From: Streptomonospora litoralis
Lineage (GTDB): Bacteria > Actinomycetota > Actinomycetes > Streptosporangiales > Streptosporangiaceae
Assembly: GCF_004323735.1 (NCBI RefSeq)
Contig: NZ_CP036455.1
Coordinates: forward strand, 4,769,101 to 4,833,100
Reading direction: 5' to 3'
DNA length: 64,000 nt
Shown: piece by piece, positions 1-64,000 of the stretch
Layout: each line of letters opens with the position of its first letter
Position numbering within the stretch: the first letter of the stretch is position 1
Position numbers and translations under genes: made by a program
The notes under the pieces: generated by a model
The model's input: the letters and a program-made list of their open reading frames with translations, nothing else
The model's database searches: none
Told to the model about the DNA's origin: nothing

Positions 1-207
1 GGCCACTCGGCCGCCTCGCGGCTATCGGTGGCGATACGCCATCGGAGCCCCCGCCGCGTGCGGCGCACACGGTCGCCGCGCCGGGCGCTCCGCCGCGCTG
101 CGGCCGGACCCGCGGGGCGCCGGAAGGGCGGACGGGTACACCGGCCCGCCCCCGAGCCGAACAGCCACCGCGCCCCGGCGGCGCGGGGCCGCCGTGGCGC
201 GCGAGAG

Positions 208-1272
208 CTACGCGTGCGGGGCCTCGTACTCCCAGTGCCACGGCTCGAACGGGTTCGAGTACGCCCACTGCGGATGGAACCAGCCCCACTTCGTGGAGTT
301 CTCCTCCAGCCAGTTGAACTGCGGGCTGCCCTGGTTCTGCACGCCGCCGCACAGGTCGACAGCAAGGCCCCAGCCGTGGTTGCTGGTGCCGGGCACCGCC
401 GCCATGCCGGGCGGCTTGGTGGCGTAGAGCGACTGCTGCTTGGAGAGGTCGCGGTAGGAACTCGTCAGGCACATGCTCTCGCCGAACCTCTCGGCGTAGG
501 CCTGATTCATCTTCATGAAGTCGACCGCCGCGTCCCCCCGCAGGGACTCCCCGTCCTGGGGCAGCTCGCACAGGCTGTTCTGGGGCAGCAGGCCGTTGGG
601 GTGGCCCGCGGCGTTCTGGGATACCGACGCGTCGCACTCGGCGCCGGCGAAGTACGCCTCCGGGTCCAGGCCGCGGTTCTTCAGCTCGTCGGTCAGGTTC
701 TCCGTGCTCTCCTTGGACTTCGCGCGCAGGTCCTCGAGTTCGCCTTCCAGCTCGACGCGCTCCAGCTGCGTCTCGGTCTGCAGTTCCTGGGCCTGCGATG
801 CAAGGTCGGACTGCTTTTCACGCAGCCCGTTGGCCTCGTCCAGCAACGCCTGGCGGTCGTCGGAAAGCTTGAGCACGTGCGCCTCGGCCTCAAGGTCCTG
901 GTCGAGCTTGTCGGAAGTCATGATGCCGAGGACGCCCGCGTTGGGCTGCATGTACAGCGTGCTTCCCAACTGGGCCAGCGGCTCACGCATCTTGGACAGG
1001 CGCAGTTCGGTCCGCTGCAGGTCGTGCAGCGTGGAGACCAGCTTGTCCTGGGCGTCTTCCAGCTTCTCCTCGCGCTGGGTGTACTCCTTGGTGGCCTTCT
1101 CCAGCTCGTTCTTGGCCTCGTCGGCCTTCTTCTTGAGCTTGTCCAAATCGGAGTCGGCGGCCGCCGGAGCGGTCACCGGCGCGAAAGCCGTCTGCACACC
1201 GGGCACCACGAGGAGTGCCATGATGAGCACGGCCAGCACCGCCAGGCCACCGTGTCTGCGCGAGTAGGCCAT
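208..1272 (-). CDS. Secreted M15 (VanY-type) D-alanyl-D-alanine carboxypeptidase with coiled coil
   Basis: Predicted exported peptidoglycan hydrolase of the M15 family, which trims terminal D-Ala from stem peptides. After the ATG (354 residues) a short basic segment and a hydrophobic stretch form a signal peptide or anchor. Residues of about 40-190 are a Lys/Glu-rich coiled coil like those in wall hydrolase regulators. The C-terminal 150 residues carry the M15 zinc-site pattern: SSYRxLxxQ, then SNHGWGLAVDLC with His and Asp, and PWHWEY with the last His. The reading frame stays open upstream, but the first residue followed by a basic-plus-hydrophobic leader is this ATG. A Crp-like palindrome lies about 325 bp upstream. 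Family assignment is firm; the exact peptide bond cut is inferred. Confidence 0.9.
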   Translation of the reverse strand: MAYSRRHGGLAVLAVLIMALLVVPGVQTAFAPVTAPAAADSDLDKLKKKADEAKNELEKATKEYTQREEKLEDAQDKLVSTLHDLQRTELRLSKMREPLAQLGSTLYMQPNAGVLGIMTSDKLDQDLEAEAHVLKLSDDRQALLDEANGLREKQSDLASQAQELQTETQLERVELEGELEDLRAKSKESTENLTDELKNRGLDPEAYFAGAECDASVSQNAAGHPNGLLPQNSLCELPQDGESLRGDAAVDFMKMNQAYAERFGESMCLTSSYRDLSKQQSLYATKPPGMAAVPGTSNHGWGLAVDLCGGVQNQGSPQFNWLEENSTKWGWFHPQWAYSNPFEPWHWEYEAPHA

Positions 1273-1379
1273 CAGCGTCAGTGGAGACGGATATCGGCCG
1301 ATTCGCGGCACGCGGTACGAACGCCGCGTGCGATCGAGAGGAAGCGGCACAGAGGTCCTCCGGTCGCGAGTAATCGGTG

Positions 1380-1391
1380 GGTCACGTGACC
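1380..1391. promoter_or_regulatory. 12-bp perfect palindrome upstream of the M15 peptidase
   Basis: GGTCACGTGACC is a perfect dyad about 110 bp before the M15 start codon. It could be a regulator site, but no matching regulator is seen in the window. Confidence 0.3.
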
Positions 1392-1595
1392 GCAACGCAA
1401 GTTACTACATGTCCTCAATCGGACAGACCGAGATGGTTTCCCGGAACGGACATGTGGAGAGCGTGGGGGGCTGGACGTCGCCGAGCGACGCCTACTGCGA
1501 TGCGAAACAGCAGGTCACCGGGTGTTCAACTACGCGTGCCAGACTATTGGGGATTACAAACGCATAAACCCCAAATCGGCAATACGAGGCAAACA

Positions 1596-1609
1596 GTGAC
1601 CAAGGTCAC
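1596..1609. promoter_or_regulatory. Crp-like operator
   Basis: GTGACCAAGGTCAC fits the actinobacterial Crp pattern GTG-N6-GNCAC, with flanking A bases on both sides. It lies in the 440-bp gap between the M15 peptidase and tRNA-Arg, upstream of the peptidase. Crp proteins of Mycobacterium and Streptomyces are known to act on wall-hydrolase genes such as rpfA. Control of this gene is inferred. Confidence 0.45.
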
Positions 1610-1711
1610 ACCAACCCGATGGCAACTTCATCGCCGACAAGGGTACGTCTGAACGCCGCCGTGCCCGGGGCCCACGCCGCACCGATCTCCGCTAGGCTGG
1701 ACCGTGCTTGC

Positions 1712-1784
1712 GGCCTCATAGCTCAGGGGACAGAGCACCACTCTCCTAAAGTGGGTGTCGGAGGTTCGAATCCTCCTGGGGCCA
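1712..1784 (+). tRNA. tRNA-Arg (CCU anticodon)
   Basis: A complete cloverleaf can be drawn. The acceptor arms GGCCTCA and TGGGGCC pair, with one G-T pair. The D stem is GCTC/GAGC, the anticodon stem CCACT/AGTGG around loop CTCCTAA, and the T arm GGAGG-TTCGAAT-CCTCC. The anticodon is CCT, reading AGG. The discriminator is A and the 3' CCA is not fully encoded. No attachment-site duplication or integrase was seen next to it. Confidence 0.96.
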
Positions 1785-1842
1785 CCTCTTGCGGCGGCGT
1801 GCGAACCCTCGACAACGCCGCGCACCGAGGAGCCGTCGTTCC

Positions 1843-1848
1843 TAGAAT
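1843..1848 (+). promoter_or_regulatory. -10 element (TAGAAT) for a probably leaderless transcript
   Basis: TAGAAT ends six bases before the ATG at 1855 and there is no Shine-Dalgarno site. A start at this promoter would put the first base at or near the A of ATG, giving a leaderless message. Confidence 0.4.
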
Positions 1849-1854
1849 CGCCGC

Positions 1855-2189
1855 ATGGACGAGCGCACGCTGTATCTCGTGGTGACGGGGGCCGCCGCGC
1901 AGCAGGAGAGCGCGGCGGATCTCGCGCGGGCGGCGCGGGGGCGCGGGTGGTCGGTGACGGCGATCTCCTCCCCGATGGGGACCCGCTTCCACGCAGCCGC
2001 GGACCTGGCCGATGCCACGGGCGGCGAGGTGCGGGTGGACTTCCGGCACCCCGGTACCGGTGAAAGCTCGGCATGGGCGCCGATGTCCTCTACGATCCCG
2101 ATTCCCCCGACGGAGAACGCCCGCCACCGTGGAGCCGGGTACTCGACGCCGTCGAGGAGTCCGCGGGCCGCCACTCCGCCGACAGCTGA
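1855..2189 (+). pseudogene. Flavoprotein-family gene with internal deletion
   Basis: The first 65 or so codons from ATG 1855 match the start of a flavoprotein (PF02441-type) fold: a beta strand LYLVVTGAAA, a helix, GWSVTAISSPMG, then a TG-VRVDFRHPG segment. The frame then degenerates. From 2073 another frame gives 38 residues (GADVLYDPD...PPPWSRVLDAVEE) that look like the C terminus of the same family, ending at TGA 2187-2189. The middle of about 60-90 residues, including the Asn-containing flavin segment of the family, is missing. The simplest reading is an internal deletion with frameshift. Family assignment rests on recalled pattern only. Confidence 0.6.
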
Positions 2190-2422
2190 GGCGTCCGCCG
2201 GCTTTCGGACGGCCTCCGCCGACTGGCCGATCGAGCCGCACGGCAGACGGTGCTTGGCGCCGCCCCGGGACGTCGCCGCCCCGATGCGGGCGGCGGACGC
2301 ACGGTCGGTAAGGTTTCCGGGTCCCTTCCGGGCTCGGCGCGCGATCGCGCCGCACGCCCGCATCCCCCTTACCGTCGGACCGCGGCGGCGGCCCGACGGG
2401 CGACCGGACCACGGAGTTCACC

Positions 2423-2884
2423 ATGTCCGAACGACCGCGCTTCACCGCCGGAACCCGCAGCCTCACCTCGACGCTCCTGCACCCTGTGCGCACCGTGTGG
2501 CAGATGGCGAACGCCCGCGCCGCGCAGGAGGCGGACCTGCGCGACCTGAACGCCGGGCTTCCCCTGATGGCCACCGCGTTCGTGAAGTCGAACCGACGGT
2601 ACCGGCAGGGCGCCTTCGTCTTCGACCTCGACGCCTCCGAACCCGTGGTGTGGCGCAAATGGCGCCCCTTCATGCCCTACGGGCCGCCCGTCGCCCTGCG
2701 CGGGCCGTTCGAGCTCGGCGGGTTCGGCCCTGCGCCGGCGCAGTACCAGAGCATGCTGCAGACCACGATCCGGGACGCGTCCTCGGTCTGGGAGGTCATG
2801 GTGACCGCGGCCGACACCGAACTGGTCGCGGCCGCGCTGGCCGAAGCGGGCAAGGCCCGGGCGGGCGACGAGTCGGGCGCCTGA
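2423..2884 (+). CDS. Conserved hypothetical protein, 153 aa
   Basis: A 153-residue soluble protein with no signal peptide or membrane segment. ATG 2423 follows ACGGAG at good spacing. The N-terminal 50 residues are probably helical (HPVRTVWQMANARAAQEADLRDL). A central part has several aromatic residues (FDLDASEPVVWRKWRPFMPYG) and the C terminus is Ala/Glu-rich and helical. Codon use matches the neighbours, so it looks like a real gene. It is followed by a strong terminator at 2955. I do not recognise the family and propose no function. Confidence 0.75.
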   Translation: MSERPRFTAGTRSLTSTLLHPVRTVWQMANARAAQEADLRDLNAGLPLMATAFVKSNRRYRQGAFVFDLDASEPVVWRKWRPFMPYGPPVALRGPFELGGFGPAPAQYQSMLQTTIRDASSVWEVMVTAADTELVAAALAEAGKARAGDESGA

Positions 2885-2954
2885 CCTCTTCGCCGGCTGT
2901 TGTACGCACCACGTGCCGCTTCACCTTTCGGACACACCGGAACGGGTAGCAGGG

Positions 2955-3001
2955 GCGCGGACCCGCCGGGTGGTCCCGGCAGGTCCGCGCACGGCTTTTT
3001 C
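2955..3001 (+). terminator. Rho-independent terminator
   Basis: A 9-bp perfect outer stem (GCGCGGACC / GGTCCGCGC) encloses a GC-rich inner hairpin and is followed within six bases by five T. It lies 70 bp after the 153-aa gene and just before the DoxX gene. Confidence 0.75.
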
Positions 3002-3031
3002 GCAGTAGGAGGACGCGGGGAGGTTCGCACC

Positions 3032-3568
3032 ATGGGACGCGTGACAGCGGGAGACGTGGCCGCTCTGGCCATCCGCACCGGACTCGGGGCGACGCTGTTC
3101 GCCCACGGCTCGCAGAAGCTCTTCGGCTGGTTCAGCGGCGGGGGGCTGGACGGCACCGCGGGCGGATTCCACGGGATGGGCTACCGCCCGGGCAAGCCGA
3201 TGGCGACGGCCGCGGGGCTGAGCGAGACCGCGGGTGGCGCGGCGCTCGTCCTCGGGCTGGGCACCCCGGCCGGGGGCGCCGCCGTCGCCGGGACGATGGG
3301 CGTGGCCGCCGAGATGCATTCGCCCAACGGCTTCTTCAACCAGCAGGGCGGCCTGGAGTACCCGGCGCTGGTCGGGCTCAGCGCGCTGGCGCTGGTCGCG
3401 CAGGGACCCGGGCGCATCTCGCTGGACCAGGTCACCGGGCACGTGCTGGACCGGCCGTGGATGCGCTATGCCGCGATGGCCGCGGTGATCCCGGCCGTGG
3501 GGCTGGTGGTCGCCCGCAAGAAGAGTGAACTCGCGAAGGACGCGACCGAGCGGGAGGCCGCCTCCTGA
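3032..3568 (+). CDS. DoxX family membrane protein
   Basis: Small integral membrane protein of the DoxX family, 178 residues with about four membrane segments. Family hallmarks are visible: an N-terminal helix with ALAIRTGLGATLFAHGSQKLFGWF, then GGFHGMGY, a glycine-rich second segment (SETAGGAALVLGLGTPAGG), and the H-SPNGFF motif near residue 92. DoxX proteins are linked to redox or thiosulfate metabolism in some bacteria; the role here is unknown. The start was chosen at the ATG preceded by GGGGAGG. The C terminus is a charged cytoplasmic tail. Confidence 0.88.
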   Translation: MGRVTAGDVAALAIRTGLGATLFAHGSQKLFGWFSGGGLDGTAGGFHGMGYRPGKPMATAAGLSETAGGAALVLGLGTPAGGAAVAGTMGVAAEMHSPNGFFNQQGGLEYPALVGLSALALVAQGPGRISLDQVTGHVLDRPWMRYAAMAAVIPAVGLVVARKKSELAKDATEREAAS

Positions 3569-3656
3569 CGGCGCGCAGGCGCTCGCGGCCGATCGGATCG
3601 CGGCCGGCCGCATCGCCTGGGCGATCGCGTCGGCGGCGCCCCGCCGACCCGCGCGG

Positions 3657-4421
3657 CTACGACTCGCCGGGGCCGGGGCGGCCGCCCGGCCCCTCTGCAT
3701 CGCCGGTGCCTTCGCCGCCATCGCGGCCGCCGACCGTGCCGCCCCGCTCAGCGTCGGCGCCGCCGGGCCGGTCCGCGTCGCCTGCCGCCTGTTCAGGGCA
3801 GCGCGGTGGTTTCGGCCGCTCCTCGCCGCCGGTCTCTCCCCCTCCGCTCGCGCCTGCGGGTTCGGCTTCGGCCGCACCGGCGCCCGCGCCCGCCTCGCGC
3901 GGACGGGTGCGGGAATAGACGAAAGCCCCGGCTCCGCCGGCCAGCCATCCGGCTATCAGCGCGTCGGCGGAAGTGCCCGACGGGACCACCGAGTCGACGG
4001 ACGTGAACGCCGACGAGGAGCCTTCGACGTACAAATCCTGCACCAGGAGTCCGCCGCTGTACGCCCGCGGCTGCTCGTAGGCGAACCAGCCGAACGAGGA
4101 TTCGTCGTCCTGCGGGAAAGCCGTCGGCTGGTTGTAGCGCATCAACTCGTTGCCCGTGACCGCAGCGGCGGCCGAACCGAGGGCCGCGGCGAGCACGACG
4201 ACTCCCCAGCCGAGGACGAACACCGCCGGCAGGCCGCTGCGCGAGTGAATCCCCGGAAGTACTGCGTAGACGGTCAGCCACACCGCCGCGAGCATCACGA
4301 CGCCCCCGGCCACGCCCGCCAGTGGAAACCGGTATCCCCACTCGAATCCGTAGCCCAGCGTGATCAGCGCCGCGGGGACGAGCACGGCGATGCAGACGGC
4401 CTTGCGGCGGTGGGGGGTCAT
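3657..4421 (-). CDS. Membrane protein with acidic Gly-rich tail, unknown function
   Basis: A 254-residue protein starting at ATG 4421. Residues 10-85 contain three predicted membrane helices. An extracellular segment of about 75 residues follows (rich in Tyr, Ser and Asp, with ELMRYNQPTAFPQDDESSFG), then a fourth helix near 160-180. The last 65 residues are a low-complexity Gly/Glu/Pro/Ala tail, probably disordered. It converges with the DoxX gene. I do not recognise the family. Codon bias supports expression, and the frame stays open upstream without membrane character, so the internal ATG was preferred. Confidence 0.7.
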   Translation of the reverse strand: MTPHRRKAVCIAVLVPAALITLGYGFEWGYRFPLAGVAGGVVMLAAVWLTVYAVLPGIHSRSGLPAVFVLGWGVVVLAAALGSAAAAVTGNELMRYNQPTAFPQDDESSFGWFAYEQPRAYSGGLLVQDLYVEGSSSAFTSVDSVVPSGTSADALIAGWLAGGAGAFVYSRTRPREAGAGAGAAEAEPAGASGGGETGGEERPKPPRCPEQAAGDADRPGGADAERGGTVGGRDGGEGTGDAEGPGGRPGPGES

Positions 4422-4826
4422 GGCGCAGGACCCGACCGGGCGGCTATGACTGGCCGCATCCGCGCGGCGAGCGCCGCAGCCCCGCCCGCGCGGCGGATCC
4501 GAAAGTCCGAAAGCCCCGGGGCCCGCTCGGTATCCGCCGCCTCGGGTCCACGCGCCGCTCGGGGGGACTCCGCCGGATCGGCACACGCACGCGAAGGAAC
4601 GCACCCGGCCCGCGGTTGCGTCGGAGGGGAGGAAGCAACGCAGATCCGCAAGGAGTGCGAGAAATGCGATCCCCCGATTCCCCTTCCAAGTCGCCGTGCC
4701 GTTTGACCTGCACGACGAGCTTCACAGCGGCGATCCTACGATCACCGCCGCCCCGATAGGGGCCGAACGCCGAAATCCGCAGGCGTGCTCGCATTCGGGG
4801 CGGGGCCGTGATGAGAAGCGATTCCT

Positions 4827-4846
4827 CCCGGCTCTGCAGAGCCGGG
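4827..4846. terminator. 20-bp perfect palindrome
   Basis: CCCGGCTCTGCAGAGCCGGG is a perfect dyad in the 560-bp gap between divergent genes. It could be a terminator left by a lost upstream gene or an operator. No T run follows. Apart from the remnant at 4859, the rest of the gap (4422-4983) shows nothing I can assign. Confidence 0.3.
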
Positions 4847-4858
4847 GCTCCTCGCTAA

Positions 4859-4987
4859 AATCGGCTGAAGTTCGGCGATCCCCGGAACCTCAGCTTCACC
4901 TACGCCGCACCGCCCGCGAACGCCGAGACCATGGACGTCTACGTGGGCGGGCAGCCGCCGGTCACCGACGTCCCGGTGCGGCGATGA
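4859..4987 (+). pseudogene. 3' remnant of a gene once coupled to the OmpA gene
   Basis: Reading into the ATGA junction at 4984, one frame gives 42 residues after an in-frame TAA at 4856. It includes FGDPRNLSFTYAAPP and ETMDVYVGG, and ends VTDVPVRR-stop. The composition is protein-like and the stop overlaps the OmpA start exactly, the normal arrangement for coupled genes. No start codon or 5' portion is present in frame. I infer that the 5' part was deleted and only the tail and junction remain. Confidence 0.45.
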
Positions 4988-5562
4988 GGGGTCGCGGCGA
5001 AGCGGTCCTCGTCCTGGCCGCGGTGCTGGCGGTGGGCCCGGCGCTCGTCGGAGCAACCGGCGCACCCGGCGCCGCGGACGTCGGGGCGAGCGGTCGGGCC
5101 GCCTCCATCTCGGGACTGGATGCCGAAGGCTCGGTGTCGGCTCTCGACCTGGAGGCCGCGGTGCAACCGCTGCAGAAAGAGGACGTCGAGGGCACCACGA
5201 CCACCGTGACCGTCGCCGCCGACGTGCTGTTCGAGTTCGACGAGGCCGAACCGACCGACGTGGCAAGCGGCGAGCTGGCCGACATCGCCGACCGGCTGCG
5301 CGGTGTCTCCGGTCCCGTGCAGGTGATCGGGCACACCGACGGTCCGGGCGACGACGCATACAACCAGCGGCTATCCGAGCGGCGAGCCGAGGCGGTGCGC
5401 GACGTCCTGACGCGAGAGCTGGGCGCCGACGCCCCCGAATTCGAGGTCAGCGGCCGGGGATCCGAGGACCCCGTGGCCGACGAGACCGACGACGAGGGCA
5501 ACGACCTGCCCTTGGGGCGGGCACAGAACCGCCGCGTGGAGATCGTCTTCGACGGCACTTGA
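4984..5562 (+). CDS. OmpA-like peptidoglycan-binding exported protein
   Basis: A 192-residue exported protein. Residues 1-30 are a signal peptide (basic start, VLVLAAVLAVGPALVGATGA). Residues of about 85-190 form an OmpA-C domain that binds peptidoglycan: VLFEFDEAEPT strand, ADIADRLR helix, GHTDGPGDDAYNQRLSERRA and, near the end, LGRAQNRRVEIVF. In Gram-positive bacteria such proteins attach non-covalently to the wall. The ATG overlaps the stop of an upstream gene remnant (ATGA). The frame is open further upstream, but that segment is not protein-like. Confidence 0.88.
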   Translation: MRGRGEAVLVLAAVLAVGPALVGATGAPGAADVGASGRAASISGLDAEGSVSALDLEAAVQPLQKEDVEGTTTTVTVAADVLFEFDEAEPTDVASGELADIADRLRGVSGPVQVIGHTDGPGDDAYNQRLSERRAEAVRDVLTRELGADAPEFEVSGRGSEDPVADETDDEGNDLPLGRAQNRRVEIVFDGT

Positions 5563-5597
5563 CCCGCGCGGCGGCCGCCGCTCCCCCGGCGTCCCGA

Positions 5598-5630
5598 GCC
5601 GCCACCGCCGGACGCGTCCGCGGTGGCGGC
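5598..5630. terminator. Bidirectional hairpin between convergent genes
   Basis: GCCGCCACC and GGTGGCGGC arms close over an inner GGACGCGTCC dyad. It sits between the convergent ends of the OmpA gene and rnhA, with no T run on either side. Confidence 0.5.
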
Positions 5631-5645
5631 CCCGGCGAACCGCCG

Positions 5646-6116
5646 TCACCCCTTGCGCGCCTCGTCCCTCCCCCGGCAGGCCAGCGCGTCGGCGCGCTCG
5701 TTGCCGCTGTCCCCGCTGTGCCCGCGGACCCACTGCCACTCGATCTCGTGGCGGTTCGCGGCGGTGTCCAGGCGCCGCCACAGGTCGGCGTTCTTGACCG
5801 GCTGCTTGGCACGGGTCAACCACCCGGCGCGCTTCCATCCGTGGATCCAGGACGTGATGCCGTTGCGCACGTAGGTGCTGTCGGTGTGCAGAACCACCCG
5901 CAGCGGGCGCTTGAGCGCCTCCAGCGCCATGATGGCCGCCATCAGCTCCATGCGGTTGTTGGTGGTCCGGGCTTCACCGCCGTAGAGCTCCTTGGCGTAC
6001 TCGCCGTAGCGCAGCACGACGCCCCACCCGCCCGGGCCGGGGTTTCCCGCGCACGCGCCGTCGGTGTGGATCCGCACCGACTGCTCCGGGCCGGCCTGCT
6101 CTCCGCTCGTTCGCAC
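5646..6116 (-). CDS. rnhA: Ribonuclease HI
   Basis: A 156-residue RNase HI, which cleaves the RNA strand of RNA-DNA hybrids (R-loops, primers). All four acidic catalytic residues are present: Asp19 in [11 protein letters not shown], Glu57 in NNRMELMA, Asp79 in HTDSTYV and Asp143 in GNERADALA, plus the GHSGDSGNE loop. The length is typical of bacterial RNase HI, and the basic protrusion ([17 protein letters not shown]) is present. The start is GTG at 6116. It lies 45 bp downstream of the DUF817 gene on the same strand and may share its transcript. Confidence 0.95.
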
Positions 6117-6161
6117 GGCGGGAAATCTACCGCGCCCGGAGAGCGGGGGCGAGCGGGGCGC

Positions 6162-6998
6162 TCACGCCGCCGCTGCCCGCCCCCGGCCGCTGTACTTCCA
6201 GGTCGCGACTATGACGCAGGCGACGGTCACCAGCAGCGCCCAGGCGCCGAACTTCGCCGGGTGTACCAGGTGCCACACGTCGGCCTGGTGGGGATACTCC
6301 CACGCGCCCAGGAAGGTCGCGATGTTCTCCGCCACCCACAGGAAGAAGCCGATGAGTACGAACGACAGCGCCAGCGGCATGCGGTAGCGCACCCCGCCCA
6401 CGGTGAAGCGGACCATGACTCCCCAGGTGGCCGCCACCATGGCGACCGCCAGCAGGACGCGCACGTCCGGCAGCCAGTGGTGGGTGAGGAAGTTGACGTA
6501 GATCGCGCCCGCGACGAGCGCCGTGGCCAGCCTGCGGTAGCCGGTGAACTCCAGGTCCAGCCGCCGCCACGCCTGGCAGACGTAGCTGCCTACGGCGGCA
6601 TAGAGGAACCCGCTGTACAGCGGTACACCGCCGAACTTCGTGACCGCCTCCTCCGGGTAGCTCCACGACCCCATGTGCACCTTGACCAGCTCGAACACCA
6701 GCCCCACGACGTGGAATCCGGCGGCCGCGAGCGCCTCCGCGCCGGTCTCCAGCCGGGTGGCCCAGAAGACCGCGGTCAGGGCGATGCCGTAGAGCAGCAG
6801 CGCGTCGTAGCGGGCGATCGGCAGCGGCGCAAGGGAGGACACCGCGAGCCCGGCCAGCAGGCACACCGCGAACAGGCACGACAGCGCCTCCTGCCAGGCG
6901 AAGCGGAGCAGCTGGGGCGGGGAGAACCAGTCGGCGGCCGCGGCGGGACGCGGCCCCGCACCGGGGGCGGGCGCGGACGAGGGAGTCTCGGCCGCCAT
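6162..6998 (-). CDS. DUF817 family integral membrane protein
   Basis: A 278-residue polytopic membrane protein with about eight hydrophobic helices. The pattern typical of DUF817 is visible: FAWQEALSCLFAVCLLAGLAVS, FHVVGLVFELVKVHMGSWSYPE, GVPLYSGFLYAAVGSYVCQAWRRLDL and the late segment WVAENIATFLGAWEYP. The biochemical role of this family is unknown. The start is the ATG at 6998, giving a short Ala/Pro-rich cytoplasmic N terminus. The nearest downstream gene is rnhA, probably cotranscribed, although no functional link is evident. Confidence 0.88.
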   Translation of the reverse strand: MAAETPSSAPAPGAGPRPAAAADWFSPPQLLRFAWQEALSCLFAVCLLAGLAVSSLAPLPIARYDALLLYGIALTAVFWATRLETGAEALAAAGFHVVGLVFELVKVHMGSWSYPEEAVTKFGGVPLYSGFLYAAVGSYVCQAWRRLDLEFTGYRRLATALVAGAIYVNFLTHHWLPDVRVLLAVAMVAATWGVMVRFTVGGVRYRMPLALSFVLIGFFLWVAENIATFLGAWEYPHQADVWHLVHPAKFGAWALLVTVACVIVATWKYSGRGRAAAA

Positions 6999-7249
6999 GG
7001 GTTCCCCTCTCGCCGGTCGCCGGGTGGCCGACCCGCCGCGCGCTGTGTTGGCGCCTTCCGCGACCGGTCGGCGTGTCAGCATGCCACAGGACGCGGTCCC
7101 GCCGACCGGTCGGGGCGGGCGGGCCGAGCGCTGCGCTCGGGCACGCCCGGGAGTTGGCGCTCCGGGCGGCGCCGACGGCTAAGCTGGCCGGATCACCCGG
7201 CTCCCGGGGCCGATACCGCAGCACTCCCGCACGCATACTCCCGTTAACG

Positions 7250-8311
7250 ATGGGCGGTGACTCACCCGTGGACGGCTGGCCATCCTCCGCCGAGCGGATG
7301 ATCATCATCCTGGGGTGCCCGAGGTCGGGCACCACCCTGCTGCAGCTGATGCTGCACGCGCACCCGCGGATCGCCATACCGCCGGAGACGCGGTTCACGC
7401 TGGACGTCTACCGCCGCCGCGCGGAGTTCGGCGACCTGCGCGAGGCCGCGAACCGGCGCCGGCTCGCCGAGGCGATCACGGGCCCGCGCAACACCCGCTA
7501 CCGCGATCTGAAGCTGGACCCGCAGGAGACGACGGCCGCCATCGTCGACGGACCGCCCACCGTGGGCTCCGCGGTGGGCACGGTTTTCCGCCAGTACGCG
7601 CACCGGTTCGGCAAGCAGCGCTGGGGCGATAAGCGGCCGGGCTACTACCAGGGGATCGAGGAGCTCGCGCGGATGTTCCCCAACGCGCAGTTCGTCCACC
7701 TCATCCGCGACGGGCGCGACTGCGTCGGCTCGCTCAAGCAGATGCCGTGGTACAAGCTGGACAGCTACCACGCGGTCTCCACCTGGGCGGAGTCGATCGA
7801 CTACGGCCGCTCCGCGGCCCGCCGCCTGGGGCCCGGCACCTTCTACGAGCTTCGCTACGAGGATCTGGTCGCCGACCCCCCGCGCGAGCTCTCCGCGCTG
7901 TGCGAGTTCCTCGGCGAGGAGTTCGACCCGGTGATGTGCGAGCCGCGCCGCGTGGCCAAGAGCGCCGTGCCCAAGTTCAAGACGTGGCACCAGAACACCC
8001 GCCGCGACGTCAACGCCGCCAGCTCGGGCTCCTGGCAGCAGCGGCTGGAACCGTGGGAGGCCGCGCTCGCCGAGACGGTGCTGGGCGGGCGGCTGAAGGC
8101 GAACGGCTACGAGTTGTCGGGGGCGCCGCGCGCGTCAGCCGGGCACTTGGCGCGCTACGCGAAGGTGAGCACGAAGCGGCGGCTCGCCCACCGCAAACGC
8201 ACCTGGCGGGACCGGCTGCGGCGGTTGCGCGAGTCCGACTCCGACGTCGCCGTCGTGACCTCCGACTCCGGCGCCGAGCGCGGCGGGTCGCCGGCGGGCA
8301 CCGACTCCTGA
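7250..8311 (+). CDS. PAPS-dependent sulfotransferase family protein
   Basis: A protein of about 353 residues with the sulfotransferase fold that moves sulfate from PAPS to an acceptor. The 5'-phosphosulfate loop is GCPRSGTTLLQ near the N terminus, and the 3'-phosphate segment is HLIRDGRDCVGSL near the middle. A later region (YEDLVADPPRELSALCEFLGEEF) is typical of the family. The acceptor cannot be told. ATG 7250 is used here; GTG 7268 and ATG 7298 are possible, since no strong ribosome site decides. The tail after residue 300 is basic, then acidic. Confidence 0.85.
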   Translation: MGGDSPVDGWPSSAERMIIILGCPRSGTTLLQLMLHAHPRIAIPPETRFTLDVYRRRAEFGDLREAANRRRLAEAITGPRNTRYRDLKLDPQETTAAIVDGPPTVGSAVGTVFRQYAHRFGKQRWGDKRPGYYQGIEELARMFPNAQFVHLIRDGRDCVGSLKQMPWYKLDSYHAVSTWAESIDYGRSAARRLGPGTFYELRYEDLVADPPRELSALCEFLGEEFDPVMCEPRRVAKSAVPKFKTWHQNTRRDVNAASSGSWQQRLEPWEAALAETVLGGRLKANGYELSGAPRASAGHLARYAKVSTKRRLAHRKRTWRDRLRRLRESDSDVAVVTSDSGAERGGSPAGTDS

Positions 8312-8434
8312 CGCCGACGCCGGGCCGCCGCCCTGCGAGATCCCCGCCGGCGCCGCGGCTCCGCCGCGGCCTCGGCGCCCGCGTCCGCCTCGGTCGACCC
8401 GACCGGATGCGGCGCGCGGAGGACGACGGGCCGC

Positions 8435-9226
8435 TCAGGAGTCGCCGGCGGGGAAACTGCCGGTGTGCACCAGCTCCTCGGCCAGCGTGATCAGCTTCAC
8501 ATTGAGGTTCTGCGAGGCTTTGGCCAGCAGCGAAAACGCCTGCCGGTCGGTGATCTTGTAGCGCTCGACCAGGATGCCGGTCGCCTCGCCGATGCGCTGA
8601 CGGGTGCGCACGGCCTGCTGCAGGTTGTCGTGCGCTCGCACGTTGGCCAGGGCGACGGCCGCGTGTGCGGCGAGGATCCAGCCGATCTCGTAGGCATCGA
8701 CACCGAAGGCCCGCGGCTGCGTCGAGTACAGGTTCAGCCCGCCGAGGATGTCGTTGTGGGTGAACAGCTGGAACGAGCACATGCTCCCGACCCCCAGCCG
8801 GAGCGCCTGGTCGGTGAACCGGGGCCAGCGCGTCTCCTCCTCGACGGAGTCGACGGAGAACACCTCGCGCACCCAGACGGCTTCGATGCAGGGGCCTTCG
8901 CCCGTGCTGTACTGGATCCCGTCGATCTGCTCCACCAGTGGATCTGTCGCGGCGTGGGTGGAGATGCGGCGCCGCTTCTCCACGAGGGAGACCCCGGCGA
9001 AGTCGCAGCCGTCGATCTCGCTCACCGCCAGGGCGGTGATCTCCTCCAAGGTGGACTGCACACTGTCGTGCGCCAAGAGGTCCCGCGCGAACTCCGCGAA
9101 CGCCTTCGCGACCTCCAGCGCCCCTTCGTCGGCGGATTCGGCACCCGGAGCGGGCTGTACCGGCAGGTCCGCAGGCGCGCCCTCCGTACCCCCCGTGCCC
9201 TCCGGATCGATCGTCGTGCCTGTCAC
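8435..9226 (-). CDS. GAF-ANTAR domain antitermination regulator
   Basis: A 263-residue cytoplasmic regulator. Residues of about 50-190 form a GAF sensor domain (QSTLEEITALAVSEIDGCD at its start, STGEGPCIEAVW, GLNLYS). Residues of about 200-255 are an ANTAR RNA-binding domain (RIGEATGILVERYKITDRQAF then LLAKASQNLN). ANTAR proteins bind paired RNA hairpins and prevent transcription termination. GAF-ANTAR proteins are especially numerous in Actinobacteria. GTG 9226 follows AGGA. The target transcripts and GAF ligand are unknown. It is divergent from the AA10 oxidase across 845 bp. Confidence 0.92.
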   Translation of the reverse strand: MTGTTIDPEGTGGTEGAPADLPVQPAPGAESADEGALEVAKAFAEFARDLLAHDSVQSTLEEITALAVSEIDGCDFAGVSLVEKRRRISTHAATDPLVEQIDGIQYSTGEGPCIEAVWVREVFSVDSVEEETRWPRFTDQALRLGVGSMCSFQLFTHNDILGGLNLYSTQPRAFGVDAYEIGWILAAHAAVALANVRAHDNLQQAVRTRQRIGEATGILVERYKITDRQAFSLLAKASQNLNVKLITLAEELVHTGSFPAGDS

Positions 9227-9577
9227 GTCGTCCTCCCCATCGCATGTGCCGCCGATCGGGCGCCGGGTGCACCGGACCGCGCCGCCCTTCGCCGACCGGC
9301 CCCCGGCGGGCCCGTAGTGCCCGCCGCGGACACACGCGCCGCGGGAGCGACAGCGGTGTGGGAGACGAGCGCCCTAGCGAGGCCACGCTGCCGGGCGGCT
9401 GTGACACAGAGGCGAGTCGCGGGTCGGCAGCGGATACCCCTGCCGGAACCTCCCGGATTGTCCGTTCCTGTCTACCTTCCACCAGACGCGAAGGGAAGTC
9501 TAACTGTAGCGATAGATCGCCCTTACCCCCGATCGCCGCGACGCGGAGCCTCCCTGGAGCGGGCGGTCCGGCGCATG

Positions 9578-9589
9578 CGGTCTAGACCG
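9578..9589. promoter_or_regulatory. DasR-type (dre-like) palindrome upstream of the AA10 gene
   Basis: CGGTCTAGACCG is a 12-bp perfect palindrome whose 10-bp core GGTCTAGACC equals the core of the Streptomyces DasR site (TGGTCTAGACCA). It lies in the 845-bp gap between the GAF-ANTAR gene and the AA10 oxidase, about 480 bp from the oxidase start. DasR controls chitin and GlcNAc genes, so the link is plausible. The rest of the gap (9227-10070) holds nothing else I can assign. Confidence 0.4.
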
Positions 9590-10070
9590 GAACCACGAAG
9601 CGGCGGCGACCGCGCAGGCAGAAAGCCGGAATCCGCAATTCCGGTGGGCAATACCGGTCCTCGCGCGGCACACGGAAACACCCCCGCGTGAGGAGGGAAT
9701 TTCCCGTCGCCACGGAGCGGGGCACGGCCTTGACGGGGTGTGGTCTGCCATTTACGGTCATAACCACTCGGCGGACATGAATTCACGCAGGGTTCGGGTC
9801 GGCGATCTCCGGAATTCAGCGGACGGCGCCGTTCGCCGCCGAGGGCGGAAATTCCGCGCGCCGTGGAATGCTGCGTCGCACGGGTCCGGGTGGGCGGACA
9901 CGCCCCGCGGCGCCGTCAGCGCAGTATCCGCGCGGCCACCGGTACCTCCGGCCGGGCACCGGACCGCACGGCGAGGGCCGATCCGGTCCTCCTACCCCGC
10001 TCCAGCGACGCTCCGATTAGACGGCATCCTGTCGGCCCCGGGGCGGCGCTGCCCGACACGAAGGACTTCC

Positions 10071-10595
10071 ATGAACCTGAAGAAGGCCACCTTCAACACC
10101 GCGGCCGTCGCGGCCGCCACCCCTCTGCTGTTCGCGCTGCTGCCCGCCGCGACGGCCAGCGCGCACGGCTACATCTCCTCGCCGCCGAGCCGCCAGGCCC
10201 AGTGCGCGGCGGGCACCGTCGAATGCGGCCAGATCAAGTGGGAGCCGCAGAGCGTCGAGGGCCCCAAGGGGCTGAAGAGCTGCCACGGCGGCAACGGCCG
10301 CTTCGCCGAACTCAACGACGACAGCAAGGACTGGGAGGTCACCCCGGTCGGCAGCAGCGTCGACTTCACCTGGTCGCTGACCGCGATGCACGCCACCGCG
10401 ACGTGGAACTACTACATCGGCGACGACCTGGTCGCCTCGTTCGACGGCGGGGGCGAGCAGCCGCCGTCCACGTTCACCCACAACGTCAACCTGAGCGGCT
10501 ACAGCGGCGAGCAGAAGATCCTGGCCGTGTGGAACGTCGCCGACACCGCCAACGCGTTCTACTCCTGCGTCGACGTCAACGTCGGCGCCGCCTGA
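10071..10595 (+). CDS. AA10 lytic polysaccharide monooxygenase (secreted)
   Basis: A 174-residue secreted copper oxidase that cleaves crystalline chitin or cellulose. The signal peptide ends at ATASA, leaving His32 as the new first residue, as the copper histidine brace requires. The second brace histidine is His107 in AMHATATWNYY. The start HGYISSPPSRQAQC, the segment GTVECGQIKWEPQSVEG, and Cys pairs are typical of small single-domain chitin-active AA10 proteins; no binding module is attached. ATG 10071 follows AAGGA. A dre-like site lies upstream and a strong hairpin downstream. Substrate preference is inferred. Confidence 0.93.
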   Translation: MNLKKATFNTAAVAAATPLLFALLPAATASAHGYISSPPSRQAQCAAGTVECGQIKWEPQSVEGPKGLKSCHGGNGRFAELNDDSKDWEVTPVGSSVDFTWSLTAMHATATWNYYIGDDLVASFDGGGEQPPSTFTHNVNLSGYSGEQKILAVWNVADTANAFYSCVDVNVGAA

Positions 10596-10619
10596 GCGAA
10601 CCGGCCGCAGTGGCGGAGC

Positions 10620-10655
10620 GGACCGCGCGGGGGCCGACGGGCCCCGGCGCGGTCC
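10620..10655 (+). terminator. Hairpin after the AA10 gene
   Basis: The arms GGACCGCGC...GGCC and GGCC...GCGCGGTCC pair nearly perfectly around GACG, 25 bp after the stop codon. No T run follows, as is usual in high-GC actinobacteria. Confidence 0.6.
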
Positions 10656-10850
10656 GCCCGCGCGCCGAGCCTTTCCCGAATCCCGGAAATTCGCGGAGTG
10701 AAAACCCGGCCCAGAGTGGCGTCCCGCTCGGCGAACCGTCCGCGGAACCGGCTGCGTGAACGGTGTGCCGCATCGCCGTAATCGCACGTCCAGCGCTTTT
10801 CCGTGCCTCGCGGACGATTTTTCGCGCCCGCTTCGGCGCGGAATGGGGAA

Positions 10851-11390
10851 TCACATTCCGGTGGTTCCGTCCAGCCTTTCCCGCAGCAGATCGGCGTGCC
10901 CGTTGTGCCGGGCGTATTCGGCCATCATCTGCACCAGGACCGTGCGCAGGGACACCTGCGTTCCGGTGCGCCTGCGGACACCGGTGTCCTCCAGCGACGC
11001 CGCATCGACGATCCGCCGGGACCACTCGACCTCCCTGCACCATGCGGCCGCCGCCTCGCCCGGCTCCCCGTCGGTGTCGTTGAAGTCGAGGTCTGGATCG
11101 TCGTCGGAGTAATGGAGCAGGGGCACCTGCTCATCGGCGAACTGGATGCGGAACTACCAACGCTCGACGTCGGCCATGTGCCGCACGATCCCGTGCAGCG
11201 ACAGGTTCGAGGGCGGCACGGCGCGCTCGGACAGCCGGGGCGTCGCGACCCCGGCGCACTTGAGCTGCAGCGTCTTCCGGTGCCAGTCCAGAAACGACAC
11301 GAGAGTCTCGCGCTCGCCGCCCACATCGACCGGGGCGAGGCGCGGATCGTCGGCCAGGCGCGGCGCGTAGGAACCCGGGTCGTCGGTCAC
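10851..11390 (-). pseudogene. DinB/DUF664-fold gene interrupted by a single in-frame stop
   Basis: From GTG 11390 the frame reads a DinB-like (DUF664) start: ERETLVSFLDWHRKTLQLKCAG, then SNLSLHGIVRHMADVERW. A TAG at 11154-11156 stops it. The same frame continues without shift: FRIQFADEQVPLLHYSDDDPD, then VSLRTVLVQMMAEYARHNGHADLLRE to the stop at 10851. Both halves match one family in order, and the three metal-site His positions are intact (DWHRKT, RHMAD, EYARHNGH). TAG differs from Trp TGG by one base, and a Trp is usual after VER-W/G. DinB-fold proteins of this group are metal- and thiol-dependent enzymes. Confidence 0.8.
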
Positions 11391-11502
11391 GGGGCGCTCC
11401 TCGGGTTGTGCGCGATCGGCGCGGCCGGGCGAGGCCGCACCGCCGATCCTGGCACGCGACGCTGACATCGGAGAGGCGGGGCAGAACGGGAACGGCCACG
11501 GT

Positions 11503-12039
11503 TCAGCCTCCGTTCCGTCCGCCGGCGTCGGCGGAAGCGTTTTCGAGCGCCTCCATGCGCCGGATGTTGCGGTACACGATGACCAGCGGGATCGCGCCGA
11601 GCACCCCGAATGAGGCGCTGACCAGCATCCACGTCGGCGGGATCTGCCGGATCGGGCCGCAGATCAGCGCGATCGGGACGACACCGGCGCAGGCGATCAG
11701 GCCGAACTGCACCACCCACACGTTGCGCACCGGGTCGCGGAGCGGACCATAGAACGCGACCGCGATGGCCAAGTGCGCGAAGGCCAGCCAGTCCGTGCCG
11801 TAGAGGACGAAGGGGTGGTGCCGGTCGACGTGCTGCAGACCGCTACTGACCCGCTCGCTCCAGTCGACGAGTCCGGGCAGGAGACCGGGAGCCGGCGAGC
11901 CCGGCGCCGACAGCAGCCGGTGCGCCCACTGCGCCTCGGCGACCAGCGGAAACGCGGTCAGGCCGCTGAGGACAAGCCCGACGACGAACACGGTCAGCCA
12001 GAACCTGATACGCCGCAGCAGTGCCCGTCGCTCCTCCAT
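11503..12039 (-). CDS. Four-helix membrane protein, unknown function
   Basis: A 178-residue membrane protein starting at ATG 12039. A basic start (MEERRALLRRIRFWL) leads into helix one. An extracellular loop with WSERVSSGLQHVDRHHP follows, then helices near residues 75-95, 105-125 and 140-160. A hydrophilic tail ends the protein. The loop's HHPF and the inter-helix YGTDWLAFAHLAIA segment are distinctive, but I cannot name a family. The frame continues upstream into repeat sequence that is not part of the gene. Confidence 0.75.
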   Translation of the reverse strand: MEERRALLRRIRFWLTVFVVGLVLSGLTAFPLVAEAQWAHRLLSAPGSPAPGLLPGLVDWSERVSSGLQHVDRHHPFVLYGTDWLAFAHLAIAVAFYGPLRDPVRNVWVVQFGLIACAGVVPIALICGPIRQIPPTWMLVSASFGVLGAIPLVIVYRNIRRMEALENASADAGGRNGG

Positions 12040-12128
12040 GCCGAGCACCCTAGACGAGTGGGGCCGCCGTCGGGAGGAGCGGCGACGGCGGCAGCGGGGT
12101 GGGCCCGCGGACACCGGTTCCGGTGCCC

Positions 12129-12278
12129 GCCGGTGGCGGTGCGTGGCGGAGGGGCAGCTCGGGTCTGCTGGGCGGCCTTGCTGATCTGCCGGGCGACGGG
12201 CGGGCTTCACTGGAAAGCGGCGCCGAGGGCGGCGGGCGGTCGGGCCTGCGGCTCACCGGGTCGGGTGTTCGCCGGTGG
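12129..12278 (+). repeat. Dispersed outer unit, plus copy
   Basis: Diverged copy of the roughly 140-bp unit that is tandem at 58.4 kb. Shared words include CTCGGGTCTGCTGGGCGGCC, AAGCGGCGCCGAGGGCGGCG and CGCCGGTGGCGGTGCGTGGC. Confidence 0.8.
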
Positions 12279-12631
12279 TGGTGGTCGGCGGGGGCGGCGA
12301 CGCCGGCGGGGCCGGGCCGGTGGTGGTCGGGGGCGGCGGTCACCGGCCCCGACCCCCGGCCGCGGGTGGTCGAACTCCCGGGGGCGCCGCCCGGTCGTCG
12401 GCGGGGCCTGATGCGGGGCGGTCGGCGGTCCTGCGGCCGGATCGGGGTCACGAGATGCACGTACGTGCGGCGGCATCGGCCTCGGCGCCGCCCCGAGGCG
12501 CCACCCGCGCATCGTCATTTCGCGACACGAGACAACACGGGGTGTTTTGTCCTCCAATGCCCGAGTTTCCGGTAGGCCCGCCCCCCGCCGCGGCGGCGAT
12601 GGCGCACGAGGCGCGCCGAATGGCGCGAAAA

Positions 12632-12885
12632 CGCTCCCGGCGTCGACTTTTCGTGCACCTCGTGGTCGCCGCGTCCGCCGACGCCGTCCGCAAAACGGGC
12701 ATAAACCCCTCAAAAGACCGCCCCATCGGGGGGTGGGGCAACCGGAGGCGACACCGGGGCGCCACGAGCGACGTGTCGTCGCCCCCCGGGCCCTCGATCC
12801 GGCGCACCCCCGGGCCGTGCGGGCACCCGCGACCGCGCCACACCGCGCGGCCTCCGGCCTGCGCGGGCCCGGCCGGAACACGGCG
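12632..12885 (+). repeat. Conserved core segment of the composite element
   Basis: About 254 bp aligning with the reverse complement of 59429-59678. Both copies share GTCGACTTTTCGTGCACCTC at one end, CGAGCGACGTGTCGTCGCCC in the middle and ACACGGCG at the other end, as well as a CCCCATCGGGG hairpin. Protein-level similarity between copies switches reading frame partway, so it is not a plain coding unit. Confidence 0.75.
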
Positions 12886-13064
12886 GCGCCTCCCAGTCCC
12901 GGCGCCCGCGCCCGCTATGTCCGAGGTGCCGGAGTCGGCCGCGGAGGTCGTGGCGATCGCGGCCGAATTCCCAAAGAACGCCGCTGGATCTCGTCATACG
13001 GGCACGATCGCCGCGCCGCCCTGCGACTTAACGGGCACGCGAGCGCCTCCCGGCTCCCCGGCCT

Positions 13065-13262
13065 CCTCGCCGCCCCCGCCGCACGAGCCACCCGCGAGCA
13101 CCCGAACCGACGACCGCGGGCCCGGCCATCCACCGTCCTCGCTGCGGCTTTCCGGTGAAGTCCGCCCGACACCCGGCAGACCGACAAGGCCGCCCAGCAG
13201 ACCCGAGCCGCCCCTCCGCCGGCCGCCACCGGCGAGCACCCGAACCGACGACCGCAGGCCCC
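13065..13262 (-). repeat. Dispersed outer unit, minus copies
   Basis: One complete and one partial unit in minus orientation. GCGAGCACCCGAACCGACGA occurs twice, about 140 bp apart, around GACAAGGCCGCCCAGCAGAC. Confidence 0.75.
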
Positions 13263-13455
13263 GGCGGCTACGGCACCGAGTCTCCCCGACCCGGCAACTC
13301 CCATTAGGCCGCGCAGCGAAACGGGAATCCGCCGAAGGCGACACAGGGCCGGCCTCCAAGCTGCAAGACCTGACGGTCGGCGTCGGGGCTCCGTCGTCGG
13401 CGCCGGCTACCGGCCTCCAGCGGCCTCCGCGCCCCGAGCCGGCGCCGCAGACGGG

Positions 13456-13488
13456 CGGTCCCCGGAGTCCGGAGGGCTCCGGGGACCG
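13456..13488 (-). terminator. Terminator hairpin after the L,D-transpeptidase
   Basis: A 12-bp perfect stem (CGGTCCCCGGAG / CTCCGGGGACCG) with a 9-base loop lies 37 bp beyond the stop of the minus-strand gene. Confidence 0.65.
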
Positions 13489-13524
13489 TAGGGGCCGGTG
13501 TGCGGCAGAGGCGGGCGGACGGTC

Positions 13525-14277
13525 TCAGCGGACCACGATCGGGGTGCCGTTGGTGGCGTGGCCGTTGGTCCACAGCCAGTCCATGGCCGGGATGCTGACC
13601 CGAACGCAGCCGTGGGAGGCCGGGTAGGGCGGGACCGAGGAGTAGCCGTGCACGGCGATCCCGCCGTTGAAGTAGACGGGCCGGTAGAGGGAGCCCAGCG
13701 GGCCGTCGTCCCAGCCGTCGACACGGCGGAAGATGCCGTACTCGCCGGTGGGCGTGACGGCGACCTTGGTTTGCCCCTCGGAGGTGTAGGTCGCCCCCGA
13801 TCCGGTCGAAGTGTTCAGGATGTGGCGCACTTCGCCGTCGCGGACCACCAGCAGCAGCTGCCGGTCCAAGTCGACCTCGATCACCTCGCCCGAGGAACTG
13901 CTCGCCGCGGGGCGCGGCCCCTCGGCCAGCGCCGCCCGGGTGTTGGGACCCACGATCCCGTCGCGCCCGATACCCGCCGCCTTCTGCAGGGCGAAGACGG
14001 CCTGGCTGGTGCGGACGTCGAACTCGCCGTCGGCCGGGCCGAGCCAGTAGCCCAGTTCTTTCAGGCGCCGCTCGACCTCGCGCACCTCCGGCCCGGAGTC
14101 GCCCCGGCTCAGCAGCGGTTGCTCACCGGACTGCGCCGGGGCGGCCGGAGGCGCCGCAGAGGGGGTCGTCGCCGCGTGCGCCGCCGCGCTCCAGCCGCCA
14201 GCGGTCACGGCCGCAAGCGCGACGCAGGCCGCGATCCTCATGCAATGAACACGGATGCCGGACTTGTGTGCTTCCAT
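13525..14277 (-). CDS. L,D-transpeptidase (YkuD) with peptidoglycan-binding domain
   Basis: A secreted wall cross-linking enzyme of about 250 residues. An N-terminal signal peptide (CVALAAVTAGGWSAAAHA) is followed by a Pro/Ala linker, then a PG_binding_1 domain (SRGDSGPEVREVERRLKELGYW, then VFALQKAAGIGRDGIVGPNTRAAL), then the YkuD domain ending with IAVHGYSSVPPYPASHGCVRVS, which holds the catalytic His and Cys. This fold forms 3-3 cross-links between meso-diaminopimelate residues. ATG 14277 is used; the internal ATG at 14241 also leaves a good signal peptide. No strong ribosome site decides between them. Confidence 0.93.
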   Translation of the reverse strand: MEAHKSGIRVHCMRIAACVALAAVTAGGWSAAAHAATTPSAAPPAAPAQSGEQPLLSRGDSGPEVREVERRLKELGYWLGPADGEFDVRTSQAVFALQKAAGIGRDGIVGPNTRAALAEGPRPAASSSSGEVIEVDLDRQLLLVVRDGEVRHILNTSTGSGATYTSEGQTKVAVTPTGEYGIFRRVDGWDDGPLGSLYRPVYFNGGIAVHGYSSVPPYPASHGCVRVSIPAMDWLWTNGHATNGTPIVVR

Positions 14278-14565
14278 GCCGGGCTTTTTACCCGCACATG
14301 ACCCTGACATGACGCTGGGAACACCGGTCGGCACACAGCGCACCCATGTCCGATGGTGCGTATGGGACTTGTGTCGCGGGCTTCGCCATGCGCACAGCGA
14401 GAATCGGCGCGGTAAACCTGCCGAGCATGGCCGGATCGCGCCGAATGGTTCCTGTGCCGCGACCACCGTGCCGCGGTCGCCGGAGCGCAGCGCACGAGCC
14501 GCCCCGGCGTCCAGGGCGCCCGAGGAAGGGGCGGCCCGCGGCCTGAGCGACAGGGCCGGCGCGAT

Positions 14566-15462
14566 CTAGCGTGGCGGAAAGCTTGCGTAGTACCCCGCGG
14601 CCATGTCCTCCTCGCCGTGGCCCGCCTGGGCCGCCCGCAGCATGCGGTTCTCCGACGCCGCCGCCAGGTCCGCGCGCACGCCCGCCTGCTCGGCGGCCTC
14701 GCGCACCAGGCGGGCGTCCTTGGCGGCGTTGGTCACCGAGAAGCTGGGCGTGTAGTCCCCGCCCAGAATGACCTCCGCCTTGGCGTGCAGGTATCCGCTG
14801 TCCAGCGGGCCGCCCGAGACCAGGTCCAGGAAGGCGCGGGGGTCCGTACCCAGCGCTTCGGCGAGCGCGAGCGCCTCGCCGGTTGCCGAGGTCAGCGCCA
14901 GTACCCAGCTGTTGGCGACCAGTTTGAGGCGGCTCGCCGCGCCGATCGCGTCCATGCCCACGGTGCGTGCGCCGATCGCGTCGAAGACGGGTGCGGCGCG
15001 CTCACGCGCCCCCTGCGGGCCCGCCGCCAGCACCGTGAGTGCGCCCTGTTCGGCAGGGGCACGCGTGCCCAGTACCGGGGCGTCGACGAACTCCAACTCC
15101 AACTGGGCGGCCCGCGCGGCCAGGCCCTCGATGGCCTCGGCCCCCACGGTGGTGGTCTGCACCCAGACCGCGCCGCGGGGCGGCGTGAGACCGGCCATCA
15201 GCGAGGCCACCGTGTCTCCGTCGGTGAGCATGGTCACGACGATGTCGGCGTCGGCGACCGCGTCGGCTGCGCTGTCGGCGACGGTGCAGCCGTCCTCGGC
15301 CAGCGGCCGGGCCTTGGCAGCGGTGCGGTTCCACACCCGCACGGGCATGCCGGCGGCGGCGATGTTGCGGGCCATGGGCGCACCCATGATCCCGGTGCCC
15401 AGGACGGCGACCCGGGGCTGCCCGGCCGGGGACGACATGGATGAAGGCTCCGTTGCGTTCAT
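14566..15462 (-). CDS. NAD(P)-dependent beta-hydroxyacid dehydrogenase family protein
   Basis: A 298-residue enzyme of the 3-hydroxyisobutyrate dehydrogenase/6-phosphogluconate dehydrogenase superfamily. The Rossmann motif VAVLGTGIMGAPMARNIA starts near residue 18. DAPVLGTRAPAEQGALTVLAAG is the substrate segment, and the catalytic Lys is in ASRLKLVANSW. The C-terminal helical domain includes DARLVREAAEQAGV. Members oxidise 3-hydroxy acids or reduce imines or glyoxylate; the substrate cannot be read from sequence. The ATG at 15462 is used, though an internal ATG lies eight codons on. The 500-bp gap upstream (15463-15965) shows no assignable feature. Confidence 0.88.
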   Translation of the reverse strand: MNATEPSSMSSPAGQPRVAVLGTGIMGAPMARNIAAAGMPVRVWNRTAAKARPLAEDGCTVADSAADAVADADIVVTMLTDGDTVASLMAGLTPPRGAVWVQTTTVGAEAIEGLAARAAQLELEFVDAPVLGTRAPAEQGALTVLAAGPQGARERAAPVFDAIGARTVGMDAIGAASRLKLVANSWVLALTSATGEALALAEALGTDPRAFLDLVSGGPLDSGYLHAKAEVILGGDYTPSFSVTNAAKDARLVREAAEQAGVRADLAAASENRMLRAAQAGHGEEDMAAGYYASFPPR

Positions 15463-15965
15463 GCCTGCAAGCTACCGTCCCGAGGGCGTCGGAAAACGTG
15501 ACCTGCGGCGCTCGGCCGTACCGGGTTCCCGTCGCCGTGTACCTGTGGCCATGTCCGACGCCGGCACTGATCACGACGGCCGGTACAGGACCGGCGTCGG
15601 AAGTCGGGGCAGGCCGCCCGCACCGTCCGCCACGCTGCGGACCGCAAGACGGCACGGGTCTCGCGCACCGGCGACCTGGCCTCCTGGTCGGCGCCGTCGC
15701 CGGTGGCGCCCGATCCGTCTCTCCGCTCCGGCGAGGGCCGGGAATCGGGCCGGGCAGACTGCGCAGGCGCATCCCATCCGGGTGGTCGATCGAGGTCATG
15801 TGGATTCGGTCGGGCGTGAAGCACCGGGCATCCAGGGCCCAATGCCGCACCGCAAGCGGGTGGGCCTGCATGCGGCGCGCGCTTGGCGCGTGCCGCGCAC
15901 CCGGTCACGTGCTAGAAGGTGGACCGTCCTGCGAGAACCGGCCCGGATGAGGAGTTCCGACGCCC

Positions 15966-16745
15966 ATGCCCCGAGGTCGTACCGGCGGTCGGCGGCGCGC
16001 GCGCTTGTGCGCGTGCGTGCTGGCCGCATTCGCCGCCGAGTCCGCATTCTGCGGAGTCGCACACGCCGAGAACTCCGATACACAGCCGCCGGTCGGCGCC
16101 CCCGCCGCGGCCGGGCCCGCGCCGACCGACCGGCCGCAGCCGCCCGGCCCGCCGCGGCCGCCCCTCCAAGCGGCGCCGGAACCACCCGCGCCGCCTGAAC
16201 CACCGCAGCCCCCTCGGCCGCCGCGACCGCACCCGCCCGGCCCTCCCGAGGCGCCCGAGGCGCCCGAGGTGCCCACTCCCCCGTTCCGGCCCGAGTGTCC
16301 CGAGCCGCCCGAACCGGTGCCGCCCGAGCCGGACCCTTCGCATCCCCCGGAATCCCCCGAGCCGGAACCGCCGGCGCCGCCCGAGCCTCCGGAGGAGCCG
16401 ACACCCGAGCCTCCGGAACGCCCCGATCCGCCCGAACCGGCTCCCCCGTCCGCCGAACCACGCCTGCCCGCGCAGCGGGTCGTGCCCGCGACGCCCGTGG
16501 CCGCGGTGGCGCCGGAGCCGACGCAGCCGGCTCCGGAACCGCCCGTCCCCGAGGCATCCCCTTCCGAGGAGCCCTCCCCGCCGACCCCCGCGCCGCCGGA
16601 GGAGACGGAACTGTTCGCCGGCACCCCGCTGATCGAAGGCCAGGAGCGCAGCGGCCCAGACGGTTTCGCACCGATGCAGATCATGGTGATCGTCGTACTC
16701 ATCGCCGCATCGGCGGCTGTGGGAGCCTCGGGCGCCCGCCGCTGA
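15966..16745 (+). CDS. Pro/Glu-rich wall-spanning protein with C-terminal membrane anchor
   Basis: A 259-residue protein. It has a basic start and signal peptide (CVLAAFAAESAFCGVAHA), then about 180 residues dominated by Pro and Glu in PEPP/PPEP-type repeats, then a short hydrophilic segment and a C-terminal hydrophobic helix (MQIMVIVVLIAASAAVGA) ending in a GARR tail. The layout is that of a stiff spacer that carries its ends across the cell wall. No enzymatic domain is present. GAGGAG precedes the ATG. The low-complexity part may vary in length between strains. Confidence 0.75.
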   Translation: MPRGRTGGRRRARLCACVLAAFAAESAFCGVAHAENSDTQPPVGAPAAAGPAPTDRPQPPGPPRPPLQAAPEPPAPPEPPQPPRPPRPHPPGPPEAPEAPEVPTPPFRPECPEPPEPVPPEPDPSHPPESPEPEPPAPPEPPEEPTPEPPERPDPPEPAPPSAEPRLPAQRVVPATPVAAVAPEPTQPAPEPPVPEASPSEEPSPPTPAPPEETELFAGTPLIEGQERSGPDGFAPMQIMVIVVLIAASAAVGASGARR

Positions 16746-16771
16746 CGCCTCCGGCCGCCCGCCTTCGGCCC

Positions 16772-16811
16772 CGCGGCTCCGCAGACCGGCTGATCCGGCT
16801 TCGGAGCCGCG
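16772..16811. terminator. Bidirectional hairpin between convergent genes
   Basis: The 10-bp perfect arms CGCGGCTCCG and CGGAGCCGCG lie 20-35 bp from both converging stop codons. An inner CCGG pair shortens the loop. Confidence 0.6.
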
Positions 16812-16826
16812 ACCGCCTCCTCGGCG

Positions 16827-17603
16827 CTACATGCCGGCGATGGCGGCGTCGATCCGGTCGAAGCCCGCCAGGGCGTCCTGGAAGGCCCCGGAATCGGTGG
16901 CCAGGACGCCCGAGTACGGGTTGTCCAGGAAGAGCAGGGCTGTCAGTGTCGCCGCGACGAAGGCCAGGTTCACCAGCGACCAGAAGATCCGAGCGCGTGA
17001 CTGGCGCACCCCCATGCCGAACGGCAGCACCACCACGGCGAGTCCGCTGACGGCGGTGGCGAGCATGATGAACCGGGGGATCTGGTCGGCCGCGGAATCG
17101 GCGCGCTGCACGCGGGACTGCACCAGGTCGGTGACGTTCTGCCGGGCCTGCAGGTTCTCCAGCGCGGACGCCGGGTCGTCGGCGGGCACCTGGTTGACGC
17201 TGATGCGCAGGCGGTCGAGCGCCGCGGCCGCGCTCGCGTCGAGCCCGCGCCCCTCGCGCATGGACGGCCAGTCGTCGCGGACGACCAGGCGGACGTAGTC
17301 GCGAACGTCGGCCCGCACACGCGCGCCCTCCTCGTCGGGGAACGCGGCGGTGTTCCAGTACAGGGCGGTGGCGTGGCCGGCTTCGTCGACGGCGGAGTCG
17401 GCCGCGCCGCGGTTGTTCTCCCAGCCGATGACCAGGCCCATCGCCAGCGCGATGAGGTAGATGGACAGCACGCAGGGGGCGATGAGGATGCCGATGGGGC
17501 CTTCGGAGTCGTCGGTGGATATGCCGAATTTGCGTGCTACGACGATTCCGGTGACCAGAAGGAGGGCGAGGACGACGAAAACCACGATGAGGCTGACTGT
17601 CAT
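16827..17603 (-). CDS. DUF4239 family membrane protein
   Basis: A 258-residue membrane protein of the DUF4239 type, sometimes described as bestrophin-like. Two N-terminal helices (SLIVVFVVLALLLVTGIVVA and PCVLSIYLIALAMGLVIGW) are followed by a soluble domain with ADSAVDEAGHATALYWNTAAFP, a typical DUF4239 segment. Two C-terminal helices and a loop with DNPYSG follow. Related proteins are found near light- or stress-regulated genes, but the function is unknown. ATG 17603 follows AGGAGAGAC, a good ribosome site. Confidence 0.85.
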   Translation of the reverse strand: MTVSLIVVFVVLALLLVTGIVVARKFGISTDDSEGPIGILIAPCVLSIYLIALAMGLVIGWENNRGAADSAVDEAGHATALYWNTAAFPDEEGARVRADVRDYVRLVVRDDWPSMREGRGLDASAAAALDRLRISVNQVPADDPASALENLQARQNVTDLVQSRVQRADSAADQIPRFIMLATAVSGLAVVVLPFGMGVRQSRARIFWSLVNLAFVAATLTALLFLDNPYSGVLATDSGAFQDALAGFDRIDAAIAGM

Positions 17604-18458
17604 GTCTCTCCTGAAAAGTGATTTCCACGGCTAATCGGACACCGGATCGACGTGATTCCGGTTCGGCGAACGACTTTCCCGATGCGCGGGACGGCTCCTG
17701 CTTTACCATGCGATCCCGCGCCACTTCAGCCACTCGCGACTTTTTCCGACACCGCCGATGCACAGGTCTCCGAATCCGGTCGGTGAACAGCGACTGTTCC
17801 GGCGCTCTCGAATCGAAGCACCTTGCCGAACGAGAGCCGCGCCACCGGTTTCGGACATCCAGGCACAGGCGGACACGCTCCGATCGCCACCGGATACGGA
17901 GCGCGAGAGAAGGACAACGGGACATCGACCTGGCCCCCAGGTGACCGCCCGGCCTAATCGGGACACCGCATCCAGCGATCTCGAATCCGACCCGAGCAAC
18001 CGGAGAATCCACGGCTTTGCTTTTCTCCGGCGAAAACCACCGATGAACGGTATAGTGGCCCTTTCGGCTCGCCCCGGCCGACATTCTCCGCAGATCGTCC
18101 GGGCGCGCGAGCGGAAGCAGCCTTTCGTCCACGCCGCACCGGCGCCGGAGAACATCCGATGGCGCGGTGCCCCGGTGGGGATCGAACCGGGCGGCGGTCC
18201 GGTTGCCGGTTGCGCGCGAATCCGATGCGTACACCCGCACCGTCCGCCCCGCATCCCTCCCCGGAGCGCATTCGCAGGCGACGATCCGGCGGGACGGGGC
18301 GGCGCCGCGCCGCGGAGTGGAAACCGATCGGATTGGGAGACCTCGACTGTTCGCGACGACCGCACCGGTCGGCGGCCCGCCGCGCCGTCCGGCCCGCCGC
18401 TCCTGCCGCCGCGCCGCCGCGTCCGGACGGGGGTGCGCGCGTGGCTGAGGCACCGGGC
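17604..18458. other. 855-bp intergenic region without a supported gene
   Basis: Open frames here on both strands are GC-bias shadows with no family resemblance. A TATAGT at about 18049 following an AT-rich stretch may be a -10 element for the downstream gene. Nothing else is recognisable. Confidence 0.4.
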
Positions 18459-19376
18459 ATGACGCACCAGGCCTGCGTCTACGGCTCCGACGCCGAGTTC
18501 CTGGAGACGGCGCTGCCCTTTCTCCGGCGCGGTGTGGAACGCGGCGAACCCGTGCTCGCCGCCACCAGCGCAGCCAACATCGCGATGCTGAAACGGGACC
18601 TCGGTCGGCACGCGCACGGCGTCGACTACGTGGAGTCGGTGGCCTTCGGCCGCCGTCCGCCCGAGCGGCTCATCGCCATCGACCAGTACTGGCGCAAGCG
18701 CGCCCGTACCGGCGAGGGACGGATCCGGATCCTGGCCGAGCCGGTGTGGTCGGGCCGCTCGGAGCGCGAGATCGCCGCCTGGACCCATATGGAGTCGAGC
18801 ATGACCCTGCTCTTCGGCGCCACCAACATCTGGATGGTCTGCCCCTACGACACGCGGCTGGTACCGCCCCGCATCGTCGCCGACGCACGGCGCACGCACC
18901 CCGAACTGGTCCTGGGCCGCGCATCCCGGGCCAGCCGCACGTTCGTCGAGCCCTCGGTGTTCACCGCCGACGGCGCCGTCTCCGGCTCGGTCCCCGCCAA
19001 CCTCTCCGGCGGCCGCTTCACCCCCGCCGACCTCCCGCGCCTGCGCGAAGACGCGCTGGCCTACGCCGGCCGGCTCTCCGTCCCCCGCTCCCGCGCGCTC
19101 GACCTCGCCCTCGCCGTCAACGAAGTGGCGGCCAACGCGGTTGAGCACGGCGGCGGCACCGGCAGCCTGTGGTTCTGGACCGAGGACGACGAGCTGATCT
19201 GCGAGATCGTCGACGACGCCGCCTGCGGAGGCGTGCCCCCGTTCGCCGGATGCCCGCCGGCGCTCGACGAGCGCGGCGGCGGCCTGTGGGTGGTGCGCCA
19301 GTTGTGCGACCGCGTGCATCCGAGGTCCGTCGAGGGCCGCAGCGTGGTCCGGCTGCACCTGCTCGTCCGCGGCTGA
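18459..19376 (+). CDS. MEDS domain plus HATPase anti-sigma-type sensor protein
   Basis: A 305-residue regulator. Residues 1-165 match the MEDS sensor domain (MTHQACVYGSDAEFLETALPF start, HMESSMTLLFGATNIWMVCPYDT). Residues of about 195-305 form a serine-kinase-type HATPase: N box NEVAANAVEHGGG, G1-like EIVDDA, G2-like ERGGGLWVVRQLCD. Such proteins resemble RsbA/RsbW switch kinases that phosphorylate anti-sigma antagonists. No partner gene is adjacent; the STAS protein at 47.3 kb is too distant to link. GTG 18441 is an alternative start. Confidence 0.85.
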   Translation: MTHQACVYGSDAEFLETALPFLRRGVERGEPVLAATSAANIAMLKRDLGRHAHGVDYVESVAFGRRPPERLIAIDQYWRKRARTGEGRIRILAEPVWSGRSEREIAAWTHMESSMTLLFGATNIWMVCPYDTRLVPPRIVADARRTHPELVLGRASRASRTFVEPSVFTADGAVSGSVPANLSGGRFTPADLPRLREDALAYAGRLSVPRSRALDLALAVNEVAANAVEHGGGTGSLWFWTEDDELICEIVDDAACGGVPPFAGCPPALDERGGGLWVVRQLCDRVHPRSVEGRSVVRLHLLVRG

Positions 19377-19502
19377 TCCGCGCCGCCGTGCACGTCAGGC
19401 GGCGGCCGCGGCGCGGCGGCCCACTCCACCCGCCCCGCTGCGCGCGTCGAACCGCGCCCACCCATTGCGCCGAGAGTGTGAGACGCGTAACATCCACAGC
19501 TA

Positions 19503-19518
19503 ATCGAAGCGGTTCGAT
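19503..19518. promoter_or_regulatory. Operator upstream of the LacI-family gene
   Basis: ATCGAAGCGGTTCGAT has 6-bp inverted arms, ends 25 bp before the regulator start, and matches the site before the importer operon (20650). It is a probable autoregulation site. Confidence 0.7.
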
Positions 19519-19543
19519 ACGCGTCTGGAGCAAGGAGGCCGGT

Positions 19544-20554
19544 GTGCGCATATCCGACGTCGCCCGACACGCCGGGGTTTCGCCCAGCACCGTCTCCTAT
19601 GTTCTCAGCGGCAAGCGGTCGATCTCCGCGGCCACCCGCGAGCGGGTGCTGGAGAGCATCGCTGTCCTCGGCTACCAGCCGCACGCCGGCGCCCGCGCCC
19701 TGGCGAGCAACCGCTCCAACGTCATCGCCCTGGTTATCCCGCTGCGCCCGGGCATCCACGTCCCCGTCGCCATGCAGTTCGCGGTATCGGTGGTCACCAG
19801 CGCCCGCGACCGCGAGCACGACGTCCTGCTACTCACCCAGGCCGAGGGCGAGGGCGGCCTGCGCCGCGTCGCCGGCACCTCGATGGTCGACGGCATCATC
19901 GTCATGGACGTCGAGGTGGACGACGCCCGCATCCCGGCACTGCGCGCCCTGTCGCATCCCTCGGTACTCATCGGCGTTCCGGCCGATACATCGGGCCTGA
20001 CATGCATCGACCTGGACTTCGAGGCGGCCGGGCGGGCGTGCGTGGCGCACCTGGCCGCGCTCGGCCACCGCGAGGTCGCGCTGATCGGGCAGCCGCCCTC
20101 GGTCTACGAGCGGCGCACCGGCTTCGCCGAACGCACGGTCGCGGGCTTCGAAGCGGAGGCGCGCGAGCGCGGCGTCGAGTCAGCGGTGGTGCCCTGCGAC
20201 GCCGGCCAGGCCGCGGTCACCGCCACCGTCACCGAACTCCTGCGCGAGCGCCCCCGGCTGACCGGCATCGTCGTGCACAACGAGCCGGTGCTGCCCACGC
20301 TGCTGGAGGCCGTGCGCGGGCTGGGGCGCGAGGTCCCCGCCGACCTGTCCGTCGTGGCCATCGCGCCCGACGACCTCGCCACCGAGGTCTCGCCGCCGCT
20401 CACGTCGGTCAGCCTGCCCGCCGAGGAGGTGGGCGGGCGCGCCGTCTCCCTGCTCATGGACAAGCTGGACGCCATCGACCCGCCGGAAGTGACACTCCTT
20501 CCGCCGCGTCTCGTGCCGCGGGCGAGCGCCGCCGCTCGACCCGCCCTGTTCTGA
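19544..20554 (+). CDS. LacI-family transcriptional regulator of the sugar locus
   Basis: A 336-residue repressor. The LacI helix-turn-helix is at the very start (RISDVARHAGVSPSTVSYVLSG) with the hinge helix near residue 50 (PHAGARALAS), followed by a periplasmic-binding-fold effector domain ending in LPAEEVGGRAVSLLMDKL. GTG 19544 follows AAGGAGG by five bases. Two near-identical operators, one before this gene and one before the solute-binding protein gene, fit local repression relieved by an oligosaccharide. The inducer is unknown; the neighbouring GH31 and GH3 enzymes suggest a xylose-containing or glucose-containing oligosaccharide. Confidence 0.93.
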   Translation: MRISDVARHAGVSPSTVSYVLSGKRSISAATRERVLESIAVLGYQPHAGARALASNRSNVIALVIPLRPGIHVPVAMQFAVSVVTSARDREHDVLLLTQAEGEGGLRRVAGTSMVDGIIVMDVEVDDARIPALRALSHPSVLIGVPADTSGLTCIDLDFEAAGRACVAHLAALGHREVALIGQPPSVYERRTGFAERTVAGFEAEARERGVESAVVPCDAGQAAVTATVTELLRERPRLTGIVVHNEPVLPTLLEAVRGLGREVPADLSVVAIAPDDLATEVSPPLTSVSLPAEEVGGRAVSLLMDKLDAIDPPEVTLLPPRLVPRASAAARPALF

Positions 20555-20649
20555 CCGCTCCCGAACTCCATCCGCGCCGGCCCTGAGCCCGGCAGCAGTG
20601 CTCCCGTTCCGTTCCCCACCCCCGACCCCGTTCCACCATGTCAGCGCAA

Positions 20650-20663
20650 TCGAAGCGCTTCGA
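20650..20663. promoter_or_regulatory. Operator before the ABC sugar importer operon
   Basis: TCGAAGCGCTTCGA is a 14-bp perfect palindrome ending 23 bp before the binding-protein ATG. It shares half-sites with 19503-19518. The CG-centred symmetry is typical of LacI-family operators. Confidence 0.8.
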
Positions 20664-20686
20664 CACCCCCCGTTAAGGAGCGCCCC

Positions 20687-21925
20687 ATGACATCGCCCAC
20701 CACCCGCCGCGCGTACATCCTGCGCGGTTCCTCCGCCCTCGTCGCCGCCGGCCTGCTCACCCTGACCTCCGCCTGCGCAGGCGGAGGCGGGAGCGAGGAG
20801 GTCACCTCGCTCACGGCCATGGACTACAACCTCGCCGAACCGCAGAACGGCACCACCAAGAAGATGCTCCAGCAGTGCGGCGAGCAGGCCGGCGTGGAGA
20901 TCAACCGCAACGCGCTGCCGCGCGACCAGCTGATGCCGCGCCTGCTGCAGGGCGCCTCCCAGCAGGAGCTGCCCGACCTGATGCTGCTCGACAACCCCAA
21001 CCTGCCGCAGATCGCGGCCACCGGCGCGCTGCTCCCGCTGGAGGAGGCCGGGTTCGACACCGAGGGCTACTACGACAGTGTCCTGAAAGTCGGCACCCAC
21101 GAGGACACCCTGTACGGCCTCGCAGCGGGCGTGAACGGCCTGGCCCTGTTCACCGACACCGCCAAGCTGGAGGAGGCCGGCGTGGAGCCGCCCCAGACGT
21201 GGGACGAACTGCGTGACGCCGCGAAGAAGCTGACGCAGGGCGACACCAACGGCTTCGCCTTCTCCGCCATCGGCCACGAGGAGGGCACCTGGACCTTCGA
21301 ACCGTTCCTGTGGAGCAACGGCGCCACGCTCACCGAACTGGACTCCCCCGAGGCCGTCGAGGCGCTGCAGCTGTGGTCGGACATGGTCGAGGAGGGCTCG
21401 GTCTCGCAGTCGGTCGTCAACTGGTCGCAGGCCGACGTCAACGACCAGTTCCTCGGCGGGCGCGCCGCCATGATGATCAACGGCTCCTGGCAGATCCCGG
21501 TGCTCGACGAGCAGGACGTGGACTACGAGGTCGTGCCGCTGCCGGTGCCCGAGGCGGGCGCCGACCCGGCCACCCCCATGGGCGGCGAGGTCTGGGCGAT
21601 CGCCCGCAACGGCGAGGAGCGCGAGCAGAAGGCGGTCGAGGTGCTGCAGTGCCTGCTCAACGAGCCGAACATGCGCGAGTGGGCCGAGCTGAACGCCTAT
21701 GTGCCCGCCAAGGAGGGCCTTGCGCAGCAGGTCGCCGAGGAGAACCCGCAGATGGCGCCGTTCGTGGAGTCGGTGCCCACCGCGCGGTCGCGCACCGCGA
21801 AGCTGGGTGAGCAGTACCCCGACGTCTCCAGCGCCATCGCCGACGCGATTCAGCAGGCCCTCGCCGGATCGGGATCGGCCGAGGAGGCGCTGAGCCAGGC
21901 CCAGCAGGCCGTTCCGGAGTCCTGA
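20687..21925 (+). CDS. Extracellular sugar-binding lipoprotein (ABC transporter)
   Basis: A 412-residue family-1 solute-binding protein. The lipobox TLTSAC places the lipidated Cys at residue 30. Mature features are typical of carbohydrate binders: DLMLLDNPNLPQIAATGALLPL, YGLAAGVNGLALFTDTAKLEEAG, PQTWDELRDAAKKLT and GRAAMMINGSWQIP. AAGGAG lies six bases before the ATG, with the LacI-type operator just upstream. The stop overlaps the next gene's ATG by one base, so the importer genes are translationally coupled. The ligand is probably an oligosaccharide processed by the GH31/GH3 pair. Confidence 0.93.
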   Translation: MTSPTTRRAYILRGSSALVAAGLLTLTSACAGGGGSEEVTSLTAMDYNLAEPQNGTTKKMLQQCGEQAGVEINRNALPRDQLMPRLLQGASQQELPDLMLLDNPNLPQIAATGALLPLEEAGFDTEGYYDSVLKVGTHEDTLYGLAAGVNGLALFTDTAKLEEAGVEPPQTWDELRDAAKKLTQGDTNGFAFSAIGHEEGTWTFEPFLWSNGATLTELDSPEAVEALQLWSDMVEEGSVSQSVVNWSQADVNDQFLGGRAAMMINGSWQIPVLDEQDVDYEVVPLPVPEAGADPATPMGGEVWAIARNGEEREQKAVEVLQCLLNEPNMREWAELNAYVPAKEGLAQQVAEENPQMAPFVESVPTARSRTAKLGEQYPDVSSAIADAIQQALAGSGSAEEALSQAQQAVPES

Positions 21926-22812
21926 TGCTCGCCCGCATCGGCTTCCTGGCACCCATCCTCGTCTTCCTGGCCGCCTTCTTCGGCTACCCGCTGGTCGCCA
22001 ACTTCACGATGGCCTTGCGGGAGTACACCGCCGCGTCGTTCTACACCGGCGAAGCGCCCTTCGTGGGGTTCGCGAACTACGCGACGGTGCTGGGCGACCC
22101 GGTCTTCGGCACGGCGCTGTTCAACACCGCGGTGTTCACGGTGGCCTCGCTGGCGTTCCAGTTCGGGATCGGGTTGGCGCTGGCGGTCTTCTTCCAGCGC
22201 CACTTCCCGCTGAACGGCGTGCTGCGCTCGATGCTGCTGATCCCGTGGCTGCTGCCGCTGGTCGTCTCCGGCACGGTGTGGCGGTGGATCTTCGACCAGG
22301 AGTACGGGGTCCTCAACCAGACGCTTCTGGGGTTGGGGCTGATCGACGCCGGCATTCCGTGGCTGTCGAGCACGGCGATGGCGCTGCCCTCGGTCACCGT
22401 GGCCAACATCTGGGTCGGGATCCCGTTCAACATGGTCATCCTCTACGGCGGCCTGCAGAGTATCCCGGCCCACCTGTACGAAGCCGCGTCGCTGGACGGC
22501 GCCGGACCCTGGCAGCGGTTCCGGCACGTCACCTGGCCGCTGCTGCGCCCGGTGAGCGCGGTGGTGCTGATGCTCGGGCTCGTCTACACGCTAAAGGTCT
22601 TCGACGTGATCATGGTCCTCACCCAGGGCGGCCCGGCCAACGCCACCCAGACCCTGACGACCTGGTCCTACTCGCTGTCCTTCCAGGAGTTGGACTTCGG
22701 CCTCGGCGCGGCCGTGGGCAACCTGCTGATCGTCATCGCGCTCGTGTTCGCGCTGTTCTACCTGCGCGGGCTGCGCAGCTCGGCGGGCGCACCCACGCGA
22801 GAGAGGAGGTAG
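21925..22812 (+). CDS. ABC sugar permease, MalF-type
   Basis: A 295-residue inner-membrane permease with six helices. The cytoplasmic EAA loop is EAASLDGAGPWQRFRHVTWP, the docking site for the ATPase. The start overlaps the binding-protein stop (TGATG). No ATP-binding subunit is encoded in this locus. Actinobacteria commonly use one shared MsiK-type ATPase for many sugar importers, so that component is probably elsewhere on the chromosome. Confidence 0.93.
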   Translation: MLARIGFLAPILVFLAAFFGYPLVANFTMALREYTAASFYTGEAPFVGFANYATVLGDPVFGTALFNTAVFTVASLAFQFGIGLALAVFFQRHFPLNGVLRSMLLIPWLLPLVVSGTVWRWIFDQEYGVLNQTLLGLGLIDAGIPWLSSTAMALPSVTVANIWVGIPFNMVILYGGLQSIPAHLYEAASLDGAGPWQRFRHVTWPLLRPVSAVVLMLGLVYTLKVFDVIMVLTQGGPANATQTLTTWSYSLSFQELDFGLGAAVGNLLIVIALVFALFYLRGLRSSAGAPTRERR

Positions 22813-22814
22813 CC

Positions 22815-23642
22815 GTGGCCGTGCACCGAAGGGTCCGCACCGCCTTCACGACCGTGGCGGCCCTGGCCATCGTGGGCGTGCTGCTGTTCCCGCTGTACTG
22901 GATGGTCAACGCCTCTTTCCAGCCGGCCACCGGCCTGCTGCAGACTCCGCCCCGCTGGTTTCCCGTCGGCGGCACCCTCGACGGCTACCGCCAGGCGCTG
23001 CAGAGCCAGGGACTCCCGCTGCTGAACAGCATCGTCATCGCAGCGGGCACGGTCGCGCTGACACTGGCGCTGTCGGTACCGGCGTCCTACGCGCTCAGCC
23101 GGTTCCGCATGCGCGGCGCGGGCGCGCTGCTGTTCGCGCTGCTGCTGGTGCAGATGGTGCCGGGCATCGTGATGGCCAACGCGCTGTACGCGGTGATGAA
23201 CCAGACCGGGCTGCTCAGCACCCACCTGGCGCTGATCCTGGCCGATTCCACCGTGGCCGTGCCGTTCGCAGTGCTGATCCTGCGGGCGTTCATGGTCACC
23301 ATCCCCACCGAGCTGAGCGAGGCGGCCATGGTCGACGGCGCCGGGCACGCGCGGGTGCTGTGGTCGGTGGTGCTGCCGGTGAGCCGCAACGCCATGATCA
23401 CCGCGGCGCTCTTCGCGTTCCTGTTCGCCTGGGCGGACTTCCTGTTCGCGGTGACGCTGAACACCGACGACTCGGTCATGCCGGTAACCGTCGGCATCTA
23501 CCGGTTCATCGGGGCCCATACCGCCGACTGGAACGGCGTCATGGCCACGGGGGTGATCGCCTCGATCCCCGCCGCGATCCTGCTCGTCGTCGCCCAGCGC
23601 TACGTCGCCGCCGGAGTCACCGGCGGCGCGCTCAAGGACTGA
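22815..23642 (+). CDS. ABC sugar permease, MalG-type
   Basis: A 275-residue second permease with a MalG-like layout: the first helix near residue 20, VPASYALSRFRM after the second helix, and the EAA loop EAAMVDGAGHARVLWSVVLP. GTG 22815 follows GAGGAGGT, two bases after the stop of the MalF-type gene; GTG 22821 is also possible. The C terminus ends in the usual RYVAAGVTGGALKD. It forms a heterodimer with the preceding permease. Confidence 0.93.
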   Translation: MAVHRRVRTAFTTVAALAIVGVLLFPLYWMVNASFQPATGLLQTPPRWFPVGGTLDGYRQALQSQGLPLLNSIVIAAGTVALTLALSVPASYALSRFRMRGAGALLFALLLVQMVPGIVMANALYAVMNQTGLLSTHLALILADSTVAVPFAVLILRAFMVTIPTELSEAAMVDGAGHARVLWSVVLPVSRNAMITAALFAFLFAWADFLFAVTLNTDDSVMPVTVGIYRFIGAHTADWNGVMATGVIASIPAAILLVVAQRYVAAGVTGGALKD

Positions 23643-23789
23643 ACCCGACAACCGCAGGCCACCGCGGACCGCCGCCCAGCCCCCCACAGCGGCGGGCCGT
23701 TCCCCCGACCACCACAACCGCCCCGCGGCGATCCCCGGGGCGGCCCCTGCCGAGCACAGCCACGCCGGCCGAGTAGGAAAGGACAACGC

Positions 23790-25769
23790 GTGCTGCACGA
23801 GATCGACGGCGGCATCGAATGGCACGGCGGCCACCAGGTCGTGCGCGTCGAACCATGGGGCGCCGACAGCGTCCGGGTGCGCGCCGGGCTGTACCGCCTG
23901 CACTCCGACATCCCCGGGGCGCTGTATGAGCGTCCCGGGACCGAGGCCAAGGTCCGCATCGACCACGACTCCGCCCACCTGGTCAACGGCGAGATGACGG
24001 CCGAGGTCACCGACGAGGGAATGCTGCGCTTCGTGCGCACGGGAACCGGTGAGGAGCTGCTGGCCGAGCAGCGCGCCCACTTCTGGTGGCCCGGCCCGCG
24101 CGCCTACACCTCCACCGGCAACGGCTACTACCGCATCGAGCAGCGGTTCGGCGCCTACGACGGCGAGCGGGTCTTCGGGCTGGGCCAGCACACCCACGGC
24201 ATGTTCGACCAGAAGGGCGCCGTGGTCGACCTCGTGCAGCGCAACGCCGAGGTGTCCATCCCGTTCCTGTTCTCCTCGCGCGGCTACGGCCTGCTGTGGA
24301 ACAGCCCGGCGGTGGGCCGCGTGGAGCTGGCCGGCAACGGCACCCGCTGGGTCTCCGACAGCGCCCGCCAGATCGACTACTGGGTCACCACCGGCGCCGA
24401 CCCGGCCGCGATCATGGCCAACTACGCCGGCGCCACCGGGCACGCGCCGATGCTGCCGGAGTGGGCCTCGGGGTTCTGGCAGTGCAAGCTGCGCTACAAG
24501 ACCCAGCACGAGCTGATGGAGGTGGCCCGCGAGCACAAGCGGCGCGGTCTGCCGCTGTCGGTCATCGTCGCCGACTTCTTCCACTGGACGCACCTGGGCG
24601 AGTGGCGGTTCGACCGCGCGGAGTGGCCCGACCCCGACGGCATGGTGCGCGAGCTGCGGGAGATGGGCACCGAGCTGATGGTGTCGGTGTGGCCCTCCGT
24701 CAGCCCGCTGTCGGAGAACTTCGCCGAGATGCTGCGGCGCGGCTTTCTGGTGGCCACCGAGCAGGGCCCGCCGGTGCACGCCGACTGGGCCGACAAGGGG
24801 GTCGACGGCAAGGTCCAGGTGTCCTTCTACGACGCCACCAACCCCGATGCCCGCGCCTACCTATGGGACAAGGTGCGCCGCAACTACCACGACCTGGGCA
24901 TCCGGGTGTGGTGGTTGGACGCCTGCGAGCCGGAGATCAAGCCCGGGCACCAGCACAACCTGCACTACCACGCCGGCCCCGGCGACGAGGTCGCCAACAT
25001 CTACCCGGCCGAGCACGCGCGCGGCTTCTACGAGGGCATGCTGGCGGCCGGGGACTCCGAGGTCGTCACGCTGTGCCGCTCGGCCTGGGCGGGCAGCCAG
25101 CGCTACGGCGCGGCGCTGTGGTCGGGCGACATCGCGGCGACATGGGACTCGCTGCGCACGCAGATCCGCGCGGGCCTGAACGTGGCGATGTCGGGGATTC
25201 CGTGGTGGACGACCGACATCGGCGGGTTCCACGGCGGCGACCAGGACTCGCCGGAGTACCGGGAGCTGCTGGTGCGGTGGTTCCAGTACGGCGTGTTCTG
25301 CCCGCTGCTGCGGCTGCACGGCTTCCGCGAACCCTTCGTCGACGACCTCCACCCGCAGATGTCGGGCGGGCCCAACGAGGTCTGGTCCTACGGCGAGGAG
25401 GTCTACGGGCGCTTGCGCGAACTGCTGTTCCTGCGGGAGCGGCTGCGCCCCTACGTCATGGAGCAGATGCGCGCCGCCCACGAGCGCGGGATGCCGCCGA
25501 TGCGGCCGCTGTTCGCGGACTTCCCCGGCGACGCGCGCGCCTGGGAGGCCGAGGACGCGTTCATGTTCGGACCCGATGTGCTGGTGGCGCCGGTGACCGA
25601 GTACGGAGCACGCGAACGCGACGTCTACCTGCCCGAGGGCGCGCGCTGGCAGAACCCCTACACCGGCGAGGTGCACCCCGGCGGGACGGTGGTGCGGCTG
25701 GACGCGCCGCTGGAGCGCGCGCCGGTCCTGCTGCGTGAAGGCGCCTCGGTGCCCGTGGCCGCCGGCTGA
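23790..25769 (+). CDS. GH31 alpha-glycosidase, probable alpha-xylosidase
   Basis: A 659-residue cytoplasmic enzyme without a signal peptide. An N-terminal beta-sandwich is followed by a TIM barrel. The GH31 nucleophile is Asp377 in VWWLDACEPE and the acid/base is Asp447 in WSGDIAATWDSL, 70 residues apart as in YicI-type alpha-xylosidases. The segment SGIPWWTTDIGGF is a family hallmark. The absence of export suits cleavage of imported oligosaccharides such as isoprimeverose-type units from xyloglucan. GTG 23790 follows AGGAAAGGA. Substrate is inferred from subfamily resemblance and from context; alpha-glucosidase activity is an alternative. Confidence 0.9.
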   Translation: MLHEIDGGIEWHGGHQVVRVEPWGADSVRVRAGLYRLHSDIPGALYERPGTEAKVRIDHDSAHLVNGEMTAEVTDEGMLRFVRTGTGEELLAEQRAHFWWPGPRAYTSTGNGYYRIEQRFGAYDGERVFGLGQHTHGMFDQKGAVVDLVQRNAEVSIPFLFSSRGYGLLWNSPAVGRVELAGNGTRWVSDSARQIDYWVTTGADPAAIMANYAGATGHAPMLPEWASGFWQCKLRYKTQHELMEVAREHKRRGLPLSVIVADFFHWTHLGEWRFDRAEWPDPDGMVRELREMGTELMVSVWPSVSPLSENFAEMLRRGFLVATEQGPPVHADWADKGVDGKVQVSFYDATNPDARAYLWDKVRRNYHDLGIRVWWLDACEPEIKPGHQHNLHYHAGPGDEVANIYPAEHARGFYEGMLAAGDSEVVTLCRSAWAGSQRYGAALWSGDIAATWDSLRTQIRAGLNVAMSGIPWWTTDIGGFHGGDQDSPEYRELLVRWFQYGVFCPLLRLHGFREPFVDDLHPQMSGGPNEVWSYGEEVYGRLRELLFLRERLRPYVMEQMRAAHERGMPPMRPLFADFPGDARAWEAEDAFMFGPDVLVAPVTEYGARERDVYLPEGARWQNPYTGEVHPGGTVVRLDAPLERAPVLLREGASVPVAAG

Positions 25770-25774
25770 GCCGG

Positions 25775-25816
25775 CCCCCGATCGGCCGCCCCCGCCGGTG
25801 GGCGGCCGATCGGGGG
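25775..25816 (+). terminator. 17-bp stem between GH31 and GH3 genes
   Basis: CCCCCGATCGGCCGCCC and its exact reverse complement are separated by 8 bases, starting five bases after the GH31 stop. It may terminate the importer-GH31 transcript or separate expression of the secreted GH3 gene. Confidence 0.7.
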
Positions 25817-25942
25817 CGCGGCCGCCGTCTCGGCCCCTTTTTCCACCCGATCCACCCCCCAGTCGGCCGCTACCGCGGCCGCATCCGCAAAGAAGTGCAG
25901 CCCACCAGGAGAAACACGCCGACAACGAATCGAGGTAGCACG

Positions 25943-28900
25943 GTGAAACCGAGCATCCCCCATCCGCCACCCCCAGCCTCCTCCTCTCCCCCACCCACCT
26001 CTCTCGCCGTGCGTGCGGGCGCGGGCCTGCGGTCCGCGCTGCGGCGGTCGGCCGCCGGCCTGCGGCGGGGCACCGTGGTCGCGCTGGCGGCCGCGGTCGC
26101 CGCGGGCACGGCCGCCGCCGCACCCGCCTCGGCCGACGACCTGCCCTTCCGCGACCCCGACCTGTCCGTCGACGAGCGCGTCGCCGACCTGCTGGGGCGG
26201 CTCACACGCGACGAGAAGATCGCGATGCTGCACCAGTACCAGCCGGCGATCCCGCGGTTGGACATCGGCGCGTTCCGCACCGGAACCGAGGCGCTGCACG
26301 GCGTCGCGTGGCTGGGCGAGGCCACCGTGTTCCCGCAGTCGGTCGGCCTGGGCGGCACGTGGAACCCCGACCTGCTGGAGCGCATCGGCGACGCCGTCGG
26401 CACCGAAATGCGCGGGTTCCACGCCCAGGACCCCGCGGCCCACGGGCTCAACGTGTGGGCACCGGTGGCCGACCCGCTGCGCGACCCCCGGTGGGGCCGC
26501 AACGAGGAGGGCTACTCCGAGGACGCCGGACTGACAGGCACCATGGCCAAGGCGTACACCGACGGACTGAGCGGCGACGACGACTTCTACCTGAAGACCG
26601 CGCCGACGCTGAAGCACTTCGCCGGCTACAACATCGAGGCCAAGCGCGATCAGATCTCGGTCACCGTTCCCCCGCGCACGCTGCACGAATACGTCTACCC
26701 GGCGTTCCGCCCGGCCATCGAGTCGGGCGACGCGACCGGGGTGATGGCCGCCTACAACCTGATCAACGGGCGTCCGGCGCACGTCTCCCCGCTGCTTGAC
26801 GAAGTGCGGTCGTGGAGCGAGCGCGAGCCCATGATCGTCAGCGACGCCTACGGGCCGTCCAACGTGGTCAACACCCAGAACTACTACGAGTCCCATCCGC
26901 AGTCGCACGCGGCGATGCTCAAGGCTGGCATCGACAGCTTCACCGACCAGGCCACCGACTCCTCGCTGACGATCGACGCGGTGACCTCGGCGCTGGAGCA
27001 GGGGCTGATCACCGAGGCCGACATCGACCGGGCGGTGGGGCACAGCCTGTCCATCCGCTTCCGGCTGGGCGAGTTCGACCCGGACTCGCTCAACCCCTAC
27101 GACGACATCACGCCCGAGGCCATCGACTCCCCCGAGCACCGCAAGCTGGCGCGCGAGGCGGCCGCCGAACAGATGACGCTGCTGAAGAACGACGGCACGC
27201 TGCCGTTGGACGCCGGCGAGGACAGCGAAGTCGCGGTCGTCGGCCCGCTCGCCGAAACGCTGTACGAGGACTGGTACAGCGGCACGATGCCCTACGAGGT
27301 CACCCCGGCCGAGGGAATCGCCGAGCGCCTGGGCGACGGCGGCTCGGTCGCCACGTCCGAGGGCGCCGACCGCGTCCGGCTGACCACGCCGGACGGCCGG
27401 GCGGTGACGGCCTCCGCCGCCGAGGACGGCGGCGTGCTGCGTGTCGCCGAGGGCGGCGACAGCGCGGACCAGGCCGTCAGCGTCTTCGAGTGGGGGCAAG
27501 GCGTGGTCACGCTGCGCACCGAGGCCAACGGCAAGGTCGTCGGGCTCGGCGAGGGCAACCGGCTGTACAACGACCAGGAGCAGCCCAACGGCTGGTTCGT
27601 CCAGCAGCTGTTCCGCTTCGAGGAGGTCGGCGACGGCCGGGTGGTGCTGAAGTACGACGGCTACGACACCTGGAACCAGAAGTACGTGTCCATCGGCGAG
27701 GACGGCGCGCTCACGGTCGACGCCGACACCCCCGAGCAGGCGGCGGAGTTCGAGGTGGAGACGCTGTCCGACGGCACCGAAGCCGCCGCCGAAGCGGCTG
27801 CGGGCAAGGACGCGGCCGTGGTCGTCGTGGGCAACATGCCCTTCATCAACGCGCGCGAGACCGATGACCGGGAGGACATCGCGCTGCCGAAGACGCAGCG
27901 GGAGCTGATCCAGGCGGTGACCGAGGCGAACCCGAACACCGTCGTCGTGCTGGAGTCGAGTTATCCGCAGGCGGTGCCGTGGGCGCAGAAGAACGTCCCG
28001 GCGATGCTGTGGACGTCCCACGCCGGGCAGGAGACCGGCAACGCGCTCGCCTCGGTGCTGTTCGGCGACACCAACCCGGCGGGCCGGCTGCCGCAGACCT
28101 GGTACCGCTCGACCGAGGACCTGCCGAAGATGAGCAACTACGACATCATCGACTCGGGCCACACCTACCAGTACTTCGAGGGCGATCCGCTGTACGCGTT
28201 CGGGCACGGGCTGTCCTACACGGAGTTCGAGTACGGGCGCCCGCAGCTGGACCGGCGCAAGATCGACGAGGACGGCAGCGTGACCGTGCGGGTTCCGGTG
28301 ACCAACACCGGCGAACGCGACGGCGACGAGGTGGTGCAGCTCTACACCCACCAGAACCGCTCACGGGTGGAGCAGCCGAACAAGGAGCTGCGCGACTTCG
28401 AGCGGGTGCACATCGAGGCCGGTGAGACGGTCACAGTGGAGCTGCAGATCGAGGCGGCGGACCTGGCGTTCTGGGACGTGACCCGGCAGCGGATGGTCGT
28501 GGAGCGCGCGAGCCACGACGTGCTGGTCGGTTCCGCCTCCGACGACATCCGGCGCGAGACGCGCCTGCGCGTCCGCGGTGACCGCATCCCGCCCCGGGAC
28601 CTGTCCGAGGACACCCGGGCGGCCGACTTCGACCGCTACTCCGACGGCGTGGAGATCGTCGACGAGAGCAAGGTGAAGGGCATGTCCGTGGAGGGCTCGG
28701 CGGGCGACTGGATCGCCTTCGACGGCTCCGACCTGCGGCACCTGAAGGGCTTCACCGCCCAGACCGCTCGGGAGAAGGAGGGTGAGACCGGTCTGCAGAT
28801 CCGGCTGGGTTCGCCCGACGGCCGCCTGCTGGGCACGGCGGAGGTCCCGAGCACGGACGGCAAGTACGAGTACGAGGAGATCGAGACGGATCTGCGCCGC

Positions 28901-28987
28901 ACCGGCGGCAAGCACCGGGACGTGTACCTGGTGTTCGACGGTGACCTGCGGATCAGCGACTTCTCGCTGACCAAGCGCCACCGGTAG
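25943..28987 (+). CDS. Secreted multidomain GH3 glycosidase with inserted domain and C-terminal CBM6-like module
   Basis: A 1014-residue exported enzyme. A long basic N-terminal region and Ala-rich signal peptide (VVALAAAVAAGTAAAAPASA) precede the GH3 barrel. The barrel carries GRNEEGYSEDA, KHFAGYN and the nucleophile Asp301 in MIVSDAYG. The second GH3 domain (LAREAAAEQMTLLKNDGTLPL) is interrupted at about residues 470-610 by a beta-rich insertion with repeated Gly/Trp turns, reminiscent of a fascin or PA14-type insert. An FnIII-like domain follows, then a last block of 115 residues (SAGDWIAFDGSDL) like CBM6. GTG 25943 follows GAGG. Beta-xylosidase or beta-glucosidase activity is inferred. 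Confidence 0.88.
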   Translation: MKPSIPHPPPPASSSPPPTSLAVRAGAGLRSALRRSAAGLRRGTVVALAAAVAAGTAAAAPASADDLPFRDPDLSVDERVADLLGRLTRDEKIAMLHQYQPAIPRLDIGAFRTGTEALHGVAWLGEATVFPQSVGLGGTWNPDLLERIGDAVGTEMRGFHAQDPAAHGLNVWAPVADPLRDPRWGRNEEGYSEDAGLTGTMAKAYTDGLSGDDDFYLKTAPTLKHFAGYNIEAKRDQISVTVPPRTLHEYVYPAFRPAIESGDATGVMAAYNLINGRPAHVSPLLDEVRSWSEREPMIVSDAYGPSNVVNTQNYYESHPQSHAAMLKAGIDSFTDQATDSSLTIDAVTSALEQGLITEADIDRAVGHSLSIRFRLGEFDPDSLNPYDDITPEAIDSPEHRKLAREAAAEQMTLLKNDGTLPLDAGEDSEVAVVGPLAETLYEDWYSGTMPYEVTPAEGIAERLGDGGSVATSEGADRVRLTTPDGRAVTASAAEDGGVLRVAEGGDSADQAVSVFEWGQGVVTLRTEANGKVVGLGEGNRLYNDQEQPNGWFVQQLFRFEEVGDGRVVLKYDGYDTWNQKYVSIGEDGALTVDADTPEQAAEFEVETLSDGTEAAAEAAAGKDAAVVVVGNMPFINARETDDREDIALPKTQRELIQAVTEANPNTVVVLESSYPQAVPWAQKNVPAMLWTSHAGQETGNALASVLFGDTNPAGRLPQTWYRSTEDLPKMSNYDIIDSGHTYQYFEGDPLYAFGHGLSYTEFEYGRPQLDRRKIDEDGSVTVRVPVTNTGERDGDEVVQLYTHQNRSRVEQPNKELRDFERVHIEAGETVTVELQIEAADLAFWDVTRQRMVVERASHDVLVGSASDDIRRETRLRVRGDRIPPRDLSEDTRAADFDRYSDGVEIVDESKVKGMSVEGSAGDWIAFDGSDLRHLKGFTAQTAREKEGETGLQIRLGSPDGRLLGTAEVPSTDGKYEYEEIETDLRRTGGKHRDVYLVFDGDLRISDFSLTKRHR

Positions 28988-29010
28988 GCCCGCACGGCAC
29001 TCGCCCGGGG

Positions 29011-29044
29011 CCGGGCTCCCCTACCGCAAGGGAGGGGAGCCCGG
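29011..29044 (+). terminator. Terminator hairpin after the GH3 gene
   Basis: A 12-bp perfect stem (CCGGGCTCCCCT / AGGGGAGCCCGG) with a 10-base loop and TTGTCT behind it, 24 bp after the stop. Confidence 0.7.
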
Positions 29045-29112
29045 TTGTCTGCTCGCCTACCGACCTGGTCGACTCGCGCGTGCGGTCTCCGGCCCCGCCC
29101 GCCCGAGCCCCG

Positions 29113-29170
29113 CCGAGTCTTACTTCAAGGACACTTTCGGCGTCGAGACTGTCCCTGGAGCCGGGCTCGG
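29113..29170. repeat. Palindromic repeat, diverged copy
   Basis: The CCGAGTCT...GGGCTCGG dyad with inner AAGGACA...TGTCCCT and central TTCGGCGTCGA closely resembles 35861-35915. It is related to the near-perfect palindrome at 59245. It lies between convergent genes. Confidence 0.65.
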
Positions 29171-29271
29171 CGCGCCGCCCGGCGGCCACCGATGACCCTG
29201 GCATATGTAATCCGCGCGCTACTCGGCGCCGGCGGCCGTAACCACCGGCGCCGAGTGGCGAGGCATCCGCG

Positions 29272-30315
29272 TCAGGCAGCGGCGCGTTCCGCCGAAGGGC
29301 GGCGGTACCGGGACGTGTGCCGGATGGCCGGAGGCATGTACTCCATGTCGAGCTTGCTGACATCGGTCCCGGGCGGGACGATCTCGTCGATCCGGTCGAG
29401 CATCTTGTCGTCGAGGGTGACCTCGGCGCCGGCGAGCAGGTCGTCGAGGTGGCCCATCGTGCGCGGCCCGGCAATCGCCGAGGTCACACCCGGGTGGGCG
29501 ATCGCGAAAGCCATCGCCAGGTGCGTCAGCGGCATCCCGGCCTCTTCGGCGACGGGGAGGAGGGCCTCGACTGCGTCGAGGCGGCGCTCGTCGCGCAGGT
29601 GGTTGAACCCGTACTGGGACCGGTGGGTGTCCGCCGTCTCGCCCTTGCGGTAGCGGCCGGTGAGCATGCCGCCGGCCAGCGGACTCCAGACGAGCGTGCC
29701 CATCCCGCAGCGCTGGGCGATAGGCAGCACCTCGCGTTCGATCCCCCGGTTGAGGATCGAGTACGGCGGCTGCTCGGTCCGGAAGCGCTGCAGACCGCGC
29801 CGTTCGGCGACCCACTGCGCCTCGACCATCTCTGAGGGAGGCAGGGACGAGGTGCCGAACGCCCGGATCTTGCCCGCGCGTACCAGGTCGGTGAGAGCGG
29901 AGAGGGTCTCCTCGATGTCGGTCTCCGGATCGGGCCGGTGAATCTGGAACAGGTCGACGTGGTCGGTCTGCAGCCGGCGCAGCGAGTCGTCGAGGGCGCG
30001 CACCAGCCAGCGCGGCGAGGCGCCCTGCCGGTTGGGGTCGCTCCCGCCGTCGCGCGCTCCCATGGGCAGGCCCGCCTTGGTGGCGAGCACGACGCTGTCG
30101 CGGCGGCCCTTGACGGCCTTACCGACGATCTCCTCCGACTCCCCCTGCGAGTACGCATCGGCGGTATCGATGAAGTTGATCCCGGCGTCCAGGGCCTTGT
30201 GGATAATCCGGGTCGAGTCGTCGTGGTCCGGGTTGCCGATGGCCCCGAACATCATGGCGCCCAGGGCGTAAGGGCTGACCTTGATTCCGGTGCGGCCCAG
30301 CGTGCGGTACTGCAT
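29272..30315 (-). CDS. Aldo/keto reductase
   Basis: A 347-residue NADPH-dependent aldo/keto reductase. The family motifs are visible: the N-terminal MQYRTLGRTGIKVS, the catalytic Asp and Tyr in GINFIDTADAYSQGESEE, the active-site Lys in VLATKAG, and the His of DLFQIHRPDP. The cofactor-binding end has HPGVTSAIAGPRTMGHLDD. Such enzymes reduce aldehydes or ketones, often of xenobiotic origin. The gene is divergent from a TetR regulator and the 128-bp gap contains two TetR-type operators, so it is probably induced by a ligand of that regulator. Confidence 0.92.
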   Translation of the reverse strand: MQYRTLGRTGIKVSPYALGAMMFGAIGNPDHDDSTRIIHKALDAGINFIDTADAYSQGESEEIVGKAVKGRRDSVVLATKAGLPMGARDGGSDPNRQGASPRWLVRALDDSLRRLQTDHVDLFQIHRPDPETDIEETLSALTDLVRAGKIRAFGTSSLPPSEMVEAQWVAERRGLQRFRTEQPPYSILNRGIEREVLPIAQRCGMGTLVWSPLAGGMLTGRYRKGETADTHRSQYGFNHLRDERRLDAVEALLPVAEEAGMPLTHLAMAFAIAHPGVTSAIAGPRTMGHLDDLLAGAEVTLDDKMLDRIDEIVPPGTDVSKLDMEYMPPAIRHTSRYRRPSAERAAA

Positions 30316-30379
30316 GGCCGTGCCTCCAGTGGTGGTGAGCGTATGGGCGGTTCCGCCGGAGTGACGTACGATGAAACCA

Positions 30380-30398
30380 AGCGGAACAACGCTCCGCT
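30380..30398. promoter_or_regulatory. TetR-type operator 1
   Basis: AGCGGAACAACGCTCCGCT is an imperfect palindrome sharing the CGGAACA half-site with operator 2, in the aldo/keto reductase-TetR gap. Confidence 0.65.
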
Positions 30399-30405
30399 AA
30401 ATATA

Positions 30406-30420
30406 CGGAACAATGTTCCG
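30406..30420. promoter_or_regulatory. TetR-type operator 2
   Basis: CGGAACAATGTTCCG has perfect 7-bp arms around one central A. It lies 24 bp before the TetR start codon, so it could block both divergent promoters. Confidence 0.75.
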
Positions 30421-30443
30421 CTTAGCAAGTTCGAGGGAGCGGC

Positions 30444-31103
30444 ATGGGCGAACACCACAACGGGCGCAGCGGCACCGCCGAGATATCGGCGGCGCAGGCG
30501 CCGGGCGGCGGGCGCCGGGTGCGGGCCGACGCACAGCGCAACATCGACGCGGTACGCGAGGCGGCCAAGGCGGTCTTCGCCGAATCGGGTGTGGACGCGC
30601 CGGTGCGGGAGATCGCCGCGCGGGCCGGGGTCGGTGTCGGCACCCTCTACCGGCACTTCCCGCAGCGCTCGGACCTGGTGGTGGCCGTCTTCCGGCACGA
30701 GGTGGACGCCTGCGCCGCGGCCGCGCCCGAGTTGGCGGCCGCGCACCCGCCCGGCGAGGCGCTGGCGCGCTGGCTGCGCCGCTTCACCGAATTCGTGGCG
30801 ACCAAGCGGGGCCTGGCCGCGGCCCTGCATTCCGGGGATCCCGCCTTCGACGCCCTTCCCGCTCACTTCGAGGCGCACCTGCGCCCCGCCCTCGGCTCAC
30901 TACTGGAGTCCGCATCGGCCGCCGGGGAGGTCCGCGGCGACGTCGACCCGATGGAACTGCTGCACGCGGTGAGCAACCTGTGCATGGCCACCGGCGGCGA
31001 CGGCTCGGACCGGTCCCTGCGCATGGTCGACCTGCTCATCGACGGCCTGCACCACGGCGCCGCAGCCACAGCCGGCACAGCGGGGACCGATCCGCGACGC
31101 TGA
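30444..31103 (+). CDS. TetR-family transcriptional regulator
   Basis: A 219-residue repressor with an extended Gly-rich N terminus of about 30 residues, then a TetR helix-turn-helix (AVREAAKAVFAESGVDAPVREIAARAGVGVGTLYRHFPQR). The C-terminal all-helical ligand domain is of the small type common in regulators of reductases. GAGGGAGC precedes the ATG. Two operators with matching half-sites lie in the gap to the divergent aldo/keto reductase, supporting local autoregulated control. The ligand is unknown. Confidence 0.92.
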   Translation: MGEHHNGRSGTAEISAAQAPGGGRRVRADAQRNIDAVREAAKAVFAESGVDAPVREIAARAGVGVGTLYRHFPQRSDLVVAVFRHEVDACAAAAPELAAAHPPGEALARWLRRFTEFVATKRGLAAALHSGDPAFDALPAHFEAHLRPALGSLLESASAAGEVRGDVDPMELLHAVSNLCMATGGDGSDRSLRMVDLLIDGLHHGAAATAGTAGTDPRR

Positions 31104-31116
31104 GCCGTGTTCGAAA

Positions 31117-31563
31117 ACGCCGGTCTGCTGTGCGGCCGTGTTGGTCTGCCGGGTTGATGGGTGGTCTAAAGCGGCGCCGAGGACGGCGGAGGAACAGGCC
31201 CGCGCCAGACGGACCGGGTGCTCGCCGGTGGAGCACCCGGCGGGGCGGAGACGAGGCTCGATGCGGGGCAGGCGGCGACAGCCATGCGACCGGGTCGGGG
31301 CCACGAGACGCACGTAGGTGCGGCGGCAGCGGCCCGACCAACCGGCGCCAATATGCCCGGTATGCCGGTTCATACGGCGCTGATCTCACTCCTGTGGTCA
31401 TAGGAAAACACATTCCTTGGCTACGAGTACAAGATCGTCGGGCCAAGCCGCGCCGAGTCTGTCTGCAGGGACGGATTCGGCGCCGAATCCGTCCCGCAGC
31501 GTCACATTCGGCGCCGAGCATGACTCCGAGGACACCCTCGGCGCGCCTGGAGACGGACTCGCC
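31117..31563. mobile_element. Composite repeat element, shortened copy
   Basis: One outer unit (31117-31231, plus) is followed by a 78-bp segment shared with 12410-12482 (31258-31335), then a block beginning CCAACCGGCGCCAAT. That block aligns with the reverse complement of the 58-kb element, and a palindrome with central GGATTCGGCGCCGAATCC (about 31464-31500) follows. A second half-palindrome follows at 31505-31563. The core segment and the right-hand units of the large copies are missing. No gene lies in this interval. Confidence 0.6.
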
Positions 31564-31572
31564 GAGTGGGAC

Positions 31573-31989
31573 CTACCGACGTTTGGCGAAGTATCGGATC
31601 GCCAGGGGGTACGCCACCATCAGCATCAGGAACTGCGTGGTCACGAAGAACTGCGCGTCCATCCCGAACAGCAGCGTCGAGTAAACGCCGATCAGACTGA
31701 ACACCAGGGCGATCCCGCCCATGATGGCGAAGGCCGCCATGGAGATCGAGCGGTCCCGCTCATCCAGAAAGCTCCCCGATTCCGCGCGCTGGCTGTCAGT
31801 GGCCTCCTCCGGGCGCAGATGCACCCGGAGAACGCCCCAGAGTCCGAGGCAGACCACCGCCGTGACGATCGTCGTCATGACCCAGTTGGAGTGGCCGGCG
31901 TAGACCACGAGAGCGAAGGCGGGGACCGCTGCGACGGCGACGGCGACCACCAGCCACATGCGCTTCGCCCGGGTCTTAATCGTCGACAT
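31573..31989 (-). CDS. Small membrane protein paired with an XRE regulator
   Basis: A 138-residue membrane protein with four hydrophobic helices arranged as two pairs, separated by a charged loop (RPEEATDSQRAESGSFLDERD). It ends in a basic RYFAKRR tail. Its start lies inside the end of the XRE gene (14-bp overlap), so both are translated together. Small multi-helix membrane proteins coupled to a short XRE regulator are a recurrent bacterial pairing, resembling DUF2178-type proteins, in which the regulator controls its own pair. Function unknown. Confidence 0.8.
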   Translation of the reverse strand: MSTIKTRAKRMWLVVAVAVAAVPAFALVVYAGHSNWVMTTIVTAVVCLGLWGVLRVHLRPEEATDSQRAESGSFLDERDRSISMAAFAIMGGIALVFSLIGVYSTLLFGMDAQFFVTTQFLMLMVAYPLAIRYFAKRR

Positions 31990-32170
31990 GGAAGACCTCC
32001 TCGACTGACAGTTCGAAATGGCGGGCGATCCGGACCGCGAGCGAGAGTGAGGGATCGTAGCGGCCGGTCTCGATCGCGTTGACCGTCTGCCGTGAGACAC
32101 CGAGGATCTCCGCCAGCGCCCCCTGTGACAGCCCGGCCCCGGCCCGCAGATCCCTGACGTCACTTCGCAT
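31976..32170 (-). CDS. XRE-family helix-turn-helix regulator (64 aa)
   Basis: A minimal 64-residue DNA-binding protein, nearly all helix-turn-helix: VRDLRAGAGLSQGALAEILGVSRQTVNAIE, then GRYDPSLSLAVRIARHFELSVEEVF. This is the YozG/Cro type without an effector domain. The start is ATG 32170, directly at the edge of TGACAAG repeats that may be its operator. The gene overlaps the downstream membrane-protein gene. Confidence 0.9.
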   Translation of the reverse strand: MRSDVRDLRAGAGLSQGALAEILGVSRQTVNAIETGRYDPSLSLAVRIARHFELSVEEVFHVDD

Positions 32171-32171
32171 A

Positions 32172-32218
32172 TGACAAGCGTGCTTTACACCACGATGGAT
32201 TGTCAAGCTGACTTGTCA
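32172..32218. promoter_or_regulatory. Repeated TGACAAG/CTTGTCA sites before the XRE gene
   Basis: TGACAAG (32172-32178), TTGTCAAG (32200-32207) and CTTGTCA (32212-32218) surround the promoter area immediately upstream of the regulator, as expected for autoregulation. Confidence 0.5.
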
Positions 32219-32426
32219 CCTCAGCACGGCTTCCGGAATGGCGCGCCCTCTCGACCCAGCGGCCGGAGGCTGCCGCCTGAGGCTTCAACGGCACGTCCAA
32301 AGTGCGCAAACACTTCCGCAATGCCCGAGTCGTAGCTGGTCAGGCGGATAGGGGTCGGTTGCCGATGCAGACACGCTGGACCGAGCGTGCCGTCGGCGAC
32401 GCAGCGATTCGGGGGGTGATTCCGCC

Positions 32427-33317
32427 ATGACGACGCAAATGGGAGCGAGTGGTCTGGTCGGCCACCGCATGCTGGACAGCGACGGCAGCAACGTCGGAAA
32501 GATCGGTCAGGTCTACTACGACGACGAAACCGACGTACCGAAGTGGGTGACGGTACGCACCGGACTCTTCGGCAGCCACGAGAGCTTCGTGCCGCTGCAG
32601 GGATCCCGCACCGTGGAACAGGGCGTGCAGGTTCCCCATGACAAGCAGACGATCAAGGACGCGCCGCATTTCGACGTTGGCCAGCACATCTCCGTCGAGG
32701 AGGAGCGGAGCATCTACCAGCACTACGACATGCCCTATCCGGGGGTCCCGGGGCCGCGCGGCAGCCAGGAGGACCTGCGGGAGGCCGAGGAGGGCGGCAG
32801 TGGCCGCCATGCGGCCGCCGGCGCAGGTGCGATGAGCGCCCAACCGGACACGGCGACGCCGACCGGAACAGGCACGACCGCCGAATCGGGTACGGCCGCC
32901 GAGACGGGCGCGACCGCCGCCGGCGCCGGCGGCGAGGAAGCCTCGATGACACGCTCCGAGGAGCAGGTGCACGTCGGTGCCGAGCGCGACGAGGGCGAAC
33001 ACCTCCACCTGCGCAAGCACGTCGACACCGAGGAGTTCCAGGAGACGGTGCCCGTGACGCACGAGGAGGTCACCGTCGAACGCGAGCCCGTGGAGTCCGC
33101 GGAGATGGGCGACACGCGGATGGAGCCCGAGGACCAGGAGATCACGCTGCACGAGGAGCACGCCACGGTCTCCAAGGAGTCGGTTCCCGTGGAGCGGGTG
33201 CGCGTCCGCAAGCACGAGGTCACCGAGGACCAGGCGGTGCACGGCGAGCGGCGCAAGGAACGCGTCGAGCTGGAGGAGGACGAGGAGCCGCCGAGCTCCG
33301 AGCCCGGCTCCGAATAG
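32427..33317 (+). CDS. PRC-barrel plus DUF2382 stress-type protein
   Basis: A 296-residue soluble protein. Residues 8-80 form a PRC-barrel (GHRMLDSDGSNVGKIGQVYYDDE, PKWVTVRTGLFG). A Thr/Ala-rich linker follows, and residues of about 175-285 are a DUF2382 domain made of highly charged beta segments (LHLRKHVDTEEFQETVPVTHEE, VERVRVRKHEVTED). Proteins of this layout are abundant in actinobacteria and are linked to stress tolerance, but their function is undetermined. It is followed by a 15-bp perfect hairpin. Confidence 0.88.
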   Translation: MTTQMGASGLVGHRMLDSDGSNVGKIGQVYYDDETDVPKWVTVRTGLFGSHESFVPLQGSRTVEQGVQVPHDKQTIKDAPHFDVGQHISVEEERSIYQHYDMPYPGVPGPRGSQEDLREAEEGGSGRHAAAGAGAMSAQPDTATPTGTGTTAESGTAAETGATAAGAGGEEASMTRSEEQVHVGAERDEGEHLHLRKHVDTEEFQETVPVTHEEVTVEREPVESAEMGDTRMEPEDQEITLHEEHATVSKESVPVERVRVRKHEVTEDQAVHGERRKERVELEEDEEPPSSEPGSE

Positions 33318-33341
33318 CGGGACGCGGTGAATCGGACGACC

Positions 33342-33377
33342 GGCCGCCGTCCGCGCCCTTGTGCGCGGACGGCGGCC
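33342..33377 (+). terminator. Terminator hairpin after the PRC-DUF2382 gene
   Basis: GGCCGCCGTCCGCGC and its exact reverse complement enclose a 6-base loop, 25 bp after the stop. Confidence 0.65.
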
Positions 33378-33519
33378 GCGGCGTCCGGGCCCGATCGACC
33401 GAGGCGGCCGAGGCGGCTCCCGCTGTCTTCCGAGAGGTCCCACCCCTGGTGTGCGGCTGTGCGCCTACGGGGCCTCCCGGCGACAGACGGCTGCGGCTGA
33501 CGACGGCCGTCCACCGGAG

Positions 33520-33556
33520 ACCGCACCGGCGGCCCGGACGGGCCGCCGGGTGCGGT
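33520..33556 (-). terminator. Terminator hairpin after pckG
   Basis: ACCGCACCGGCGGCC pairs with GGCCGCCGGGTGCGGT (one bulge), 14 bp beyond the pckG stop on the minus strand. Confidence 0.6.
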
Positions 33557-33569
33557 AATGCGGGCCGTG

Positions 33570-35384
33570 TCAGCGCAGCCGGTTCAGCAGTCCGTTGTAC
33601 TCGTCCCACAGCTCGTCGGGCAGCTGGTCGCCGAAGGTCTTGAAGAACTCCGGGATCAGCGACGCCTCTTCGCGCCAGGTCTGCGGATCGACCGACAGCA
33701 GGAACTCCAGGTCCTCGCGCGAGATGTCCAGGTCGTCGGTGTCCAGCGACTCCGGCGTAGGCACGTTGCCGATGGGCGTGCGCCGGGCGTCCGCCTCGCC
33801 GTTGAGGCGCTGCACGATCCACTTGAGGACGCGGCTGTTCTCGCCGAAGCCCGGCCAGACGATGCGGCCCTCGTCGTCCTTGCGGAACCAGTTGACGTAG
33901 AAGATGCGCGGCAGCTTCTCCGGGTCGGTGGCGCGGCCCACCTCCAGCCAGTGGCCGAAGTAGTCGCCCATGTTGTAGCCGCAGAACGGAAGCATGGCGA
34001 AGGGGTCGCGGCGCAGCTCGCCGACCGTGCCCTCGGCCGCCGCCGTCTTCTCCGAGGCGACGTTGGCGCCCAGGAACACGCCGTGCTGCCAGTCGAAGGA
34101 CTCGTCGACCAGCGGCACGGCCGTCGCGCGGCGGCCGCCGAACAGGATGGCAGAGATCGGCACCCCGGCCGGGTCCTCCCATTCGGGGGCGATGGTGGGC
34201 GCCTGGTCGGCCGGCGTGGTGAAGCGCGCGTTGGGGTGGGCGGCGGGCTCGTCCGAGTCCGGCGTCCAGTCGCGGCCCTTCCAGTCGACGAGGTGGGCCG
34301 GGGGCTCCTCGGTGAGGCCCTCCCACCACACGTCGCCGTCGTCGGTGAGCGCGACGTTGGTGAAGATGCTGTTGCCCCACAGTGCGCGGACGGCGTTGAG
34401 GTTGGTCTTCTCGCCGGTGCCCGGGGCGACGCCGAAGAACCCGGCCTCGGGGTTGATGGCGCGCAGGCGGCCTTCGTCGTCGTGGCGCATCCAGGCGATG
34501 TCGTCGCCGATCGTCTCGACCTTCCAGCCGGGGATCGTCGGCGCCAGCATCGCGAGGTTGGTCTTGCCGCACGCGCTGGGGAAGGCCGCGGCGATGTAGC
34601 GCGGCTCGCCCCGGGGCGGGGTCACCTTGAGCACCAGCATGTGCTCGGCGAGCCAGCCCTCGTCGCGCGCCATCACCGAGGCGATGCGCAGCGCGTAGCA
34701 CTTCTTTCCCAGCAGCGCGTTGCCGCCGTAGCCGGAGCCGAACGACCAGATCTCGCGCGTCTCCGGGAAGTGCGAGATGTACTTGGTGCTGTTGCACGGC
34801 CAGGGCACGTCGGCCTGGCCCGGCTCCAGCGGCGCGCCGACCGAGTGCACGGCCTTGACGAACGACCCGCGCTGCTCGATCAGCCGCAGAGCGGGCTCGC
34901 CCATGCGGGCCATGATGCGCATCGAGACCACGACGTAGGGCGAGTCGGTGATCTCCACACCCAGCTGGGAGATGTTGCCGCCCAGCGGTCCCATGCAGAA
35001 GGGGACGACGTACATGGTGCGGCCGCGCATGCAGCCGTCGAAGATGTCGGCGAAGGTCGCCCGCATCTCGGCGGGGTCGACCCAGTTGTTGGTGGGTCCG
35101 GCGTCCTGCTCGCGCTCGGAGCAGATGAACGTCCGGTCCTCGACCCGCGCGACGTCGCTCGGATCCGACCGGCAGTAGAAGCTGTTCGGCCGCAGTTCGG
35201 GGTTGAGGCGGACGAACGTGCCCTGCTCGACCAATAGACCGGTGAGGCGCTCCCACTCGGCGTCCGAGCCGTCGCACCACACGACCTGGTCGGGCCGGGC
35301 CAGGCCCGCGACCTCGCGAACCCATTCGATCAGTTCCTTGTGGTCCGTGGGGGCCACATCCGGGCCAGTCACTTGTTGCGACAC
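33570..35384 (-). CDS. pckG: Phosphoenolpyruvate carboxykinase (GTP)
   Basis: A 604-residue GTP-dependent PEP carboxykinase that converts oxaloacetate to PEP for gluconeogenesis. The reactive-Cys P-loop [13 protein letters not shown], the metal-site segment [20 protein letters not shown], the N-terminal substrate segment [12 protein letters not shown], and [17 protein letters not shown] are all intact. Length and layout are those of actinobacterial PckG. The start is GTG 35384. A DasR-like palindrome lies 75 bp upstream. It is preceded by an intergenic region of about 545 bp (35385-35929) that holds a palindromic repeat. Confidence 0.96.
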
Positions 35385-35458
35385 AGCGGCTCCTTCGTCA
35401 GCGTCAAGTCCGCATCATCGTCGACACCTCGCCGATCAGGCCAGTTGGCCTAGACAGC

Positions 35459-35470
35459 TGGTTTAGACCA
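35459..35470. promoter_or_regulatory. DasR-like palindrome upstream of pckG
   Basis: TGGTTTAGACCA differs from the Streptomyces dre core TGGTCTAGACCA at one base. Related half-sites (TTGGCCTAGAC) lie just upstream. Carbon-source control of pckG would make sense, but this is inference. Confidence 0.35.
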
Positions 35471-35860
35471 ATGGTTTATTCCCGCACACAGGCCCCGCCC
35501 CACCTGGAATCACACCACGGCGGACGACGGCCGCGGCGTGTCGCCCGCACGCCGGGCGCGCCGCCGCCGAGGCGCGGCAGCGGGCTCGGCGGCACGCGGG
35601 CGCGGACGCGGGATGGAGAACTGCGCGCGCTCCGCGGCCGCACGCTCACTCACTCGGCGCCGCGGCGTTCGTCCTGATGAGAAGCCCGGACTACTATCGC
35701 GCCCCGCAGGCGGAGACCGTCGGCCGCCGATATCGGAAAGCGCTTGCCGATGCACGGGCCCGCGGCGGCCCGCGGCGTCGCCTCCGCACCCGCGCGGCCA
35801 CGCCCATGATTCGCGTCACACCACTGGAGTACCGTGCGGCCCTGGCGCTCTGCCCCGCAC

Positions 35861-35915
35861 CGAGTCTTGCTTCAGGGACACTTTCGGCGTCGAGTCTGTC
35901 CCTGGCGCCAGGCTC
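35861..35915. repeat. Palindromic repeat, diverged copy
   Basis: CGAGTCTTGCTTCAGGGACA and its partner TGTCCCTGGCGCCAGGCTCG flank TTCGGCGTCGAGTC. It resembles 29113-29170 most and 59245-59300 more distantly. It is immediately downstream of the lipoprotein gene. Confidence 0.7.
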
Positions 35916-35929
35916 GGCGCGGCGTCGGA

Positions 35930-36475
35930 CTAGTAATACCCCTTCGGGCCGCCGGTACCCGTCTGCCGGCCGTGGGGCAGGGCGTCGGCGCGGGTCCCCG
36001 TCGGCTTCATGGCGAACCAGGTCCCGTTGGCCCCCTGGCCGTTGACGTCACCGGGGTCGACGTCGCCGGAGAAGCGGTACAGCGGCCAGCCGGCCAGCGT
36101 GAGCTGCGTCGCGCCGTCGGCACGCTCCAGCCGGCCGACGAGGCTGTGGTCGATCTCCTCTGTGGACGCCCGGCCCCGCACCAGAGCCGGGGGCCACTGC
36201 TCGGCGCAGTCGCCGGTGCACATCGACAGCGAGGGCTCGGCGCTGTCGCCGGTGTAGGAGTAGAGGGTGTAGCCGTCGTCGTCGGTGACCACCGTCCCCG
36301 CCGCCGTGTCCTCGGCGACGCTGAGCGTGGCCGAGGCGGTCTCGGACGCGTCCGCGCCGGGCAGCTCGGCGGTGCCGTCGATGCCGCCGGGGAGTTCGGC
36401 GCCGCATCCGGAGACCGCCAGCAGTGCGGCGGCACCGCCGAGCAGACACAGCCGCGTCGCAGTGGGAGCACTCAC
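35930..36475 (-). CDS. Secreted lipoprotein with COG4315-type repeats
   Basis: A 181-residue lipoprotein. The lipobox LAVSGC places the lipidated Cys at residue 24. The mature part carries two copies of the secreted-repeat module found in COG4315 proteins (PF03640): TVVTDDDGYTLYSYTGDSAE with CTGDCAEQWPP, and later RADGATQLTLAGWPLYRFSGDVDPGD with GQGANGTWF. The function is not known; the repeats often accompany redox or heme-type envelope proteins. The start is GTG 36475. Confidence 0.9.
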   Translation of the reverse strand: MSAPTATRLCLLGGAAALLAVSGCGAELPGGIDGTAELPGADASETASATLSVAEDTAAGTVVTDDDGYTLYSYTGDSAEPSLSMCTGDCAEQWPPALVRGRASTEEIDHSLVGRLERADGATQLTLAGWPLYRFSGDVDPGDVNGQGANGTWFAMKPTGTRADALPHGRQTGTGGPKGYY

Positions 36476-36752
36476 GGTCGCAACCCCTTCCGTCGTCCCG
36501 CCCGGTCCGTACGCACCGCGGGGCGCCCTCCCCCTTTCGCGGCGGACACACCCCGACACCGAACGTATCCGCGCAAGCGCTCTCCGGAGGCGACTTCACG
36601 AAAGTATTCACCGGAATTGGCGGGGATTTGGGCGGCCGCGCCAGCCCCCGATCCCGTCTGCACCGGGGGTTGGGCGGGCGTTGACGGGGTGCGGCGCGGG
36701 CCGTGGCGGCGGCGTGTCGAAAGCAGCGGCACCCTGTTCCGGTCGTGCTGGA

Positions 36753-37979
36753 TCAGGACTTTCGGTCTGCCAAGTAGGGGCGCAGCTCGCGTCGGGCGAT
36801 GGAGCGCAGGTGCACCTCGTCGGGCCCGTCGGCCAGCCGCAGCGTCCGGTTCGCCGCCCACAGGTGCGCAAGCGGGAAGTCGTCGGAGACGCCGGCGCCG
36901 CCGTGCACCTGGATCGCGTCGTCGAGCACCTGCTGAACCATCTGCGGAACCTCGGCCTTGATCGCCGAGATCTCCGTGCGCGCGCCCTTGTTGCCGACGG
37001 TATCCATCAGCCAGGCGGTCTTCAGTACGAGCAGCCGCGCCTGCTCGATGCGCACCCGGGCCCGCGCGATCGACTCGCGCACCACGCCCTGCTCGGCCAG
37101 CGGCTTGCCGAACGCGACGCGCTCGGCGGCGCGGGCGCACATCAGTTCCAGGGCGCGCTCGGCCACCCCGATGGCGCGCATGCAGTGGTGGATGCGGCCG
37201 GGTCCGAGCCGTTCCTGGGCGATGCGGAAGCCCTCGCCTTCGCCCAGCAGGATGTTGTCCCGGGGCACCCGGACGTCGGTGAACGTGACCTCGGCGTGCC
37301 CGCCCTTGGTGCCGTCGGTGTAGCCGAAGACCGGCAGTCCGCGGCCGACCTCGACTCCCTGGGTGTCCGTGGGCACCAGGACCATGCTCTGCCGGCGGTA
37401 GGGCTCGGCTCCGGGGTCGGTCACGCCCATGACGATGAGCAGTGCGCAGGCGGGACTCAGGGCGCCCGAGGTCCACCACTTGCGCCCGTTGAGCACGTAG
37501 TCGCCGCCGTCGGCGGTGATGCTCAGCCCGATGTTGGAGGCGTCGGAGGAGGCCACGTCGGGTTCGGTCATGCAGAAGCCCGACCGGATCTCGGCTTGGA
37601 GCAGCGGCTCCAGCCACCGCTTGCGCTGCTCCTCGGTGCCGAACATGGCCAGGATCTCCATGTTCCCGGTGTCGGGGGCGGCGCAGTTGAGGGCGCTCGG
37701 CGCGAGGCCGGGCGAACGGCCGGTCATCTCGGCCAGCGGCGCGTACTGCAGGTTGGTCAGCCCGGCACCGTAAGCGGAGTCGGGCAGGAAGAGGTTCCAC
37801 AGGCCGCGCTCGCGCGCCTCGGCCTGCAGCTCCCCGATCACCGGCGGCTGCGACCAGGGGTCGCTGCGCCGGGCCGCCTGCTCGGTGTAGACGGGCTCGG
37901 CCGGGATGATGCGCTCGTCCATGAACGCCCGCAGGCGCTCCAGGTAGTCCCGCGTGGTGTCGTCGTAGCCGAAGTCCAT
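36753..37979 (-). CDS. Acyl-CoA dehydrogenase family protein
   Basis: A 408-residue flavoenzyme oxidising acyl-CoA thioesters. Typical features are the N-terminal helical domain ([12 protein letters not shown]), [18 protein letters not shown] in the beta domain, the WWTSGAL segment, and a C-terminal domain with [14 protein letters not shown] and the FAD/tetramer motif [16 protein letters not shown]. The layout resembles ACAD10/11-type enzymes. It is third in a minus-strand series with a short-chain dehydrogenase (11 bp upstream) and a quinone oxidoreductase. The substrate is unknown; no thiolase, hydratase or CoA ligase is nearby. Confidence 0.9.
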
Positions 37980-37990
37980 GATCGCCCCTT

Positions 37991-38794
37991 TCAGTTGCCC
38001 GCGGCGGCGCCGGGGCGGATCTTGGCCCAGGCGCGGCGCATGCCCTCGATCCACCGGTCGCGGTCCGCGGCGCGGCGCTGCTCGAAGTCGGCCGCCTCGG
38101 GGTGCGGCAGAACCAGGAACCGGCCGGCGTGCAACGCCGCGACGACGGACTCGGCGACGTCGCCCGGCTCGATGTAGTCGCCGCCCAGCCGGGTGGCCGA
38201 CGTGCCGCCGTCGCCCGCGGTCATGTCGGTGTTGACGCCCTGCGGGCACAGGCACGCCACCGAGATGCCGTCGTCGGCGTGCCGGATGGCCAGCCATTCG
38301 GCCAGCGCGACCGCGCCGTGCTTGGTGGCGGTGTAGGGCGCCGAGTCCAGCTGAGTGAGCAGGCCCGCCGCCGAGGCGGTGACGAGGAAGTGGCCGCGGC
38401 CGCGCTCGGCCATGCGCGGGAAGAGCGCCCTTGCGGCGTAGACGTGGGCCATGACGTGCACCCGCCACGAGACGTCCCAGTCGGAGTCCTCCCCGAGACC
38501 GCGTCCCGCAGCTATCCCGGCGTTGGAGCACCACAGGTCCACCGGCCCGTAGTCCTGCTCGATGCGGCCGACGGCGTCGGCGACGGCTGCCTCGTCGGAG
38601 ACGTCGAAGGCCATGGCGCGGGCACGCTCGCCCAGCCGCTCGGCCGCCGCGGCGGCGCGCTCGGCGTCGAGGTCGGTGATCACCACGCGCGCCGCGCCCT
38701 CGCGCAGCAGCCGCTGGGCCAGAGCCCAGCCGATGCCGCCTGCGGCGCCGGTGACGACGGCGGTCGTCCCCGGAATGGAGAAGGGTTCGGCCAT
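37991..38794 (-). CDS. Short-chain dehydrogenase/reductase
   Basis: A 267-residue SDR. The cofactor motif [12 protein letters not shown] is near the N terminus, followed by NAG ([10 protein letters not shown]), and the catalytic Ser-Tyr-Lys triad is present in [22 protein letters not shown]. Acidic ITDLD after strand two suggests NAD preference. The gene lies 11 bp before the acyl-CoA dehydrogenase and 92 bp after the quinone oxidoreductase; together they look like one degradation cassette. Confidence 0.92.
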
Positions 38795-38886
38795 TGGGGG
38801 CTCCTTTTGCGGACGTGGGAGGGGGTGGGGCGGGCGCAACCGGCGCCGGGCGGGGACCGGATGACCGGCTGAGGGGCCGGACGGGC

Positions 38887-39870
38887 TCAGGGGGTGAACA
38901 CGAGCCGGCCGACCGTGTCGCCGTCGGCGAGCCGCTGCACCCCGGCGGCCAGCTCGGCGGGCCCGATCCGCTCGCTGACCAGCGGCTTGACCAGCCCCCG
39001 GTCGGCGAGCTCGGTGAGGCGGTCGTGGGCCTCGGGGATCGTCTCGGGCGCACGCTGGCGGTAGAGCCCCCAGTGCAGGCCGAGAATGGAGTAGTTCTTG
39101 ATCAGCGCGTGGTTCAGGCCGGGAGTGGGGATCGACCCGCTCGCGAAGCCGATGACCACGATCCGGCCCTCGAAGGCGATGCACTTGGTGGAGCGCTCGT
39201 AGGCGTCACCGCCGACCGGGTCGAAGACGACGTCGGCACCGCGGCCGCCGGTGTACTCCTTGACCACCGCGACGAAGTCCTCGCTGCGGCGGTCCACGAC
39301 CACGTCGGCGCCGAGGGCGGTGGCGGTCTCGGCCTTGCGGGGCCCGCCGACGACACCCACGACGCGGGCGCCGGCGGCCTTGGCGAGCTGCACCGCGGCG
39401 CTGCCGACCCCGCCCGCGGCGGCGTGCACCAGGACCGTCTCGCCTTCGCGCAGGTGTGCGCGCCGGTGCAGGGCGAACCAGCCGGTCTGGTAGCCGATGA
39501 ACAGCGAGGCGGCCTCGTCGTCGGTAAGCGAGGCGGGCGCCGGGTAGACGGTGTCCGCGCTCATCAGCGCGTAGTCGGCGAAGGCACCGGTGGGCAGGTC
39601 GGCGCTGCCGATCACCCGGGTGCCGGGCTCGACGCCGGAGACGCCCTCGCCCAGCTCGGCGACCTCGCCGCACAGCTCGACGCCCGGGGTGAAGGGCAGC
39701 GGCGGCTTCGCCTGATACATGCCGCGGCACAGCAGGGCGTCGGGGAAGTTGACCGCGGCGGCGCGGACCCGTACCAGCACCTGCCCGGGGCCGGGGGCGG
39801 GAGTCTCCACGTCTTCCAGCCGCAGAACCTCTCCGGGTTCCCCGTTCTCGTGCACGCGCAACGCTCTCAC
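38887..39870 (-). CDS. NADPH:quinone oxidoreductase family protein (zinc-independent MDR)
   Basis: A 327-residue medium-chain reductase of the quinone oxidoreductase type. [19 protein letters not shown] and [16 protein letters not shown] fit the N-terminal domain, and [20 protein letters not shown] is the NADPH-binding loop. The zinc ligands of true alcohol dehydrogenases are absent. The start is GTG 39870 with GGAGG upstream. A TetR-like palindrome precedes it by 37 bp, so the three-gene cassette appears regulated from there. Confidence 0.92.
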
Positions 39871-39906
39871 TGGCCGCCTCCGCAGACTCGACTCCCGAAC
39901 CCGGAT

Positions 39907-39921
39907 ACCAACTGGTCGGTT
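39907..39921. promoter_or_regulatory. TetR-type operator before the oxidoreductase cassette
   Basis: ACCAACTGGTCGGTT resembles the AACCGACCAGTTGGT sites of TetR regulators of fatty-acid or acyl-CoA genes. No TetR gene is adjacent. Confidence 0.45.
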
Positions 39922-40196
39922 CGACGAGTCAACCGCGATCCGCGCCCGCCCGTCAAGTGTTGGGTCCCCGAGGCGTGACGCAGGCGCACGGTACCGGTGC
40001 GCGGCGGCGGGACTCCCGTGGGAAAGCACGGCGTGCGCTCGGCGGCAGGCTGGCGTCAGCGCTTCGCGCGGCAATGCCCATCGCCGCAACCTCCGCGGGC
40101 CCGGCTACCCGTGGCCCCGGAGAGCGCCTCCAAACCCCACTCGCCCGAAAAGCCCCCGCGGTCGGGGACACGCCCGGCCCGCCACCGGCTCCGCGC

Positions 40197-41105
40197 TCAG
40201 CGCACCACCGCCACCGGTCCGTGCGCGCCGTGCAGGACGGACTGGCTGACCGATCCCAGCAGCAGGCCCCGGAACCCGCCGCGCCCCCGGGTGCCGACCA
40301 CGACCAGGTCGGCGGGCGTGGCCTCGTCCAGGATCGCCACCACCGGGTGCGCACGCACCGTACGCAGGTCGACGGAGACGTTCGGGTGCTGCTCGCGCAT
40401 CTCCTCCAGTTCGGCCTCGGCGGTGCGCCGGGCCGTGGCCTCCACGGCCTCGTCGTCGAAGGCTTCGGGCGGCACCGGCCCCATCGCCGACACGAACGCG
40501 GCCATGGGCTGCCATGCGCACACGGCCACCAGTTCGCTCTCGGTCCAGGCAGCCTGGGCGAAGGCGAACTCCACCGCCCGGCGGCTGGACTCCGAGCCGT
40601 CCACACCGGCGACGATGCGGCCCTTGACCCCGTGCGCGGACTCGTGCTTCTTCGGCAGCACCACAACCGGCACCGGGGAGTGCGCGGCCAGCTCGATGCC
40701 CACCGAGCCCACGAACGCCGACGCCAGTCCGCCCAGCCCCCGCGATCCGACGACCACCGCGGAGGTGTCGGGCTGCTTGGCCTCGTCCAGCAGCGCATCG
40801 GCGGCGCGCGCGGTGGGCATGCGGGTGCGCACCGAAAGCTCGGGGAACAGCCGCAGGATCCAGTCCTGGGCGTACTCCAGCAGCGCCTGGGCGTCGCGCA
40901 GGCGGTCGTCGGTCTCCTGCTCGCCGCCGCGCGGCACGATCTCGCGGAAGGCACCCGCGGCGTCGGGCGGCCCCACAGCGGTGACGATGGTCAGACCGCG
41001 CCCGCGCGTCGCCGCCTGGTTGGCCGACCACTCCAGCGCGTAGCGGCTGGAGTCGGAGCCGTCGACGCCTACGACCACCCACAGCTTCTGCGACGTGCCG
41101 TCCAT
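40197..41105 (-). CDS. Tandem universal stress protein
   Basis: A 302-residue protein made of two USP domains. The first starts VVVGVDGSDSSRYALEWS and ends with VVVGSRGLGGLASAFVGSVGIELAAHSPVPVVVL. The second starts VAGVDGSESSRRAVEFA and ends with VVGTRGRGGFRGLLLGSVSQSVLHGAHGPVAVVR. The nucleotide-binding G-2x-G-9x-G(S/T) pattern is intact in both, suggesting ATP binding. Such proteins are associated with dormancy and stress in actinobacteria. Good ribosome site (AGGAGGAG) upstream of the ATG. Confidence 0.95.
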   Translation of the reverse strand: MDGTSQKLWVVVGVDGSDSSRYALEWSANQAATRGRGLTIVTAVGPPDAAGAFREIVPRGGEQETDDRLRDAQALLEYAQDWILRLFPELSVRTRMPTARAADALLDEAKQPDTSAVVVGSRGLGGLASAFVGSVGIELAAHSPVPVVVLPKKHESAHGVKGRIVAGVDGSESSRRAVEFAFAQAAWTESELVAVCAWQPMAAFVSAMGPVPPEAFDDEAVEATARRTAEAELEEMREQHPNVSVDLRTVRAHPVVAILDEATPADLVVVGTRGRGGFRGLLLGSVSQSVLHGAHGPVAVVR

Positions 41106-41314
41106 CTCGCGCTCCTCCTCCTACCGGGCGCGGTCCGCCTCCGCCGGTCGGCGGCGCACCAGACGCAGACGCAGACGCCGGCCGCGGCGCGGCGTGCCCG
41201 CCGCTCGGCTACCCGCATCCGGCTCCGGAGGAAACCGCTCCCGGATCGCAGCGGTGTTCTGCCAGCCGCATACCCGATGGTCCGCCGCCCACACGCCGCC
41301 GCGGCACGCGAGAC

Positions 41315-41354
41315 ACCAGCGGCCCCGCGGTCGCAGGGCCGCGGGGCCGCTGGT
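41315..41354 (-). terminator. Terminator hairpin after the betaine methyltransferase
   Basis: A 16-bp perfect stem (ACCAGCGGCCCCGCGG and its reverse complement) with an 8-base loop, 16 bp beyond the minus-strand stop. Confidence 0.75.
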
Positions 41355-41369
41355 GAGTCGCCGGGGATA

Positions 41370-43028
<1,659 letters not shown>

Positions 43029-43122
43029 ACTCGAAAAACCCTCTCACCAGACACACACGACGCCGAGGGTCAAACTTCGCGCATATACATTGAAAGCCAT
43101 GACCCCCACCATAGTTCAAGTG

Positions 43123-43150
43123 GCGAAGACCATTTTTCAGGTGTCTTCGC
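43123..43150. promoter_or_regulatory. Hairpin in the leader region of the betaine methyltransferase
   Basis: The 8-bp arms GCGAAGAC and GTCTTCGC flank a 12-base AT-rich loop, about 95 bp before the methyltransferase start. It may be an operator or leader structure. The wider gap (43029-43474) is the most AT-rich in the area and probably contains divergent promoters. Confidence 0.35.
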
Positions 43151-43462
43151 AGGTCAGCCGGGAAAAATTCACCCGGGGTCATCGTCGCAGCACAGCGGCC
43201 CACCGAGGCTCTGCGGGCACCCACAGCCATTGTCCCACGGGCAACGAATCGCACTACGCAACGCATTGCGCAAGACGCACCCCGAAAAAAGAAAGGGCGA
43301 CCGGGAAACAATGCTGAATTCCCGATAGGCTATACTTCTCTCCCCACTCGCCGACACCCCCGCCGAGGCGGCCCGATCAGGCGGGCCGCGGTGGGCCTCG
43401 GGCGGCGCCGGCTCGGCCGTCCGGCGGCGTGCACGAGCGCGCTGGAACCGCCTTCGTTACTG

Positions 43463-43468
43463 GATAAT
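43463..43468 (+). promoter_or_regulatory. -10 element (GATAAT) of a probably leaderless MocR transcript
   Basis: GATAAT preceded by TG lies six bases before the MocR ATG, leaving no room for a ribosome site; the transcript should begin at or next to the ATG. Confidence 0.5.
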
Positions 43469-43474
43469 GCGGGC

Positions 43475-44788
43475 ATGGGCATCACCGGACGCCGATCCAA
43501 CGAGATCGCCGACAGCGCCGAGCGAGCGATCGCCGACGGCGAACTCCGCGCCGGTGCCGCGCTCCCTCCGATCCGCGATCTCGCCGGCGAACTGGGTGTG
43601 AATCCGAACACAGTCGCGGCCGCCTACCGCATGCTGCGCGAGCGCGGACTGGTGGAGACCGCCGGCCGCAGGGGCACGCACGTGCGCCCGCACCCGCTCG
43701 GCGCCCCGCGGGAGAGCGAGCCGGGGACCGTGCCGCCGGGCGTCCGCGACGCCGCGACCGGCAACCCCGATCCGCGCCTGCTCCCCGACCTCTCCGGCGC
43801 TCTGGCCGCGGTCGCCGGGCACCGCTCGGGCCGCCACGCCCTGTACGGCGACCCGCCGCTGCTCCCGCGGATCGCGCACACGGCCCGCGAGATCTTCGAA
43901 GCCGACGGCGTGCCCGCGGAGCGCCTCGCGGCCACCTCAGGAGCACTCGACGCCATCGACCGGGTGCTGCGCTCCTCGCTGCGGCCCGGCGACAGCGCCG
44001 TCGTGGAGGACCCCGGGTGGTCGAGCACGCTGAACCTGCTGACCGCGCTGGGCATCCGGCCGGTGCCCGCGGCGATCGACGACGAGGGGATGCTGCCCGA
44101 CGCGTTGGCGGCCGCGCTGCGCAGCGGCGCCCGCGCGGTGGTGGTCACCGACCGCGCGCAGAACCCCTTCGGCTCGGCGCTGAGCCCGCAGCGAGCGGCG
44201 GCGCTGCGCGCGGTGCTCTCCGATCATCCCGACGTGCTCACCGTCGACGACGACCACGGCTTCGGGTTCGTCAGCGCGCCCTTTCGCAGCCTGGTCGGCG
44301 CAACCCGGCGGTGGGCACTGGTGCGGTCGGTGGCCAAGACCTACGGGCCGGACCTGCGCCTGGCCCTGCTCACGGGCGACGCGGTGACCGTCGAGCGGGT
44401 GCGGGCACAGCAGCAGGCCGGTCCGGGCTGGGTCAGCACCGTGCTGCAGGAGGCGTTCTCTGAGCTGTGGCGCACCGGCGCCGTCGACTGGGCGCGCACC
44501 GCCCGCTCCTACGACGAGCGGCGCGAAGCGCTCGTCGCCCGCCTGGCCGACCACGGCGTCGGCGGCCGGGGCCGCAGCGGCGTCAACGTGTGGGTCCCGG
44601 TCGAGGACGAGGCCGCCACGGTGACCGCCCTGCACGCGCGCGGCTGGGCGGTGGCGCCCGGCCGGCGCTTCCGCCTGGAGTCCGGGCCGGGGATCAGGGT
44701 GACGATCTCGGCTGTGGACGCCGCCGAGCTGTCCGGGCTCGCCGCGGACATCGCGGCCGCCACCCAGGCGGGCGGGCCTCCCGTATAG
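43475..44788 (+). CDS. MocR/GntR-type regulator with aminotransferase domain
   Basis: A 437-residue regulator. An N-terminal GntR winged helix (LRAGAALPPIRDLAGELGVNPNTVAAAYRMLRERGLVE) is joined to a type-I PLP aminotransferase-like domain. In that domain ATSGALDAIDRVLRSSLRPGD, VVVTDRAQNPFGSAL, VDDDHGF and SVAKTYGPDLRLAL, with the PLP lysine, are visible. MocR proteins sense PLP or amines; many control pyridoxal or amino acid metabolism. The obvious target would be a divergent gene, here the betaine methyltransferase 446 bp away. This link is only positional. Confidence 0.92.
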   Translation: MGITGRRSNEIADSAERAIADGELRAGAALPPIRDLAGELGVNPNTVAAAYRMLRERGLVETAGRRGTHVRPHPLGAPRESEPGTVPPGVRDAATGNPDPRLLPDLSGALAAVAGHRSGRHALYGDPPLLPRIAHTAREIFEADGVPAERLAATSGALDAIDRVLRSSLRPGDSAVVEDPGWSSTLNLLTALGIRPVPAAIDDEGMLPDALAAALRSGARAVVVTDRAQNPFGSALSPQRAAALRAVLSDHPDVLTVDDDHGFGFVSAPFRSLVGATRRWALVRSVAKTYGPDLRLALLTGDAVTVERVRAQQQAGPGWVSTVLQEAFSELWRTGAVDWARTARSYDERREALVARLADHGVGGRGRSGVNVWVPVEDEAATVTALHARGWAVAPGRRFRLESGPGIRVTISAVDAAELSGLAADIAAATQAGGPPV

Positions 44789-44964
44789 CGTCGGACACCG
44801 CACCGGAGCCGCGGTCGGCGCCCGGGGCGGACCGCGGCACCGGGCGCTCTCGTCGCCCCGGAGAAGCCCGCTGACCAGCGCCGACGATCGGAATGTGGTT
44901 TTCGCCGGTGGCGGCCGGGTATGGGGCCACCAACCGTGTTCGGGCCGTATCGGGGGGAAACGGC

Positions 44965-45570
44965 ATGAGCGAATATGGCAGCGAGCGGCGGGTCAACGCA
45001 GGCAGGTTATGGTCGGGCGGCCTCGCCACGGCCGTGGTCGCGGCACTGATCATCCTGGTCGGCGCACTGGTGGTGCGGGGAGTGCTGGGCATCCCGGTAC
45101 TCGCTCCGGAGGAGGCGGGCTACGCCGGCGACGCCGGAACCGCCGCCTATGCGGTCGTGGCAGGGATCGCCGCGCTGGTGGCGACCGCGCTGCTGCACCT
45201 GCTGCTGGTCAGCGCGCCGCGGGCGACGACGTTCTTCGGCTGGATCGTCGGGCTGGCCACGATCGTCGCGGCCGTGAGCCCGTTCACCCAGGAGGCGGCG
45301 CTACCCAGCCAACTGGCCACCGCCGTCATCAACACCGTGACCGGAATCGCGATCGTCTCGCTGCTGAGCAGCGTGGGAGCCACGGCGGTGCGGCGCCGGC
45401 GCCCTTCGGTCGAGCGCGACGTGCCCGAGAGCGCCGAGTTCGACGACTCCGGCTACTCCAGCGGCTACCGCGACGCCCTGGGCGAGTCCCCGGCGCGCCG
45501 CTACGACGGCCGCCACCGCGGAAACGATCCCTACGATCCCGCTCGGGCCCGCGACTCGTCCCGCGAATGA
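44965..45570 (+). CDS. DUF6069-type four-helix membrane protein
   Basis: A 201-residue protein with four membrane helices between residues of about 15 and 145: GLATAVVAALIILVGALVV, AAYAVVAGIAALVATALLHLLL, TTFFGWIVGLATIVAAVSPF and VINTVTGIAIVSLLSSVGATAV. A charged C-terminal tail rich in Arg, Asp and Tyr follows. The arrangement fits the DUF6069 family of actinobacteria, which has no assigned function. GGGGGG lies before the ATG. The upstream 176 bp shows no assignable feature. Confidence 0.82.
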   Translation: MSEYGSERRVNAGRLWSGGLATAVVAALIILVGALVVRGVLGIPVLAPEEAGYAGDAGTAAYAVVAGIAALVATALLHLLLVSAPRATTFFGWIVGLATIVAAVSPFTQEAALPSQLATAVINTVTGIAIVSLLSSVGATAVRRRRPSVERDVPESAEFDDSGYSSGYRDALGESPARRYDGRHRGNDPYDPARARDSSRE

Positions 45571-45762
45571 GCGGCGCCACGGCACGGGTCGGCGCGCAGC
45601 AGGGGCAGGACCCGGCCGACACGATCTCAACCGACGAGAAGACCGGAACCCGGCCCCGCGGGGCCGGGTTCCGTCGTGTGCACCGGGAGGCGGCGAGGCG
45701 GGGTCCTGTGTGGCTCCACGGTGGACTTCGCACCGGCTCCCCGCTGAGGACCACACGGGCGG

Positions 45763-46575
45763 TCAGCCGGGGGCGCGGTCGCGGCGGATGTCGGCCAAGG
45801 TGCGGGCGAACGGCTCGGAGTGCACGCCGGCGCGGCCGCACATCTCCATCGAGCCGACACGCGGCACCGGGGCGGGCCGGGCCAGCCGGGTCTCGCGCAG
45901 GACACCGCCGACGGCGGCCTCCCAGGCGGGGCGCAGATCCTGGGGATCGACCCCGATACCGGCTTCGGCGGCGGTGCGCGAGACCTCGTCGGACAGGAAC
46001 AGTTCGCCGGTGCACGGCCACACTTCTCCCAGCGCCGTGTCGAGCCGCCGCCGATCCTCCTCGGCGGCCGCCAGCCGCAGCATCCAGCGCACGGCGTGGT
46101 CGCGGTGGAAGGGCAGCTCACGCACCGCGGTCCGGGCGATGGCGCCCAGCGACTCGTCGGCCGAGTCGGCGAGGGCGGTGTAGAGCTCCAGCGCGTAGGT
46201 GGAGAACAGCAGTTGGCGGACGACGGTGTGCGCGAGATCGGTGTTGGGCGACTCCACCAGCCGCACGTTGAGGTACTGGTCGGCGCCGCGGCCGCGGATG
46301 AGGTCTTCCTCGGTCCGCAGCACGCCGGTGAGCTGCTCCTCCATACGGCCGGCGCAGCCCAGCAGGGAGCCGGCCAGGCGCAGCAGGCCGCGTGCGATGC
46401 GGGCGGCCTCGTATGCGGCGTCGTGGGCGTCGGTGCCGCACGCCTGACGCCACAGTCCGCTGCTTTCGGTCTCGGCCAACCGGTGTCCGGCCACCAGCGC
46501 GTCGTCGCCCAGCCGCAGCACGTACGCCGTCGCGGCGGTGTCCGCGGCGGCGGCCGAGGCCCCTCTTTCGTTCAT
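45763..46575 (-). CDS. PaaC-like subunit of phenylacetyl-CoA epoxidase (orphan)
   Basis: A 270-residue ferritin-like protein that closely follows PaaC, the structural partner of PaaA in the phenylacetyl-CoA epoxidase: AAATAYVLRLGDDALVAGHRLAET, YEAARIARGLLRLAGSLLGCAG, QYLNVRLVESPNTDLAHTVVRQLLFSTY, LPFHRDHAVRWMLRLA and WPCTGELF. The catalytic iron site belongs to PaaA, and PaaC has no iron. None of paaA, paaB, paaD, paaE or paaK is in this window. It may work with subunits encoded elsewhere, or be a repurposed paralogue. Confidence 0.85.
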   Translation of the reverse strand: MNERGASAAAADTAATAYVLRLGDDALVAGHRLAETESSGLWRQACGTDAHDAAYEAARIARGLLRLAGSLLGCAGRMEEQLTGVLRTEEDLIRGRGADQYLNVRLVESPNTDLAHTVVRQLLFSTYALELYTALADSADESLGAIARTAVRELPFHRDHAVRWMLRLAAAEEDRRRLDTALGEVWPCTGELFLSDEVSRTAAEAGIGVDPQDLRPAWEAAVGGVLRETRLARPAPVPRVGSMEMCGRAGVHSEPFARTLADIRRDRAPG

Positions 46576-47260
46576 CGCGATCCCCCAAGGCAAGAGTGCG
46601 GGACGCGCCGCCGGGCGCTCGTCGCGCACCGCGCCGCGGTGCCGCGGTGCCGCGGCCGCAGGTAGCGGGACGCGCTCCGGCGGGCGGCGCACCCATCCCC
46701 CTACCCGTGCCGGGCCGATGTGGACACCTGGCGACCCGGCGATGCGGGCGTGCTGTGTGTGATCTCCGCGGGCGGTGGTGTGGCGCATCTCGCCTTCGGC
46801 GGCCCGGGCTCCGCCGAGGGGAGAAAGCGCAGGTGAGCGCCACCGACGAGGCGCCGGAGAACACGCGTCTGCGTCACTCGCGTCACGAAAAGGCCACGGC
46901 ACTGTGGTATCGTCCCGTCGGATGCTTGATTCTAAGCATCTTAGGAATGAGGGGGAGCGGCGCTCGCACATCGCGAGCCGCCCATCGGGCCGAACAGGCC
47001 ACAGCCATCTGCCGCCGACCGCCTTCTGCCGACTACGCGCCCGCGGCACTACGGCACGGCAGGCAGCGTAGATCCACATATGCCTGGCACATCGGTTGTC
47101 AGCATGGGGGTAACCGACTTTGGAAAACCAGCCTCGCCTATGCGGCGCGTCGACCAACGTGCTGGCCGGCACGTTCGGGAAGAACCCTCGCCCTGCGGGC
47201 GACGGGAGCGCCGCACCGGGCCCCAGGGCAACGGTATCGGCGCGACACCCCGGAGCGGAC
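46576..47260. other. 685-bp intergenic region without a supported gene
   Basis: No gene is supported. A dyad (GATGCTT / AAGCATC, 46921-46940) sits in an AT-rich patch, with TTAGG after it, and may mark a promoter with an operator for the STAS gene. A GGGTAAC at 47108 resembles a stress sigma -10 hexamer, but no matching -35 was found. Confidence 0.35.
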
Positions 47261-47626
47261 ATGGCCTCGCTGAAGATCACCCGCCGCGACCGCGACGACT
47301 GCGTCGTGCTCGCGCCCAGCGGCGAAATCGACATGGCCGCTGAGGACCAGTTCCACCGTGCGGTACTCGCGGCGGTCGACGACCGCCCGCAGGGGCGCCT
47401 CGTCCTCGACTTCTCCCGCCTGGTCTTCATCGACTCCAGCGGACTGCGGGTCCTCATCCAGGCGCACAAGGCCACCAAGGCCGCCGGTGGAAGCCTCGCC
47501 ATCGCGGCCGCCTCCGAGCGGATCGCCCGCATTCTGCACGTGACCGCCATCGACACCCGCGTGGCCGTCTTCCCCACCGTCGAGGCGGCGCTCGCGGCCG
47601 CCCAGGAGAGCTCCAGCGCGGGCTGA
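47261..47626 (+). CDS. STAS-domain anti-anti-sigma factor
   Basis: A 121-residue STAS-only protein of the SpoIIAA/RsbV type: DDCVVLAPSGEIDMAAEDQFHRAV, then LVLDFSRLVFIDSSGLRVLIQAHKATKAAG. FIDSSGLRVL contains the serine normally phosphorylated by a switch kinase. In that form it cannot bind its anti-sigma factor. The start is ATG 47261; longer upstream in-frame starts are not supported by sequence character. No kinase or sigma gene is adjacent. Confidence 0.92.
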   Translation: MASLKITRRDRDDCVVLAPSGEIDMAAEDQFHRAVLAAVDDRPQGRLVLDFSRLVFIDSSGLRVLIQAHKATKAAGGSLAIAAASERIARILHVTAIDTRVAVFPTVEAALAAAQESSSAG

Positions 47627-47733
47627 GCCCGCAAGCGAGCCCAGTAGGCGCCGGCGTGCGACGCGCGGCGCCTGCGTCGCTTCCGGGCTCTGCGGCGGCG
47701 CCCGTTTCGCGCGGCGACCGGGCGCCGCGCGGC

Positions 47734-48444
47734 TCAGAACATCAGCAGCCAGATACCCGTCGCAGTCACCGCGACGTTCACCACCCCGAAGAACAGCACC
47801 CACACGACGCCCGGGAGTCCCGTCAACCGGTGCAGCTGGTCGGCGTCGGACTGCGGCGACGGCTGGCGGCTGCGCTGCGCCTGCAGCTCGAACACCGGGC
47901 GGATCCCCGCCAGGAGCAGGAACCAGGTGAAGAAGTAGGCGAACGCGGCCTGTATCTCGGCCGGGGTGAACCAGGAGACGAGGAAAACCACGGCTCCGGT
48001 ACCCACCACCGAGACCACGCCGTAGACGTTGCGGATCAGCAGCAGCATCGCCGCCAGCACCAGGATGCTCATCCACAGCAGCGCCGTGATGCGGTTGTTC
48101 ACCAGGAGCAGGATGGCCAGCAGGCCCACGATCGAGGGTGTGATGTAGCCCGCGGCGACGGTCAGGATCATTCCCGGCCCGCGCGGCTTGCCGCGGGAGA
48201 CCGTCACTCCCGAGGTGTCGGAGTGCAGCCGGATGCCGGTGAGCTGGCGGCCGCTGAGCAGCGCCACGACGGCGTGCCCGCCTTCGTGGGCGATGGTGAC
48301 GACGTTGCGGGCGACGCGCCAGGGGCCGCGGACGACGACCACGATCAGCGCGGCGACCCCCACGGCGATGACGAGCCAGGTGGGGGGCGGTGTCTGGACC
48401 GAGAACGCCTCCTGCCAGACGTCCCCGAACGTAGTCGCTTCCAT
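47734..48444 (-). CDS. M50-like membrane metalloprotease family protein
   Basis: A 236-residue membrane protein with several helices. The zinc-type motif HEGGHAV is in NVVTIAHEGGHAVVALLSGRQ, in or near a helix, as in M50B-type proteins. A third ligand is not obvious. The last 60 residues include an RLTGLPGVVWVLFFGVVNV helix. Related actinobacterial proteins are annotated as M50 or uncharacterised membrane proteins; proteolytic activity here is unproven. The start at ATG 48444 is used; an upstream ATG at 48471 would add nine residues. Confidence 0.8.
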   Translation of the reverse strand: MEATTFGDVWQEAFSVQTPPPTWLVIAVGVAALIVVVVRGPWRVARNVVTIAHEGGHAVVALLSGRQLTGIRLHSDTSGVTVSRGKPRGPGMILTVAAGYITPSIVGLLAILLLVNNRITALLWMSILVLAAMLLLIRNVYGVVSVVGTGAVVFLVSWFTPAEIQAAFAYFFTWFLLLAGIRPVFELQAQRSRQPSPQSDADQLHRLTGLPGVVWVLFFGVVNVAVTATGIWLLMF

Positions 48445-48570
48445 CGGCCCGCTCTCCCATCGTTCAGCCACTCAGGCGCAAACTGTAGGGCATGGCACGG
48501 GGGCGCCCGCCCGAATGGACGGACGCCCCCGCAACGGGTGGGCGCGGGCCTGCGCCGGTTCTCGCCGTCG

Positions 48571-48697
48571 GGCTCGCCACCGGCGAGCACCCGACCCGTT
48601 GGGCACGGGCGCCGCCATCCGCCGCGCCCGCTGCCGCCTCCGTCGAGACCACCCGCTCCCGGCAGACCGACAAGGCCGCCCAGCAGACCCGAGCCGC
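48571..48697 (-). repeat. Solo outer repeat unit
   Basis: A single diverged unit in minus orientation, sharing GCCACCGGCGAGCACCCGAC and GACAAGGCCGCCCAGCAGAC with the 58-kb array. It fills most of the gap between the M50-like and DUF4097 genes, and nothing else is seen there. Confidence 0.75.
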
Positions 48698-48750
48698 AAG
48701 GCCCGGCCGCCCATGGAAGCCGGACCGATCCAGCACTTCTTAAGCCCGGC

Positions 48751-49722
48751 TTAGTCGGCGCTGACGCTCACCGAGCCGGTTGTGCTGCTGACCAGGATGC
48801 GCGAGCCGGCATCAGGGGAGGTTTCCACGTCGATGTCCCGGTCACCCGTCGTGGATTCCCCGCCGATCCGGTACGTGCCGTCGGGGACCTCCACCTCGGC
48901 CGAGCCGGTGGTGGTCTCCACGGCGAGGCGAGAGAAGGGCTCCAGCGCCTCGACCTCGACCTGGCCGGTCGTGGTCTCGATCTCGGCGACGGAGAAGCCC
49001 GCCTCCAGGTCGACGCCGCCGGTCGTGGTCTCGATCTCGAACCGGTCGGCCTGCAATCCGCCGAAGTCCACCTGGCCAGTGGTGGCCTCGGCGACCACGG
49101 TCCCGCCGGTGCCCTCCGCGCTGAGGGAGCCGGTGTTGGACTCCAGGTCGAGGTCGCCCTCGACGCCGCTCAGCTCGATATCGCCGGTGGTGGTGGCGGC
49201 GTGCACGTCGCCCCGAAGGTCCTCGCCGGTGATGGAGCCGGAACCGGCCTCCACGTCGACCTCGCCCGCGATCCCCTCCAGCTCCACGTCGCCGGAGTGC
49301 GCCTCGATGGTGACCGCGGTGCCCTCCGGCACGCCGATCGAGTAGTCCACCTCGCAGCCGCCGAAGAACCAGCCACCGCCGCACTTCGCCCCGGCGGTGA
49401 CCGTGCCGCCTTTCATGTCGAGCTTCTCCCGCGCGTCGGCCAGCGGCGTGCCCTGCAGCTCTCGTTCGACGGTGACCTCGTCGCCCGCGACACGGTGGAC
49501 CGAGACGTCACCGCTGGAGCCGTTGTGGACCGCCACCGCGTCGGCGCCGGTGAAATCGTCGGTGCGGGACTCGCCGCCCAACTGGACGCTGCCGAAGGCC
49601 GCCAGAGTGCCGCCGAGCAGCACGACCAGCGCCACCACCGCCCCGATCAGCAGCCAGCCGGAGCGCCGCCCGCGCGGCTCCTTGCTGGATGCGGCGTAGA
49701 GCCCGCGTCCGGTGAATGTCAT
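48751..49722 (-). CDS. DUF4097 beta-repeat membrane-anchored protein
   Basis: A 323-residue protein with one N-terminal membrane helix (GWLLIGAVVALVVLLGGTLAA), then a long extracytoplasmic beta-helix-like domain made of repeated TTTG-x-V-E/D units (ATTTGDIELSG, ETTTGGVDLEAG, ETTTGQVEVEAL). This is the DUF4097 pattern seen in adhesin-like and LiaF-type proteins. It follows the kinase and response-regulator genes on the same strand, 88 bp after the latter, and is probably their target or partner. Confidence 0.9.
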   Translation of the reverse strand: MTFTGRGLYAASSKEPRGRRSGWLLIGAVVALVVLLGGTLAAFGSVQLGGESRTDDFTGADAVAVHNGSSGDVSVHRVAGDEVTVERELQGTPLADAREKLDMKGGTVTAGAKCGGGWFFGGCEVDYSIGVPEGTAVTIEAHSGDVELEGIAGEVDVEAGSGSITGEDLRGDVHAATTTGDIELSGVEGDLDLESNTGSLSAEGTGGTVVAEATTGQVDFGGLQADRFEIETTTGGVDLEAGFSVAEIETTTGQVEVEALEPFSRLAVETTTGSAEVEVPDGTYRIGGESTTGDRDIDVETSPDAGSRILVSSTTGSVSVSAD

Positions 49723-49810
49723 CTCTGTTCCCTCCGGGGGATGCCTACGCCCCCTCGATCGCTCGTTCTGTCGTCGCGTGCACGGACCGGCCGCCGGCGG
49801 ACGGCGGCCG

Positions 49811-50485
49811 TCAAGGGGCGGCGCTGCGGTGTTCGCCGCCGCGCAGGTACTCCAAAACCGCCCGCACGCGGCGGTGGTCGTGGTCGTCCTGGCCGAGGTC
49901 GAGCTTGGTGAATATGGCGCGGATGTGCTTCTCGACGGCGCGTTCGGTGATGAACAACCGGGTGGCGATGCCGACGTTGTTCAGCCCCTCGGCCATCACG
50001 CCGAGTACCTCGCTCTCCCGCGGGCTGAGCCGCTGGATCGCGCTGTCGTCGCGCCGGCTGAGCAACTGGGACACCACCTCGGGATCGATGGCGGTCCCGC
50101 CGGCGGCGACGCGCCGCAAGGTGACGAGGAACTCGTCGATGTCGGCGACGCGGTCCTTGAGCAGGTAGCCCACACCGCCGGCGTCGCCGCCCAGCAGCTC
50201 GGCGGCGTAGCGGCTGACGACGTGCTGGGACAGCAGCAGGACCGCGACGCCGGGTTTGCGGCGGCGGATCTCGACGGCCGCTTGCAGGCCCTCCTCGGCG
50301 TAGCCGGGCGGCATCCGGATATCGACCAGGCAGAGGTCGACGTCACCGTGGGCATCCACGGCCGCGAGCAGCTCCTCCGCGTCGCCGACGGCGGCGGGCA
50401 CCTCGACACCGGCGTCCTCCAGAAGTTTGACCATGCCGCTGCGCAGCAGCACGGAGTCCTCGGCGACGATGATGCGCACGGTCAT
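49811..50485 (-). CDS. NarL/LuxR-family response regulator
   Basis: A 224-residue response regulator. The receiver domain has the acidic pair in VAEDS, phosphoacceptor Asp55 in LCLVDIRMP and Lys in YLLKDRVAD. The C-terminal LuxR-type HTH is RLSPRESEVLGVMAEGLNNVGIATRLFITERAVEKHIRAIFTKL. Its ATG overlaps the kinase TGA by four bases, so the pair is coupled. The adjacent DUF4097 gene is the likely regulated gene. Confidence 0.95.
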   Translation of the reverse strand: MTVRIIVAEDSVLLRSGMVKLLEDAGVEVPAAVGDAEELLAAVDAHGDVDLCLVDIRMPPGYAEEGLQAAVEIRRRKPGVAVLLLSQHVVSRYAAELLGGDAGGVGYLLKDRVADIDEFLVTLRRVAAGGTAIDPEVVSQLLSRRDDSAIQRLSPRESEVLGVMAEGLNNVGIATRLFITERAVEKHIRAIFTKLDLGQDDHDHRRVRAVLEYLRGGEHRSAAP

Positions 50486-51849
50486 GCCTCCCAGGGGATG
50501 TCGGCGGTGAGGACGGTTCCCGCACCGGCCGGACTGTCTACGGACAAGGTGCCGTCGACGGCGTTGACGCGGTCCCACAGGCCGTAGAGGCCCGAACCGG
50601 AGTCGGGGTCGGCGCCGCCCTTGCCGTCGTCGGTGACGGTGAGCCGGAGCAGGTCGCCGGAGGCGCCTGCGACCCGGTCGGCGCGCACCTCCACGCTTGC
50701 GGCGCCGGCGTGCTTGGCGACGTTGGTAAGTGCCTCGCAGGCGACGTAGTAGGCGACGCCCTCGGCGCGTGCGGAGGGCCGCTCGGGCAGCTCCACGCGC
50801 ACCTGTACCGGCACCGGGCAGCGGCCGGCGGCCACGGGAAGCGCCGCCTCCAGGCCGTGGTCGGTGAGGGCGCGCGGGTGCAGGCCGCGGGCGACCTCGC
50901 GCAGTTCGGCCATCACCGCCTTGGCTTCGCTTCGCGCCTCGTCGATGAGCGTGCGCACCTCGTCGGCGTCACCCGCGCGGTCGGACTTGGCGCGCGCCCG
51001 GCTGAGGGTCATGGTCACCGCGAGGAGCCGCTGCTGCGCGCCGTCGTGCAGGTCGCGCTCGATGCGGCGGCGTTCGGCCTCGGCCGCGTCCACCATGCGC
51101 GAGCGGCTGTCCTGCACGTGTGCCAGGCGGCGCCGGATCAGCATCTCCGGCGCGTCCAGCAACAGCCGGCGGCTGACCTCGACCTCCAGCCGCACCAGCA
51201 GCGGCACCACCCACAGGCCGACGGCCGCGCCCACCGGGCCGAGGAAGACCGCGGCCAGCGGCACCGCCGGCTCCAGGGATCCGGCGGCCAGCGCGTAGCC
51301 GACGCCGACGATGGACCCCAGGGCCATCGCGCTGCCGTAGACGACCAGGCCCAGCGCGATACCGCCGAAGACGACGCCCTGGATGCCGGTCAGCGTCGCG
51401 CACACGAAGGCGGTCCAGGCGTCGCGGCCGTAGAGGTAGGCGACGCCGCGCAGCAGCAGTACGGCGGGATTGCGCGTCGCACGGGCGGCGGGTTCGCGCG
51501 GGCGGGACTCGACGATGCCGAAGACGTCCTCCAGGCGGCGGCGCTGGATACGGCAGGCCAGCCGCGAGAGCAGGGTGGCCGCGGCGAGCAGGACGGCGGT
51601 CAAGGCCAGCAGGACCGCCAGCGGGGGCGGATCGCCCTCGGGAATCCCGCCGAGGAAGCCGGAGAAGAAACTGAGGATGTAGGCGACGCCTTGGACGGTC
51701 ACCAGCAGCACGGGGATCAGGTAGCCGACGGACAGCGCGAAGGACGTCAGCAGATGCAGCAGGCCGAACAGCCGGCCCTTGGCCGGGGCCGCGTCGGCGC
51801 CGCCGGTCCGCAGCGGGTCCGCGGCGCCGGGGGCCGCGGTTGCGCGCAC
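50482..51849 (-). CDS. NarL-type sensor histidine kinase
   Basis: A 455-residue kinase. It has an N-terminal membrane region with about five helices (residues 30-60, 75-100, 130-170, 180-210). The dimerisation/phosphoacceptor segment EAERRRIERDLHDGAQQRLLAVTMTL contains the phosphorylated His, and the HATPase domain has ALTNVAKHAGA (N box) and DDGKGGADPDSGSGLYGLWDRV. This is the HPK7 group paired with NarL-type regulators. GTG 51849 follows AAGGAGG. The signal is unknown; it has no large sensor domain, as in LiaS/VraS-type intramembrane-sensing kinases. Confidence 0.93.
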   Translation of the reverse strand: MRATAAPGAADPLRTGGADAAPAKGRLFGLLHLLTSFALSVGYLIPVLLVTVQGVAYILSFFSGFLGGIPEGDPPPLAVLLALTAVLLAAATLLSRLACRIQRRRLEDVFGIVESRPREPAARATRNPAVLLLRGVAYLYGRDAWTAFVCATLTGIQGVVFGGIALGLVVYGSAMALGSIVGVGYALAAGSLEPAVPLAAVFLGPVGAAVGLWVVPLLVRLEVEVSRRLLLDAPEMLIRRRLAHVQDSRSRMVDAAEAERRRIERDLHDGAQQRLLAVTMTLSRARAKSDRAGDADEVRTLIDEARSEAKAVMAELREVARGLHPRALTDHGLEAALPVAAGRCPVPVQVRVELPERPSARAEGVAYYVACEALTNVAKHAGAASVEVRADRVAGASGDLLRLTVTDDGKGGADPDSGSGLYGLWDRVNAVDGTLSVDSPAGAGTVLTADIPWEA

Positions 51850-52074
51850 GCCCGCCACCTCCTTCCACTGGCACCCGTGGAGCGTCCCGTCGTACTCATC
51901 AAAGTAGGAGGCGGCGCGGCATGCGCGCCATGACGCCACCACATCGCGCCCGGGTAGTGCTAACCCCACCGCCCCGGTCCAGGACGGCACCATCGCACCA
52001 GCGACCTCTTTCGCTGCTTGAGCTTGTAAAAGCGTGCGATTTCCGGGTTTCCCTTCGCTTCTGCGAGGAGTAGA

Positions 52075-52494
52075 TTGCGGGGCGTGCCGATGTTCCGAAT
52101 CAGTGAGGTCGCCGGGCTCGTCGGGGTCAGCGGCGACACGGTCCGCCGCTGGGTGGACTCCGGTCGGCTGCGCGCCGCACGCGACGCCCACGGGCACCGC
52201 ACGGTCGACGGCGCCGACCTCGCCGCCTTCCTGCGCGCCGACCCGGGCGACGACCCCGCTCGCCAGGTCTCCTCGGCGCGCAACCGGTTCCGCGGTCTGG
52301 TCACCGCGGTGATCCGCGACGAGGTGATGGCCCAGGTCGAGATCCAGGCCGGGCCGCACCGCGTGGTGTCGCTGATGAGCCGCGAGGCCGCCGACGAACT
52401 GGGACTCGGCGTGGGATCGACCGCCACAGCGGTGGTGAAGTCGACGAACGTCGTCGTCGAGAACGAGCCGGCGAAAGGACAACGCCATGGCTAG
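52075..52494 (+). CDS. HTH-TOBE molybdate-responsive regulator
   Basis: A 139-residue protein. The N-terminal MerR/excisionase-like helix-turn-helix (FRISEVAGLVGVSGDTVRRWVDSGRLRAAR) is joined to a TOBE domain (SARNRFRGLVTAVIRDEVMAQVEIQAGPHRVVS, then VGSTATAVVKSTNVVVE), which binds molybdate. It heads the modABC genes and its end overlaps modA by 8 bp. Sensing molybdate and controlling the operon is the likely role. A TTG start four bases after AGGAG gives the longest form; GTG 52084 or ATG 52090 are possible. Confidence 0.88.
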   Translation: MRGVPMFRISEVAGLVGVSGDTVRRWVDSGRLRAARDAHGHRTVDGADLAAFLRADPGDDPARQVSSARNRFRGLVTAVIRDEVMAQVEIQAGPHRVVSLMSREAADELGLGVGSTATAVVKSTNVVVENEPAKGQRHG

Positions 52495-53323
52495 TCGTCC
52501 GACCCGACAGGGCGACTTCCTCGACGCCGTCCGGCGGCTGTTGCGCCGCGGCGCCGCCGCGGCCGCGGCGGTCGGGGTGCTGGCGGCCGGTGCCGCCTGC
52601 GCGCCGGTGGAAGGCGGCGAGGGCAGCGGGGATACAGGAGGGGGCGCCGCACAGCGCACACTCACCGTGTTCGCCGCGGCGTCGCTCACCGAGGCGTTCG
52701 AGGAGCTGGGCGGGCGGTTCGAGGAGGAGCACCCCGACGCGCGGGTGGAGTTCAACTTCGCCGGCAGCTCCGACCTCGCCAACCAGATCAACGAGGGCGC
52801 CCCCGCCGATGTGTTCGCCTCCGCCGACACCCACACCATGGACCTCGTCGTCGAGGAGGGCCGTACCGCGAAGGAACCGGTCGTCTTCGTCCGCAACACC
52901 CTGCGGATCGCCGTTCCCGCGGACAACCCCGCCGGGGTCGACGGCCTGGCCGACCTCGCCGATCCCGCGGTCAAGGTCGTACTGTGCGCCGAGGAGGTGC
53001 CCTGCGGCGCGGCGTCGGCCGAGGCCCTGGACGCCGCCGGCCTGGAGGTCGCCCCCGTGTCGCGGGAGCGCGACGTCAAGGCGGCGCTGACGAAGGCGGA
53101 ACTGGGCGAGGTAGACGCGGCGCTTGTCTACCGCACCGACATCCGCGCCGCCGACGGAGTGAAGGGGATCGCCTTCCCCGAGGCCGACGAGGCGGCCAAC
53201 GACTACCCGGTCGCCGTGCTGGAAGGTGCCGCCCGGCCCGGTCTCGCCGAGGCGTGGGTGGAGTTCGTCCGCTCCGGCGACGGCGACGAGGTGCTCGATG
53301 ACGCAGGTTTCAGCACCCTCTGA
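52487..53323 (+). CDS. modA: Molybdate-binding lipoprotein ModA
   Basis: A 278-residue lipoprotein (lipobox AGAAC, Cys38) of the molybdate/tungstate-binding family. The mature start TLTVFAAASLTEAFEELGGRFEE, the oxyanion loop NFAGSSDLANQI, GAPADVFASADTHTMD and GEVDAALVYRTDI are characteristic. AAAGGAC precedes the ATG. The gene overlaps the regulator upstream (8 bp) and modB downstream (26 bp). Confidence 0.95.
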   Translation: MASRPTRQGDFLDAVRRLLRRGAAAAAAVGVLAAGAACAPVEGGEGSGDTGGGAAQRTLTVFAAASLTEAFEELGGRFEEEHPDARVEFNFAGSSDLANQINEGAPADVFASADTHTMDLVVEEGRTAKEPVVFVRNTLRIAVPADNPAGVDGLADLADPAVKVVLCAEEVPCGAASAEALDAAGLEVAPVSRERDVKAALTKAELGEVDAALVYRTDIRAADGVKGIAFPEADEAANDYPVAVLEGAARPGLAEAWVEFVRSGDGDEVLDDAGFSTL

Positions 53324-54143
53324 CCCGACCCCGCGCGAGCGCAGGGCCCGGCTGCGCGTGCGGTCGGGGCGGTTCCCGTGGCTGCTGATGGTGCCCGCCC
53401 TGCTCGGGCTGGTCTTCCTGGTGCTGCCGTTCGCCGGGCTGCTCGCCCGCGCGCCGTGGCCGACTCTCGTCACCCGGCTGCTGATGCCCGACGTGCGCGG
53501 GGCACTGTGGCTGTCGCTGACCACCGCCACCGCGGCCACCGCCGTCTCGGTGTGCCTGGGCGTGCCGCTGGCCTGGCTGCTCGCGCGCACCGAGTTCCCC
53601 GGCCGCCGACTACTGCGGGCGCTGGTCACGGTGCCGCTGGTGATCCCGCCGGTCGTCGGCGGTGTCGCGCTGCTGCTCGCGTTGGGGCGGCGCGGGATCG
53701 TCGGGCGCTACCTGGACGAGTGGTTCGGCCTGACGCTGCCCTTCACCTCGGCGGCGGTGGTCGTCGCCCAGGTGTTCGTGGCGATGCCGTTCCTGGTAAT
53801 CAGCGTCGAAGGCGCGCTGCGGGGGGCCGACAGGCGCTTCGAGGAGGCCGCGGCCACCCTCGGCGCGTCGCGGGCGGTCGTCTTCCGGCGCGTCACGCTG
53901 CCGATGGTGGGGCCCGGCGTGATCGCCGGTGCTGTGCTGGCCTGGGCTCGGGCGCTGGGCGAGTTCGGCGCCACGATCACCTTCGCCGGCAACTTCCCCG
54001 GCCGCACCCAGACCATGCCGCTGGCGGTCTACCTGGCCATGCAGGAGAGCCCGGAGTCGGCGATCGTGCTGAGCCTGGTGCTGTTGGGCGTGTCCCTGGT
54101 CATCCTGGTCGCACTGCGTGACCGGTGGGTGGGGGCGGCATGA
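53298..54143 (+). CDS. modB: Molybdate ABC transporter permease ModB
   Basis: A 281-residue permease with about five to six helices. The family EAA loop is EEAAATLGASRAVVFRRVTLP, and the following WARALGEFGATITFAGNFPGRTQTMPLAVY segment is the signature of ModB. It starts inside modA and its TGA overlaps the modC ATG. Confidence 0.95.
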   Translation: MTQVSAPSDPTPRERRARLRVRSGRFPWLLMVPALLGLVFLVLPFAGLLARAPWPTLVTRLLMPDVRGALWLSLTTATAATAVSVCLGVPLAWLLARTEFPGRRLLRALVTVPLVIPPVVGGVALLLALGRRGIVGRYLDEWFGLTLPFTSAAVVVAQVFVAMPFLVISVEGALRGADRRFEEAAATLGASRAVVFRRVTLPMVGPGVIAGAVLAWARALGEFGATITFAGNFPGRTQTMPLAVYLAMQESPESAIVLSLVLLGVSLVILVALRDRWVGAA

Positions 54144-55267
54144 CCGGGAACGACAGCCTGCGGCTCGACGGCGCGGGGGACGCGGCGGCGCCGGCGGAGG
54201 CGAACAGGGGCGGAGACAAGGGGCTGGACGCGCGGCTGGTCGTGGACCGGGGCGCGTTCCGGCTGGAGGCCGGGCTGCGGGCGCGCCCCGGGGAGGTCGT
54301 CGCGGTGCTGGGCCCCAACGGGTCGGGCAAGTCGACCGCGCTCCGGGCACTGGCGGGCCTGGAGTCCCTCTCCTCGGGACGGATCCTACTGGGAGGCCGG
54401 GACATCACCGTCGCTCCGGCCGAGCGGCGCCCCGTCGGGATGGTGTTCCAGGACTATCTGCTCTTCGGCCACCTCTCCGCGCTGGACAACGTGGCCTTCG
54501 GCCCCCGGTGCGCGGGCGCGGGCCGCGCCGAGGCGCGCGCCCTGGCCGCCGAACTGCTGGAGACGGTGGGCCTGGCGGACCACGCCGCCGCCCGCCCGCG
54601 CGCGCTGTCGGGCGGCCAGGCGCAGCGTGTCGCGCTGGCACGGGCTCTGGCGGTGCGCCCGCGGCTGCTGCTGCTCGACGAGCCGATGGCGGCGCTGGAC
54701 GTGCACACCCGTGCGTCGGTGCGCTCGTGGCTGCGTCACCGCCTGGCCGCGCTGGACTACGCGACGGTGCTGGTCACGCACGACCCGCTGGACGCGATGG
54801 TGCTCGCCGACCGGATCACGGTGCTCGAATCGGGCCGGGTGGTCCAGGAGGGCGCGCCGGGCGAGGTGGCCCAGCATCCGCGGACCGGCTACGTCGCCCG
54901 GTTGGTGGGACTCAACCTGTACCGGGGGAGTGCCCAGGGCACCCGCGTCCGCGTGCCGGTGAGCGACGGCTTCGGCGCGGCGGAGATCTCTCTGCCCCAG
55001 CGGTGGGAAGGCGAGGTGTTCGTCGCCTTCCCGCCTCGGGCCGTCGCCCTGTACCGCGAGCGCCCCGACGGCACTCCGCGCAACCTGTGGCGGTTGCGCA
55101 TCGACGGTGTGGAGCGCTTCGGCGACCAGGTGCGCGTGCACCTGGTGGGCGCGTTCCCGCTACTGGCGGACATCACCCCCGAGGCCCTGGCGGAGCTTCG
55201 GCTGGCGGGCGGCATGGAGGTCTGGGCCGGAGTGAAGGCGACCGAGGTCCGCTGCTACCCGGCGTAA
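54140..55267 (+). CDS. modC: Molybdate ABC transporter ATPase ModC
   Basis: A 375-residue ATPase. Walker A is GPNGSGKST, the signature LSGGQAQRVALARAL, Walker B LLLLDEPMAALD, and the switch His is in LVTHDPLDAM. Residues of about 265-375 form the C-terminal TOBE (mop) domain that binds molybdate and inhibits transport. The N terminus has an unusual Gly/Ala-rich extension of about 30 residues. The gene overlaps modB by four bases, so all four genes form one transcript. Confidence 0.95.
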   Translation: MTGNDSLRLDGAGDAAAPAEANRGGDKGLDARLVVDRGAFRLEAGLRARPGEVVAVLGPNGSGKSTALRALAGLESLSSGRILLGGRDITVAPAERRPVGMVFQDYLLFGHLSALDNVAFGPRCAGAGRAEARALAAELLETVGLADHAAARPRALSGGQAQRVALARALAVRPRLLLLDEPMAALDVHTRASVRSWLRHRLAALDYATVLVTHDPLDAMVLADRITVLESGRVVQEGAPGEVAQHPRTGYVARLVGLNLYRGSAQGTRVRVPVSDGFGAAEISLPQRWEGEVFVAFPPRAVALYRERPDGTPRNLWRLRIDGVERFGDQVRVHLVGAFPLLADITPEALAELRLAGGMEVWAGVKATEVRCYPA

Positions 55268-55494
55268 CCGCCCTCGGAGCGGGGGAGCGCAAACGAAACC
55301 GGGCTAGGGGGACACCGACCACTCCAGGGTGATCGGTCGGCGGCGCGAATCCGCAGTAAGGAGGCGTGGAAGCGATCGTTCGCAGTAGGCGCGCCGATTC
55401 GGCTGTACCCGTGCACGGTGCTGGATAGGTCGGCATCGGCTCACTACAGTGACCACGGTAAGTAGTCAGTCGACCACCCACGGAAGGAACATTC

Positions 55495-55896
55495 GTGTCC
55501 ATTAAGCGAACCGTCGCCACCACCGCCCTTACCACCGCCGCCGGCGCAGCCATCGCCCTCTTCAGCGCCGGAGCCGCCCAGGCCGACGGCTGGGAGGGGT
55601 ACCACGGCTTCAACGGCGACGACCACCGGATGACCAGCCAGGTCGCCGGCGGGGACGACCACGGCTACTACGGGGACGACAAGGACCACGACAAGGACAA
55701 CGGCAAGGACTGGGACGACCACAAGGACAAGGACCACGACAAGGACTGGGACGACAACGGCCACCACGGCTACCACGGGCACGACAAGGACGACGACAAG
55801 GACCATGACCACGACAAGGACAAGGGCCACCGCGGTGCCCTCGGCGAAAACGGCGGCCTGGGCGGCGGCCTCCTCGGCAACGGCCTCCTCGGCTGA
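55495..55896 (+). CDS. Secreted Asp/His/Lys-rich protein
   Basis: A 133-residue secreted protein. A clear signal peptide (ALTTAAGAAIALFSAGAAQA) is followed by about 75 residues of imperfect repeats built from D, H, K, G and Y, such as DKDHDKD. A C-terminal GLGGGLLGNGLLG tail ends it. The composition suggests metal ion binding, for example zinc, calcium or copper, or mineral interaction, but there is no known domain. GTG 55495 follows AAGGAA. The region between modC and this gene has a TACAGT -10-like element. Confidence 0.8.
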   Translation: MSIKRTVATTALTTAAGAAIALFSAGAAQADGWEGYHGFNGDDHRMTSQVAGGDDHGYYGDDKDHDKDNGKDWDDHKDKDHDKDWDDNGHHGYHGHDKDDDKDHDHDKDKGHRGALGENGGLGGGLLGNGLLG

Positions 55897-55929
55897 CTCC
55901 GCCTAGCTAGCCCGCGGCAACCGACCGGA

Positions 55930-55972
55930 TCCGGGCCCGTCCCGGCGCCACCGCGCCGAGGGCGGGTCCGGA
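55930..55972. terminator. Bidirectional hairpin between convergent genes
   Basis: TCCGGGCCCG pairs with CGGGTCCGGA, with a GGCG/CGCC inner stem, between the secreted-protein gene and the PrsW-like gene. Confidence 0.55.
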
Positions 55973-56001
55973 CAGCGTCCTGCGAAGCGCCCGCGGCCCC
56001 G

Positions 56002-58221
56002 TCAGCGCCGCCGCAGCAGCCGGTCCACGCCGCGCGGGAGCAGCAGCCCGGCGAGCCCGGCCGCCGCGTAGGGAATCTGGCCCGGGGCCAGAGCGCCCAG
56101 GACACGACCCGCCATCCGCGAAGGCTCCCGTAGAAAGGCCCCCGCGTCCGGGTATCGCCGAGGCACCGACCACCCGGCAGCGGGCAGAGTGACCAGTGCC
56201 GCGCACCACGCCCACACCCACGGCCGCGACGACGGGGGCAGCGCGCCGTACCAGTCGGCGGCGTGGCGCACAGCCTCGGCGGCATAAGCCGGATGAGTGG
56301 AGAACTGGGCGGCGAACGCCGTGTAGGCACCGCCTGAGGCCGCACCGGCGTACTCCCCCGCCGCGGCTCCGGCCGCGGCGACCCAGACGACGGCTGCGGC
56401 CGCACCGAAGAACACCGTTTCCAGCCGCTGCTCGGTCGTGCGCAGGTCCCCGCTGTCGGGGAACCGGCGCCACGGCCGCTCCCCCGCCCGCGCCGCGCCC
56501 ATCGCATAGGCACGGCGCTCACGCAGGAACCGCCACGCCGTACCGAGGGCCGCCGGCCCGCGCCGCGCCGCGGCGAGCATCACGGCGACCTCGTGCAGCG
56601 CCTCCGAGGCGGTCAGCGCGAGCCGCAGCGGCGCCCGCGCCCACACCAGCGCCGCGCGCCGGAACAGCGGGGCGATGTCGCCGGGCACGCGCACGCCCAG
56701 CCGCACGGCGCGCCCGTAGGCGCGGCGGCGCAGCCCCGCCAGCGGCGGGTGTCCCGGAAGCGGCGGTGTGACGTCGGCAGCGCGGCGCGCGGTGCGGTAG
56801 TCCAGCAGTAGGGCGCAGACGAGCAGGATCAGCAGCAGCCACCGGTCGGCCGTGCCGCCGCCCGTGACCCGGTACAGCACCGCGGTGGCCGGGTGGGGCT
56901 CCAGCGAGGCGCCGAGCGCGAACTCCGCGACGGCGGCGTTGAAGATCATGTGCTGCAGCACGGCGAAGCCCACAGCGAGCGGCGGCAGCAGCCACAGCCA
57001 GGTGCCCCGGGGGCGCCGCCCGCCGACGGCGGCGAGTCCCAGTGCGGCGCCGACGATGCCGGTGAGCACACCGTGCCCGGAGAAGTGCACGCCCATGTCG
57101 GGCAGGGCGACGGCGCCGGGCAGGAATCCGAGTGCGGGCGGCGGCAGCGGGACCGGCCCGCCCGAGCCCGCGGCGGGCAGCGCGCGCAGCAGGGTCTCGG
57201 CCAACTGGAAACCCGCGCCCGACGCGGCCGCCACGAGCAGGTAGTCGACCGCCGCGAACCGGCGGAAGCGGTGCCGGGCGGGCAGCCGCACCAGCAGCAG
57301 CGGCAGCAGCTTGCCGACCTCCTCCACCCAGACCGCGATGTAGGTGTAGGACATCCACGGGTCGGCCCCCAGCGAGGAGGTCAGCGCCTGTTCCACGGCG
57401 GCCAGCGGCCACACCAGCAGCGCTCCCAGTAGCAGGACGCGCACCAGGGTCGCGAAGGCGACCGTACGCGAACGCGACATCCACGCCAGCTGCACAACCA
57501 GCCAGAGCATGCCGATCGCGATCGGCAGGGCCGCACCGGTCGCGGGCACGAACAGCGGCGCCGTCAGCAGCACGGCGAGCATCGTCCAAGCCCACCCGCC
57601 GCGCAGCGCACCGAGCGCGGCGGCGGCGCCCGGCGACTTCTCGCGCAGCCGGGCGGCCCGGACCGCGAACCGTTCGGCGAGGTCGGGACCGGGACCGCGC
57701 GGGTTCCGGGCGTGACGGGCTCCGGGCTCCAGGCAGGTGTAGAGCTGGGCGGCGCGCAGCAGCTCGGGATCGCGGCTCTCGCGAGCCTCCTCGGCGAACG
57801 AGGCGCGGGCGGCCTCCAAGTCGGCGCCGACCAGGGGGCGCAGGAAGTCCGGCGGGCCGGCCGCGACGGTCAGCGTCGTGGAGGTGACGAGCACGGCCGC
57901 GGAGAAGTCCTCGACGGCCACCAGCACATCGGTGGGTTCGTCGCCCCAGGCGCGGATGACGTGCACGACGCTGCGCGCGTCGGCGGACACCTCGGTCACC
58001 GGCTCGTAGGCGAACTCCGCACGGGTGCGGCACACGAGCAGGCGGTCCACGCCCAGGGCGCGGCCGGCGGAGACGACGCGCTCGATCAGCGCGGTATCGC
58101 GGGGGGCGGTGAAGGGGACGACGATCTTGGCGTCCTCGCCGATCCAGCTCCGGTCGAACTCGGTCGCGTTGGCGCAGAGCCGCAACGCGAGGTCGCGGGT
58201 GATCATGGCCTGCTCGTCCAT
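56002..58221 (-). CDS. Large PrsW-like intramembrane protease with N-terminal cytosolic domain
   Basis: A 739-residue protein, about three times the usual PrsW length. Residues 1-205 are soluble and unlike PrsW (ITRDLALRLCANATEFDRSWIGEDAKIVVPF at the start). Residues of about 215-475 contain a PrsW-type membrane domain with the double-Glu motif WVEEVGKLLPLLLVRLPAR, FQLAETLLRA and the His motifs in VHFSGHGVLTGIVG and LQHMIFNAAV. A C-terminal region with basic loops and two to three more helices follows. PrsW cleaves anti-sigma factors in Bacillus. Substrate here is unknown. ATG 58221 is used; no sigma or anti-sigma gene is nearby. Confidence 0.85.
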   Translation of the reverse strand: MDEQAMITRDLALRLCANATEFDRSWIGEDAKIVVPFTAPRDTALIERVVSAGRALGVDRLLVCRTRAEFAYEPVTEVSADARSVVHVIRAWGDEPTDVLVAVEDFSAAVLVTSTTLTVAAGPPDFLRPLVGADLEAARASFAEEARESRDPELLRAAQLYTCLEPGARHARNPRGPGPDLAERFAVRAARLREKSPGAAAALGALRGGWAWTMLAVLLTAPLFVPATGAALPIAIGMLWLVVQLAWMSRSRTVAFATLVRVLLLGALLVWPLAAVEQALTSSLGADPWMSYTYIAVWVEEVGKLLPLLLVRLPARHRFRRFAAVDYLLVAAASGAGFQLAETLLRALPAAGSGGPVPLPPPALGFLPGAVALPDMGVHFSGHGVLTGIVGAALGLAAVGGRRPRGTWLWLLPPLAVGFAVLQHMIFNAAVAEFALGASLEPHPATAVLYRVTGGGTADRWLLLILLVCALLLDYRTARRAADVTPPLPGHPPLAGLRRRAYGRAVRLGVRVPGDIAPLFRRAALVWARAPLRLALTASEALHEVAVMLAAARRGPAALGTAWRFLRERRAYAMGAARAGERPWRRFPDSGDLRTTEQRLETVFFGAAAAVVWVAAAGAAAGEYAGAASGGAYTAFAAQFSTHPAYAAEAVRHAADWYGALPPSSRPWVWAWCAALVTLPAAGWSVPRRYPDAGAFLREPSRMAGRVLGALAPGQIPYAAAGLAGLLLPRGVDRLLRRR

Positions 58222-58441
58222 AAGCCCCCTACGGCGGTGTCCCGGCCGGTGAGAGGCCGCCGACCGGCATGTCGCGAGGATCCCTTCGCGCCACGGGGGT
58301 GTGGCGCGGCGAGCGCCTACGCTATCGCGGAGACGCGCCGTCCCGCCGCTCCGGGATCCCCTGCTGCGGCGCCCTTTCACGTCGCCGGGCGGAACTGCGG
58401 GCGGGAGTAGAGGTGCAGTCGACGCATGTCGGCCGCGGCGA

Positions 58442-59124
58442 CGGCTCGGGTCTGCTGGGCGGCCTTGTGGTCTCCCGGGCGGCGGGGCGCCTGCACGGAA
58501 AAGCGGCGACGCGGCGGAGGGTCCGGCCCGCGGTCGACGGGTCGGGTGCTCGCCGGTGGCGGTGCGTGGCGGAGGAGCGGCTCGGGTCTGCTGGGCGGCC
58601 TTGTTGGTCTGCCGGGCGGCGGGGCGCCTGCACGGAAAAGCGGCGACGCGGCGGAGGGTCCGGCCCGCGGTCGACGGGTCGGGTGCTCGCCGGTGGCGGT
58701 GCGTGGCGGAGGAGCGGCTCGGGTCTGCTGGGCGGCCTTGTTGGTCTGCCGGGTGTCGGGCGGACTGACGGGGAACAGCGGCGCCGAGGGCGGCGGAGGG
58801 TCCGGCCCGCGGTCGACGGGTCGGGTGCTCGCCGGTGACGGTGCGTGGCGGAGGAGCGGCTCGGGTCTGCTGGGCGGCCTTGTTGGTCTGCCGGGTGTCG
58901 GGCGGACTGACGGGGAACAGCGGCGCCGAGGGCGGCGGAGGGTCCGGCCCGCGGTCGACGGGTCGGGTGCTCGCCGGTGGCGGTGCGTGGCGGAGGAGCG
59001 GCTCGGGTCTGCTGGGCGGCCTTGTTGGTCTGCCGGGTGTCGGGCGGACTGACGGGGAACAGCGGCGCCGAGGGCGGCGGAGGGTCCGGCCCGCGGTCGA
59101 CGGGTCGGGTGCTCGCCGGTGGCG
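58442..59124 (+). repeat. Five-copy tandem array, 136-142 bp per unit
   Basis: Unit starts (CGGCTCGGGTCTGCTGGGCG) are at 58442, 58578, 58715, 58857 and 58999, giving periods of 136, 137, 142 and 142. Units 1-2 share one internal variant (GCGCCTGCACGGAAAAGCGG); units 3-5 share another (GTGTCGGGCGGACTGACGGG). Outside that block the units are almost identical. None of the periods preserves a single reading frame across the array. Confidence 0.95.
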
Positions 59125-59244
59125 CGCCCGGCGGCGGGGCGGCGTTGGGCCGCCGCGGGCCGGTCGGCGCATCCAACGCGCGGTTTTCACCGGATTCCGG
59201 CCGCTGCCTGGTTACAACCCTGCGTTGGGCGGCACCGGTGCCAT

Positions 59245-59300
59245 CGAGTCTGTTTCCAGGGCTGGATTCGGCGCCGAATCCAGCCCTGGAGACAGACTCG
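59245..59300. repeat. 56-bp near-perfect palindrome
   Basis: CGAGTCTGTTTCCAGGGCTG runs into GATTCGGCGCCGAATC and its mirror. The 28-bp arms have one mismatched pair. Diverged relatives occur at 29113, 31464 and 35861. Confidence 0.92.
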
Positions 59301-59326
59301 GCGCGGCTTGGCCCGTCTATCGTGAA

Positions 59327-59365
59327 CTTATGGTCGCAGGAAGGCGTATTCCGCGGCCATAAGTT
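59327..59365. repeat. Second inverted repeat
   Basis: CTTATGGTCGCAGGAA is mirrored by TTCCGCGGCCATAAG (one mismatch and one bulge) around GGCGTA. A weaker relative precedes the palindrome in the 31-kb element. Confidence 0.65.
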
Positions 59366-59428
59366 CGCGGTCATCGCCGGATGGACCGGCATAGGGGACC
59401 TACCGGCGCCGGTGGGCCGGCTGGGTGT

Positions 59429-59678
59429 CGCCGTGTTGCGATCGGGCCGGCACAGGGTGGAGGCAGCGGGGTGGGGCGCGGTCGCGGGCGCCCGCACGCC
59501 CCCGGTGGCGCCGGATCGGGGGCCGGGGGCGACGACACGTCGCTCGTTGCGCTCGGGCGTCGCCGCCGGGGGCTCCACACCCCGATGGGGTGGGCTTTTG
59601 GGGCCTATGCTCGTTTTGCGGGCGGCGTCGGCGGGCGCCGTGGTCACGAGGTGCACGAAAAGTCGACTCCGGGAGCGC
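59429..59678 (-). repeat. Conserved core segment of the composite element (reverse)
   Basis: Reverse complement aligns end to end with 12632-12885 at roughly three quarters identity by eye. Confidence 0.75.
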
Positions 59679-59710
59679 TCACCGCCGCACTTCCGCGAAG
59701 TCACCCGATT

Positions 59711-59898
59711 CCCGGCAGACCCGAGCCGCCCCCGCTACTCCCCACCGGCACCGCCACCGGCGAGCACCCGGCCCGATGACCGCAGGCCCAGCCCTGCGCC
59801 GTCCTCGGCGCTGCTTTTCCGAGGTCGCCCGTCGCCCGGCAGACCACAAGGCCGCCCAGCAGACCCGAGCCGCCCCTCCCACGCCCCACCGGCAGGCC
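59711..59898 (-). repeat. Dispersed outer units, minus copy
   Basis: One full and one partial unit in minus orientation, with GCCACCGGCGAGCACCCGGC and AAGGCCGCCCAGCAGACCCG, matching the tandem array in reverse. Confidence 0.75.
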
Positions 59899-60152
59899 CG
59901 GCTCCGGGGCCGCTGCGTCGAGGCCGGTACCTCCTCCCGCACTATGCGCCGCCCCAGCCGTGCACCTCCTCTCCCGCCGCGCACCCCCCGGTGCGCCGCC
60001 AGACCGAGTCGCGGGACTGCAGTTCCACCCGTTCCTACGCCCAGGCGGGAACGTCTCCGCTCTCGGCCATGGCTTCCTAGCGCGCCCTCGGCCGCACCCG
60101 CGCGCAGGAGCGCGGCGGATCCTCCGCTGTCCGTATGCGGGGGATGCCGCAG

Positions 60153-61250
60153 TCAGCCGCGCGGCAGGGCCAGTTCGGCGAGTACGGCGTGGTGGTCGGT
60201 GTCGGGCAGGCGGTGGATGGAGGTGTGCCGCACGTCGACGCGGCGATCGACCAGCACGTGGTCGATCGCGGTGCCGGGCAGCGACCCGCCGGCGGGCCAG
60301 GTGGGGCGCCAGCCGGCGCCCGTGGCGTCGGCGGCGTCGGTGTAGCCGGTCGCCAGCAGTGCGCGCAGCTCGGCGTGGTCCAGTGTCGCGTTGAAATCGC
60401 CCGCGAGGATGCGGATGTCGCCGCCGGGCCGCGCATCGGGCAGCTGCCGCAGCGAGTCGGCCCACCCCGGGATCGACTGGGCGTCGCTGGGCGGCATCGC
60501 GTGCGCCGAAACGATCTCCACCGGGGCGGCATCGGGGAGTTGCAACCGGGCCCGGGGCATGGCGAAGTACGCGTTCCACTCGTGCCCGCCGACCTCCTTC
60601 AACGGGTGCGCCGCATAGATCGCGCCGCCGACCGGCCCCGTGCCGGCGTGAGTGACGTCGTAGGGCAGCAGCGCGCGCAGGCCCGCGCGGGTGAGCGCGT
60701 CGTCGGACTGGGGGGTCAGCTCCTGCAGGCTGAGCACGTCGACGCCGTGCTCGCGGACCAGCCGCACCAGCGCATCCGGGTCCGCCAGACCGTAATAGAC
60801 GTTCGCCGACAGCACCGTCAGCCGCGGCCCGCGCGGAGCGGCGGCGGGTTCCGGGCCCGGAAGTCCGCGCGGCAGGACGCAGGCGAACAGTGCGACGGCT
60901 GCTGCCGCGGCGGCCAGCGCGGCCCAACCCCGCCGCGTCAGCAGGGCGAAGGCCAGGGGCACGACGGAGGTGGCCGCGACGTAGGGCGTGAACGCGATCA
61001 GCGCGACGGCGGGGAACCCGCCTTCGACGCCGGTGACGCGGACCGCCGCCCACGCACCCCACGGCAGTACGCCCACGGCGACCGCGGCGGTCACCCAGCC
61101 CCGCCGCCCGGTGTCAGCGGCCCGCGACCGGCGGAGGACCCCGGCCGCGGCCGAACGGAACACCCGTCCACCGGGCGATCGGTCGCCTGCGGGGGATTCG
61201 GCGCCCATAGTTCGAGCCACGGCTGTCCCCGTTCGTCGTGTCGGCCCCAT
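60153..61250 (-). CDS. Membrane-anchored endonuclease/exonuclease/phosphatase family protein
   Basis: A 365-residue protein. After a basic cytoplasmic N terminus come three membrane helices (residues 52-70, 80-105, 108-128). An extracytoplasmic EEP domain follows: LTVLSANVYYG, LVREHGVDVLSLQELTP, ILAGDFNATLDH and, at the end, DHVLVD and TDHHAVLAEL. These carry the Asn, Glu, Asp and His residues of the family. Substrates range from phosphoesters of lipids to nucleic acids; an exported phosphodiesterase is likely. ATG 61208 is an alternative start. The gene diverges from the NUDIX gene. Confidence 0.9.
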   Translation of the reverse strand: MGPTRRTGTAVARTMGAESPAGDRSPGGRVFRSAAAGVLRRSRAADTGRRGWVTAAVAVGVLPWGAWAAVRVTGVEGGFPAVALIAFTPYVAATSVVPLAFALLTRRGWAALAAAAAAVALFACVLPRGLPGPEPAAAPRGPRLTVLSANVYYGLADPDALVRLVREHGVDVLSLQELTPQSDDALTRAGLRALLPYDVTHAGTGPVGGAIYAAHPLKEVGGHEWNAYFAMPRARLQLPDAAPVEIVSAHAMPPSDAQSIPGWADSLRQLPDARPGGDIRILAGDFNATLDHAELRALLATGYTDAADATGAGWRPTWPAGGSLPGTAIDHVLVDRRVDVRHTSIHRLPDTDHHAVLAELALPRG

Positions 61251-61400
61251 CGCCTACTGTTCACGTGTACCACCACTGCATGTCGTGAATCCAGGGGCGA
61301 CGGAGGCCGCTTGCGGCGGCTGCCGCGGGGGCCGGGGCCGGCACGCCCCGATCCGTGGCACAAGCGGTGGACACGCCCGCGACGGGGAGGGGAGGCGGCA

Positions 61401-61892
61401 TTGGGGGACGGCATCAGTGTGGCCGAGGGGATCCATTTCCCCGATACCGCCGACGGCGCGCGGTGGGTGGCGGGAGCGTTGGTCACCGACGGCGAGGGCC
61501 GGGTGTTCGTACAGCGCCGCTCACCCGACCGGCGGCTGTTCCCCGGCTGCTGGGACCTGGTCGGCGGCCACGTCGAGCCCGGCGAGACGATGCCGGAGGC
61601 GCTGAGCCGCGAGATCGCCGAGGAGACCGGCTGGCGGCTGACCGCCGTCGTCGCCGAACTGGACCGCCTGGTGTGGACTCCCGCGGACGGTGTGGAACGC
61701 CATGAGGCGGACTACCTCGTGCGCGTTGCGGGCGACCTCGCGGCGCCCCGGCTGGAGCCCGGAAAGCACACGGACTTCCGCTGGATCGGCGAGGGGGAGC
61801 TGCACATCCTGCAGGAGAGTCGCGACCCGGGCGACACGTTCATCGCCGAGACGGCGGCCCTCGGGCTGGCACGCGCTCGAACCCCGGAGTAA
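61401..61892 (+). CDS. NUDIX hydrolase
   Basis: A 163-residue enzyme cleaving nucleoside diphosphates linked to another group. The NUDIX box is complete: GGHVEPGETMPEALSREI then AEETGW, with the metal-binding REIAEE. The N-terminal strand GALVTDGEGRVFVQRRSPDRRLFPGCWDLV is typical of the NUDIX/MutT-like group that also includes isopentenyl-diphosphate isomerase-like members. The TTG at 61401 lies at good spacing from GGAGGGGAGG; GTG 61419 is possible. Substrate unknown. Confidence 0.9.
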   Translation: MGDGISVAEGIHFPDTADGARWVAGALVTDGEGRVFVQRRSPDRRLFPGCWDLVGGHVEPGETMPEALSREIAEETGWRLTAVVAELDRLVWTPADGVERHEADYLVRVAGDLAAPRLEPGKHTDFRWIGEGELHILQESRDPGDTFIAETAALGLARARTPE

Positions 61893-62038
61893 GCGCGCCC
61901 CGGCGGCCCCACCGCGCGGCCGCTGCGCCGGCCCGGCCGCGGCCACTGCGACCCGGCGACGGCGCGCGCGGCCGTGCGGAACACGCGCGACACCGTGCGC
62001 GCGGCGGACCGGTGCCGCCGCCGACTGACCCGGTGGCT

Positions 62039-63529
62039 TCAGCGGACCTCGGCGAGCGCCGCGGGCAGCGCGTCGAATAGGTCCGACGCGGAGATCGGGG
62101 CGCCGTCGTGGGCCAGGCGCGCGGCCAGCCCGTGGACGTAGGCGCCGCACATGGCGGCCTCGCGCGGCGCCGCTCCGGAGGCCAGGAACGCGCCGATGAC
62201 ACCCGAAAGCACATCGCCGCTTCCCGCGGTGGCCAGGAGCGCACTTCCGGTGGGGTTGGCGATCGCCGGATGGCCGGGCTCGGCGACGACCGTGGTCGAG
62301 CCCTTGAGCAGGATCGTGCACCCGTACTCGTCGGCCGCGCGGGCCGCATACGACAGGCGGCGCGCCTCGACCTCCTCGCGCTCCGTGTCCGGCAGCAGCC
62401 GCGCCAGTTCGCCGGCGTGCGGGGTCAGCAGGGTGGGCGCCGAACGCTCCCGCACCAGCCGGGGATTCTTGGATACCAGGGTGATCGCGTCGGCGTCGGC
62501 GAGCGCCGGGCGCGCGGAGTCCAGGACGGTCTCCAGTTCGGCCTGCGCCATCGGGTGCAGGCCGCGCCCCGGCCCCACGACCCACGCGGCCACGCGTGCG
62601 GGCAGCCCGGAAAGCGGATCCATCGGGTCGAGCACCGAGGAGACGGCCTCGGGCCAGCGGTTGAGCACCTCTGTGACCACGCCCTCGGAACCGGCGTAGC
62701 GGACCATGCCGACGCCGGTGCGCATCGCCCCGCCCACCGCCAGCACGGCGGCACCCCGATAGCGGTCCGAGCCCACCGCCATGGCCAGCACGCCGCGCCG
62801 GTACTTGTCGGATTCGGCCGACGGGCGCGGCAGCAGCCCGGCGATGTCCTCTGTCTGCGGGCATTCCAGGGCGGCGCCCGGCAGCTCGGGCCCCAGCCCG
62901 ATGTCGACCAGCTCCACCACCCCGGCGCGGGTGGCGCCGGGGTCGACGAACAGGCCGGGCTTGTGGGTGCCGAAGGTGACGGTCACGTCGGCGCGTACCG
63001 CCGGCCCGTCCACGGCACCGGTGTCGGCGTCGATACCGCTGGGCAGGTCGACCGCGACCACCGGGGCCTCGGCGGCGCCCGCCAGGCCCGCGATGGCGGC
63101 GTGCGGCTCGCGCAGTCCCCCGCTGCCCCCGATGCCGACGAGGCCGTCGACGAGGAGGTCGGCCGCGGCGACCTCGGCGGCGGCGTCGGAGTCGCCGATG
63201 CCCTCGGCCGCATCAGGCACCGCGACCAGGCGGCCCCCGGCCGCCCGCAGCGCCGCCAGCCCGCCTTCGTGGACGCGCGAGCCCACCAGCACCGCCCGCA
63301 CCGAGGCGCCGCGCCGGGCCAGCAGTGTCCCCGCGTACAGGGCGTCGCCGCCGTTGTCGCCGCTGCCGACGAGCAGCACGACCCGCGCCCCGTAGGTGCG
63401 CGGCAGCATGCGCGCACACACGACGGCGAGCCCCGCAGCGGCCCGCTGCATCAGCGTGCCCTCGGGCAGCCGGGCCATCAGCCCGCCTTCGGCCTTGCGC
63501 ACCGTGTCGACGGAGTGTGCGTTGCGCAC
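62039..63529 (-). CDS. nnr: Bifunctional NAD(P)H-hydrate epimerase/dehydratase
   Basis: A 496-residue fused repair enzyme. The N-terminal NnrE-type epimerase has LLVGSGDNGGDALYAGTLLARRGA, DLLVDGLVGIGGSG and VVAVDLPSGIDADTG. The C-terminal NnrD-type ADP-dependent dehydratase begins near KYRRGVLAMAVGSDRYRGAAVLA and ends with TLLTPHAGELARLL, STTVVAEP and TAGSGDVLSGVIGAFLA. It turns damaged NAD(P)HX back to NAD(P)H. GTG 63529 follows AGGAGG. It is 113 bp from the Uma2 gene on the same strand. Confidence 0.96.
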   Translation of the reverse strand: MRNAHSVDTVRKAEGGLMARLPEGTLMQRAAAGLAVVCARMLPRTYGARVVLLVGSGDNGGDALYAGTLLARRGASVRAVLVGSRVHEGGLAALRAAGGRLVAVPDAAEGIGDSDAAAEVAAADLLVDGLVGIGGSGGLREPHAAIAGLAGAAEAPVVAVDLPSGIDADTGAVDGPAVRADVTVTFGTHKPGLFVDPGATRAGVVELVDIGLGPELPGAALECPQTEDIAGLLPRPSAESDKYRRGVLAMAVGSDRYRGAAVLAVGGAMRTGVGMVRYAGSEGVVTEVLNRWPEAVSSVLDPMDPLSGLPARVAAWVVGPGRGLHPMAQAELETVLDSARPALADADAITLVSKNPRLVRERSAPTLLTPHAGELARLLPDTEREEVEARRLSYAARAADEYGCTILLKGSTTVVAEPGHPAIANPTGSALLATAGSGDVLSGVIGAFLASGAAPREAAMCGAYVHGLAARLAHDGAPISASDLFDALPAALAEVR

Positions 63530-63642
63530 GGGGGCCTCCTCGTCCGTCCTGGCCGGATTTCGCGCCTTTCGAGAGCATGCCGCATGCGGAGGCGTCCGGG
63601 AAACCCGGCCCGCCGGGAGGAGGGAGCATGGACCGCGTCACC

Positions 63643-64000
63643 TCACTCGAACCGGGTTTGCAGCAGGTCGATGTCGACGTCGAAGGGCACGCCGAGCCGC
63701 AGCCGCCTGCGGTGAATGCCCGTGGCGACATAGGAGCGCGTGGCCGGATCGAGTTCGTAGACGTACACCACCGGGTCACCGGCCTCCCGCTCGACCCGCC
63801 AGAAGTGCGCTATGCCCGCCTGCGCGTACAACTGTGGTTTGCGTTCGCGGTCGCGTACCTCGGAATCGCGAGAGACCACCTCGATCACCAGTAACACCGA
63901 CGCGGCCGGATAGTAGGTCTGGTCATCCCCGCGGTCGGCTGCCGCGTCGACGACCGCGACGTCGGGATCGGGGCGCTGGCGCGGCCCCAGGATCACGCTC
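63643..64000 (-). CDS. Uma2 family (PD-(D/E)XK-like) endonuclease, 5' end outside the window
   Basis: The C-terminal part of a Uma2-type protein: PDVAVVDAAADR, then the core VLLVIEVVSRDSEVRDRERKPQLYAQAGIAHFWRVERE, in which D-x-E-V-x18-K-type acidic and Lys residues of the nuclease fold are present. These genes are very numerous in actinobacteria and cyanobacteria; cellular role unclear. The stop is at 63643 and the start lies beyond the window edge. Confidence 0.85.
   Translation of the reverse strand, partial: SVILGPRQRPDPDVAVVDAAADRGDDQTYYPAASVLLVIEVVSRDSEVRDRERKPQLYAQAGIAHFWRVEREAGDPVVYVYELDPATRSYVATGIHRRRLRLGVPFDVDIDLLQTRFE

Follow-up and report, generated by a model that had tools for sequence, protein, structure and literature searches.

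A lone paaC gene of Streptomonospora litoralis, probable stranded subunit of an ancestral paa operon

The lone paaC gene and its surroundings

The window analysed in this work is a 64 kb stretch of the Streptomonospora litoralis genome (G000:C1:4769101-4833100). Its paaC gene, which we call the orphan, is an open frame with an ATG start (Table 1). The product belongs to the PaaA_PaaC family (PF05138), with 150.2 bits against a cut-off of 28.5, and it is a near miss for the NCBIfam PaaC model TIGR02158, where it scores 132.9 bits, just below the curated cut-off of 133.35. An orthologue is found in all six genomes of the genus, its own included, which places the frame far beyond a chance ORF. 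A seventh orphan is carried by N. trehalosi (G060). Three of these seven orphans pass the TIGR02158 cut-off (135.6, 145.4 and 140.8 bits) and four fail it (132.9, 122.1, 118.7 and 109.5 bits). Just upstream of the start codon lies a Shine-Dalgarno-like GGGGGAT stretch; a G-rich stretch stands at a similar position before the start in each of the six orphans of the Streptomonospora group (g1).

The window was searched using tblastn (E<=1e-3) with 18 query proteins, namely 11 from the paa operon of a relative and the region around it, six from the other paa cluster of the same genome and the orphan itself, and the orphan was the sole match. At this threshold paaA, paaB, paaD and paaE were found neither in the window nor at any of the six other orphan loci. 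The initial annotation had described an orphan without the rest of the phenylacetate pathway. This description holds within the window but not for the contig, which also hosts PaaZ, PaaA, PaaB, a second PaaC, PaaD and PaaE.

Table 1. Positions of the orphan, its neighbours and the other paa genes discussed. Positions without a prefix are those of the window.
Feature	Position	Strand	Evidence
Fused glycine/sarcosine and sarcosine/dimethylglycine N-methyltransferase gene, left flank	41370..43028	-	NF051855, NF041675; synteny
MocR-type regulator gene, left flank	43391..44788	+	GntR and aminotransferase domains; synteny
DUF6069 protein gene, putative left boundary marker of the ancestral paa locus	44893..45570	+	PF19545
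Orphan paaC (270 aa), probable last gene of the ancestral paa operon	45763..46575	-	PF05138, TIGR02158, tree, synteny
GGGGGAT stretch just upstream of the orphan ATG	46580..46586	-	sequence
Junction without paa remnants	46576..47260	.	part of the space filled in relatives by the operon and an 816-aa-type membrane protein gene
STAS-domain anti-sigma-factor antagonist gene, putative right boundary marker of the ancestral paa locus	47120..47626	+	PF01740
M50B peptidase-like gene, right flank	47734..48471	-	PF13398; synteny
DUF4097 protein gene, right flank	48751..49722	-	PF13349; synteny
LuxR-type response regulator gene, right flank, start uncertain	49811..50578	-	PF00072, PF00196; synteny
PaaA, second cluster	C1:44605-45429
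PaaB, second cluster	C1:45531-45800
Cluster PaaC (second PaaC)	C1:45956-46741		TIGR02158, 232.1 bits
Lone paaC of G009 (g5)	L099 9291-10061
Lone paaC of G074 (g5)	L100 9562-10428		TIGR02158, 213.3 bits

A second paa cluster in the same genome

A search of the genome for paaABDE and a second paaC, the check that the initial annotation had proposed, located both on the same contig, in a second paa cluster at C1:42391-48358. This cluster consists of paaABCDE and paaZ, with PaaD and PaaE behind PaaC and a divergent PaaZ in front. The annotation had also named a finding that would speak against it, a complete paa cluster elsewhere lacking its own paaC; the cluster found has its own. The orphan and the cluster PaaC of its genome share 38% identity, and identities between the orphans and the cluster PaaC of the group range from 37 to 42%. 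Both PaaC copies are present in all six g1 genomes, and a complete paa cluster is found in each of the seven orphan-bearing genomes.

A PaaK of TIGR02155 type was not found in the S. litoralis genome, while three of the six genomes of the genus have one over the cut-off. Given an epoxidase cluster and no TIGR02155 PaaK found, another ligase or phenylacetyl-CoA source may serve S. litoralis.

The orphan locus in related genomes

In related genera a paa operon sits between the same neighbours as the orphan, with the methyltransferase, MocR and DUF6069 genes on one side and the STAS, M50B peptidase, DUF4097, response regulator and kinase genes on the other. We compared nine of these native loci (L052-L060, 20 kb each). 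Markers are present on both sides in five, on the STAS side only in two and on the DUF6069 side only in two, and the DUF6069 and STAS genes each adjoin the operon in seven of the nine. The native operons vary in gene content, e.g. paaN and paaK are at the locus in four (L052, L053, L054 and L058). At the other five g1 orphan loci both sides are present throughout, and the MocR gene in three.

The junction listed in Table 1 is DNA conserved in the other g1 loci, and the 816-aa-type membrane protein gene is still present in L049, L050 and L051. A search of both junctions flanking the orphan for paa remnants (E<=10) returned nothing above chance, the best match being 26 residues long with an E-value of 0.043. 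The N. trehalosi locus (L051) is an intermediate. Here paaN (822 bits), a TetR gene and the 816-aa-type gene remain with the orphan, the A, B, D, E and K genes are gone, and the second cluster lies on another contig (L063).

The same locus has a small ORF, a DUF6879 gene and a DUF6082 gene between paaN and the orphan (L051 8960-10719). Similar small ORFs precede paaA in L055, so the spot between paaN and the orphan seems to collect insertions.

A lone paaC might also have arrived separately, by transfer or transposition, and a gene that stands alone with just 38% identity to the cluster copy is what such an arrival would leave. We regard this as very improbable, as the position and neighbours of the orphan match those of the intact operon in relatives, and the tree described below places it inside the native PaaC.

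Phylogeny of the orphan and of the replacing clusters

In a sample of the family, 97 of the 200 genomes have a match to the orphan. The closest proteins outside g1 and N. trehalosi are the PaaC of g7, g9, g11, g19, g22 and g49, at 53-57% identity. We call these genera Nocardiopsis-type, a provisional label suggested by the nearness of N. trehalosi. Each of their genomes that we examined has a single full-strength PaaC, adjoining a PaaA.

The initial annotation had suggested building a PaaC tree to see if orphan copies form a clade, and they do. In a tree of 37 proteins the seven orphans are one clade (100/99), and a single branch (99/97) sets them and the native rows apart from the remaining sequences. 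The AU test rejects a grouping of the orphans with the cluster PaaC (p 2.5e-36). By tree and AU test, the orthologue of the orphan is the operon copy of the relatives rather than the second paaC of the S. litoralis genome. Judged from these sequence comparisons, the window gene is the ancestral copy in its ancestral place, and the copy in the working cluster is from another branch of the family.

The rpoB tree unites N. trehalosi with the six g1 genomes (94/97), so a single stranding event suffices. As a side observation, contig C1 of S. litoralis has two full-length rpoB-like genes, at about 4881609-4884914 and 4259803-4263108, and G080 also has two.

The replacing clusters are not one group. 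The N. trehalosi cluster pairs with that of G058, a member of another genus (PaaC 100/99; PaaA 98/95), and in neither tree is it sister to the Streptomonospora-group cluster; the PaaA tree has little weight, with row G144 wrongly extracted (end branch 5.57). More generally, both the PaaC and the PaaA of the clusters fall together with those of other genera in the family. The clusters may therefore derive from separate acquisitions; alternatively, two clusters may have existed side by side early on, with differential loss afterwards.

Taken together, synteny and phylogeny give strong support to one of the options raised by the initial annotation, a stranded subunit, the other being a paralogue with a new partner. 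It is well supported, from comparisons of genes and gene order, that the orphan is the last subunit of an ancestral paa operon, stranded in place. On this view, the ancestor of the Streptomonospora group and N. trehalosi had a paa operon at the present orphan locus, as related genera do. The work of this operon passed to a different paaABCDE cluster, located at another site in the genome, and the loss of paaA, paaB, paaD and paaE at the old locus left paaC alone.

Selection, conserved columns and predicted structure

Nei-Gojobori dN/dS values for five species pairs are 0.21-0.45 for the orphan and 0.20-0.41 for the cluster PaaC; by the same method the M50B gene has values of 0.11-0.23. Differences between orphans fall mainly in third positions (27, 20 and 70 for G001/G004), and all indels in the five pairs are multiples of three. 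These patterns show purifying selection on the seven orphans, of a strength similar to that on a working PaaC, and a pseudogene is not favoured. Among the neighbours, the DUF4097 protein is unusually fast for this neighbourhood, with dN/dS of 0.42-0.88 in five pairs.

The column reference for conservation was a set of 30 cluster PaaC, of which 14 are native, seven come from the second clusters of orphan-bearing genomes and nine are others. In this set 67 columns are conserved in at least 95% of the sequences; 32 of these are kept by all seven orphans and 17 by none. Nine of the 17 lost columns are in the LEED..AN..LD.LGQ helix, a region where the orphans also have extra residues, three are in the C-terminal Q..R.HP..W tail and five are elsewhere.

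Could the orphan be a slowly decaying relic without function, whose frame stays open simply because stop codons seldom arise in high-GC DNA? The 17 lost near-invariant columns fit this idea, as do the fast stem branch of the orphans (0.28), the long N. trehalosi branch (0.67) and the four orphans below the TIGR02158 cut-off. That said, the gene is intact in all six g1 genomes and in N. trehalosi, its dN/dS is near that of a working PaaC, substitutions are in excess at third positions, indels come in multiples of three and the G-rich stretch before the start is kept. We therefore consider a relic unlikely. Since the orphan is intact and maintained by selection in all of the close relatives examined, it probably has its own role, although the fast stem and the lost columns would also fit a weakened function.

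An AlphaFold2 model of the orphan, built from five sequences, has a pLDDT of 80.6 and a pTM of 0.81; as a control, a native PaaC modelled from five sequences reached a pLDDT of only 69.4. The nine best matches of the orphan model in the PDB are PaaC chains, with TM-scores of 0.73-0.75 by query length. The orphan is thus predicted to keep a PaaC-type helical-bundle fold.

A gained metal site was sought as an E..H motif. None was found in six of the seven orphans, and the G005 orphan has two matches, one of which lies in an upstream-extended or unaligned stretch absent from the other orphans. With no ExxH motif conserved across the orphans, a gained metal site is not supported. The predicted fold and the missing metal motif together imply that the orphan would be non-catalytic, like PaaC.

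Another explanation is that the orphan acts as an alternative or regulatory C subunit, joining the PaaA and PaaB of the cluster and, under some conditions, replacing or competing with the cluster PaaC. The predicted fold is that of PaaC, a complete cluster accompanies all seven orphans and the gene is under purifying selection, all of which suit such a role. However, both conserved segments are lost in all seven orphans, and the cluster PaaC of the group, which has evolved alongside a PaaA of its own, is just 37-42% identical to them. Furthermore, the other lone PaaC, described below, occurs in genomes without detectable PaaA. On balance this explanation is doubtful.

A second lone paaC in genus g5

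Another well conserved lone paaC is found in both g5 genomes examined, G009 and G074. It adjoins a methionine-synthase-like (metE-like) gene, and the paaC is followed by a conserved gene without a Pfam match. Within the 19-20 kb around the paaC no PaaA, B, D or E gene was found, and the only other PF05138 match in the two genomes scores 63.6 bits, in G009. A tree that joins the g5 PaaC with the orphans is rejected (AU p 0.0005).

In a class sample, 183 of the 394 genomes have a match over the cut-off. Among the single-match genomes in the per-genome rows, none has a match stronger than about 5e-17, which indicates that a lone PaaC without PaaA is rare in this sample. In six genomes (G051, G057, G069, G119, G128 and G227) the best PF05138 match is of middling strength. 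It is possible, and we put it forward tentatively, that PaaC has a PaaA-independent function, and that stranding followed by retention took place on two or more independent occasions in this family, once in the lineage of the Streptomonospora group and N. trehalosi and once in g5. The g5 genomes, with a PaaC and no detectable PaaA, make such a role directly testable.

A possible role for the orphan

PMC4498308 describes PaaC as the structural subunit of the known enzyme, the PaaAC tetramer as held together only by PaaC-PaaC contacts, and PaaA as insoluble alone. The structure of PaaC has been solved alone (1otk). PaaC may survive stranding for this reason, being soluble and able to stand alone where PaaA is not.

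Having lost two conserved segments, the orphan is unlikely to serve simply as a spare copy of the cluster PaaC. With these segments lost and selection nevertheless kept, action without PaaA, or modulation of the replacing complex, is likelier than a plain spare. Most likely the orphan would act independently of PaaA, as a soluble bundle that associates with itself; binding to subunits of the replacing complex, as a modulator, is less likely. We give an even chance to the whole proposal, that a stranded ancestral paaC has been kept either as a soluble, non-catalytic bundle without PaaA or as a modulator, with both partner and role inferred.

If the orphan does have its own job, it shows how the structural subunit of a multicomponent monooxygenase can part from the catalytic subunit and be put to another use.

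Comparison with known systems

Together, PaaA and PaaC serve as markers of phenylacetate degradation in genomes, and PMC13186573, which also describes partial and remodelled pathways, reports tight co-evolution of the two. Neither 'orphan' nor 'Streptomonospora' occurs in the text of that paper, and we found no description of a lone paaC in the CC-licensed PubMed Central literature. Conserved lone paaC genes break the PaaA-PaaC pair rule and would mislead pathway calls. Two elements appear to be new, a conserved clade of PaaC proteins that lack the hallmark segments and are still encoded in place, and the independent case in g5.

The orphan is homologous over its full length to the PaaC of the 1,2-phenylacetyl-CoA epoxidase (TIGR02158; PDB 3pvr, 1otk and 4iit), shares 31-33% identity with the PaaC chains over the structural alignment and has the same predicted helical bundle. 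Like PaaC, the orphans have no conserved ExxH motif. Unlike the epoxidase PaaC, the orphan has no adjoining paaA, B, D or E, and the LEED..AN..LD.LGQ helix motif and the Q..R.HP..W tail are lost in all seven orphans. The operon PaaC of related genera (e.g. L053 and L055) is its orthologue, in the same place and on the same branch, at 53-57% identity. This type of PaaC, in contrast to the orphan, resides in a complete paaABCDE operon and keeps all of the conserved columns.

The general phenomenon that the case most resembles is xenologous displacement, in which a homologous operon of another branch takes the place of the resident one, and a gene left behind by a displaced operon is nothing out of the ordinary. 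What sets the present case apart is that one subunit of the displaced operon has apparently been left in place and kept by selection across a genus.
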